Assembly (NCBI GenBank): GCA_017856115.1
Contig: JAFMFM010000017.1
Location: 1-33,703, forward strand
Origin: Actinomycetota bacterium
GTDB lineage: Bacteria > Actinomycetota > Acidimicrobiia > Acidimicrobiales > Ilumatobacteraceae
DNA: 33,703 bases
Reading direction: 5' to 3'
Positions 1 through 33,703 of this stretch are shown in pieces. The notes beneath the pieces are model-generated. The model made no database searches. It had not been told where the DNA came from and worked only from the letters and a program-made list of their open reading frames with translations. The translations under genes were made by a program, and so were the position numbers. Numbering within the stretch: position 1 is the stretch's first letter; each line of letters starts with the position of its first letter.

Positions 1-1
1 T

Positions 2-289
2 GTGGCCGACATTCTCATGGCACACCTCCCACCCATTGGCTGGAGCAACGTTGCCACCAAGGATGACATCAACCTCCTCAGAATGGAGATGAATCAACGA
101 TTCACGCTCGTCGATGAAAGATTCAAACAAGTTGACCCGAGATTCACCACGATTGATGCACGTTTCGATCAGATTGACGCGCGACTCGACCAACTCGCGT
201 CAATGAAGCGTTACGTGGTCACCACTGGCATCTCGCTTGTCGCACTCATTCTGGGAATGGGCGTGTCCGTATTGGTTGCGGTTATCTAG
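2..289 (+). CDS. Small coiled-coil protein with C-terminal membrane anchor
   Basis: I do not recognise a named family. The 95-residue frame opens with GTG at the very edge of the window, so the true start could lie further upstream; ATG at 17 is another candidate. The N-terminal part (MAHLPPIGW, then ATKDDINLLRMEMNQRF) leads into four consecutive seven-residue repeats of the form [VI]D.RF.. at about residues 37-64, which should form a short parallel coiled coil. A single hydrophobic helix (about residues 72-94) ends the protein, so it is probably a tail-anchored or type II membrane protein whose coiled coil oligomerises. It converges with the acyl-CoA ligase, with only 26 bases between the two stop codons. 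Function unknown. Confidence 0.6.
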   Translation: MADILMAHLPPIGWSNVATKDDINLLRMEMNQRFTLVDERFKQVDPRFTTIDARFDQIDARLDQLASMKRYVVTTGISLVALILGMGVSVLVAVI

Positions 290-315
290 AGGACGTCGGG
301 TGGCTCGGCCGCTGC

Positions 316-1944
316 TTACGCCTCGGGCAGCTTGTGGTCGGCGAATCTGTCGCGCAACGTCTTCTTGGAGAACTTCCCCACCGAGGTCTTGGGCACCTGG
401 TCGATGAATACCACATCATCGGGCAATTGCCATTTGGCCAACTTGGGCGCGAGGAACGCCAGAATCTCGTCCTTCGTGATGGTCTCGCCATCCTTGGGCA
501 CCACACACGCGAGCGGTCGCTCCGACCACTTCGGGTGCGGCACACCCACCACTGCGGCTTCCTTCACCTTCGGGTGGGACATCAACTCGTTCTCGATCTC
601 GACGGAGGAAATCCATTCACCGCCGGACTTGATGAGGTCCTTGGTTCGGTCGACGAGCCGGATTCGCCCGACGGAGTCCACGACGGCCACATCGCCCGTG
701 CGCAACCACCCGTCGGTGGTGAAACTCTCGGCTGAGCGCGAGTCGTTGTAATAAGAACTGGCGATCCACGGGCCGGCGCATTGCAACTCCCCACTCGTTT
801 CGCCATCCCACGGCACCATGGTGGTGGTGTCGGGTTCCACCACGCGGAAGTCGACTCCGAGCACGATGCGTCCCACCGTCGTGCGAATCTCTGCTTGTTC
901 GGCAACCGGCAATTGTTGCTCGGCGGTGTTCAACGTACACACCGCGGCAATCGGGGACGTTTCCGTCATGCCCCATGCCTGGAGGATCGGAAGACCAATT
1001 TGTTCTCTGTAGGCCTCGCTCAATGCCTTGGGAACTGCAGCACCGCCACACACGATGGCTCGCAGTGAGGACGTGTCACGATCCTTCAACTCGGGAAGCA
1101 CCGCCATCCAAATGGTTGGCACACCGGCACCCACGGTGACCTTCTCATTCACGATGTGATCGGCGATTGCCTTGCCCGACAAATCGGGACCCGGCATCAC
1201 CAAGTTTGCGCCGCATGCGGTTGCCGCATGGGTGAGACCCCAGGCATTCACGTGGAACATCGGGACCACCGGCAACACCGTGTCGGACTCGCGCACACCG
1301 AGCGAGTCGGCGACCATCTCGGCCATCGTGTGCAGGAATGTAGAGCGGTGCGAATACACCACGCCTTTGGGGTTGCCCGTGGTGCCGCTGGTGTAACACA
1401 TGCTGGCTGCTTGGTTCTCGTCGGCTACGTTCCATTCCACTGCTCTTGCTTGCATCAGCAGCGACTCATACTCATGCACCTGCACTCCGGTCACGCTCGT
1501 CGGGACTTCCCCCTTGCCGTCGTTCATGAACACCAGGTGCTTCACGGTGGTGAACGTCGGCATGAGCGGCTCGAGAATCGCCCATAGCGATGTGTCGCAG
1601 AAGATCACTTCGTCTTCCGCGTGATTGACGATGTACGTGAGCTGCTCGGGGAACAAGCGGAAGTTCAACGTATGGAGCACGCGGCTCGAGCACGGTGCCG
1701 CAAAATACAACTCCAGGTGCCGGGCCGAGTTCCACGCCAGGGTGGCAACTCGCCCGTGCTTGGAGATCTTCAAGTTGTCGAGCACACCGCCAAGTAGACG
1801 TGCGCGGTCGGCCCACTCGCCGTAGGTGGTGGTGACCTTGCCACTTGCCGTTGCCGTGATGATTTTCTTGTCGCGGCTGTACCGCTCCGCGCGTTCAAAC
1901 AAGTGCACGAGCGTGAGCTGCGTTGGCTGCATTAAACCCTTCAT
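316..1944 (-). CDS. Fatty-acid/medium-chain acyl-CoA ligase (FadD-like)
   Basis: A 542-residue member of the adenylate-forming (ANL) superfamily. It would activate a carboxylic acid with ATP to an acyl-AMP and transfer it to CoA in the cytosol. The ATP-binding P-loop YTSGTTGNPKG is at residues 184-194, the adenine-binding region holds AWGMTETSP, the hinge region reads GWLRTGDV near residue 418, and the C-terminal catalytic lysine lies in VGKFSKK (about K524). Length is normal for the family. I chose ATG 1944 because AAGGGGG sits seven bases upstream; the frame stays open for 32 more residues but without a ribosome site. TACTCT at 1991-1996 could be its -10, giving a leader of about 40 bases. 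The substrate cannot be read from sequence; fatty acids or steroid side chains are plausible. Confidence 0.93.
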   Translation of the reverse strand: MKGLMQPTQLTLVHLFERAERYSRDKKIITATASGKVTTTYGEWADRARLLGGVLDNLKISKHGRVATLAWNSARHLELYFAAPCSSRVLHTLNFRLFPEQLTYIVNHAEDEVIFCDTSLWAILEPLMPTFTTVKHLVFMNDGKGEVPTSVTGVQVHEYESLLMQARAVEWNVADENQAASMCYTSGTTGNPKGVVYSHRSTFLHTMAEMVADSLGVRESDTVLPVVPMFHVNAWGLTHAATACGANLVMPGPDLSGKAIADHIVNEKVTVGAGVPTIWMAVLPELKDRDTSSLRAIVCGGAAVPKALSEAYREQIGLPILQAWGMTETSPIAAVCTLNTAEQQLPVAEQAEIRTTVGRIVLGVDFRVVEPDTTTMVPWDGETSGELQCAGPWIASSYYNDSRSAESFTTDGWLRTGDVAVVDSVGRIRLVDRTKDLIKSGGEWISSVEIENELMSHPKVKEAAVVGVPHPKWSERPLACVVPKDGETITKDEILAFLAPKLAKWQLPDDVVFIDQVPKTSVGKFSKKTLRDRFADHKLPEA

Positions 1945-2030
1945 GTTGCCCCCTTGGGTGGTCGGCGTTGCGCCGTGTCGGTCATCGCTCAGAGTACACA
2001 CCGAAACGTGCGGGTACACAAGCCGCGAAC

Positions 2031-2036
2031 TATCTT
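2031..2036 (+). promoter_or_regulatory. -10 box (TATCTT) of a leaderless promoter
   Basis: TATCTT lies exactly six bases before GTG 2043, which would place the transcription start on the start codon. No Shine-Dalgarno sequence and no convincing -35 box are visible. The same arrangement recurs across the window. Confidence 0.55.
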
Positions 2037-2042
2037 TCATGT

Positions 2043-2651
2043 GTGCCCACCCCGTTAGCGCGTCGATCGGTGCTTGCGATCACCTCCGGGTTGTTCGTGC
2101 TGGGAACGATCGGATCCAACATCGGCCCCGCCCTCGTCGACGAACGTCCGTCGCTGGTACTTCTGCTCTCGTCTCGTAATCGAAACCTGTTTGGATCGGT
2201 GCCCTACATCGGGCTGCTCCCGTACGTTCTGATCGGATTCTTTCGGGTGCTGGCCGCCGCCCTGGCGTTGTACTTCTGTGGTCGATTCTTCGGCGAGAAG
2301 GCGGTGCGCTGGTTGGAGGGCCAGGCAGGCGAACCACCACGCATCTACGTGTGGCTCGAACGCGCAGTCGACAAGATGGGCGTCTGGTCGGTGATCATCT
2401 TCCCCGGTAGCAACGTTGTCTGCTTGCTGGTGGGACACCGCGGAATGAAGCCACGTACCTTCCTGATCTTCGTCTCTATTGGCATCGCCGTCAAACTCTG
2501 GGTGCTTCGCGTGTTCGGGCGCATCTTCGAGGACCAGATACGTGCGTTCCTCGACTTCATCGACGCATACCAGTGGTGGCTGGTCGTGGGGCTGTTCGCA
2601 ATCTCGCTGCTGCAGGGTCAGCTTCGTCGCGGTCCCAGTCGTCCCGACTGA
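2043..2651 (+). CDS. DedA/VTT-like polytopic membrane protein
   Basis: A 202-residue integral membrane protein. Hydrophobic segments lie near residues 8-30, 48-75, 115-135, 145-165 and 175-192. Two stretches recall the DedA/SNARE-associated (VTT) family: YFCGRFFGEKAVRWLE resembles the GrxxG region after the first long helix, and FPGSNVVCLLVGHRGMKPR resembles the conserved R-x-x-P-G...aG...M...F motif, although the usual arginine before PG is absent. VTT proteins are linked to lipid scrambling or undecaprenyl-phosphate recycling; whether this one does so is inference. I chose GTG 2043 because a TATCTT box lies six bases upstream and the residues before it look non-coding. It is divergent from the acyl-CoA ligase. 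Its stop is four bases from the stop of the next, convergent gene. Confidence 0.65.
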   Translation: MPTPLARRSVLAITSGLFVLGTIGSNIGPALVDERPSLVLLLSSRNRNLFGSVPYIGLLPYVLIGFFRVLAAALALYFCGRFFGEKAVRWLEGQAGEPPRIYVWLERAVDKMGVWSVIIFPGSNVVCLLVGHRGMKPRTFLIFVSIGIAVKLWVLRVFGRIFEDQIRAFLDFIDAYQWWLVVGLFAISLLQGQLRRGPSRPD

Positions 2652-2655
2652 AAAG

Positions 2656-3180
2656 CTACTCCTCACCGAACCACCACCTCGTGAGTCCGCCGTCCACGAC
2701 GTGGGCTCGTAGATTTGCCAGGTCGGCCTCCCCGCTCGACACGCCGTGTTGAATCAATCTGACCGCGTACCAGAACAGCATGACATCCAGGAAGATGTCT
2801 TGCTCCTTTTGAAACCGGTTGAACTGCACCACACGAACCGCCCGAATGACGAAACCCGCCTCCGTGCGCTCGGGAAATTCGTTTGCGTCGTACACCACCG
2901 AGAACGTGCCGAAGTAGGGAAACCTATTCCACCGATCACAGAAACGATGTGGCGCCGCCGGCACGAACATCCAGGAGCGACACAGGAAGTCCTCGTAGAA
3001 CTGCGAGGGAGGGCCGAAGTCGAGATGTATCGAGCTGTCGGCTCGTTCGAGTTCCACGATGACCTCGCCATCATCGTCGACGAGGGTTGGATTCGCGCCC
3101 CATTCCAATGCGAGATCGACGACCTCCTGGGCGGTGTAGAACTCGCGAGCAGGTACCTCCTCGCTGGGAACTTCGCTCAT
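2656..3180 (-). CDS. YbjN-like domain protein (tentative)
   Basis: A 174-residue soluble protein. The core (residues about 15-155) has an acidic DDDGEVIVEL strand pair, FYEDFLCRSWMFVP, then RWNRFPYFGTFSVVYDANEFPERTEAGF, then a long helix with FLDVMLFWYAVRLI. This order resembles YbjN/type III chaperone-like domains, in which an N...FG strand is followed by a C-terminal helix, but I would not exclude an unrelated fold. It ends in WWFGEE. The ATG at 3180 has GAAAGGA 8-14 bases upstream and overlaps the stop codon of the small zinc-ribbon gene as ATGA, so the two are translationally coupled. Members of the YbjN family act as stability or stress modulators; no function is claimed here. Confidence 0.7.
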   Translation of the reverse strand: MSEVPSEEVPAREFYTAQEVVDLALEWGANPTLVDDDGEVIVELERADSSIHLDFGPPSQFYEDFLCRSWMFVPAAPHRFCDRWNRFPYFGTFSVVYDANEFPERTEAGFVIRAVRVVQFNRFQKEQDIFLDVMLFWYAVRLIQHGVSSGEADLANLRAHVVDGGLTRWWFGEE

Positions 3181-3347
3181 CGTCGCTGTCCTTTCACGAC
3201 ACGTTTCATGTCGACGTGACGCCGACTGTGGCTGGCCTTGTTGTTGCAGATCGGGGGGTGCTGCACTCGAACGTGCAGGGTGATGTTGTTGGCGCACTCC
3301 GGACATTGCCAGAGCTGTGTACGTCGTGGTGTTGGTTCGTTGAACAT
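3177..3347 (-). CDS. 56-residue zinc-ribbon-like protein
   Basis: This short frame (ATG 3347 to TGA 3177-3179) encodes a basic 56-residue protein. A CPEC knuckle at residues 15-18 follows an aromatic residue (LWQCPEC); a further cysteine is C34 in HPPICNNK, and histidines H40 and H44 follow. A C-x2-C...C...H set would bind one zinc ion. The middle ([13 protein letters not shown]) looks like the beta-hairpin of a zinc ribbon. The tail is rich in arginine and lysine and may contact nucleic acid or ribosomes (inference). The stop overlaps the start of the YbjN-like gene by four bases, which strongly supports that it is translated. No good Shine-Dalgarno sequence is seen; TAGTGC six bases before the ATG is a weak -10 candidate. 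Confidence 0.7.
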
Positions 3348-3398
3348 GGGGCAGCACTATGCGGCATCGGTGTTCGCAATTGCAACCACCCCGAGAAG

Positions 3399-3429
3399 TT
3401 GGAGGCTCCTACTACGTAGGAGCCTCCAA
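3399..3429. repeat. 31-base perfect inverted repeat in a divergent promoter region
   Basis: Two 14-base arms, TTGGAGGCTCCTAC and its exact reverse complement, flank the three bases TAC. Seven A (from 3428) and four T follow. It lies 52 bases upstream of the zinc-ribbon start on one side and 58 bases upstream of tpx on the other. No gene ends here, so a terminator is not the obvious reading; a shared operator or a small-RNA terminator are options. Confidence 0.75.
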
Positions 3430-3451
3430 AAAAATTTTGCCGCGAACGGGC

Positions 3452-3487
3452 TTGGTGCATCGCACACCTGTGTGCGAGACTGTGAGC
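3452..3487 (+). promoter_or_regulatory. tpx promoter with an 18-base palindromic operator
   Basis: TTGGTG (3452-3457) and GAGACT (3476-3481) are spaced by 18 bases, and GAGACT lies six bases before ATG 3488. An 18-base palindrome, TCGCACAC-CT-GTGTGCGA (3460-3477), fills the spacer. A dimeric regulator bound there would control tpx. The -10 match is imperfect at its first base. Confidence 0.5.
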
Positions 3488-3985
3488 ATGGCAACTACCA
3501 AACTTGGCGGCAACCCGGTGAACACCAGCGGCTCACTTCCATCCACCAACTCCCCCGTCCCCGCATTCACGCTCGTGAAGGACGATTTGTCCGAGGTCAC
3601 CAATACCAGCCTGCAAGGCAAGCGCGTGGTGCTGAACATCTTCCCCTCCGTCGATACACCCACCTGTGCCAAGAGCGTGCGCAAATTCAACGAACTCGCC
3701 GCCGCCATGGACAACACCGTGGTGTTGTGCGTATCCGCGGATCTCCCCTTCGCCCAGAAGCGCTTCTGCGGTGCCGAGGGAATCACCAACGTGCAGAATG
3801 CCTCCTCATTCCGCACCGACTTCGGCGACACGTTCGGAGTCACCATCGTCGACGGCGCCCTCAAGGGTTTGCTGGCGCGCGCCGTGGTGGTACTGGATGA
3901 AGCCGGCAAGGTAACCCACACGGAATTGGTCGACGAGATTGCCAACGAACCCAACTACGACGCAGCACTCGCGGCGCTGAAGTAA
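3488..3985 (+). CDS. tpx: Thiol peroxidase (atypical 2-Cys peroxiredoxin)
   Basis: A 165-residue Tpx that reduces hydrogen peroxide and alkyl hydroperoxides in the cytosol, using thioredoxin. The peroxidatic cysteine is in the motif [16 protein letters not shown] (about residue 60), and the resolving cysteine is in [10 protein letters not shown] (about residue 94), as expected for the Tpx subgroup. Length and the ending DAALAALK are normal for the family. The start ATG 3488 matches the usual Tpx N-terminus (ALGGNPV region). There is no Shine-Dalgarno sequence; a -10-like GAGACT six bases before ATG suggests a leaderless mRNA. The 18-base palindrome between the putative -35 and -10 boxes points to redox or stress control (inference). 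It converges with the histidine phosphatase. Confidence 0.95.
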
Positions 3986-4014
3986 ACGACTCGGCGGCGA
4001 CGGAACCAACCGGT

Positions 4015-4605
4015 TCAGTCGCGCAGGTGCGCCACCTCGTTGAGAGTGGCCAGCGAGCGCAGTCCCTCGCGCGATGCGATAACTCGGTGGATCGAGGTGT
4101 ACTGCGGATAGAAGAATCCGAGTTGCGTCTGAATACCAAGGATGTGCGCTAGATACTGGTTGATCACACCGCCATGGCACACAGCCACCACGCGCTGGCC
4201 GGAGTGTGCGGCGATCATGCGCTCGAACGCCGCAATCACCCGCTTGCGAAACAATTCGGGATGATCGTGCCCCTCCTCCCACTCGCCACGAATCATCTTG
4301 AGCCAACGCGGATCATTCGTGCCTCGTAGTTCCTCGATCGGCACGTACTCGCTGGAATTTCGATCAAACTCGCTGATGTCGTCCTCGATGATCGGCTGAA
4401 GTCCGAGCAGTTTCGCCAACGGAGCGGCCGTTTCCTGCGCACGTCGAAGCGGGCTCACGTAGAGGGCGGTAATGTCCTCGCTCGCAAGGTATCCCGCGAG
4501 ACGCTCCGCTTGTGTCACGCCGTCTGGCGCAAGTTCGGGGTCGGCGATGCCCTCGGTGAGTTCGCGCCGCACCGGCAACCCGTGACGCACCAGCACCAGT
4601 TCCAT
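4015..4605 (-). CDS. Histidine phosphatase family protein (phosphoglycerate mutase-like)
   Basis: A 196-residue protein of the branch-1 histidine phosphatase superfamily. The phospho-accepting histidine is H8 in LVLVRHGLP. SPLRRAQET (residues 51-59) provides the second catalytic arginine, ISEFD holds the likely acid E79, and AVCHGGVIN carries the second catalytic histidine H144. It could be a broad-range phosphatase rather than a true glycolytic mutase, because it is shorter than dPGM (about 250 residues). A TAGTCT -10-like box lies seven bases before ATG 4605 with no Shine-Dalgarno sequence, which suggests a leaderless mRNA. It lies just upstream (in its own direction) of tpx, with 29 bases between their stops. 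Confidence 0.9.
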   Translation of the reverse strand: MELVLVRHGLPVRRELTEGIADPELAPDGVTQAERLAGYLASEDITALYVSPLRRAQETAAPLAKLLGLQPIIEDDISEFDRNSSEYVPIEELRGTNDPRWLKMIRGEWEEGHDHPELFRKRVIAAFERMIAAHSGQRVVAVCHGGVINQYLAHILGIQTQLGFFYPQYTSIHRVIASREGLRSLATLNEVAHLRD

Positions 4606-4612
4606 CGCGACG

Positions 4613-4618
4613 AGACTA
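4613..4618 (-). promoter_or_regulatory. -10 box (TAGTCT) of a leaderless promoter
   Basis: On the minus strand TAGTCT lies seven bases before ATG 4605. No ribosome-binding site is present between the box and the start. Confidence 0.5.
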
Positions 4619-4669
4619 CGAGAACTCGGCGAACTAATCGTTACGCCAATGGGAACTGTTGATGGCGGC

Positions 4670-5731
4670 TTACGCCGGCAGCAATTCCACCAGGTTCAGT
4701 TCGCGCACCGCGCGATCGAATCGCGTGTTCATGCAATCCACCAAGTCGAACGATCGCTTGTCACTCAGATCCACTCCGCGACTTGCGATGATTGGGTACG
4801 CGAGACAGAACAGTGCCGCCGATCGGTAATGCTGCCAGAGTGCTTTCTTGTCGACGAGCTCCTTCGGCGCACCACCTGCAAGTACGCCATCCACCCATCG
4901 GTCGAACAACTCGCGCTCGTGCGTACTCGCATCATCGGCCGAGATGCTCTGCGTGATGAAATACGCCAGGTCGTAGGCGCCGATACCCGTACCAATCAGC
5001 TGAAAGTCGAGTACCACGAGTTCGTCGTCGTTGCCGAACATGATGTTGTCGGCTCGGTAGTCGCCGTGCGCGAGGGTGTTCGGGCCCTGTGCCAGTGATT
5101 CCAAAAGCGACGCAACCGCGCCGCCAAACCGTGGCCCCACCTGCATGATGGAGTCGGGCATCGTAATTTCCTTGGTGCACTTCTCCCAACCTTCGGCGAA
5201 CACCATCGGCACCACGGCTGGGTAGATGGGGTCTCCGAGACTGATGGTGGTTCCACTCGATGCGAGTTCATCGGCCTTGCCCCACCACTTGGCGTGCATC
5301 GCAGCCACACCGTCGACGGCGCGGCGTGCATCGTCCATCGCCATTCCCTTCACCTGGTCGACGATGCGCAAGCTCCCGAGGTCCTCCACGACCATCGCGA
5401 ATTGGCTCGTCTCTTCGTTCACTTCGCCGTAATACGACTTTGATACGCGAAAGGGAACCTCGTGGGCCAGAGTTTTGAAGAATTTCACCTCACGGATGTA
5501 CATGCGCAACACCGAGCTGGTGAACACCGCGTTGGGGTCGAGGGCCGGAAGTTTGACGATCACCGACTTCGGACACCCTGAGCCGGTGAGATGCGACCTG
5601 TAAACCGCGCTGGACACGCCCACACCAACTCCGATGATCTCGTTGCGCACCTCGGTGACGTTCCAGCCGGTTGCATCGCTCATCCACGGTGCCGTGACCT
5701 CGTCGATCGAGGCCGGAATTGTTGCTGCCAT
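4670..5731 (-). CDS. APH/EcKL-like phosphotransferase
   Basis: A 353-residue protein of the protein-kinase-like aminoglycoside/choline phosphotransferase group, close in layout to the DUF1679/EcKL-type small-molecule kinases. The Brenner motif HGDYRADN lies at residues 222-229, giving catalytic D224 and metal-binding N229; the DFG-equivalent aspartate is D242 in VVLDFQLIGTG. The N-terminal lobe (about residues 30-110) has a glycine-rich loop GVGVGVSSAVYR and a lysine in VIVKLP. Members phosphorylate small hydroxylated molecules; in actinobacteria they often accompany acyl-CoA metabolism, but the substrate here is unknown. ATG 5731 is preceded by AAGGGGGG, an excellent ribosome site. It is followed downstream by a short gap to the histidine phosphatase on the same strand. 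Confidence 0.88.
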   Translation of the reverse strand: MAATIPASIDEVTAPWMSDATGWNVTEVRNEIIGVGVGVSSAVYRSHLTGSGCPKSVIVKLPALDPNAVFTSSVLRMYIREVKFFKTLAHEVPFRVSKSYYGEVNEETSQFAMVVEDLGSLRIVDQVKGMAMDDARRAVDGVAAMHAKWWGKADELASSGTTISLGDPIYPAVVPMVFAEGWEKCTKEITMPDSIMQVGPRFGGAVASLLESLAQGPNTLAHGDYRADNIMFGNDDELVVLDFQLIGTGIGAYDLAYFITQSISADDASTHERELFDRWVDGVLAGGAPKELVDKKALWQHYRSAALFCLAYPIIASRGVDLSDKRSFDLVDCMNTRFDRAVRELNLVELLPA

Positions 5732-5753
5732 GATGCCCCCCTTCAGGCGTTGT

Positions 5754-6344
5754 TTATGGACAATACACCTTTCCCTTGGTCTTGAATTTCTTCACCTGGT
5801 CGAGTTGCGCTTTGGTGAGTTCGAGGACGGTTTCCAGATCCACGTCACAGAGCACCGCACCCTCCATGTTGGCGCCCTTGAAGGACGCCGCGTTCATCGT
5901 GGCCGCCGTGAAATCCACGTTCTTCAACGATGCACCCTCGAAATTGACCGCGCTGAGATCTGCACGAATGAAGATGGAGTTGTTGAGGTTGGCGCCCACG
6001 AAACTGGCACCACCGAGGTTGGCAACCTGGAAATTCACGAAATCGAGCTTCAGCCTCGAGAAGTCGACGCCGACCAGATTCGCGAACTGGCAGGTGGTGG
6101 TCTTGATGCACGCCACATCCAACACCGTGGTGGTGGTGACGGGCACGGTTGTGGTGGTGGTCGTGGTGCTCTCCACCGAGGTGGTTGGCGACGGCGCAGT
6201 CGTGGTGGTTGCATCGGGCTCGTCGGGCACCGTAGTTGCGGCGGCCTCGGCCTCTACAGTGGTCGGCGATGCCACCTGAACGTCACCGCAAGCCGTCAGC
6301 GCGAGCAGTGATACTGCGACGAACGTCGCATGAAGTACCTTCAC
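5754..6344 (-). CDS. Pentapeptide-repeat lipoprotein with Thr-rich linker
   Basis: A 196-residue exported lipoprotein. It begins MKVLHATFVAVSLLALTACGD: a lysine, a hydrophobic helix and a lipobox LTAC with the lipidated cysteine at about residue 19. A low-complexity linker of Thr, Pro, Val and Ser (about residues 35-75) follows, as is common in acidimicrobial surface proteins. The C-terminal domain is a run of pentapeptide repeats (A[DN]L.[GN]A.F motifs such as FVGANLNNSIF and FEGASLKNVDF) that should fold as a right-handed beta-helix; it ends with paired cysteines. The start is GTG 6344, chosen because the signal peptide begins there and TAGCCT lies seven bases upstream; upstream residues are not signal-like. 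The gene is divergent from the MscS channel. Ligand or partner unknown. Confidence 0.88.
   Translation of the reverse strand: MKVLHATFVAVSLLALTACGDVQVASPTTVEAEAAATTVPDEPDATTTTAPSPTTSVESTTTTTTTVPVTTTTVLDVACIKTTTCQFANLVGVDFSRLKLDFVNFQVANLGGASFVGANLNNSIFIRADLSAVNFEGASLKNVDFTAATMNAASFKGANMEGAVLCDVDLETVLELTKAQLDQVKKFKTKGKVYCP
6119..6230. repeat. GTG/GTC-rich low-complexity DNA (Thr-rich linker)
   Basis: On the plus strand this stretch is a degenerate array of gtggtg and gtcgtggtg triplets; on the minus strand it encodes the Thr/Val/Ser linker of the lipoprotein. Such triplet runs can change length by slippage. Confidence 0.7.
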
Positions 6345-6351
6345 CTCGTTC

Positions 6352-6357
6352 AGGCTA
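6352..6357 (-). promoter_or_regulatory. -10 box (TAGCCT) of a leaderless promoter
   Basis: TAGCCT on the minus strand lies seven bases before GTG 6344 of the lipoprotein. There is no Shine-Dalgarno sequence. Confidence 0.5.
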
Positions 6358-6393
6358 ACGAGCGGGTGTCGATGCACGGCGCAATTCATCCGC

Positions 6394-6399
6394 CACACT
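6394..6399 (+). promoter_or_regulatory. Weak -10 box (CACACT) before the MscS gene
   Basis: CACACT lies exactly six bases before GTG 6406. It keeps the conserved A2 and T6 of the TANNNT consensus but not T1. GAAGGG also abuts the GTG, too close to be an effective ribosome site. Confidence 0.3.
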
Positions 6400-6405
6400 G
6401 AAGGG

Positions 6406-7293
6406 GTGAACCTTTTCCTCCTGCAATTGTCCCAAGTGCTACTCGTCGCCGCCGACGATGAACCCGTCGACGGCATTCAACGCTTCTTCACTCGTCCCGT
6501 CGTCGCCATTGCAATCATCGTTGGCTGCTTCATCCTCACTCGACTTACCTATGCAATCCTGCGTGTCGTTGTTCGCAAGGTTGCCGACAGCAAACCGGGA
6601 CGCGGCAAGAAGTGGTGGAAGAACACGGTTCGACGCGTCGGAGCCGAAACGATGGAGGGCGGCGAGAACCGTCGCCGCCAACGAATCGAGGCAGCCACGG
6701 GGATGCTTCACCAGCTCACCAGTTTCGTGTTGTGGATCATCGCCATCATCGCCGTGTTCAACGTGCTCGACCTCGATGCGGCATTCTTCCTCTCGAGCGC
6801 CGGCTTCCTCGGAGCGGCAATCGCAATCGGTGGTCAGCATCGCGTCGGTGACTACCTCACCGGCCTGGCCGTGCTGTTGGAGGATCGATTCGGCGTTGGC
6901 GACGAGATAGAGGCGAGTTTGGGTTGGGAGAAACCAATTCGTGCAACGGTCGAACACGTCGGCGTCATCACCACGCGCCTGCGGGACGGCAACAGCACGT
7001 TCCATATTCCCCATTCGAAACTCGACGTGATTCGCAACCTTAGCCAGGAGCCGGTACGCGAGTCGATGCAGTTCAATGTCGCTTCACGAGACGCAGCGCG
7101 GGTTTCGTCGACGGTGCGAGACCTGGCCGGAACCAAGGGCCTCACCACGGTGTTGTTCATCGACGAAATCGAGGCTTCCGGGTCGGAGGGTGACCGGGTG
7201 GAATTGAACGTTCGAACCACTCGCCCGCTCACCGACGCCGAGCGGGAACTGTTGGTGCAAAAGACGTCGGAAGCGCTCGCCCGCGACGAGTAG
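6406..7293 (+). CDS. MscS-family mechanosensitive channel
   Basis: A 295-residue small-conductance mechanosensitive ion channel, expected as a heptamer in the cytoplasmic membrane that opens on hypo-osmotic shock. Transmembrane helices lie at about residues 30-55 and 105-125. The pore-lining helix follows as FFLSSAGFLGAAIAIGGQHRVGDYLTG (in two parts, about residues 127-155). The family signature GLAVLLEDRFGVGDEI then marks the start of the beta domain, and IPHSKLDVIRNLS matches the conserved IPN...N.S region. A loop of charged residues between helices 1 and 2 (residues about 60-95) is longer than in E. coli MscS. The start is GTG 6406. It is divergent from the lipoprotein (61 bases between starts) and convergent with dapB. 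Confidence 0.93.
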   Translation: MNLFLLQLSQVLLVAADDEPVDGIQRFFTRPVVAIAIIVGCFILTRLTYAILRVVVRKVADSKPGRGKKWWKNTVRRVGAETMEGGENRRRQRIEAATGMLHQLTSFVLWIIAIIAVFNVLDLDAAFFLSSAGFLGAAIAIGGQHRVGDYLTGLAVLLEDRFGVGDEIEASLGWEKPIRATVEHVGVITTRLRDGNSTFHIPHSKLDVIRNLSQEPVRESMQFNVASRDAARVSSTVRDLAGTKGLTTVLFIDEIEASGSEGDRVELNVRTTRPLTDAERELLVQKTSEALARDE

Positions 7294-7311
7294 TTAGCGA
7301 ACCGGCGAATC

Positions 7312-7344
7312 CATCGCGACGGATCTTCGCCCGGCGTCGCGATG
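7312..7344. terminator. Hairpin between convergent mscS-like gene and dapB
   Basis: CATCGCGACG (7312-7321) and its exact reverse complement (7335-7344) can form a 10-base-pair stem around a 13-base loop. It occupies the gap between two convergent stop codons and could serve both genes. No T-run follows on either strand, so it would be a non-canonical terminator. Confidence 0.5.
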
Positions 7345-7354
7345 CCGGATGTGG

Positions 7355-8116
7355 CTAGATACCGAGGAACGAATCGAGCCCCAGCGTTACGCCCGGATGC
7401 TCAGCGATCTTCTTGCAGGCCATCACCACACCGGGCATGAAACTGTTGCGATCGATCGTGTCATGACGAATGGTGAGCGTCTGCCCCTGCGTACCGAGCA
7501 CCACCTCCTGATTCGCCACCGCCCCGCGCATGCGAACCGCGTGAATTCGAATGTCTGCCGGCCCCTTGGCGCCGCGCGCACCCGGAATTGCCTCGTGGGT
7601 GGTGGGATCGTTCGCCCACGTGTTACTGGCAGCAGCCATTCTGTTCGCGGTCGATACGGCGGTACCCGACGGAGAGTCGGCTTTTGCGTCGTGATGAATC
7701 TCGATGATTTCCGCGGTGTCGAAGAACGGCGCCGCAACCTCGGCGAAGCGCATCATCAATACGGCACCGATCGCAAAATTCGGCGCAATCAGGCAGTTGC
7801 TTCGGCTGAACTCCTGTTTGAAGGCCGCGATATCCGAATCGGTGAAGCCGGTGGTACCCACCACCGCATGAACACCATGTAGTGCGAGCCAAGGCAATGT
7901 CACTCGCGCTGCAGCAGCGACGGTGAAATCGACGGCCACGTCAACCTTGGCGTCGGCCAGTGCCTTCAACTCACGACTGATGGTGACACCTTGCGCAGTG
8001 ACGTCACCCGTGGTGTCGACCGCTGCAACAAGTTCCAATGCTGATTCGGCGGCGACGGCGGCGCACACAGTGGCGCCCATGCGCCCCGCTGCACCGACGA
8101 CGCCGACGCGAATCAT
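7355..8116 (-). CDS. dapB: 4-hydroxy-tetrahydrodipicolinate reductase
   Basis: A 253-residue DapB, which reduces 4-hydroxy-tetrahydrodipicolinate with NAD(P)H in the lysine/diaminopimelate pathway. The N-terminal Rossmann motif GAAGRMG is at residues 8-14. VVGTTGFT follows at residues 85-92. The catalytic motif EIHHDAKADSPSGTA (residues 139-153) supplies the histidine pair and lysine K145 known to act in catalysis. Length is normal. ATG 8116 begins three bases after the pnp stop codon, so dapB is the last gene of the rpsO-pnp-dapB unit and probably reads through from pnp. Actinobacteria often have dapB in this neighbourhood, usually with a peptidase gene between; that gene is absent here. Confidence 0.97.
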   Translation of the reverse strand: MIRVGVVGAAGRMGATVCAAVAAESALELVAAVDTTGDVTAQGVTISRELKALADAKVDVAVDFTVAAAARVTLPWLALHGVHAVVGTTGFTDSDIAAFKQEFSRSNCLIAPNFAIGAVLMMRFAEVAAPFFDTAEIIEIHHDAKADSPSGTAVSTANRMAAASNTWANDPTTHEAIPGARGAKGPADIRIHAVRMRGAVANQEVVLGTQGQTLTIRHDTIDRNSFMPGVVMACKKIAEHPGVTLGLDSFLGI

Positions 8117-8119
8117 CCG

Positions 8120-10645
8120 TTAGCCGTTGAAGTCGGCGTTGAACTCGTCTTCGAAACTGACGGCAACAGGCTCACTGCCGCGGTCGTTCGATGGTCGGTC
8201 GCTGCGGCGATCATCACGACGATCATCACGGCGGTCTCGGCCGCCACGATCGTCACGACCACGTCCACCGCGGTCATCACGGCCTCGGCCGCCACGATCG
8301 TCACGACCACGTCCGCCACGTCCGCCACGGTCATCACGTCCGCGTCCGCCACGATCGTCACGACCACGTCCGCCACGGTCATCACGTCCGCCGCGATCAC
8401 CACGGTCACGGCGCTCGCCGCCACCGCCGCCGCCCGAGCCAGCCATCGGCTGACCGTCTGGGCCGATGAGCGAGAGACTCACCTTGCCGCGGTCGTCGAT
8501 GTCGTCGACTCGTACGGTGACTTCATCACCGAGGTTCAATACGTCTTCCACTCGGGCGACACGTTCACCGTTACCGAGTTTGGAGATGTGAACGAGTCCA
8601 TCACGGCCCGGGAGAATGTTGACGAACGCACCGAACTGCGCGATGTTCACCACACGACCGGTGTACGTGGCGCCGAGCTCCGCCGTTGGCGGATCGACGA
8701 TGTTCAGGATGCGTGTCTTGGCGTCCTCCACCTTTGCGGAATCCGGTGAACCGATGGTCACGATGCCAACTGCGCCGTCGTCGTCGACGGCGATGGTTGC
8801 GCCGGTCTCCTGCTGAATGGTGTTGATGACCTTGCCCTTCGGTCCGATGACCTCGCCCACCTTGTCCAACGGAATGGTGATGGTGACGATCTTCGGAGCA
8901 CTCTCGGCCACGGTGTCGCGCGGCGCAGGTATTGCCGCCGTCATCACATCGAGGATCTTGAGACGAGCTTCCTTGGCTTGTTCCAGCGCCGATGCGAGTA
9001 CGTCGCTTGGAATGCCGTCGATCTTGGTGTCCAACTGCAACGCGGTAACCGCATCGGCGGTGCCGGCCACCTTGAAGTCCATGTCGCCGAATGCGTCCTC
9101 TGCACCGAGGATGTCCGTGAGTGCGGTGTACTTGCCATCTTCGAAGATGAGTCCCATCGCGATTCCGGCAACCGGAGCGATGATCGGAACACCGGCGTCC
9201 ATGAGCGCGAGGCTCGATGCACAAACCGACGCCATCGACGTGGAACCGTTCGACGACAACACTTCGCTCACGAGGCGCAGGGTGTAGGCGAACGTCTCCT
9301 GGCTTGGAACCACCGGGAACACCGCACGTTCGGCGAGCGCACCGTGGCCGATTTCTCGGCGCTTCGGCGTACCCACACGACCGGTTTCACCATTGGCCCA
9401 CGGGGCCATGTTGTAGTCGTGCATGTAACGCTTCTCGGTGGTTGGGGTGATGGAGTCGATCATCTGGTTCATGCGTGGCATGGCCAGGGTGACGACGTTC
9501 ATTACCTGTGTTTCACCGCGCTGGAACAATCCGGTGCCATGTGCGGTGGACAGCAAGCCCACTTCCGACGACACTGGGCGAAGATCGCGTGGTCCGCGAC
9601 CGTCGATGCGCACGTTCTCGCTGACCACGCGCTGACGCACGAGGTGCTTGGTGAGTGAGCGCACGGCTTCCTTGATCTGCTTCTCCTGTCCGGCGAACTG
9701 GCCGGGTGCATCGGCGGTGCCGACGAGTTCGGCGACCGTTGCCGCCGTTGCCTCGTCGATTGCCGCGTTGCGATCCTTCTTCAACGAGATGCGAATGGCC
9801 GGCTGCAGTTTGGCGGTGGCAGCGCGCTCGACGGCGGCGTACACCTCGGGGCTGTAGTCGAGGATCGGCGTGTACGCCAAAGGCTCGATCTTGCCGCGTG
9901 CCGCGATGACGCTTGCGGTCAACTGACGCTGCAACTTGATGGACTCCTTGATCCACTGCTTGGACGCCTCGAGGCCGGCAGCAATTACTGCTTCGCTCAC
10001 CTTCGGCGCACCATTGGCATAGAAGTCGAACGACTTCTCGGTACCACCGGCTTCCACCATCATGATGGCGACGTCGCCGTTGTCGAGTTCGCGTCCGGCA
10101 ACGACCAACTCGAACGTGCTGTTGTCGCCCTCTTCGAACGTTGGGTGGGCGATCCACGATCCGTCCTGGGAGTACGCGACTCGCACTGCGCCAATGGGAC
10201 CGTCGAACGGAATGCCGCTGATCATGAGTGCTGCAGACGACGCGTTGATCGCGAGCACGTCGTGTGGGTTCACCTGGTCGGCGCCGATCACGTTGACGAC
10301 GATTTGCGTTTCGTTACGGAAACCGTCCGGGAATGCCGGACGCAACGGTCGGTCGATGAGTCGGCAGGTGAGAATCGCCTGCTGGCTCGGTCGGCCTTCG
10401 CGACGGAAGAACGAACCGGGGATCTTGCCCGCGGCATACGCCCGTTCTTCGACGTCGACCGTCAACGGGAAAAAGTCGATGCCGTCACGCACGCCCTTTG
10501 CGGCGTTTGCGGTGACGAGCACGGTGGTTTTTCCGATGCTTGCTACGACGGCGCCCTGTGATTGCAGCGCCAGTTTTCCGGTTTCTAGCCGGAGGGTTTT
10601 GTCGGTGCCACTGATGGCGCCCGACACTGAAATGGCTTCAGCCAT
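8120..10645 (-). CDS. pnp: Polyribonucleotide nucleotidyltransferase (PNPase/GpsI) with RGG-like tail
   Basis: An 841-residue PNPase, the trimeric phosphorolytic 3'-5' exoribonuclease of mRNA decay. Order: first RNase PH domain (about 10-145), helical domain, second RNase PH domain (about 340-560) with catalytic aspartates in EDAFGDMDFKVAGT (about 516-528), KH domain with IGPKGKVINTI (from about 599), and S1 domain starting GATYTGRVVNIAQFGAFV (about 655-725). A tail of about 110 residues then repeats RDDRGGRG-type units and ends in the acidic FEDEFNADFNG. Ordinary PNPases end near residue 700-740, so the tail is extra. ATG 10645 has TAGGAGA upstream, a good ribosome site. It follows rpsO, as in many bacteria. 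Confidence 0.98.
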   Translation of the reverse strand: MAEAISVSGAISGTDKTLRLETGKLALQSQGAVVASIGKTTVLVTANAAKGVRDGIDFFPLTVDVEERAYAAGKIPGSFFRREGRPSQQAILTCRLIDRPLRPAFPDGFRNETQIVVNVIGADQVNPHDVLAINASSAALMISGIPFDGPIGAVRVAYSQDGSWIAHPTFEEGDNSTFELVVAGRELDNGDVAIMMVEAGGTEKSFDFYANGAPKVSEAVIAAGLEASKQWIKESIKLQRQLTASVIAARGKIEPLAYTPILDYSPEVYAAVERAATAKLQPAIRISLKKDRNAAIDEATAATVAELVGTADAPGQFAGQEKQIKEAVRSLTKHLVRQRVVSENVRIDGRGPRDLRPVSSEVGLLSTAHGTGLFQRGETQVMNVVTLAMPRMNQMIDSITPTTEKRYMHDYNMAPWANGETGRVGTPKRREIGHGALAERAVFPVVPSQETFAYTLRLVSEVLSSNGSTSMASVCASSLALMDAGVPIIAPVAGIAMGLIFEDGKYTALTDILGAEDAFGDMDFKVAGTADAVTALQLDTKIDGIPSDVLASALEQAKEARLKILDVMTAAIPAPRDTVAESAPKIVTITIPLDKVGEVIGPKGKVINTIQQETGATIAVDDDGAVGIVTIGSPDSAKVEDAKTRILNIVDPPTAELGATYTGRVVNIAQFGAFVNILPGRDGLVHISKLGNGERVARVEDVLNLGDEVTVRVDDIDDRGKVSLSLIGPDGQPMAGSGGGGGGERRDRGDRGGRDDRGGRGRDDRGGRGRDDRGGRGGRGRDDRGGRGRDDRGGRGRDDRGGRDRRDDRRDDRRSDRPSNDRGSEPVAVSFEDEFNADFNG
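8205..8410. repeat. Tandem ~24-base repeats encoding the PNPase RDDRGGRG tail
   Basis: On the plus strand, units built from GATCGTCACGACCACGTCC, CGCCACG and GGTCATCACG recur in imperfect tandem with a period near 24 bases. Each unit encodes about eight residues of the Arg/Asp/Gly-rich tail. There are no spacers, so this is a coding minisatellite and not a CRISPR array. Confidence 0.85.
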
Positions 10646-10675
10646 GTGTATGTCTCCTATGTTGTGTTAGCTCTC

Positions 10676-10715
10676 GCGACCGGTGGTTCCCCTATGGAAC
10701 CCCTTGAATGGTCGC
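10676..10715 (-). promoter_or_regulatory. Nested hairpin in the rpsO-pnp intergenic RNA
   Basis: Read on the minus strand, outer arms GCGACC/GGTCGC (10710-10715 with 10676-10681) enclose inner arms GGTTCC/GGAACC (10696-10701 with 10685-10690) and a five-base loop. It lies between the rpsO stop and the pnp ribosome site. In E. coli a stem-loop at this place is an RNase III site for pnp autocontrol; a similar role here is inference. Confidence 0.55.
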
Positions 10716-10721
10716 AGTGGC

Positions 10722-10994
10722 TTAACGACGAAGTTCGAGCTCTTCGAGCAGTTTGCGATACTTCTCGATGTCGCGCTTGCGGATGTAGTCGAGCATTCGA
10801 CGGCGGCGTCCGACCAACAACATGAGACCACGACGACTGTGGTGGTCCTTTGCATGTGTCTTCAGATGCTCCGTCAGGCTGTTGATTCGGTCGGTCAAAA
10901 GTGCGATTTGCACTTCCGGCGAACCCGAGTCAGTTGCATGCTGACCGTGCTTCGCAATGACGTCTTTGGTCCCCAGTTTCACAGGAGTCGCCAT
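10722..10994 (-). CDS. rpsO: 30S ribosomal protein S15
   Basis: A 90-residue S15, which binds 16S rRNA early in 30S assembly. The sequence shows the family hallmarks: [22 protein letters not shown], then [15 protein letters not shown], then [17 protein letters not shown] and [12 protein letters not shown]. Family length is 88-90. ATG 10994 (MATPVKLG) is chosen over an upstream ATG because S15 homologues start here and AGAGG lies about twelve bases upstream. It is the first gene of rpsO-pnp-dapB. A leader with two predicted hairpins precedes it, and a structured gap follows before pnp. Bacterial S15 often represses its own translation through leader structures. Confidence 0.98.
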
Positions 10995-11042
10995 GTTCGT
11001 ACGTTGCCTCTTTCTGCCTCGTCTCGCACTTCTTGCTCGGAT

Positions 11043-11082
11043 GAGCAGATGCTCGACGGGTCGTTCCGGGACCATCCCGAAA
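11043..11082 (-). promoter_or_regulatory. Two hairpins in the rpsO leader (candidate S15-binding RNA)
   Basis: On the minus strand TTTCGGGA-TGG-TCCCGGAA (11064-11082 region) can form an eight-pair stem including one G-U pair, and GAGC-ATCT-GCTC (11043-11054) forms a second short stem. They lie 50-90 bases before rpsO. S15 leaders in several phyla hold unrelated autoregulatory structures; assignment here is by position only. Confidence 0.35.
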
Positions 11083-11118
11083 CATCACACTCGCGCCGAA
11101 GCCCAAGTGGACCCCTTC

Positions 11119-11124
11119 ATGCTA
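11119..11124 (-). promoter_or_regulatory. Candidate -10 box (TAGCAT) for the rpsO operon
   Basis: TAGCAT on the minus strand matches the -10 form seen at other starts in the window (identical to the patB-like gene). It would give rpsO a leader of about 118 bases containing both hairpins. No clear -35 box is seen. Confidence 0.3.
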
Positions 11125-11193
11125 CGGCGCACGCACCCCACTTCCACTTGAATCCTCCACGATTTACCTCGCCCCGCCAAAAGTGCGGGCGGT

Positions 11194-11199
11194 TAGCGT
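11194..11199 (+). promoter_or_regulatory. -10 box (TAGCGT) of the leaderless ribE promoter
   Basis: TAGCGT lies seven bases before GTG 11207. A transcript starting at or next to the GTG leaves no room for an FMN riboswitch or a Shine-Dalgarno sequence. Confidence 0.55.
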
Positions 11200-11206
11200 T
11201 CAACAC

Positions 11207-11848
11207 GTGTTCACGGGCATCGTCGAAGAGCTCGGTGCCGTCGCATCACGCAGCGGATCACGGTTGCGAATCACCGCCAAAGACGTGTTGCGCGACAGCA
11301 CGATTGGTGCATCCATCGCGGTGAACGGTTGCTGTCTCACCGTCGTACAGGCCGGTGACGGGTGGTGGGAAGCCGACGTGAGCGACGAAACATTCCAGCG
11401 AACGAACCTCGGGTTGCTGAACGTCGGCGACCCCGTCAACTTGGAGCGCTCGATGTCGGCCGACGGACGATTCGGTGGCCACGTGGTACTTGGCCACGTG
11501 GATCTGGTCGGCGAAGTGGTATCACCGGCACCCGATCTTCGGGTTCGACTCGATCGTGACCGGATGCACCTCCTGGTGGAGAAGGGCTCGATCACGGTCG
11601 ACGGTGTGAGCTTGACGGTGTTCGACCTCGACGCAGACTCGTTCCGTGTGGCCGTCATTCCGCATACGGCCGCGGTAACCACACTGGGTGTGCGCCGCGC
11701 AGGCGACAAGGTGAACATCGAGATGGACGTACTTGCCAAGCATGTCGAGCGACTGCTGAGTGCACGATCGGACACGCCGAACGTCACGGCCCGCGGTCGC
11801 GGTGTGATTCGAGCAGTGCGCGCACTTTTTTGGGGTCGCGGCAGATGA
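11207..11848 (+). CDS. ribE: Riboflavin synthase, alpha chain
   Basis: A 213-residue riboflavin synthase that dismutates two 6,7-dimethyl-8-ribityllumazine molecules to riboflavin and 5-amino-6-ribitylaminouracil. The canonical start MFTGIVEELG is read from GTG 11207. Two similar lumazine-binding barrels follow: the first holds GASIAVNGCCLTVV and ERSMSADGRFGGHVVLGHVD, the second holds KGSITVDGVSLTVFDL and IPHTAAVTTLG, then NIEMDVLAKHVERLL near the C-terminal trimerisation helix. Length is normal. No ribB, ribH or ribD is adjacent. TAGCGT seven bases upstream suggests a leaderless mRNA. The stop codon overlaps the chorismate mutase-VOC start as ATGA, so the two are translated together. The last 20 residues (RGRGVIRAVRALFWGRGR) are basic and may be disordered. 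Confidence 0.97.
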   Translation: MFTGIVEELGAVASRSGSRLRITAKDVLRDSTIGASIAVNGCCLTVVQAGDGWWEADVSDETFQRTNLGLLNVGDPVNLERSMSADGRFGGHVVLGHVDLVGEVVSPAPDLRVRLDRDRMHLLVEKGSITVDGVSLTVFDLDADSFRVAVIPHTAAVTTLGVRRAGDKVNIEMDVLAKHVERLLSARSDTPNVTARGRGVIRAVRALFWGRGR

Positions 11849-12606
11849 GCAATCTCGACGACCTTCGCAAACAAATCGACGACATCGATGCAGCAATCAT
11901 CGAACTGCTTGCCCAACGAATGGAAGTGTGTCGCGAGGTGGCAACGCTCAAGTCGCAGAGCAACACCGCCATCATCCAGCCACAGCGCGTGCGTGAGGTT
12001 CTTACCACCCGCCGTCAGTGGGCGATCAACAACGATGTCGACCCTGATTTTGCCGAACAGCTGTTTCGAATTCTGCTTTCGGAAACCCACCGCATCGAGG
12101 TGGCCCACGAGAAGGCGTTCGAGAAGCCGACGAAGGTCGCCGACGTTCTGGCATCGGCGCTCGATGCCGTCGCGTGTCGCATCGACCACGTCGTGGTGGC
12201 TGTTGCCGATCTGTCGGCAGCGTCCACGTTTCTCGCTTCGATCGGGTTCTCTACCCAACCCACCGATGATGCAGGCATCGTGGTGGCCGAGGGCGGCGGA
12301 GTCACCGTGGTACTGGTGGGGCCGGGCGACAAGGCCGTCGACGCTCACCTCGAGGAACACGGCTCGGGCGTGCAGCACATCGCCATCGAAGTGCTCAATG
12401 CCGGTTACGTCCAGGAACTTCTACGTGCGGCGAACATTCCGCTGCTCACCGACGTGGTCGTCGACGAACACGGACACGAGCAGATCTTCACCGTTCTCGA
12501 TCCCTCCACCGGAGTGCAACTCGGCTTCATCTCCCGCACCGGCAATCGGGTGCCGATGAACGGCGCCAACGTGCGGGCCTTGTTCCGCGCACTCGGCAAC
12601 GCGTAG
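11845..12606 (+). CDS. Chorismate mutase (AroQ) fused to an HPPD-like VOC domain
   Basis: A 253-residue two-domain protein. Residues 1-88 form an AroQ helical domain with R8, R25, K36 and R48 in the places of the E. coli active-site Arg/Lys residues; the glutamate after R48 is replaced by valine (PQRVREVLTTRRQWA). This wording resembles the PchB/PapB branch as much as true chorismate mutases. After a linker, residues 112-232 form a vicinal-oxygen-chelate (VOC) domain: IDHVVVAVADLSAA, GSGVQHIAIEVLNA and HEQIFTVLDPSTGVQLGFISR, close in wording to the C-terminal half of 4-hydroxyphenylpyruvate dioxygenase. H115 and H178 match two metal ligands; the third, a glutamate, appears as G227. The gene is coupled to ribE by an ATGA overlap. 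The product would convert chorismate to prephenate; the VOC role is unknown. Confidence 0.85.
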   Translation: MSNLDDLRKQIDDIDAAIIELLAQRMEVCREVATLKSQSNTAIIQPQRVREVLTTRRQWAINNDVDPDFAEQLFRILLSETHRIEVAHEKAFEKPTKVADVLASALDAVACRIDHVVVAVADLSAASTFLASIGFSTQPTDDAGIVVAEGGGVTVVLVGPGDKAVDAHLEEHGSGVQHIAIEVLNAGYVQELLRAANIPLLTDVVVDEHGHEQIFTVLDPSTGVQLGFISRTGNRVPMNGANVRALFRALGNA

Positions 12607-12610
12607 CGGG

Positions 12611-12660
12611 TGCCGTCGGAGCGGCGGGGCCCTGCTGCCGTCGTAGCGACGGGGCCTTGC
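12611..12660. repeat. Two tandem 25-base hairpin repeats after the ribE operon
   Basis: Copies at 12611-12635 and 12636-12660 match at 22 of 25 positions. Each contains CCGTCG-NNN-CGACGG (the second perfectly, the first with one T-G pair) and then GGGCC. They start four bases after the stop codon and may act as a terminator, although no T-run follows. Confidence 0.75.
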
Positions 12661-12715
12661 TATGGTGAGGTTGCTCGATGAATCCGAGTGGGTCGCACCT
12701 CTAACATTCGCGACT

Positions 12716-12729
12716 CACCCGATCGGGTG
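12716..12729. promoter_or_regulatory. 14-base perfect palindrome upstream of fbiC
   Basis: CACCCGATCGGGTG is self-complementary over all 14 bases and lies 58 bases before the fbiC start. TAACAT at 12702-12707 just upstream could be a -10 box. Its position fits an operator for fbiC; the regulator is unknown. Confidence 0.45.
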
Positions 12730-12787
12730 CTGACAGTCAACGAGATCGACACGGCGCGCGACGAACGTCGCATGCCACGAGGGCACC

Positions 12788-15172
12788 ATGAACCATCAGC
12801 ATTTGATCGACGCGCCGCTCCCGGAGTTGTTGCGAGACGCCCGAAAGATTCGCGACCTGCAGTACGGCGCACGCATCACGTACTCGCCCAAGGTGTTCAT
12901 TCCGTTGACAATGCTGTGTCGCGACAAGTGTGGCTACTGCACGTTCGCCCAACCACCGGCACGACTCGAGAACCCGTACCTTTCACCGGAACAGGTACTT
13001 GCCATCGCCAAGCGCGGCGCGGCAGCGGGTTGCCACGAGGCATTGTTCACCCTTGGCGAACGCCCGGAGTTGCGATACGAGGTCGCTGCGGAGTGGCTGC
13101 GTGCGAATGGATACGACTCCACCGTTCACTACCTGCACGACATGGCCAAGCTGGTACTTACCGAAACGGGTTTGCTCCCCCATGCAAACGCGGGCGCGCT
13201 CTACAAGGAAGAACTGGGGATGCTGCGCCGCGTGTCGCCCTCACAGGGCATGATGATCGAAACCCTGCGCGACGATCTGGAGTGCCACCGCGGCGCGCCC
13301 GACAAGGTACCGCAGCGACGACTCGACACGTTGGAGTTTGCCGGAGAGTTGCGGATTCCGTTCACCACCGGGATTCTGGTCGGCATCGGCGAATCCCGCG
13401 CCGACCGAATCGCCGCGCTGGAAGCCATCGCTGCGTCCCACGCGCGACATGGGCACGTGCAGGAGGTGATTGTGCAGAACTTCCTGCCCAAGCCACGAAC
13501 CGGCATGCAACACGACGACGCGTGCGATGCCGACGAGTACCTATGGTCGATAGCGGTAGCGCGGGTCATCCTGCCGCCGGAGATTCATCTCCAGGCCCCG
13601 CCGAATCTCAGCGACGACTTCGGGGTGTTGCTGTCCGCCGGCATCGACGATTGGGGCGGCGTGTCGCCCGTGACCGCCGACCACGTGAATCCCGAACGTC
13701 CTTGGCCCGAGTTGGATCGTTTGCGCGAAGTCACCGAAGCCGCCGGTCGCGCACTTGCACCACGTCTCACGATTTATCCGGAGTTCATCGCCGACATCGG
13801 TCTCTCGGCGACGCCCACGTGGCTAGATGAATCATTGCGGTTCCGCGTGCTCGATCGCAGCGATGCCGAGGGTCTCGGACGCGACGACCCGGGAGCAGTG
13901 TGGCCAGAGAAGGTCACCGCGGCCGACGTGGTACACGATGGCGCCGAGGTGATCCTCGTCGGTCACCGCTCCACTCAGTGGTATTCCGGGGCGAACAATC
14001 CGCCACCCAAGATCATCGACGCGTCATCCGCGTCACGCTCCGGGTCGCTCGTCGAGCGGTCGCGCAAGCTGCACGGTCCGGTAGGTGAAGCGTTGCGTGG
14101 AGTGGAACTCGGCCAGCAACTCGGTGAGCACGAGATCACCGCACTATTCCGTGCGCGCGGCCCGGAAGTACGTGCCGTGGCCGATGCCGCGAACGAGCTT
14201 CGTCGTGTGACGGTTGGCGACGACATCACGTGGGTACACAACCGAAACATCAACTACACCAACGTGTGCACCTTCAAGTGCAAGTTCTGCGGATTCTCCA
14301 AGGGTCCATTGAGCCTCAATCTGCGCGGTACTCCGTACCTACTGACACTGGACGACATCGCTACACGCGTACGCGAGGCATGGGATCTCGGCGCAACGGA
14401 AGTAACGCTCCAGGGTGGAATCCATCCCGATTTCGACGGTGACTACTACATCGACGTGACGCGAGCCGTGAAGCAGGCCGCTCCCGACATCCACGTGCAC
14501 GGTTTCACCGCGCTCGAGGTAACGGAGGGAGCCCTGCGCTTGGGTGAGTCGCTCACGTCGTACCTCACGCGCTTGAAGGAGGCCGGCCTGTCATCGTTGC
14601 CTGGAACCGCCGCAGAAATCCTCGACGACGAGGTGCGTGCCGTGTTGTGCAGCGACAAGGTGAACACGGAGCAATGGCTTGAAGCACATCGCACGGCGCA
14701 CGCCGTTGGGTTGCGATCGAACGTCACCATGATGTTCGGTTCCGTCGAGTCTCCACGGGCCTGGGCTCGCCACTTGCTACGAACTCGTGCGCTGCAACAT
14801 GAAACGGGCGGCTTCACGGAGTTCGTCGGCCTGCCATTCGTGCACATGGCTTCTCCGATCTACCTGCAAAGCAAATCACGGCGTGGTCCCACGTTTCGAG
14901 AAACCTTGCTCGTGCACGCAGTGGCACGGCTCGCCTATCGCGGCGCAATCGACAACATCCAAGCGTCGTGGGTGAAGATTGGTGTCGCCGGAACTCGGCA
15001 GTTGTTGGGGGCTGGTTGCAACGACATCGGTGGAACGCTCATGAACGAGAACATCTCGCGCGCCGCCGGTGCGAGCCACGGTCAGGGGATGACGCCCGAC
15101 GACTTCACCTCGTTGGTGGAGCCACTCGGACGACCACTGCGACAGCGCACCACGTCGTACGCGCGGCGCTAG
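12788..15172 (+). CDS. fbiC: FO synthase (7,8-didemethyl-8-hydroxy-5-deazariboflavin synthase), CofG-CofH fusion
   Basis: A 794-residue bifunctional radical-SAM enzyme that joins tyrosine to 5-amino-6-ribitylaminouracil and closes the ring to FO, the chromophore of coenzyme F420. The CofG half (about 1-340) carries its [4Fe-4S] motif C-x3-C-x2-C as CRDKCGYC (C44, C48, C51); QNFLPKPRTGM and APPNLSDDF are typical of this half. A linker (about 340-450) leads to the CofH half, with CTFKCKFC (C494, C498, C501), GGIHPDFDGDYY and MFGSVESPRAWARHLLR. The ending resembles actinobacterial FbiC, which is always a fusion; archaea have two proteins. ATG 12788 is preceded by GAGGG. It stands apart from the ribE pair by 181 bases containing hairpins and a palindrome, and converges with ribF. 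Confidence 0.97.
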   Translation: MNHQHLIDAPLPELLRDARKIRDLQYGARITYSPKVFIPLTMLCRDKCGYCTFAQPPARLENPYLSPEQVLAIAKRGAAAGCHEALFTLGERPELRYEVAAEWLRANGYDSTVHYLHDMAKLVLTETGLLPHANAGALYKEELGMLRRVSPSQGMMIETLRDDLECHRGAPDKVPQRRLDTLEFAGELRIPFTTGILVGIGESRADRIAALEAIAASHARHGHVQEVIVQNFLPKPRTGMQHDDACDADEYLWSIAVARVILPPEIHLQAPPNLSDDFGVLLSAGIDDWGGVSPVTADHVNPERPWPELDRLREVTEAAGRALAPRLTIYPEFIADIGLSATPTWLDESLRFRVLDRSDAEGLGRDDPGAVWPEKVTAADVVHDGAEVILVGHRSTQWYSGANNPPPKIIDASSASRSGSLVERSRKLHGPVGEALRGVELGQQLGEHEITALFRARGPEVRAVADAANELRRVTVGDDITWVHNRNINYTNVCTFKCKFCGFSKGPLSLNLRGTPYLLTLDDIATRVREAWDLGATEVTLQGGIHPDFDGDYYIDVTRAVKQAAPDIHVHGFTALEVTEGALRLGESLTSYLTRLKEAGLSSLPGTAAEILDDEVRAVLCSDKVNTEQWLEAHRTAHAVGLRSNVTMMFGSVESPRAWARHLLRTRALQHETGGFTEFVGLPFVHMASPIYLQSKSRRGPTFRETLLVHAVARLAYRGAIDNIQASWVKIGVAGTRQLLGAGCNDIGGTLMNENISRAAGASHGQGMTPDDFTSLVEPLGRPLRQRTTSYARR

Positions 15173-15217
15173 CTCGAAGCGCGTCCGGACCAAAACAGCA
15201 ACGTCGCGGCAGCGCGG

Positions 15218-16186
15218 CTAGGCCAACGCGGCACGAACGTGCGCGATGTCCAACTGCAACTGCGCCCTCAGTTCCTCGATTCCGGTGAACTTGCGCTCAC
15301 CGCGAACGAACGAATGAAACGCCACTCGTAGTTGCCTGCCGTAGAGATCGCCGTCGAAGTCCAACAAGTGCGCCTCGAGCAGCGACTGTTCGGCGTGTTC
15401 GTGGAACGTGGGGCGACGCCCGAGGTTCACCGCGGCCATGTGCGACGACACCACCGCCCCATCTGCGCCTGCAACCGCAACCCGTGCTGCATACACTCCG
15501 TCGGCCGGCACACACAGTGTGGAGTCCAGCATCACGTTCGCGGTGGGAAAACCGATGGTGCGGCCCCGCTGATCGCCACCGCCCACCACACCGCGCACCT
15601 CGTGCATTCGACCCAACATGTCGGCGGCTCGCTGCACATCGCCACCGGCGAGGGCACGTCGAATGGCAGTGCTGCTGACCGGTTCGTCGATCCCATCCCC
15701 GCGTGGGATGAGCACCACGGGAAGCACCGTGTAGTCGTGTCGCTGCGACATGTCACGCAACATGGCCACGTTGCCACCCCGTTTGTGACCGAAGTGGAAA
15801 TCCTCCCCGACGATCACGCCTTTCACGCGGAGAGCGTCCACGAGCACTCGTTGCACGAAATCCACCGGCGACTCCGATGACTGCTGAGCATCGAACGGCA
15901 CCACCAGCGTTGCGTCGACCCCGGTGGACTCAAGGAGTTCCATCTTCTGATCAACGTCCGTCAGCAGTTTTGGGGCCGATTCCGGCCGCACGACCGAAGC
16001 CGGGTGGCGATCGAAGGTCACCACGACGCTGCACGCACCGGTGTTGCGTGCGTAGTCGCACACCTGACCGATGACCGCACGGTGACCGCGATGCACTCCG
16101 TCGTACGCACCGATGGTGACGACCGTTCGCACGTCACCGAGTGCCTCCACCACCGCACTTCGAGTTGCGGTATGGACGACTTTCAC
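15218..16186 (-). CDS. ribF: Bifunctional riboflavin kinase / FAD synthetase
   Basis: A 322-residue RibF that phosphorylates riboflavin to FMN and adenylylates FMN to FAD. The N-terminal FAD synthetase domain has the nucleotidyltransferase motif IGAYDGVHRGHR (residues 25-36), VVTFDRHPASVV, GEDFHFGHKRGGN and SSTAIRRALAGGD. The C-terminal kinase domain has GRTIGFPTANVML, GVYAARVAV, NLGRRPTF and the ending EAHLLDFDGDLYGRQL...FVRGERKF. Length is normal. GTG 16186 starts six bases after the truB stop codon. There is no Shine-Dalgarno sequence; TAGCGT (16195-16200) eight bases upstream, overlapping the truB stop, may be an internal leaderless promoter. The rbfA-truB-ribF order is classical. Confidence 0.97.
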   Translation of the reverse strand: MKVVHTATRSAVVEALGDVRTVVTIGAYDGVHRGHRAVIGQVCDYARNTGACSVVVTFDRHPASVVRPESAPKLLTDVDQKMELLESTGVDATLVVPFDAQQSSESPVDFVQRVLVDALRVKGVIVGEDFHFGHKRGGNVAMLRDMSQRHDYTVLPVVLIPRGDGIDEPVSSTAIRRALAGGDVQRAADMLGRMHEVRGVVGGGDQRGRTIGFPTANVMLDSTLCVPADGVYAARVAVAGADGAVVSSHMAAVNLGRRPTFHEHAEQSLLEAHLLDFDGDLYGRQLRVAFHSFVRGERKFTGIEELRAQLQLDIAHVRAALA

Positions 16187-16192
16187 GCAGAT

Positions 16193-17113
16193 TTACGCTA
16201 GAGGCTCGGGCATCACCACCACGGCACGCCACGCACCATCAACGTACGCGTACACCGCAATCAGTTCCCTCGCGTCGTTCAGCACGATCCGTCGGTCACC
16301 ACTGCGGCCGTGCAGTTCACCGAGCGATTCGAAGGATCGTCCGTTTCGCACCTTCACCGCAGTGTCGGCATCGACCGACACCATCGCCACGTTCACACCG
16401 TCGAGATGCGTCATGACTGCAACTGCCGACAGAAGTGGTGCGGTGTCGACCGAGGTCGGATCGTGCCCTGCACCAACGGTGAAGTCGCCGATGGCGCGGC
16501 GACGCAAGTTGCGCAGGTGCGCAACCCCACCGAGTGCCTCGCCCAGATCCGCGGCCAGCGTGCGAATGTACGTGCCGGACGAGCAGGTGACCTCGATGTT
16601 CACCACGGGATTTTCGTTGACGCGATCGACGATGTCGCCAACGACGTACCGATGAATCGTTACCGTACGCGGCTCGCGTACGACCTCACCTCCCTCGCGG
16701 GCGATTTCATGCAAACGGCGACCACCAACCTTTATCGCCGACACCATCGGTGGTACCTGTTCGATCTCACCGACGAAGGCCAGTGAGGCTTCTCGCACGC
16801 GCTCGATACCGAGTCCCGACATGTTGCGAGATGCCGTCACTTCACCCGACGCATCCAACGTGCTCGTGGCGGTACCGAACACGACCTCGCCGGTGTAGGT
16901 CTTCGGGAGATCTCCGAGAAATTGCAGCAGCCGGGTTGCGTTACCCAATGCAACGATCAACACACCCGTTGCATCGGGGTCGAGGGTGCCCGAGTGGCCG
17001 ACGCGCCGCTCGGAGAACCTCCGTCGCAAACGAGCAACCACGTCATGGCTGGTCATACCCGCGGGCTTGTCCACCACCACGAAGCCGTGCACCGTGGCGG
17101 GCTTGCGCGACAT
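16193..17113 (-). CDS. truB: tRNA pseudouridine-55 synthase
   Basis: A 306-residue TruB that makes pseudouridine 55 in the T-loop of almost all tRNAs. The N-terminus GFVVVDKPAGMTSHDVVARLRR and the catalytic motif VGHSGTLDPDATGVL (nucleophile D45) are diagnostic. Later come TYTGEVVFGTATSTLDASGEV, the conserved QVPPMVSAIKVGGRRLHEIAREG and SCSSGTYIRTLAADLGEALG. The C-terminal part (about 235-306) is a PUA-like RNA-binding domain (SLGELHG...RIVLND..LIAVY). ATG 17113 follows the rbfA stop by eleven bases. No ribosome site is seen, so translation may depend on coupling to rbfA. Confidence 0.97.
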   Translation of the reverse strand: MSRKPATVHGFVVVDKPAGMTSHDVVARLRRRFSERRVGHSGTLDPDATGVLIVALGNATRLLQFLGDLPKTYTGEVVFGTATSTLDASGEVTASRNMSGLGIERVREASLAFVGEIEQVPPMVSAIKVGGRRLHEIAREGGEVVREPRTVTIHRYVVGDIVDRVNENPVVNIEVTCSSGTYIRTLAADLGEALGGVAHLRNLRRRAIGDFTVGAGHDPTSVDTAPLLSAVAVMTHLDGVNVAMVSVDADTAVKVRNGRSFESLGELHGRSGDRRIVLNDARELIAVYAYVDGAWRAVVVMPEPLA

Positions 17114-17124
17114 GTGCAGGAGGC

Positions 17125-17574
17125 TTACTCGGCCGACGCGTCGGTAGACCCCGGGCTCGGGGCATCACCGACGGAGCCGCCGTGGGCTGCACGGCGCGCT
17201 GCGTCTTCGCGCAACACCGCGTCGATTCGCGCGGCAGCTCGCATGGTTTCGTCGGGTTTGAACTGCAACACCGGAGTACGCCTCGACTTGACCTGGACCG
17301 CTATCTCGTGCTGCAGTCGTTTGCGGTATTCCCCGAGGGCTTCCACGATTTTCTCATCACCTTCCACCCCTTGTAGCGAGTCGAAGTACACGACACCCTT
17401 GTTCATCTCCGAATCCACTTCGACCGCGGTGATCGTGACCATCGTGAGACGTTCATCGTCCAACTTCGCGAGTTCGTCGGCAATTACCTCTCGCAGCGTT
17501 TCGCTCAGCCGGGCGGTGCGTTCGTGTCGACGACGCTCCTGAGCGTCGGTGGTGCGACGACGGTTGCGAGCCAT
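17125..17574 (-). CDS. rbfA: Ribosome-binding factor A
   Basis: A 149-residue RbfA, a KH-like factor that binds the 30S subunit during late maturation of 16S rRNA. The core reads RLSETLREVIADELAKLDDERLTMVTITAVEVDSEM, then KGVVYFDSLQG, LGEYRKRLQHEIAVQVKSRRTPVLQFKPDE, matching the family's alpha-beta-beta-alpha-beta order. The first 20 residues are very basic; the last 20 (GGSVGDAPSPGSTDASAE) are likely disordered. ATG 17574 has TAGCGT six bases upstream and no Shine-Dalgarno sequence. In most bacteria rbfA follows infB; here it leads its own operon and lies back to back with leuS, only 19 bases from that start. Confidence 0.96.
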   Translation of the reverse strand: MARNRRRTTDAQERRRHERTARLSETLREVIADELAKLDDERLTMVTITAVEVDSEMNKGVVYFDSLQGVEGDEKIVEALGEYRKRLQHEIAVQVKSRRTPVLQFKPDETMRAAARIDAVLREDAARRAAHGGSVGDAPSPGSTDASAE

Positions 17575-17579
17575 ACAAC

Positions 17580-17586
17580 TACGCTA
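17580..17586. promoter_or_regulatory. Overlapping divergent -10 boxes of rbfA and leuS
   Basis: TAGCGT on the minus strand (17581-17586) lies six bases before ATG 17574 of rbfA; TACGCT on the plus strand (17580-17585) lies eight bases before ATG 17594 of leuS. The two hexamers share five base pairs, so polymerase cannot occupy both at once. Confidence 0.5.
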
Positions 17587-17593
17587 AGTGAAG

Positions 17594-20470
17594 ATGTCCA
17601 CGAGCGATTCCGCGCCAAAAGAGCGCTACAACGCCCGATTGGCAGCCAAAATCGAGGCCACGTGGCAGGACCGCTGGGAGAGTCAACGAACGTTCGAGGC
17701 CCCGAATCCGGCGGGGCCACTCGCCGAGCCCGCCAAGATTGCCGGTCGTCAGAAACTCTTCATTCTCGACATGTTTCCGTACCCATCGGGGGCCGGTCTT
17801 CACGTCGGGCATCCGCTCGGCTACATCGGAACCGACGTCTTCGGGCGCTTCAAACGCATGTCTGGATTCAACGTGCTCCATGCGCTGGGATACGACTCGT
17901 TCGGGCTGCCGGCCGAGCAGCACGCCATCACCACCGGGGTGCATCCGCGCGAGAACACCGAGTCCAACATCGCCAACATGCGTCGTCAATTGCGACGCCT
18001 CGGGCTGGCCCACGACGCTCGTCGCAGTGTGAGTACGACCGACGAGGGGTTCTATCGCTGGACGCAATGGATCTTCGTGCAGGTGTTCAACTCGTGGTTC
18101 GATACCGATCTCGGACGGGCCCGACCCATCTCCGAACTCATCGCCGAATTCTCGTCGGGCAAACGAACCACCGGCGGCAAACCCTGGACGGAGATGTCGT
18201 CGCGAGAGCGCAAACAACTCGTGAACGATCATCGTCTGGCCTACCTCGCCGACGCTCCGGTCAATTGGTGTCCTGGTCTCGGCACGATCCTGGCCAATGA
18301 GGAAGTCACCGCCGAGGGTCGCAGCGACATCGGCAACTATCCGGTGTTCAAGCGCAACATGCGCCAATGGACCATGCGAATCACCGCGTATGCCGACCGC
18401 CTCTTGAACGATCTCGACCGCCTGGATTGGCCGGAGTCGATCAAGCTCATGCAGCGCAACTGGATCGGCCGAAGTGAGGGTGCACGAGTGCGGTTTGCCT
18501 CACCCGCCGGCGACATCGAGGTGTTCACCACCCGACCCGACACGTTGTTCGGAGCAACCTTCATGGTGTTGTCTCCCGAACATCCGATGGTGGACGAACT
18601 CACCACCGCGTCGCAACGAGCGGCTATCGACTCGTACCGTGCTGCGGCAGCACGTGTGACGGACACCGATCGCCAAAGCGATAACCGGGAAAAGACCGGT
18701 GAATTCACCGGGTCGTACGCGGTCAACCCGGTGACCGGCGAAGAGATTCCAGTATGGATCGCCGATTACGTTCTGATGGGATACGGCACGGGCGCCATCA
18801 TGGCGGTGCCGTCGGGCGACGAACGCGACTTTGCCTTCGCCCGAAAGTACGACTTGTCGATCATCGCCACCCAGATGCCACCCGACTCGTGGTTCGCCGA
18901 CCACGGAATTGCTCCATCGGTCGACTGCGCCACATGGCCGAACGCCTTCGTCGGTGAAGGTACGTACGTGAACTCCCGAAACGATGCCGGTACATCGGCC
19001 GCCGGGGCTCTCGTGCTCGACGGCATCACCGAGATGGCAGTTGCAAAGCGATGCACCAACGAATGGCTCGAGTCCCGTGGCGTAGGTGAGGCAGCCATCA
19101 CCTACAAGTTGCGCGACTGGCTGTTCTCGCGACAGCGATACTGGGGTGAGCCGTTTCCCATCGTGTACGACCACGATGAAATGCCGGTTGCGGTACCCGA
19201 CACGTTGCTCCCGGTGGCGCTACCCGAATTGAGCGACTTCAAACCACAGGCGCTCGATCCGAATGACGAGATCACCGATCCGATTCCGCCGCTGGCACGT
19301 CGCGCCGACTGGGTCCACACCACCATGGACATCACGGATCCAATCACCGGCGAAACGCTGTCGGGCGCGAAGGTACGACGCGAGATCAACGTGATGCCGC
19401 AGTGGGCGGGATCATGTTGGTACGAATTGCGGTACCTCGATCCGACGAACGATGCGGTCTTCATCGACCCCGAGGTGGAGAGGTATTGGATGGGCCCGAA
19501 ACACGACGGGCACACCGGCGGCGTCGACTTGTACGTTGGCGGCGTCGAGCATGCGGTGCTTCACCTGCTGTATTCGCGATTCTGGCACAAGGTGCTGTTC
19601 GACCTCGGCCACGTATCGAGCGAGGAACCGTTCCACCGTTTGTACAACCAGGGCTACATCCAGGCCTACGCCTACCGCGATGAGCGCGGACAAACCGTTC
19701 CTGCGGCCGATGTACGCGAGCGGGACGGGAACTACTTCTACGAAGATCATCCCGTGTCGCGCGAATACGGAAAGATGGGCAAGAGCCTGAAGAACATCGT
19801 GACTCCGGACGAGATGTACGACGAGTTCGGTGCCGACACCTTCCGTCTCTACGAGATGTCCATGGGCCCGCTCGACCAGAGTCGCCCGTGGAACACCAGG
19901 GACGTGGTGGGAATGCAACGCTTCCTACAACGCCTGTGGCGCAACCTGGTGGATGAAGACACGGGTCTGCCTACGGTGTCGGACTCGGAGTGCCCGGACG
20001 CGCTGCTGCGGACCCTACACGTCACCATCGACGGAGTGCAGCGCGACATGGATGGCCTACGGTTCAACACGGCCATCGCAAAACTCATCGAACTGAACAA
20101 TGCCCTCACCAAACACGTGGATGCGGCGGGCAGCACACCGCGGGTCGTTGCCGAGCCACTCGTGCAGATGCTGAGTCCGCTGTGCCCCCACCTCGCAAGT
20201 GAACTCTGGCAACGTTTGGGCCGAAGCGATGAGATCACCTATGCGCCATTCCCGATCGCCGATCCCAACTTGTTGGTGAGCGACACGGTGGAGATTCCGG
20301 TGCAGGTCAACGGCAAGGTACGTTCACGACTCACGGCACCAACGGGCTCGAGCGACGATCAGTTGACTGCGCTGGCGCTCTCGGACGAGAAAGTTCGCAT
20401 CGCCCTGGCAGGTGCCGAGCCACGCAAGGTCATCGTGGTGTCCGGTCGCCTGGTGAACATCGTCGCCTAG
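17594..20470 (+). CDS. leuS: Leucyl-tRNA synthetase
   Basis: A 958-residue class Ia synthetase that charges tRNA-Leu and edits mischarged tRNA. The HIGH motif is H70-V-G-H73 in [15 protein letters not shown], and the KMSKS loop is K727-M-G-K-S731 in [15 protein letters not shown] is usual in actinobacterial LeuS and is not a defect. The CP1 editing domain (about 235-430) contains [13 protein letters not shown] and [17 protein letters not shown], the catalytic [14 protein letters not shown] lies near residue 605, and the C-terminal part ends with a small domain ([13 protein letters not shown]...). I place the start at ATG 17594 and not GTG 17588 because the -10-like TACGCT is eight bases before the ATG and two before the GTG. 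It converges with the LLM gene. Confidence 0.97.
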
Positions 20471-20494
20471 CGGCGACCGTCTGCAGCCTTCACG

Positions 20495-21346
20495 TCAGCC
20501 GTGGAGGTACCTTCCGGCGCGCTCGATCGCCGCCACGTCGACACCGCGGAACATGAGCAGGATCACCCGATTGACACCCCAGCTTTGCCAACGAACGATT
20601 CGCTCGTCGAGGACGGTTCTACTCAGCAGGGCCTCATCGAAATGCTCCCACACCGAGACCATGAACGAATCCTCGGCATGCACGGGATTCGGATCGTGTG
20701 CATGGTCAACTTCTCGAGCCGTGACCTTCGAGCGCGCCTCCATTGCGGTGGCAATCACGTCGTGCGCGTACTCGGCCGACCCGCGAACGTTCACGCCGTT
20801 GGTTCGTTGTGCAGCGATACGTGCCAGGGTGCTGGAGTTGACGCCGAGGATTATCGGCGGCCTGGGTGATGGGATGATGAAGGTTCGCAAATCGTCGCGG
20901 CGCGTCGGTGACCACAACTCGTCGATGAGATCCAGGGTGTCGAGCAAGACCCGATGCCGATCCTCCATGGCAGCCGGCTGCTCTACACCTACCGCACGCC
21001 GCTCGGCCGACCACTTCGTGTTTGGCGCCGAACCCGCGCCAAGGCCGAGCACACAGCGCCCACCGCTCACCTGTTGCAACGTGGCCGCCGAATTTGCCGT
21101 GATCACCGGGAGACGGTTCGCCACGTTTGCAACGAGCGGCCCGAGTCGAATGGTCGACGTCACCGCGGCGATTGCGCCGAGCGCGGTGAAACTCTCCGGC
21201 ATCTCGGGCGCTGCCATCACTTCGCCCGCAAGATGATCGGCCGTCCAAAAGGTCTCGAAGCCCGCAGCCTCGGCGGCCCGTGCCGCGTCGGCCAGCATTG
21301 GCCACGGGGCATTGCCTGGATTCACCTGCAGGTCGAAATGCAACAT
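20495..21346 (-). CDS. LLM-class (F420-dependent) oxidoreductase
   Basis: A 283-residue luciferase-like monooxygenase family TIM barrel. It begins MLHFDLQVNPGNAPW, continues AARAAEAAGFETFWTADHL, IRLGPLVANVANRLPVITANSAATLQQVSGGRCVLGLGAG, and PRPPIILGVNSSTLARIAAQRTNGVN, the typical order of an actinobacterial LLM enzyme. Many of these use reduced F420 rather than FMN, and fbiC in the same window makes F420 likely (inference). The substrate is unknown. Length is slightly short for the class (usually 290-340). I chose ATG 21346; TTG 21358 is another possible start. TAGGTT ten bases before the ATG may be a -10 box. It is divergent from the SET-domain gene and converges with leuS. Confidence 0.9.
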   Translation of the reverse strand: MLHFDLQVNPGNAPWPMLADAARAAEAAGFETFWTADHLAGEVMAAPEMPESFTALGAIAAVTSTIRLGPLVANVANRLPVITANSAATLQQVSGGRCVLGLGAGSAPNTKWSAERRAVGVEQPAAMEDRHRVLLDTLDLIDELWSPTRRDDLRTFIIPSPRPPIILGVNSSTLARIAAQRTNGVNVRGSAEYAHDVIATAMEARSKVTAREVDHAHDPNPVHAEDSFMVSVWEHFDEALLSRTVLDERIVRWQSWGVNRVILLMFRGVDVAAIERAGRYLHG

Positions 21347-21414
21347 GATGCGTACCAACCTATGAGCGTGACGGCACGGCCAACCGATGGACTCCCCGGC
21401 ATTCCCGGTTCACC

Positions 21415-21420
21415 TACATT
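21415..21420 (+). promoter_or_regulatory. -10 box (TACATT) before the SET-domain gene
   Basis: TACATT lies seven bases before ATG 21428, and no Shine-Dalgarno sequence is present. This supports 21428 over an earlier in-frame ATG at 21362. Confidence 0.45.
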
Positions 21421-21427
21421 CGGTGTC

Positions 21428-21982
21428 ATGGCGGAACCCTCGACACAGAACACCACCACGCGAGTTCCTCCGAACGTCCGGTCCACCTACGCCGCACCCG
21501 GATTGCATGAGATGCGAGATTCGTCGTTGGGACGACGGGTCGTCACCACACGCCGAATCGCACCAGGCGAAACGATCGCAATATGGCGGGGGCAACGAAT
21601 CTCGGGTGATGACGTGGCGCGGATGGCACCGGAGGACAGACACCAACTGTTGCAGGTGGGACTCGACGACTTCCTGTACGTCGACCGTGACGATCTCTGC
21701 GTCGTGGACTTCATCAACCACAGTTGTGAACCGAACTGTGGTTTCACCACTGCCACCACCCTGGTTGCGATGCAGGAAATTCCAGCGGGAGAAACGATCA
21801 CCTTCGACTATGCAATGAGCGACGCGAACTCGTTCATCGAATTTTCGTGTCGGTGCGGAACGTCGACGTGCCGCGGTCGCATGACCGGAGAAGACTGGCG
21901 GATTCCCCAACTACAACGACGGTACGCAGGTTGGTTCGCGCCCCACGTGGACGCACTCATTCGTGCACACCATGACTCGTGA
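21428..21982 (+). CDS. SET-domain protein (probable lysine methyltransferase)
   Basis: A 184-residue protein consisting almost entirely of a SET domain. The first strand pair reads SSLGRRVVTTRRIAPGETI (residues 32-50), the pseudoknot motif NHSCEPNC is at residues 97-104, the catalytic tyrosine is Y128 in ITFDYAM, and a post-SET motif CRCGTSTCRG gives C141, C143 and C148. Together with C100 or C104 these form the zinc site known in eukaryotic histone methyltransferases. The protein should use S-adenosylmethionine to methylate a lysine; the target is unknown. The start ATG 21428 is supported by a -10 box seven bases upstream; ATG 21362 would add 22 residues. It is divergent from the LLM gene and converges with the phosphoesterase. 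Confidence 0.88.
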   Translation: MAEPSTQNTTTRVPPNVRSTYAAPGLHEMRDSSLGRRVVTTRRIAPGETIAIWRGQRISGDDVARMAPEDRHQLLQVGLDDFLYVDRDDLCVVDFINHSCEPNCGFTTATTLVAMQEIPAGETITFDYAMSDANSFIEFSCRCGTSTCRGRMTGEDWRIPQLQRRYAGWFAPHVDALIRAHHDS

Positions 21983-22019
21983 CCGGCATAATTGACGCAA
22001 CTTTGAGCGGGCTCGAGCG

Positions 22020-22808
22020 CTAGCGCATCGTTCGCCAGAGCGAATCGTCCACCGTGACCACTCGGGCGAGAAAATCGTCCCCCGACTCTTTCCAGGAGTA
22101 CTCCATGTACTGCGGTTCGCCGAGTTGGTACGAGAACACGCCGTTCACCAGCCCGAATTCGTATGCGCTCGACGGAGCGATGATGGTCTTCACCCCAGCG
22201 AACTCGGCAAAACACGTCATGTGCGCATGACCCGAGACCAGGGCATGGATACGTACTCCGCGCCCCACGGCAGCGGACACCACGTGGCGCAGGCCGGCGA
22301 TGGACTCGTCATCCAAACGGATGGTGTCGAACGCCTTACCGCCGAGTGGAATGCACGGGTGATGCATGGCGACGACCGCCGGCGTGTCGTTGAGCTGCGA
22401 GTCGAGCCACTCCAGCTGAGACCCACTGAGCGCACCGTCCTCGCGACCCTCGCGCGTTGAATCCAGAACGATGAGTCGCGTCGCGGGAAGCTCGACGATG
22501 TAGTCACACCGCGAATCGCGCGACGGCACGTCGAAGAGCCGCTGCATCTTGCGGGCATCGTCGTGGTTGCCCGGAGCGAGCCACACCGGCACGGTGGCTG
22601 CTCGCACGATTTCTGCGAATGCCGCGTACTCGGAGTCGGTGCCGGCGACGGCAGCACAATCGCCCGTTATGAGAATTCCTGCACAACGCTGCGAGGCGTG
22701 TTGCAGCACACGCACCAGGTTGGTTGCCGGCTCGGCGTCGGTGTGCGTTGCCTCACCGGCCCCGGGAATGTGCGTGTCGGTGATGTGGGCGATTACCACT
22801 CTCGGCAC
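22020..22808 (-). CDS. Calcineurin-like metallophosphoesterase (CpdA-type)
   Basis: A 262-residue cytosolic metallophosphoesterase with all five family motifs: HITDTHI (D11, H13), LITGDCAA, APGNHDD, AMHHPCIPLG and VSGHAHM. These coordinate two metal ions. The order and spacing fit the cyclic-nucleotide phosphodiesterase CpdA/Rv0805 group, so hydrolysis of cAMP or another phosphodiester is plausible but not shown by sequence. The second motif is GDC where many members have GDL or GD.V. GTG 22808 is the start, with CATACT six bases upstream and no Shine-Dalgarno sequence. It is divergent from the protease gene, with 44 bases between starts. Confidence 0.92.
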   Translation of the reverse strand: MPRVVIAHITDTHIPGAGEATHTDAEPATNLVRVLQHASQRCAGILITGDCAAVAGTDSEYAAFAEIVRAATVPVWLAPGNHDDARKMQRLFDVPSRDSRCDYIVELPATRLIVLDSTREGREDGALSGSQLEWLDSQLNDTPAVVAMHHPCIPLGGKAFDTIRLDDESIAGLRHVVSAAVGRGVRIHALVSGHAHMTCFAEFAGVKTIIAPSSAYEFGLVNGVFSYQLGEPQYMEYSWKESGDDFLARVVTVDDSLWRTMR

Positions 22809-22814
22809 AGAACG

Positions 22815-22820
22815 AGTATG
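22815..22820 (-). promoter_or_regulatory. -10 box (CATACT) before the phosphoesterase gene
   Basis: CATACT lies exactly six bases before GTG 22808. It differs from a TANNNT box only at its first base. Confidence 0.4.
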
Positions 22821-22852
22821 TCAGGCAGGGTAACCCTCGTGGAAAGTTTCGC

Positions 22853-24262
22853 ATGTGCATCGTCTGTCAAACGCTCACGGTTGGGGTGTCACTGATTTCT
22901 AGCGTGCTCCCACTCGGTGTGGGCTCACCGGAATCAGAACCCGTTGGCCGTAGCGAGACCGCGGTGATGGTTGCCGCAAACCTGCCATCACCCATGGCGG
23001 TATCGAGCGTTCTGCCGTCGAAGGTGGGAACCAGCTGTCCTGCAGTAGGCCGAAAACTCCAGCAGAAAAAGAACACCCTGGTGTGCAAGCGCGTGGGAAA
23101 GCGTCTCGTCTGGACTCGGGCAGCAAGCAAGGGTGGTGCCGCCACCACGAAATCGCTTGCACCCACCGGCAATTACGCCACTGATGCGCAGTGTGCGGAT
23201 CAAGAGTTGCCGCGCAGCACCTACTGGCAGGTGTCGGCGGGCTTCCCGAAATTCAACGAACGAATACCGTCGTCGGGATCGGTGCGAGTGCTGGTGCTGC
23301 CGGTCGATTTTCCTGATGCCGTCGCCACCGGCAGCCCCGCCACCGACATGCTCCCCATCACCCGAGCGCTGAACGACGTGTACGGCGCGCTCTCGGAGAG
23401 CCGACTGGTCTTCGACTTCGTCACTTTGCCGACGTACCTGCGAGTCAGTCGTGAATCCACCTCATGGGGCATGACGTCCTATGGCAGCGGTCGTGGTGAT
23501 GCGTACGTGGCCGACATCGTCCGAGAACTCGACCCACAGGTCGACTTCAGCGGTGTAGACGTACTCATCGTGATGGCGCCACCGATCATCGGCACCAACC
23601 AGATTGCGTTCTCGCCGGCCATGCCGTACCCCGCGCAGGCACCATTGCAGACGCAGGAGAAGCCGATCTTCAGCGCCACCATGGTGGGTGCCGACGCGTG
23701 GCGTGATCCCATGACCATCGTCCACGAGTTCGGTCATTTGTTCGGATGGCTCGACACCTACGTGATTCCCTATCCCACGGGACCGTACGAGAACGGTCAC
23801 CAGTTCACCGGCAAGTGGGACTTTATGGGTTACGCCTGGACGCGGGGAACGTTCGGCTGGCATCGCTTCTGGCAGGGCTGGCTCGAGGATGCCGAGGTGC
23901 TCTGCGCCAACGGAGCCGGCGAGTTCACCGCCACCCTTGCGCCACTCGGCGCAACCGGCAGATCACCGGAGTTGCTGTTGTTGCGCGGCGCATCGGGGAA
24001 ACTCGTCGGCGTCGAGGTACGCAGACCCTCGACGATGGACGCATTTGTCACCACGGCCACCCAGGGTGCGCTGGTATACACCATCGACGCCAGCGTGGGC
24101 ACCGGCAAGGGTGCACTGCGCGTCCAGGGGTTGTCGCTCTCGATCACGGACTACTACGCCAACGCGCCGCTGAAGCCGGGGCAATCAATCACCGTTGATG
24201 GCTGGACCATCACAGTGACCGGGTCAAGCGGGGCCGGCGACGCGATCCGCGCCACCCGATAG
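22853..24262 (+). CDS. Secreted HExxH zinc metalloprotease (M6-like)
   Basis: A 469-residue extracellular protein. A hydrophobic N-terminus (about residues 1-25) may serve as a weak signal peptide; it lacks the usual basic residues. A small domain with GTSCPAVGRKLQQKK and NTLVCKRVGKRLVW (about residues 59-88) has paired cysteines and is a module seen in actinobacterial surface proteins. The catalytic part (from about residue 145) reads SVRVLVLPVDFPDA, then IVHEFGHLFGWLD, with zinc ligands H291 and H295, base E292 and likely third ligand D301. WDFMGY follows, as in immune inhibitor A-like M6 peptidases. The C-terminus (about 365-469) is beta-rich. ATG 22853 is preceded by GGAAAG at the right distance. 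Substrate unknown. Confidence 0.85.
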   Translation: MCIVCQTLTVGVSLISSVLPLGVGSPESEPVGRSETAVMVAANLPSPMAVSSVLPSKVGTSCPAVGRKLQQKKNTLVCKRVGKRLVWTRAASKGGAATTKSLAPTGNYATDAQCADQELPRSTYWQVSAGFPKFNERIPSSGSVRVLVLPVDFPDAVATGSPATDMLPITRALNDVYGALSESRLVFDFVTLPTYLRVSRESTSWGMTSYGSGRGDAYVADIVRELDPQVDFSGVDVLIVMAPPIIGTNQIAFSPAMPYPAQAPLQTQEKPIFSATMVGADAWRDPMTIVHEFGHLFGWLDTYVIPYPTGPYENGHQFTGKWDFMGYAWTRGTFGWHRFWQGWLEDAEVLCANGAGEFTATLAPLGATGRSPELLLLRGASGKLVGVEVRRPSTMDAFVTTATQGALVYTIDASVGTGKGALRVQGLSLSITDYYANAPLKPGQSITVDGWTITVTGSSGAGDAIRATR

Positions 24263-24275
24263 CAATCTCGTCAGG

Positions 24276-25433
24276 TCACGTGGCGACGGCCCCGGCCATC
24301 GCGTGAATCGTGCGCTCGAGCACCTCCGGTGACGTTGCAAAATTGAGTCGCACGTGCCCCTCCCCGCCCGGACCGAAGTCGTCGCCCGAGTTCACCGCAA
24401 CACCCACCCGAGCGAATGCTCGTGACGGATCGTCGGCGATGCTCGTGGCGCGGCAGTCCAGCCATGCGAGGTAGGTCGCATCAGGCGGCGTCATCGTGAC
24501 TCCAGGCAGGTTCGACCCGACCAGATGTGCCACGTTCGCGCGCATCTCGACGAGATGATCGCGCACGGCATCGAGCCAGGGCGCACCGCGGGTCCACGCG
24601 GCGTGCGCGGCAATCACCCCCAACATTCCCGGCTCGCCAACGACACGTTCCGGCAACGACTTCAATGCCGCGGCAACCGCCGGTGATCCAACGTGGCTCA
24701 CCGCGTAGTGAAGGCCCGCCAGATTGAACGACTTGGAAGCCGACGTCAGGGTGACCACACGTTCGGAGCCGAGCGTGCCGAGCGGAATGTGGCGGTGAGG
24801 TGCGTGCACCAGATCCATATGGATCTCGTCGGCCACGATGAGGAGGTTCCGACGTTCCGCGATGCCGAGCAGTTCGCGCAGTTCTCGCTCGCTGAAGCAA
24901 TGACCGGTCGGATTGTGCGGGTTGCACAGGAGCAACACCTTGGCCGGAGTGGCTGCGAGTCGAGCATCGAGGTCGTCATGATCCCAACGCCACGATGTTC
25001 CGTCACGCACCGCGTTGACCGCCATCAACTGCGTACCCGTTGCCTTCAAGGCGTCGAAGAACGGCGGGTACGCCGGAGTGTGCACGACCACTCGATCGCC
25101 CGGAGTGGTGCACACGTGCAGGATGGTCTGAACGGCCTGCAGAACGTCGCTCCACTCCCGAACATCGGCGGCCTCGATCTTCCACTGATGTCGACGCTGA
25201 ACCCATTCGACGAACGCGCCAACCGCGGGTGATGGCCCGGCCGTGCCTCCCCAGTTGGGGTATCCGAGATCTCCGCTGGTGATTCGTTCCTGCAATGCTT
25301 CCGTGATCACGGGGGCCGGCGGAAAATCCATGTCGGCGATCCACGCCGAGAAGGGTGCCTCGCGTTGTTGCCATTTGCGGCCCGGCTTGGCGCGCAACCA
25401 ATCCAACGAAACCGACGAAAAGTCGAATGTCAC
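24276..25433 (-). CDS. PLP-dependent C-S lyase / aminotransferase (MalY/PatB type)
   Basis: A 385-residue fold-type I PLP enzyme of the MalY/PatB subgroup, which usually cleaves cystathionine or other cysteine conjugates (EC 4.4.1.13). The start FDFSSVSLDWLRAKPGRKW, then FSAWIADMDFPPAPVI and GYPNW are hallmarks of the subgroup. The cofactor lysine is K234 in SASKSFNLAGLHYA, LLLCNPHNPTGHCF holds the phosphate-binding asparagine, and VRLNFATSPEVLERTI carries the substrate-carboxylate arginine. GTG 25433 has TAGCAT six bases upstream and no Shine-Dalgarno sequence. It converges with the metalloprotease (13 bases between stops) and stands next to tRNA-Ala. Confidence 0.93.
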   Translation of the reverse strand: MTFDFSSVSLDWLRAKPGRKWQQREAPFSAWIADMDFPPAPVITEALQERITSGDLGYPNWGGTAGPSPAVGAFVEWVQRRHQWKIEAADVREWSDVLQAVQTILHVCTTPGDRVVVHTPAYPPFFDALKATGTQLMAVNAVRDGTSWRWDHDDLDARLAATPAKVLLLCNPHNPTGHCFSERELRELLGIAERRNLLIVADEIHMDLVHAPHRHIPLGTLGSERVVTLTSASKSFNLAGLHYAVSHVGSPAVAAALKSLPERVVGEPGMLGVIAAHAAWTRGAPWLDAVRDHLVEMRANVAHLVGSNLPGVTMTPPDATYLAWLDCRATSIADDPSRAFARVGVAVNSGDDFGPGGEGHVRLNFATSPEVLERTIHAMAGAVAT

Positions 25434-25439
25434 GCGCTG

Positions 25440-25445
25440 ATGCTA
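25440..25445 (-). promoter_or_regulatory. -10 box (TAGCAT) of a leaderless promoter
   Basis: TAGCAT on the minus strand lies exactly six bases before GTG 25433. No ribosome site is present. Confidence 0.55.
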
Positions 25446-25469
25446 AGCGACGAGCGTTTCCCGTGGAGC

Positions 25470-25483
25470 AGACGTGCACGTCT
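25470..25483. terminator. 14-base palindrome downstream of tRNA-Ala
   Basis: AGACGTGCACGTCT is a perfect palindrome three bases past the 3' end of the tRNA and 24 bases upstream of the next gene's -10 box. With flanking GG/CC it can form a hairpin in the tRNA transcript. It could end tRNA transcription or be an operator. Confidence 0.45.
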
Positions 25484-25486
25484 CCG

Positions 25487-25559
25487 TGGAGCTGAGGGGA
25501 ATTGAACCCCTGGCCTCCTCCATGCCATGGAGGCGCTCTACCAACTGAGCTACAGCCCC
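25487..25559 (-). tRNA. tRNA-Ala (anticodon GGC)
   Basis: Seventy-three bases on the minus strand fold as a full cloverleaf. The acceptor stem is GGGGCTG with CAGCTCC (one G-U pair), the D arm is GCTC-AGTTGGTA-GAGC, the anticodon stem is CCTCC/GGAGG with loop ATGGCAT (anticodon GGC), the variable loop is AGGCC, and the T arm is AGGGG-TTCAATT-CCCCT. The discriminator base is A, as required for alanine. CCA is not encoded. It reads GCC and GCT codons. Confidence 0.97.
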
Positions 25560-25603
25560 GAAATCGCTCCGTAAACCTATCGGAAGCGCCACCAAGTCGC
25601 GAA

Positions 25604-25620
25604 CGTGACGGGCCGTCACG
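25604..25620. terminator. 17-base inverted repeat after rsfS
   Basis: CGTGACGG and CCGTCACG flank a single G. It lies 15 bases past the rsfS stop codon (minus strand) and could form a seven-pair hairpin that ends the nadD operon. No T-run follows, so this is tentative. It also lies upstream of the tRNA. Confidence 0.45.
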
Positions 25621-25635
25621 ATTGGCAGGCGAACC

Positions 25636-26001
25636 TCACCGGGGCGAACTCCCCCGCCAATCGACGGTTGGTCGGTCGCGATACAAACGCTCGATTTCGT
25701 AGAAGCGACGGGTCTCCTCGGCAAAGACATGCACGACGACGTCGCCGTAGTCCAACAAGATCCACTGCGACTCCGACATCCCCTCGGTTCGCACCGGCGA
25801 GCGGTGGTGGTCGATTCGAATTCGGTCTTCCACTTCTCCGGCAATGGTGCGAACGAGCCGCGGATTCCCCGCACTCGTCACTACGAACAGCCCGACGATC
25901 GGCATGACCTCGGAGACGTCGATGACCCGAATGTCGGTCCCCTGCTTTTCGTCAGCCGCGCGGGCGGCACTCATCGCCACCGCAAGCGTGTCGGCATCCA
26001 T
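25636..26001 (-). CDS. rsfS: Ribosomal silencing factor RsfS
   Basis: A 121-residue RsfS (Iojap/DUF143 family) that binds L14 on the 50S subunit and blocks subunit joining in starvation. The domain reads AARAADEKQGTDIRVIDVSEVMPIVGLFVVTSAGNPRLVRTIAGEVEDR, then the diagnostic EG...QWILLDYGDVVVHVFAEETRRFYEIERLY. Length and order match the family. I chose ATG 26001 (MDADTLAV), four bases after the upstream gene's stop codon; the longer frame upstream runs through that gene. It ends the nadD operon, the usual place for rsfS in actinobacteria. The last residues (RPTVDWRGSSPR) are variable. Confidence 0.96.
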   Translation of the reverse strand: MDADTLAVAMSAARAADEKQGTDIRVIDVSEVMPIVGLFVVTSAGNPRLVRTIAGEVEDRIRIDHHRSPVRTEGMSESQWILLDYGDVVVHVFAEETRRFYEIERLYRDRPTVDWRGSSPR

Positions 26002-26005
26002 GCCG

Positions 26006-27202
26006 TTACCCGCCACTGCGTGCCAGTTCCGCAAACTCGCCGCCCAGTGTGATGGCGGCATCGATGCCCGAAATCGTCTGGTTCCACGACTCCACCGTGA
26101 TGGTCCCGAGGGCTCGGGGCAGGAGTGTGGCGATGGCATCGGCGGTATCGGATTCCGCGGCAACCACCGTGTCCGACGCCTCCCGAGCCGACACCTCACG
26201 CATCACACCGACGCCGATACCGGCCTCGAGAAGTGTCGCCACGGCTGCACGACTCACGATGGGATCGTTGAAGGGACTGTCGACCATCACGGTCAGTGGA
26301 TAATCACCTCCCGCCAGTGCGCTCGGGGCGATCGACGCGAACACCATGATGACTTCCGCTCGATCCAACGAGTAGAGATCGAGCCGCTTCGGATTGAGCG
26401 TGGAATCAAGCACGGGTGCTGCGCTCAATTGCCACACCTGCAACGTACCTGCCATCACCCTGCGCACGAAGTTGGTGACGTCGGCCAAACCCGCGGGCGA
26501 AGTGTCCACATCGGGCGACAGCTCCACCCCCGCACCCACACGCTCTGCGATTCCACTCCACACCTCCCGGTGCCGGGCGAATCGTTGCGACTCCTTCTCG
26601 TCGGAACCACGCGCGAGCAGGATGTCGACGACACGGTCGACCGGAAAGAGCGTCTCACCGGCTTCGGCCAACTTGGTCGGGGTTCCATCGACGGCAACCG
26701 TCGTCACCTCGCGATCGAGCAGCACGTCCACGCCACCGAGTGGCGCGAACAGATTGATCAATTCCACTCGAGCCAGCGCTCCCACCGCAACGAACGAAAC
26801 ATCCAGGAGGCCCTGCACCTCGTTCGCCAAACCACTCAACCCGTCCGCCGCGTACACGTCGGCGAGACGGCGCGAGACCTCCTGCTTGCTGACGTTCGCG
26901 ACGGTTGCAACTTCCGTTGCGGCACCGATCGGCACCAGCACCACCGTGCCTCCGACACCATCGGCGGCGAGTGTCGCCACGAACAACTGGCTCAATTGTC
27001 CGCCCTGTCCGAGTGCGGCGATGAGAGCGGCTGGCGTGTCGGGAATGGTGATCGTCGCACCGGCGACACTGGTGGATGCACGTGAGTCGAGCAGTTGATT
27101 CCACGCCATCGTCACCCCAACCGGAAGCACGAGGGTCGCAGCAACACCCGCAGCGATTGCAATCCGCATGGCGCGAATCTGGCGCGACTTCAACGCGGTC
27201 AC
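26006..27202 (-). CDS. LytR C-terminal domain protein with degenerate LCP domain
   Basis: A 398-residue membrane-anchored protein. One transmembrane helix lies near residues 12-32, so the rest is outside the membrane. The middle part (about 70-215) follows the LytR-CpsA-Psr (LCP) pattern: SRRLADVYAADGLSGLANEVQGLLDVSFVAVGALARVELINLFAPLGGVDV and a later DILLARGSDEKESQRFARHREVWSGI. The early arginine/aspartate residues that bind polyprenyl pyrophosphate in real LCP ligases are not recognisable. The C-terminal part (about 315-395) matches the LytR_C domain (YPLTVMVDSPFNDPIVSRAAVATLLEAGIGVGV...). GTG 27202 overlaps the nadD stop as GTGA, showing coupling. The gene sits between nadD and rsfS, where other actinobacteria also carry LytR-type genes. 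Wall-polymer binding is likely; catalysis is not. Confidence 0.8.
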   Translation of the reverse strand: MTALKSRQIRAMRIAIAAGVAATLVLPVGVTMAWNQLLDSRASTSVAGATITIPDTPAALIAALGQGGQLSQLFVATLAADGVGGTVVLVPIGAATEVATVANVSKQEVSRRLADVYAADGLSGLANEVQGLLDVSFVAVGALARVELINLFAPLGGVDVLLDREVTTVAVDGTPTKLAEAGETLFPVDRVVDILLARGSDEKESQRFARHREVWSGIAERVGAGVELSPDVDTSPAGLADVTNFVRRVMAGTLQVWQLSAAPVLDSTLNPKRLDLYSLDRAEVIMVFASIAPSALAGGDYPLTVMVDSPFNDPIVSRAAVATLLEAGIGVGVMREVSAREASDTVVAAESDTADAIATLLPRALGTITVESWNQTISGIDAAITLGGEFAELARSGG

Positions 27203-27819
27203 GGGGTTTGCACCGCTTGGATATTGCCACCGATTCGGTGATACAAACCGCGTTCTTGAATCACCTTCACGACCGCCGGCGAAAGGTGCGGGATTTCCGA
27301 GAAGGAGTCCGTCGTCCGGGAGCGCAACAGTTCGCGCAACTCCGTGCTGCTCGTATCCGTTGGCGGCACGATGAGCGTGTTCCAGCTGCCAAGCGCGTCC
27401 TTGGAGTAGCCGGGACGCTCCACCACAAAGATGGTGGCGAGCCTCTCGATCTCCGACGACTCGTGCCATGAAGGGAGGTCGTCCACCAGGTCACGGCCGA
27501 TGATCAAAAAGAGTTCGCTGTCGCCGTGTTGGGCTCGAAGTTCGCGCAGGGTGGCCACCGTGAAGCTCGGACCACCACGACGAATCTCGATGTCACTCGC
27601 TTCGAGACCGGCGTCGTCCTCCACCAGCGCCTGCACCATGGCAAGTCGGTCCCGTGCAGGTGTGACGATTCGCTCCGGGGACTTCTGCCAGGGATCGTTG
27701 GCCACCACCAGCAGCACCCGGTCGAGCGACAGGGTGTCGCGGGCGGATCGTGCGACGTTCAGATGACCCAGGTGTGGGGGATCAAAGGTGCCGCCGAACA
27801 CCCCGAGACGTTGCGGCAC
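27199..27819 (-). CDS. nadD: Nicotinate-nucleotide adenylyltransferase
   Basis: A 206-residue NadD that adenylylates nicotinate mononucleotide to deamido-NAD in NAD synthesis. The nucleotidyltransferase motif GVFGGTFDPPHLGHLNVA starts at residue 6. LVVANDPWQKS follows, then GRDLVDDLPSWHESSEI and the ATP motif TDTSSTELRELLRS (equivalent to ISSTxIR). It ends HLSPAVVKVIQERGLY, typical of the family. I chose GTG 27819, because TAGAAT lies six bases upstream; TTG 27825 would be two residues longer but directly abuts the box. It is first in a nadD, LytR_C, rsfS operon and divergent from the sigma-factor gene. Confidence 0.96.
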   Translation of the reverse strand: MPQRLGVFGGTFDPPHLGHLNVARSARDTLSLDRVLLVVANDPWQKSPERIVTPARDRLAMVQALVEDDAGLEASDIEIRRGGPSFTVATLRELRAQHGDSELFLIIGRDLVDDLPSWHESSEIERLATIFVVERPGYSKDALGSWNTLIVPPTDTSSTELRELLRSRTTDSFSEIPHLSPAVVKVIQERGLYHRIGGNIQAVQTP

Positions 27820-27825
27820 GGGCAA

Positions 27826-27831
27826 ATTCTA
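27826..27831 (-). promoter_or_regulatory. -10 box (TAGAAT) of the leaderless nadD promoter
   Basis: TAGAAT on the minus strand lies exactly six bases before GTG 27819, and is the closest of all to the TATAAT consensus. No -35 match is visible at 16-18 bases. Confidence 0.6.
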
Positions 27832-27946
27832 GGAGTGGCACCCCGTCGACTCTCCCGTTCCAACACGGCTGCACCACCCCAAGTCGCTCAACCACGCGGT
27901 TTGGTGGGCTCCTATCGGGACGGACGTGATTTTTGCAACATTCCTC

Positions 27947-27976
27947 TTGACATCGTGCGTGACATTCCTGTAACTT
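27947..27976 (+). promoter_or_regulatory. Sigma-70-type promoter of the sigma-factor gene
   Basis: TTGACA (27947-27952), a perfect -35, is followed by TAACTT (27971-27976) 18 bases later. It is the only site in the window with a full -35 consensus. The transcript would have a leader of about 95 bases, of which the first part is rich in C-tracts. This upstream region (27832-27946) holds no gene. Confidence 0.65.
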
Positions 27977-28078
27977 CGCTACTCCCCCGAAAACCCCGAA
28001 ATCCCCCCACAATCCCCCGACGCCACTCATACCCCCCGTGGGTGCCGTGTGTCGTCGTCCCCACAGAAAGCGCCAAAC

Positions 28079-28906
28079 ATGTCCGACTCCATTGGTCTCT
28101 ATCTCAACGACATCGGTAAGGTTCCCCTGCTCAATGCCGAGGATGAGCGCACGCTGTCGAAGGCCATCGAAGCCGGTCGTGTCGCCGAGGCCAAGATGAA
28201 GAAGGGTCAACGTTCGGCCGCCCTTCGCAAGGACTTGCGTGATGCCAAGCGCGCCAAGGACCGATTCATCCGCGCCAACCTGCGACTCGTCGTATCGATT
28301 GCGCGTCGTTATCCGTTGCCCCAGGGCATGGATCTGCTGGATCTCATTCAGGAGGGCAACCTTGGTCTGGAGCACGCCGTCGACAAGTTCGACTGGCGCC
28401 GTGGCTTCAAGTTCTCCACGTACGCGACGTTCTGGATTCGCCAGGCAATCGGTCGTGCGCTCGACCAAAAGGCGAGCCTCATTCGAATTCCCGGAGATCG
28501 CTCGGCCAACCTTCGCGCCGCGCTGCGTCAGGGATCGGGCGATGCCGACGGATTGTCGGCCGAAAATGCCGAACTGCACCGACTCACCACACCGGTATCA
28601 CTCGACAAACCCATCGGCGACGACGGCGATGCCACGCTCGGCGACCTGGTGCCCAACCACGACATGAGCCCCGAGGAAGCCGTGATGTCGCGCGCCTCGG
28701 ACGACATGCTGAACAAGCTGCTCGACACGCTCGATCCGCGAGCCCGCTATGCCGTAGAGGCCCGTTTCGGACTCTTCGGTGGCGAGCGCAAGAGCTTCCG
28801 CGAAGTCGGCGAGGAACTCGGCGTCACCGCCGAGGCCGCCCGTCGTCTCGTGAGCCGTGCGGTGGAGTCGTTGCAAGAAGACGCTCCCGACTACCTCACG
28901 GTCTAA
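28079..28906 (+). CDS. RNA polymerase sigma factor, short sigma-70 (group 2/3-like)
   Basis: A 275-residue sigma factor. Region 1.2 (SIGLYLNDIGKVPLLNAEDE) starts at residue 4. Region 2 (about 62-131) is strongly conserved: RLVVSIARRYPLPQGMDLLDLIQEGNLGLEHAVDKF and KFSTYATFWIRQAIGRAL, the core-binding and -10 recognition segments. Region 3 is shortened by about 30 residues, though PVSLDKPIGDD (about 172-182) remains. Region 4 (211-266) has the HTH SFREVGEELGVTAEAARRL in place of the usual GVTRERIRQIE. It lacks region 1.1 and so is not the primary sigma factor. ATG 28079 has AGAAAG upstream; a TTGACA promoter and a 95-base leader precede it. Target promoters are unknown. Confidence 0.92.
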   Translation: MSDSIGLYLNDIGKVPLLNAEDERTLSKAIEAGRVAEAKMKKGQRSAALRKDLRDAKRAKDRFIRANLRLVVSIARRYPLPQGMDLLDLIQEGNLGLEHAVDKFDWRRGFKFSTYATFWIRQAIGRALDQKASLIRIPGDRSANLRAALRQGSGDADGLSAENAELHRLTTPVSLDKPIGDDGDATLGDLVPNHDMSPEEAVMSRASDDMLNKLLDTLDPRARYAVEARFGLFGGERKSFREVGEELGVTAEAARRLVSRAVESLQEDAPDYLTV

Positions 28907-29006
28907 CGCCCAATTGGTTCGACTGCCCACGACCCAACGGTCGCCGTGGCGTCATTGGCCCAACATTGCGTCGCTCTGCGTCGAGCCACCGAGCGTGATC
29001 CTTCCG

Positions 29007-29012
29007 TAGCCT
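29007..29012 (+). promoter_or_regulatory. Candidate -10 box (TAGCCT) for DAHP synthase
   Basis: TAGCCT lies six bases before AGAGG (29019-29023), itself five bases before ATG 29029. The transcript would begin with its ribosome site, a minimal leader of about ten bases. Confidence 0.4.
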
Positions 29013-29028
29013 GAACGTAGAGGTCGGC

Positions 29029-30378
29029 ATGCCAAAGAACTGGACGAAATCCACGTGGCAGGCGCTACCTGCTGCCCAGCAGCCCGAGTGGCCCGATACG
29101 GCAGCGCTCGATCGCGCACTGAAACAGATCGAGTCGTATCCCCCGTTGGTCTTCGCGGGCGAGGCACGCACCCTTCTGTCCACGCTCGGTCAGGTGGCCA
29201 ACGGCAACGCCTTCCTGCTGCAGGCGGGCGACTGTGCCGAGAGTTTCGAGGAGTTCACGGCGATCAATATTCGCGAGAAGCTCCGCGTCATCCTGCAGAT
29301 GGCCGTGGTGCTCACGTACTCCATGGGCGTGCCCGTGGTGAAGGTGGGACGTATCGCCGGTCAATTCGCCAAGCCACGCTCCAGCAACACCGAGAAGATC
29401 GGCTCGCGGGAAGTTCCGTCGTTCCGTGGTCACATGGTGAACGACCCCGCCCCACATGACGAAGCGCGAATCCCCGATCCGCAGCGGTTGGTTCAGGCGT
29501 ACCATCAGTCGGCGAGCACGCTCAACCTGTTGCGCGCGTTCACCAAGGGAGGCTTTGCCGACCTCAATCGCGTGCATGCATGGAACCAGGAGTTCGTTGC
29601 TACGAGCGCCGAGGGTCAGCGCTACGAACAAATGGCGGCAGAAATCGAGCGAGCACTCGCATTCATGCGGGCATGCGGCGTCGACACCGAAAGCCACAGT
29701 GCGCTCCACGAGGTTGACGTGTACACCTCTCACGAGGCGTTGATTCTCGGCTACGAAGAGGCATTGACTCGCCAAGACTCCCTCACCGGTCAGTGGTACG
29801 ACTGCTCTGCGCACATGTTGTGGATCGGCGAGCGCACTCGACAGCTGGACGGTGCCCACATGGAGTTCCTGCGAGGCGTCGGCAATCCAATCGGCGTGAA
29901 GATTGGGCCGAACACCACGGCCGACTACGTGTTGTCGCTCTGCGACACCCTGAACTCCAACCGCGTTCCCGGGCGACTCACCTTGATTTCGCGGATGGGT
30001 GCCGACAATGTGGAGTCGTCGTTGCGTCCACTGTTGCGCGCGGTGCGCGAAGCCGGACACCCGGTGGTGTGGATCTGCGATCCAATGCACGGCAACACGT
30101 TTACCGCCGACAATGGGCGCAAGACACGCCACTTCGACGAAATCCTGCGTGAAATCGTCGGATTCGTCGCCGCGCATCGAGCCGAAAACACGTGGCCGGG
30201 CGGTATCCACATCGAACTCACCGGCGAGAATGTCACCGAATGCCTCGGCGGTGTGGAAGCCGTGTCACAGGGCGACCTCGACACCCGGTACGAAACCGTC
30301 TGCGATCCGCGCTTGAACGCCCGACAGTCGATCGACCTGGCGTTTCGTGTTGCCGACCTGATTCGTAGCGCCACGTAA
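29029..30378 (+). CDS. aroG: 3-deoxy-7-phosphoheptulonate synthase, class II
   Basis: A 449-residue class II (plant/actinobacterial) DAHP synthase. It joins phosphoenolpyruvate and erythrose 4-phosphate in the first step of the shikimate pathway. Key segments: WPDTAALDRALKQIESYPPLVFAGEARTL, the metal cysteine in LLQAGDCAESFEEF, KVGRIAGQFAKPRSS, GEALTRQ-like EEALTRQDSLTGQWYDCSAHMLWIGERTRQLDGAHMEFLRGVGNPIGVKIGP, and WICDPMHGNTF; all match M. tuberculosis AroG-type enzymes. Length is normal. ATG 29029 has AGAGG at a short spacing. It stands alone between the sigma factor and the hydrolase. In the same window a chorismate mutase fusion follows the pathway; class II enzymes commonly associate with chorismate mutase, so a complex between the two is a testable idea (inference). 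Confidence 0.97.
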   Translation: MPKNWTKSTWQALPAAQQPEWPDTAALDRALKQIESYPPLVFAGEARTLLSTLGQVANGNAFLLQAGDCAESFEEFTAINIREKLRVILQMAVVLTYSMGVPVVKVGRIAGQFAKPRSSNTEKIGSREVPSFRGHMVNDPAPHDEARIPDPQRLVQAYHQSASTLNLLRAFTKGGFADLNRVHAWNQEFVATSAEGQRYEQMAAEIERALAFMRACGVDTESHSALHEVDVYTSHEALILGYEEALTRQDSLTGQWYDCSAHMLWIGERTRQLDGAHMEFLRGVGNPIGVKIGPNTTADYVLSLCDTLNSNRVPGRLTLISRMGADNVESSLRPLLRAVREAGHPVVWICDPMHGNTFTADNGRKTRHFDEILREIVGFVAAHRAENTWPGGIHIELTGENVTECLGGVEAVSQGDLDTRYETVCDPRLNARQSIDLAFRVADLIRSAT

Positions 30379-30389
30379 TTCGCACCTCC

Positions 30390-30424
30390 GCAGCGTCACA
30401 ATTCGCTCGACGGCAGCGTCACAA
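30390..30424. repeat. 12-base direct repeat before the serine hydrolase
   Basis: GCAGCGTCACAA occurs at 30390-30401 and 30413-30424, 23 bases apart, followed each time by a related [TC][TA][CG].GTC/CTCGACG tail. It lies just upstream of the candidate -10 box and could hold regulator sites or be a relic of duplication. Confidence 0.6.
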
Positions 30425-30425
30425 C

Positions 30426-30431
30426 TAGCGT
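30426..30431 (+). promoter_or_regulatory. Candidate -10 box (TAGCGT) of the hydrolase gene
   Basis: TAGCGT lies nine bases before ATG 30441 with no Shine-Dalgarno sequence. The same hexamer precedes ribE and rbfA. Confidence 0.4.
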
Positions 30432-30440
30432 CGACGAACG

Positions 30441-31253
30441 ATGCAGGCGTTCGAACTTCTCGCCGATTGGCCGGTGGACAACGTGGCGGCCGCGATAATC
30501 GACCGTGGCGGAGAAATCCACCTTCACGGTGATGAGTCGCGCGAGTTTCGCCTCGCCTCGGTAACGAAGGTGATTACCGCATGGGCCGTGTTGATTGCCT
30601 GCGAGGAGGGCACGGTGTCGCTCACCGATGCAGTTGGCCAGGAAGGCTGCACCGTTCGGCATCTCCTCGCGCATGCCGGCGGCTATCCCTTCGAGGGCGA
30701 GGCACCGGTTGGCGTTCCAGGCGCTCGTCGTATCTACTCCAACACGGGGTACGAGATGCTGGCGGCACACCTGGAAGCGCGAAGCGAGATGCCGTTCTGG
30801 GAATACGTCGAAGGCTCGGTGTTCGACCCACTGGGCATCGTCGCAGCGACACAAACCGGTTCATCGGCAAAGGATGCACGACTCGACATCGTGGGCCTGT
30901 CGCTTTTTCTCGCCGAACTTCGGCGCCCGCGACTGTTGGCACGAGAGACGTTCACCGAAGCAGTGACGCCACAATTCGATGATCTCGAGGGCATCGTGCC
31001 TGGTATTGGTCGATTCGATCCGTGTCCGTGGGGACTTGGGCCCGAGATTCACGGCATCAAACACCCGCACTGGATGTCCCCGAACAATTCGGCGGCCACC
31101 TACGGGCACTTCGGCGGCAGTGGCACCTTCGTCTGGGTAGATCCGATTGCAGACGTCGCCTGCGCCGTCCTCACGGATCGAGAGTTCGACCAATGGGCAC
31201 TCACCCACTGGCCCGAATTCTCCAGCGCCGTACTTCGCGACGTGGTGCGCTAG
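30441..31253 (+). CDS. Serine hydrolase, class C beta-lactamase / DD-peptidase fold
   Basis: A 270-residue protein of the serine beta-lactamase-like family. The nucleophile motif S40-V-T-K43 is followed by Y99-S-N101 and, near residue 228, HFGGSGTFVW in the place of the third (KTG/HxG) box. All three motifs are intact. There is no signal peptide, so the enzyme is probably cytosolic and more likely an esterase or peptidase than a resistance enzyme. It is shorter than EstB-type members (about 390 residues), lacking an N-terminal extension. ATG 30441 lacks a ribosome site; TAGCGT nine bases upstream may be a -10 box. The gene converges with the thiolase; a 26-base tandem duplication spans its stop. 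Confidence 0.88.
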   Translation: MQAFELLADWPVDNVAAAIIDRGGEIHLHGDESREFRLASVTKVITAWAVLIACEEGTVSLTDAVGQEGCTVRHLLAHAGGYPFEGEAPVGVPGARRIYSNTGYEMLAAHLEARSEMPFWEYVEGSVFDPLGIVAATQTGSSAKDARLDIVGLSLFLAELRRPRLLARETFTEAVTPQFDDLEGIVPGIGRFDPCPWGLGPEIHGIKHPHWMSPNNSAATYGHFGGSGTFVWVDPIADVACAVLTDREFDQWALTHWPEFSSAVLRDVVR

Positions 31254-31288
31254 CTGAGGCGCGGTCGGTGGTGCGCTAGCTGAGGCGC
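31242..31288. repeat. Tandem 26-base duplication spanning two stop codons
   Basis: A 21-base identical unit occurs at 31242-31262 and 31268-31288 with a five-base spacer, period 26. Each copy contains the palindrome GCTAGC. Copy 1 provides the TAG stop of the serine hydrolase (plus); copy 2 provides the TAG stop of the thiolase (minus). See findings. Confidence 0.9.
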
Positions 31289-32478
31289 TCGACGATCATC
31301 GCCATGCCTTGGCCACCGCCAACACACATGGTTTCCAGACCGTAGCGCTTGTCGCGATGTTGCAACCCATTGATGAGTGTGGTCATGATGCGCGCACCGG
31401 TCATACCGAACGGGTGACCGAGCGCGATGGCACCGCCGTGCACGTTGAGTTTTTCCATCGGGATACCGATGTGCTTGGCCGAGGGAATCACCTGGGCAGC
31501 GAAGGCTTCGTTGATTTCGAAGAGATCGATTTGATCCGCGGTCATGCCGGCACGCTTCAACGCTTGGCGTGACGCCTCGATGGGTCCGAGCCCCATGATC
31601 TCGGGGTTCAATCCCGATACACCGGACGCAACGATTCGTGCCAGTGGCGTCAGCCCGAGTTTCTTTGCCTTGGAGTCGCTCATCACAAGCACGGCAGCGG
31701 CACCGTCGTTCAGCGGACAGGCGTTTCCTGCAGTGATCTGGCCGTCGGGGCGGAACGCCGGCTTCAAACCAGCCAGTGCCTCCACGGTGGTGCCGGCGCG
31801 CGGACCGTCGTCCTTGCTGATGACGCGACCGTCAGGAAGCGTGAGCGGGGTGATCTCGCGACTGAAGAATCCGTTGTCGATGTTTTCGCAGGCTCGCTGC
31901 TGCGAGCGTGCGGCGAATTCGTCCATCTCCTGACGCGTGACTCCCTCGATCTCACGAACGTTCTCGGCCGTTTGACCCATCGCGATGTACATGTCGGAGA
32001 TGCCCTGCGGTGGAGTCCAGGTTGGCTGACCACCGGCCGCACGCGCCTTGGTGCGCTCGCCAGGTGTCTTGAAGATGGGATTCGGCGCGGTATCGCTGGC
32101 GCCGCTTGCATAACGACTTACGGTCTCGACACCCGCCGCAATGAAGCAGTCGCCTTCGCCCGCCTTGATGGCGTGGGCCGCCATGCGAATGGTCTGCAGG
32201 CTCGATGAGCAGTAGCGGTTGACGGTAACGCCGGGGACCTCGTCCAACCCCGCGAGCATGGCCACCACGCGCGCGATGTTGAATCCGCCTTCTCCGGCTG
32301 GCTGACCGCATCCCATGATGAGATCTTCGACATCGCTCGGCTGTACTTGCGGAACCTTTGCCATGAGTGCCCGAACGATTTGTGCGCTCATGTCATCGGG
32401 TCGGAGATCAACCAGCGATCCCTTGTTGGCGCGACCAATGGGGCTGCGGGCGGTTGCGACGATGACTGCTTCGGTCAT
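31276..32478 (-). CDS. Acetyl-CoA C-acyltransferase (thiolase)
   Basis: A 400-residue thiolase. It would cleave 3-ketoacyl-CoA to acetyl-CoA and a shortened acyl-CoA, or condense two acetyl-CoA. The nucleophile is C90 in VNRYCSSSLQTI; catalytic NEAFA lies near residue 325, the GHP motif in HGGAIALGHPFGMTGAR near residue 356, and the second cysteine in MCVGGGQGMAMIVE near residue 386. Length fits FadA/AtoB. ATG 32478 (MTEAVIVATARSPIG) has AAAGGATC upstream. A longer open frame upstream lacks this support. It is divergent from the P450 with 41 bases between starts, suggesting common control. With the P450 and acyl-CoA ligase it may serve fatty-acid or steroid catabolism (inference). Confidence 0.95.
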   Translation of the reverse strand: MTEAVIVATARSPIGRANKGSLVDLRPDDMSAQIVRALMAKVPQVQPSDVEDLIMGCGQPAGEGGFNIARVVAMLAGLDEVPGVTVNRYCSSSLQTIRMAAHAIKAGEGDCFIAAGVETVSRYASGASDTAPNPIFKTPGERTKARAAGGQPTWTPPQGISDMYIAMGQTAENVREIEGVTRQEMDEFAARSQQRACENIDNGFFSREITPLTLPDGRVISKDDGPRAGTTVEALAGLKPAFRPDGQITAGNACPLNDGAAAVLVMSDSKAKKLGLTPLARIVASGVSGLNPEIMGLGPIEASRQALKRAGMTADQIDLFEINEAFAAQVIPSAKHIGIPMEKLNVHGGAIALGHPFGMTGARIMTTLINGLQHRDKRYGLETMCVGGGQGMAMIVERLS

Positions 32479-32507
32479 GATGTGATCCTTTCGAACTCGT
32501 GCCACGG

Positions 32508-32513
32508 TACCAT
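32508..32513 (+). promoter_or_regulatory. -10 box (TACCAT) of the P450 gene
   Basis: TACCAT lies exactly six bases before ATG 32520 with no Shine-Dalgarno sequence. It sits within the 41-base gap to the divergent thiolase. Confidence 0.5.
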
Positions 32514-32519
32514 TCGGAC

Positions 32520-33703
32520 ATGCAGTTGACCCCGTTGGACGTGGATTCCATCGATCTCTCCGATCCCGACTTCTGGGTCGCCCCACGCGAGCATCGCGAG
32601 TCGGCGTTCTGGTCGCTGCGCCGCGAAGCCCCCATCAAGTTCTTTGCAGAAATGCCATTGGTCAATTTTCCGGCCGGTCCCGGCTACTACGCACTCACCA
32701 AACACGAGGACATCTGGTCGGTGAGTCGCAACCCCGAGTTGTGGTGCAGCGGACAGGGATCCAACATCACCACGTTGACCCCGGAGTTGAACGAATTCTT
32801 CGGCTCGATGATCAACATGGACGATCCCAAACACTTCCGCCTGCGCTCGATCGTCTCCAAGGGCTTCACTCCGAAGGAGATTGCGCGGGTCGAGGAATAC
32901 GTGAAGGACAAGGCCCGAACCCTCGTCGACGAGGTGATCGAGCAACACAGCGATGACGAATTCGACTTCGTCGAGGCACTGGCCGCACCGTTTCCGCTCG
33001 AAATCATCTGCGACATGATGGGAATTCCGCGCACCGACGCCAAGCAGATTCTCGACTGGACCAACGTGATTCTCGGCGCCGGGGACCCGGACTTCGGCGG
33101 GACGCTCGAGAACCTCATGAAAGTGGCACTCGAGATTTTTTCGTACGCCCAGCAGCTCGGCGAGTCCCGCTTGAAGAATCCCACCGACGACCTCACGTCG
33201 GTGATGATGCACGCCGAGGTCGACGGTCAGCGCATGACCAGTCAGGAATTCGGCAGTTTCTTCATTCTTTTGGTGGTTGCCGGTAACGAAACCACCCGCA
33301 ATGCCATCAGCCACGGAATGCTGGAACTCACGCGACGACCCGACCAGCAGCGAATCTGGTTCAACGACTTCGAGAAGCACACTCGCACGGCGGTGGAAGA
33401 AATCGTGCGGTGGGCCTCACCCGTGATCCACTTCCGCCGTACCGCAACCCGGGACACCGAATTGCGTGGCATCCCGATGCCTGCCGGAACCAAGGTGGTG
33501 ATGTGGTACAACTCGGGCAACCGGGACGAGGATCTGTTTGCCGATCCCTATCGCTTTGACGTCACTCGACAAATACAGCCGGCACAGATCGGCTTTGGCG
33601 CGGGCGGACCGCACTTCTGTCTCGGCGCCAATCTCGCACGGCGTGAGATTGCAGTGATGTTCGACGAAATCCGACGACGATTGCCCTACTTACGAATCAC
33701 CGG
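32520..33703 (+). CDS. Cytochrome P450, CYP125/CYP142-like (3' end cut by window)
   Basis: About 394 residues are visible; the frame runs off the right edge and probably lacks only the last few residues. The I-helix motif is VVAGNETTRN (normally AGxxT), the ExxR motif is EEIVRW, PVIHFRRTATRDTEL follows, and the haem-binding loop is FGAGGPHFCLGANLARREI with its cysteine ligand. The MDDPKHFRLRSIVSKGFTP segment is the C-helix haem contact. The I-helix and haem-loop wording resembles the steroid C26/27-hydroxylase group CYP125/142 of actinobacteria; substrate is inferred only. No membrane anchor. ATG 32520 is supported by TACCAT six bases upstream. It is divergent from the thiolase gene. Confidence 0.93.
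   Translation, partial: MQLTPLDVDSIDLSDPDFWVAPREHRESAFWSLRREAPIKFFAEMPLVNFPAGPGYYALTKHEDIWSVSRNPELWCSGQGSNITTLTPELNEFFGSMINMDDPKHFRLRSIVSKGFTPKEIARVEEYVKDKARTLVDEVIEQHSDDEFDFVEALAAPFPLEIICDMMGIPRTDAKQILDWTNVILGAGDPDFGGTLENLMKVALEIFSYAQQLGESRLKNPTDDLTSVMMHAEVDGQRMTSQEFGSFFILLVVAGNETTRNAISHGMLELTRRPDQQRIWFNDFEKHTRTAVEEIVRWASPVIHFRRTATRDTELRGIPMPAGTKVVMWYNSGNRDEDLFADPYRFDVTRQIQPAQIGFGAGGPHFCLGANLARREIAVMFDEIRRRLPYLRIT

Follow-up and report, generated by a model that had tools for sequence, protein, structure and literature searches.

A genus-specific, operator-like element in the putative leaderless promoter of a thiol peroxidase gene from uncultured Acidimicrobiia

Introduction

A perfect palindrome lies directly in front of a gene for a thiol peroxidase (tpx) in an uncultured member of the Acidimicrobiia, and the question raised by this locus is whether the palindrome is the site of a regulator, a part of the promoter itself or an accident of sequence. 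Operator-like dyads in promoters are commonplace, and the operators of dimeric repressors that overlap the spacer and the -10 box form a general class. The window analyzed here (the whole stretch of DNA, 33,703 nucleotides) corresponds to contig C46 of genome G000 (1.67 Mb, 95% complete). Searches covered 13 genomes of its genus, all from uncultured bacteria, and 221 genomes of the family, 118 of which have a tpx match, including 8 from this genus.

Results

Position and shape of the palindrome

The features at the start of tpx are listed below.

3452 to 3457, plus strand: -35-like hexamer TTGGTG of the tpx promoter, of weak consensus, whose TT is unchanged in all 8 readable genomes of the genus.
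3460 to 3477, no strand: palindrome TCGCACAC-CT-GTGTGCGA, of which the genus keeps about CGCACACC, 4 to 5 free bases and TGCGA.
3476 to 3481, plus strand: -10 element GAGACT (GATACT in genome G001), 6 nt before the ATG, whose A and T are likewise unchanged in all 8.
3488 to 3985, plus strand: tpx, thiol peroxidase, 165 amino acids, NCBIfam equivalog NF001808 (E value of 1e-71), Pfam Redoxin.

The original prediction, made from the letters of the window, was right about the identity of the gene, to which both family matches attest, and direct reading of the sequence bears out its perfect 18-base palindrome, with 8-bp arms that are complementary at 8 of 8 positions around a 2-base centre, as well as the 18-nt distance between TTGGTG and GAGACT (spacer, 3458 to 3475). 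Its statement that the palindrome fills this spacer exactly does not hold: the repeat is offset by 2 nt downstream, starting two bases past TTGGTG and covering the GA of GAGACT. From the centre of the dyad, it is 11 nt back to where the -35 hexamer ends and 7 nt forward to where the -10 element starts, and 10 bases separate the end of the palindrome from the tpx ATG at 3488.

Repeats of this kind are more frequent here than expected by chance. The window contains 13 perfect inverted repeats with 8-base arms and loops of 0 to 4 bases, and 20 dinucleotide shuffles of it averaged 5.25. Two such repeats, the palindrome and a longer hairpin, are located in the intergenic region (140 nt), and at least one was present in 5 of 500 shuffles of this region. 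A genome search for the 18-base motif, which had been proposed as a check, found TCGCACAC-N2-GTGTGCGA without mismatch only once in G000.

The tpx promoter is probably leaderless

A simple promoter scan around tpx returned no sigma-70-type match. GAGACT matches NANNNT, the weaker form of the -10 box, and the TGC that precedes it makes up an extended -10 form. Upstream sequences were read for 82 of the 110 tpx genes from other genera (22 loci plus 60 obtained in later fetches), and 15 of these were dropped because no ATG was found near the homologous start (some have an N-terminal extension), leaving 67 that were scored, with L186 and L194 poorly anchored. NANNNT is located 5 to 8 nt before the ATG in 52 of the 67 (13.0% in shuffles), and the stricter TANNNT is located there in 34 (2.3% in shuffles). 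TGN ahead of the -10 box was found in 20 of 64 scored promoters, compared with 5.9% in shuffles, and by this measure, the extended -10 form is common in the putative tpx promoters of the family. A Shine-Dalgarno-like core was seen in none of the seven scored tpx upstream sequences of this genus and in 4 of the 67 from other genera.

Leaderless promoters are recognized by a -10 element about 6 to 8 nt before the start codon and by the lack of a ribosome site, and GAGACT is located 6 nt before the tpx ATG. Excerpts of two reports on actinobacterial leaderless promoters (PMC3160421 and PMC3898074) place TANNNT about 12 nt ahead of the start codon. The tpx promoter is like the promoters described there in the position of its -10 element and in having no Shine-Dalgarno-like core (7 of 7), and it is unlike them in that the box starts with G instead of T and in its long conserved spacer. 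Since this layout is family-wide, tpx transcription probably begins at or near the ATG, and with the RNA start placed there, the palindrome would act as DNA, outside the mRNA. An RNA element or terminator at the palindrome was rejected because a leaderless start would leave it untranscribed; there was also no Rfam match up to an E value of 1 between 2600 and 4100 and no terminator-like site between 3150 and 4020.

A separate observation concerns the tpx genes of genus g23 (L126, L156, L158, and L159), which encode 48 to 54 residues before the GG motif, mostly as a Lys/Ala-rich, histone-like tail, and have AAGGAG ahead of the start codon. To judge from this tail, the encoded proteins may bind DNA.

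A block in the spacer is retained within the genus

Of the 13 genomes of the genus, 8 have a tpx match; the match in G004 begins at residue 38 and yielded no promoter, and G002, which is below the cut-off for the match, has its tpx start at a contig end. Eight tpx promoters of the genus were thus readable. A 23-base block with the consensus GCGCACACCCATGTGCGAGACTG is retained in all eight. Fifteen of its 23 columns are invariant, including 9 of the 16 pure spacer columns and 5 of the 9 columns of the left half, compared with 5 of 29 four-fold silent sites in the same eight genomes and 15 of 72 in seven genomes. With columns taken as independent and the tree ignored, and the genomes being related, the binomial probability is 0.0005 to 0.002 for the spacer columns and 0.01 to 0.02 for the left half alone. 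Among the 37 columns directly upstream of the block, 3 are invariant, two of which are the TT of the -35 hexamer. In a control promoter, that of the Rrf2 gene (eight genomes, not all of them the same), no 23-column window has more than 6 invariant columns; the divergent promoter described below, which is without such a dyad, is even more conserved (18 of 23). A PerR-like promoter was set aside as a control: two of the seven rows in its ungapped alignment are shifted, which leaves 1 of 90 columns invariant. The block in the tpx promoter is retained above silent sites and flanking DNA in this one genus. Conservation before tpx orthologues had been named as the test of the original prediction, and the element passes it in the genus (8 of 8 promoters) and fails it elsewhere: the dyad, within 2 mismatches, is present in 0 of the 67 scored upstream sequences of other genera and in 1 of 67 shuffled ones.

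The symmetry of the dyad was followed separately. G000 forms 8 of 9 pairs, and the seven relatives form 6, 5, 4, 6, 6, 6, and 5. The symmetric core comprises pairs 4-15 and 7-12 (8 of 8 genomes), 3-16 and 5-14 (7 of 8), and 2-17 and 6-13 (6 of 8); the inner pair 8-11 is formed in 3 of 8 genomes, and the outer pair 1-18 (T-A) is formed in G000 alone. No pair is altered on both sides in the eight genomes, and given this lack of covariation and the poorly kept outer and inner pairs, the alignment does not point to selection on symmetry itself. The parts retained across the genus are CGCACACC and TGCGA. The latter overlaps the extended -10 element (TGCGAnACT), and as TGN is enriched elsewhere, the right half would be retained anyway; part of it may be plain promoter sequence.

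Further occurrences of the dyad

With up to 3 mismatches, TCGCACAC-N2-GTGTGCGA matches 22 places in G000, each on both strands, and the reversed control matches 6. Fifteen of the 22 places were read (L003 to L017). One is the tpx site, L014 is located at the start of holA within the end of the preceding gene, L015 is ahead of an ATG with a ribosome site and is spanned by a longer open frame, and the other 12 lie within open frames of at least 100 amino acids. In the genus as a whole, CGCACA-N4-TGTGCG with at most 1 mismatch was found 114 times in 13 genomes (4 to 13 each) versus 82 times for the reversed control (3 to 11 each), and the genome-wide enrichment of the pattern is not strong.

The genus sites examined were the listed non-tpx sites of G001 to G007 in full, 3/4 of those of G008 and 1/4 of those of G009; among the matches listed, none are from G000, G010, G011, or G012, and 4 of 8 are given for G009. 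Among 166 oriented sites in the scanned loci, the A and T of the -10 element are in register in 15, and a start codon is also in place in 9 of those: seven tpx sites, holA in G000, and a 54-amino-acid open reading frame in G004 (L408). At both of the last two, the dyad is within 1 mismatch and the start codon is 6 nt beyond the -10 element. holA (TIGR01128 over its cut-off) starts with GTG, and the product of the 54-amino-acid frame matches no family over its cut-off. As the sites read include neither of the two in a second genome, no regulon is claimed. In 330 kb comprising the window and partly overlapping genus loci, tpx, holA (G000), and the small open reading frame of G004 were the only ones above a score of 6, and the latter two had been chosen by the dyad pattern before scoring.

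The divergent genes and the neighboring hairpin

On the other side of the intergenic region are the following features.

2656 to 3180, minus strand: gene for a 174-amino-acid protein, sharing 4 nt (ATGA) with the zinc-ribbon gene.
3177 to 3347, minus strand: gene for a zinc-ribbon-like protein of 56 amino acids, beside the hairpin in nine genomes of the genus.
3356 to 3385, minus strand: divergent promoter ahead of the zinc-ribbon gene (TTGCAA, 18 nt, CATAGT; ATG at 3347), carrying a similar element, GCGAACACCGATG, at 3377 to 3365.
3399 to 3429, no strand: perfect hairpin TTGGAGGCTCCTAC-TAC-GTAGGAGCCTCCAA with 14-bp arms, between the two divergent promoters and followed by an A/T tract.

No database match was obtained for the 174-amino-acid protein, which we take by eye to be YbjN-like. 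The zinc-ribbon-like protein has no convincing family (Pfam, E value of 0.07; PHROG, 0.04; NCBIfam, 0.003 and below its cut-off). A relative with 40% identity (E value of 4e-6) is encoded by Actinomycetia phage DSL-LC01 (OQ999401.1), the sole match among 50,697 phage records at an E value of 0.01.

At register 0, the tpx consensus and that of the divergent promoter agree in 13 of the 25 columns that precede the -10 element, and at other registers they agree in 2 to 9; the best agreement of the divergent promoter with 64 control tpx promoters was 10 of 25, and 86 of 20,000 shuffles reached 13 of 25, the likeness having been noticed before being tested. The divergent promoter has the left part of the tpx element, CGnACACCnATG, without the right half. 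This is suggestive, less certainly than the retention of the block itself, of half of the element recurring there, and a common factor may act on the two genes. The tpx promoter L185 of another genus, which is without the dyad, shares 15 of 25 columns with the tpx consensus of the genus, most of them on the -35 side and in TGC.

The hairpin, arguably more striking than the palindrome, is unique in G000, and its 17-base core (at most 1 mismatch) was found in 9 of the 221 family genomes, all of this genus. Its distance to the zinc-ribbon gene is constant in eight aligned loci, and its distance to tpx varies. In G006, there are matching changes on both arms, and in G002, the loop is inverted relative to tpx. 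No U-run terminator was found at 3399 to 3429. A mobile or viral element was considered and rejected: the core occurs in at least 120 viral stretches, but the stem is unextended in 79 of the 80 viral matches listed, the 45 viral flanks examined resemble another element, and the likeness is taken as coincidence. Upstream of tpx in G003 (L221 and L211), a GCGCGAGCACAGACAACCACGTGCGCGCTT-like unit of about 32 bases is present in three imperfect copies, one after the other, between the hairpin and the promoter.

Candidate regulators

The original remark that the window shows no regulator gene holds for the ten proteins scanned against Pfam and for three others. The search for regulators suggested along with the palindrome succeeded in part: of the 13 genomes, all encode MerR homologues, 12 an Rrf2-superfamily protein, and none a LysR-family protein over the cut-off, and nothing found was tied to the site. 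The LysR family gave one weak match, in G003, and its absence over the cut-off makes OxyR unlikely. Twelve of the 38 rows of MerR homologues were read. The three of G000 are HspR and FtsR (both over NCBIfam cut-offs) and a 179-amino-acid protein with one Cys and no model over its cut-off; none is SoxR. In locus L237 of G001, a DnaJ gene adjoins the HspR gene. A true SoxR (TIGR01950 over its cut-off) was among the rows read and belongs to G005, which has no tpx match.

The Rrf2-superfamily proteins, one per genome, have a C-x5-C pair and are below the IscR cut-off. In eight scanned loci, the 150 nt upstream of the Rrf2 gene contain no match to the dyad with up to 3 mismatches and hence no sign of autoregulation via such a site. 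Fur-family proteins are present in 13 of 13 genomes, with 1 to 3 per genome. In seven aligned loci (L244 and L246 to L251), a motif resembling TTCGCATGACTTGCAAATAAGCA precedes a Fur-family gene that is PerR-like by eye, and this motif is a possible autoregulatory box of that gene.

Discussion

We describe here an element set into the spacer and the leading edge of the -10 box in the tpx promoter, which we tentatively read, with slightly less than even confidence, as a genus-specific regulatory DNA site of the repressor-operator type in a leaderless promoter. In this reading, tpx RNA would start at or near the ATG and leave the element outside the mRNA, and a dimeric DNA-binding regulator would recognize about CGCACA-n4-TGTGCG. 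A protein bound to a site that spans the spacer and reaches the -10 box would obstruct RNA polymerase at the tpx promoter, so that the regulator would most likely be a repressor. It would be released by some signal; given the function of tpx, one may guess at peroxide or thiol stress. The tpx repeat is like the operators of dimeric repressors in that its centre is about 19 to 20 nt before the presumed transcription start and in that it covers the spacer and the -10 edge, and it is unlike them in that its symmetry decays in relatives. Both half-sites are retained in the genus; the right one is that which overlaps the extended -10 element, and the pairs do not covary.

A close rival, to which we assign a substantial but somewhat lower probability, is an asymmetric core-promoter element in which the spacer motif CGCACACC and the extended -10 (TGCGAnACT) are read by RNA polymerase or a one-sided activator, the palindrome being a by-product. 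The absent covariation and the 4 to 6 of 9 pairs formed in the seven relatives speak for it, as do the likeness to L185, the left part shared with the divergent promoter without the right half, and the enrichment of TGN before the -10 box of other-genus tpx promoters, TGN being associated with stronger promoters in Mycobacterium tuberculosis in the excerpt of PMC3898074. However, a generic motif should recur, and in the 330 kb scored, it did so above the threshold only at the three places named above; moreover, the left half is not retained in tpx promoters of other genera that have the same leaderless layout.

Other readings are less well placed. Binding by an established redox regulator from the Rrf2 or Fur/PerR family is improbable. 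Both families are widespread in the genus, and the C-x5-C pair would be in keeping with such a role, but they also occur in genomes without a tpx match, G004 has tpx and no Rrf2 match, the dyad is missing before the Rrf2 gene, and the motif upstream of the PerR-like genes is different and richer in AT. The mechanism favored in the original prediction, an activator of the MerR/SoxR type that twists a long promoter spacer, is unsupported and, in our view, very improbable. The excerpt of PMC1526738 gives a spacer of 19 to 20 nt for promoters of this class, which the tpx promoter resembles in having a dyad near the spacer, one that overlaps the -10 element by 2 nt and whose symmetry decays in relatives, and MerR homologues occur in all 13 genomes of the genus. 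The tpx spacer, however, is an ordinary 18 nt, and the dyad is displaced towards the -10 element; the MerR homologues of G000 are HspR, FtsR, and the one-Cys protein, and the SoxR that was found is in a genome without a tpx match. Finally, a functionless chance palindrome, which would agree with the near-full symmetry being limited to G000 and with the roughly five such repeats expected per shuffled window, is highly unlikely given the retention of the block in 8 of 8 genomes and the rarity of any such repeat in shuffles of the intergenic region.

A more specific version of the operator reading involves the divergent operon. A regulator, possibly the zinc-ribbon protein itself (C-x2-C...C, with thiol stress sensed via the zinc site), might bind CGnACACC in both promoters and thereby couple tpx to the zinc-ribbon operon, as a genus-specific peroxide switch in Acidimicrobiia where OxyR is undetected. 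We consider this speculative and improbable.

In literature listings on tpx regulation, on the half-site sequence, on leaderless transcription and promoters in Acidimicrobiia, and on tpx in Ilumatobacteraceae, nothing was recognized as the tpx element. It is a genus-limited example of an operator-like dyad, ordinary in kind and moderately useful as bait, in which a spacer element of one genus sits atop a leaderless promoter layout common to the family. If the operator reading is correct, the element would provide a concrete site for fishing out a peroxide-defence regulator in a genus of uncultured Acidimicrobiia in which LysR proteins are over the cut-off in 0 of 13 genomes and the genome carrying the palindrome is without SoxR.
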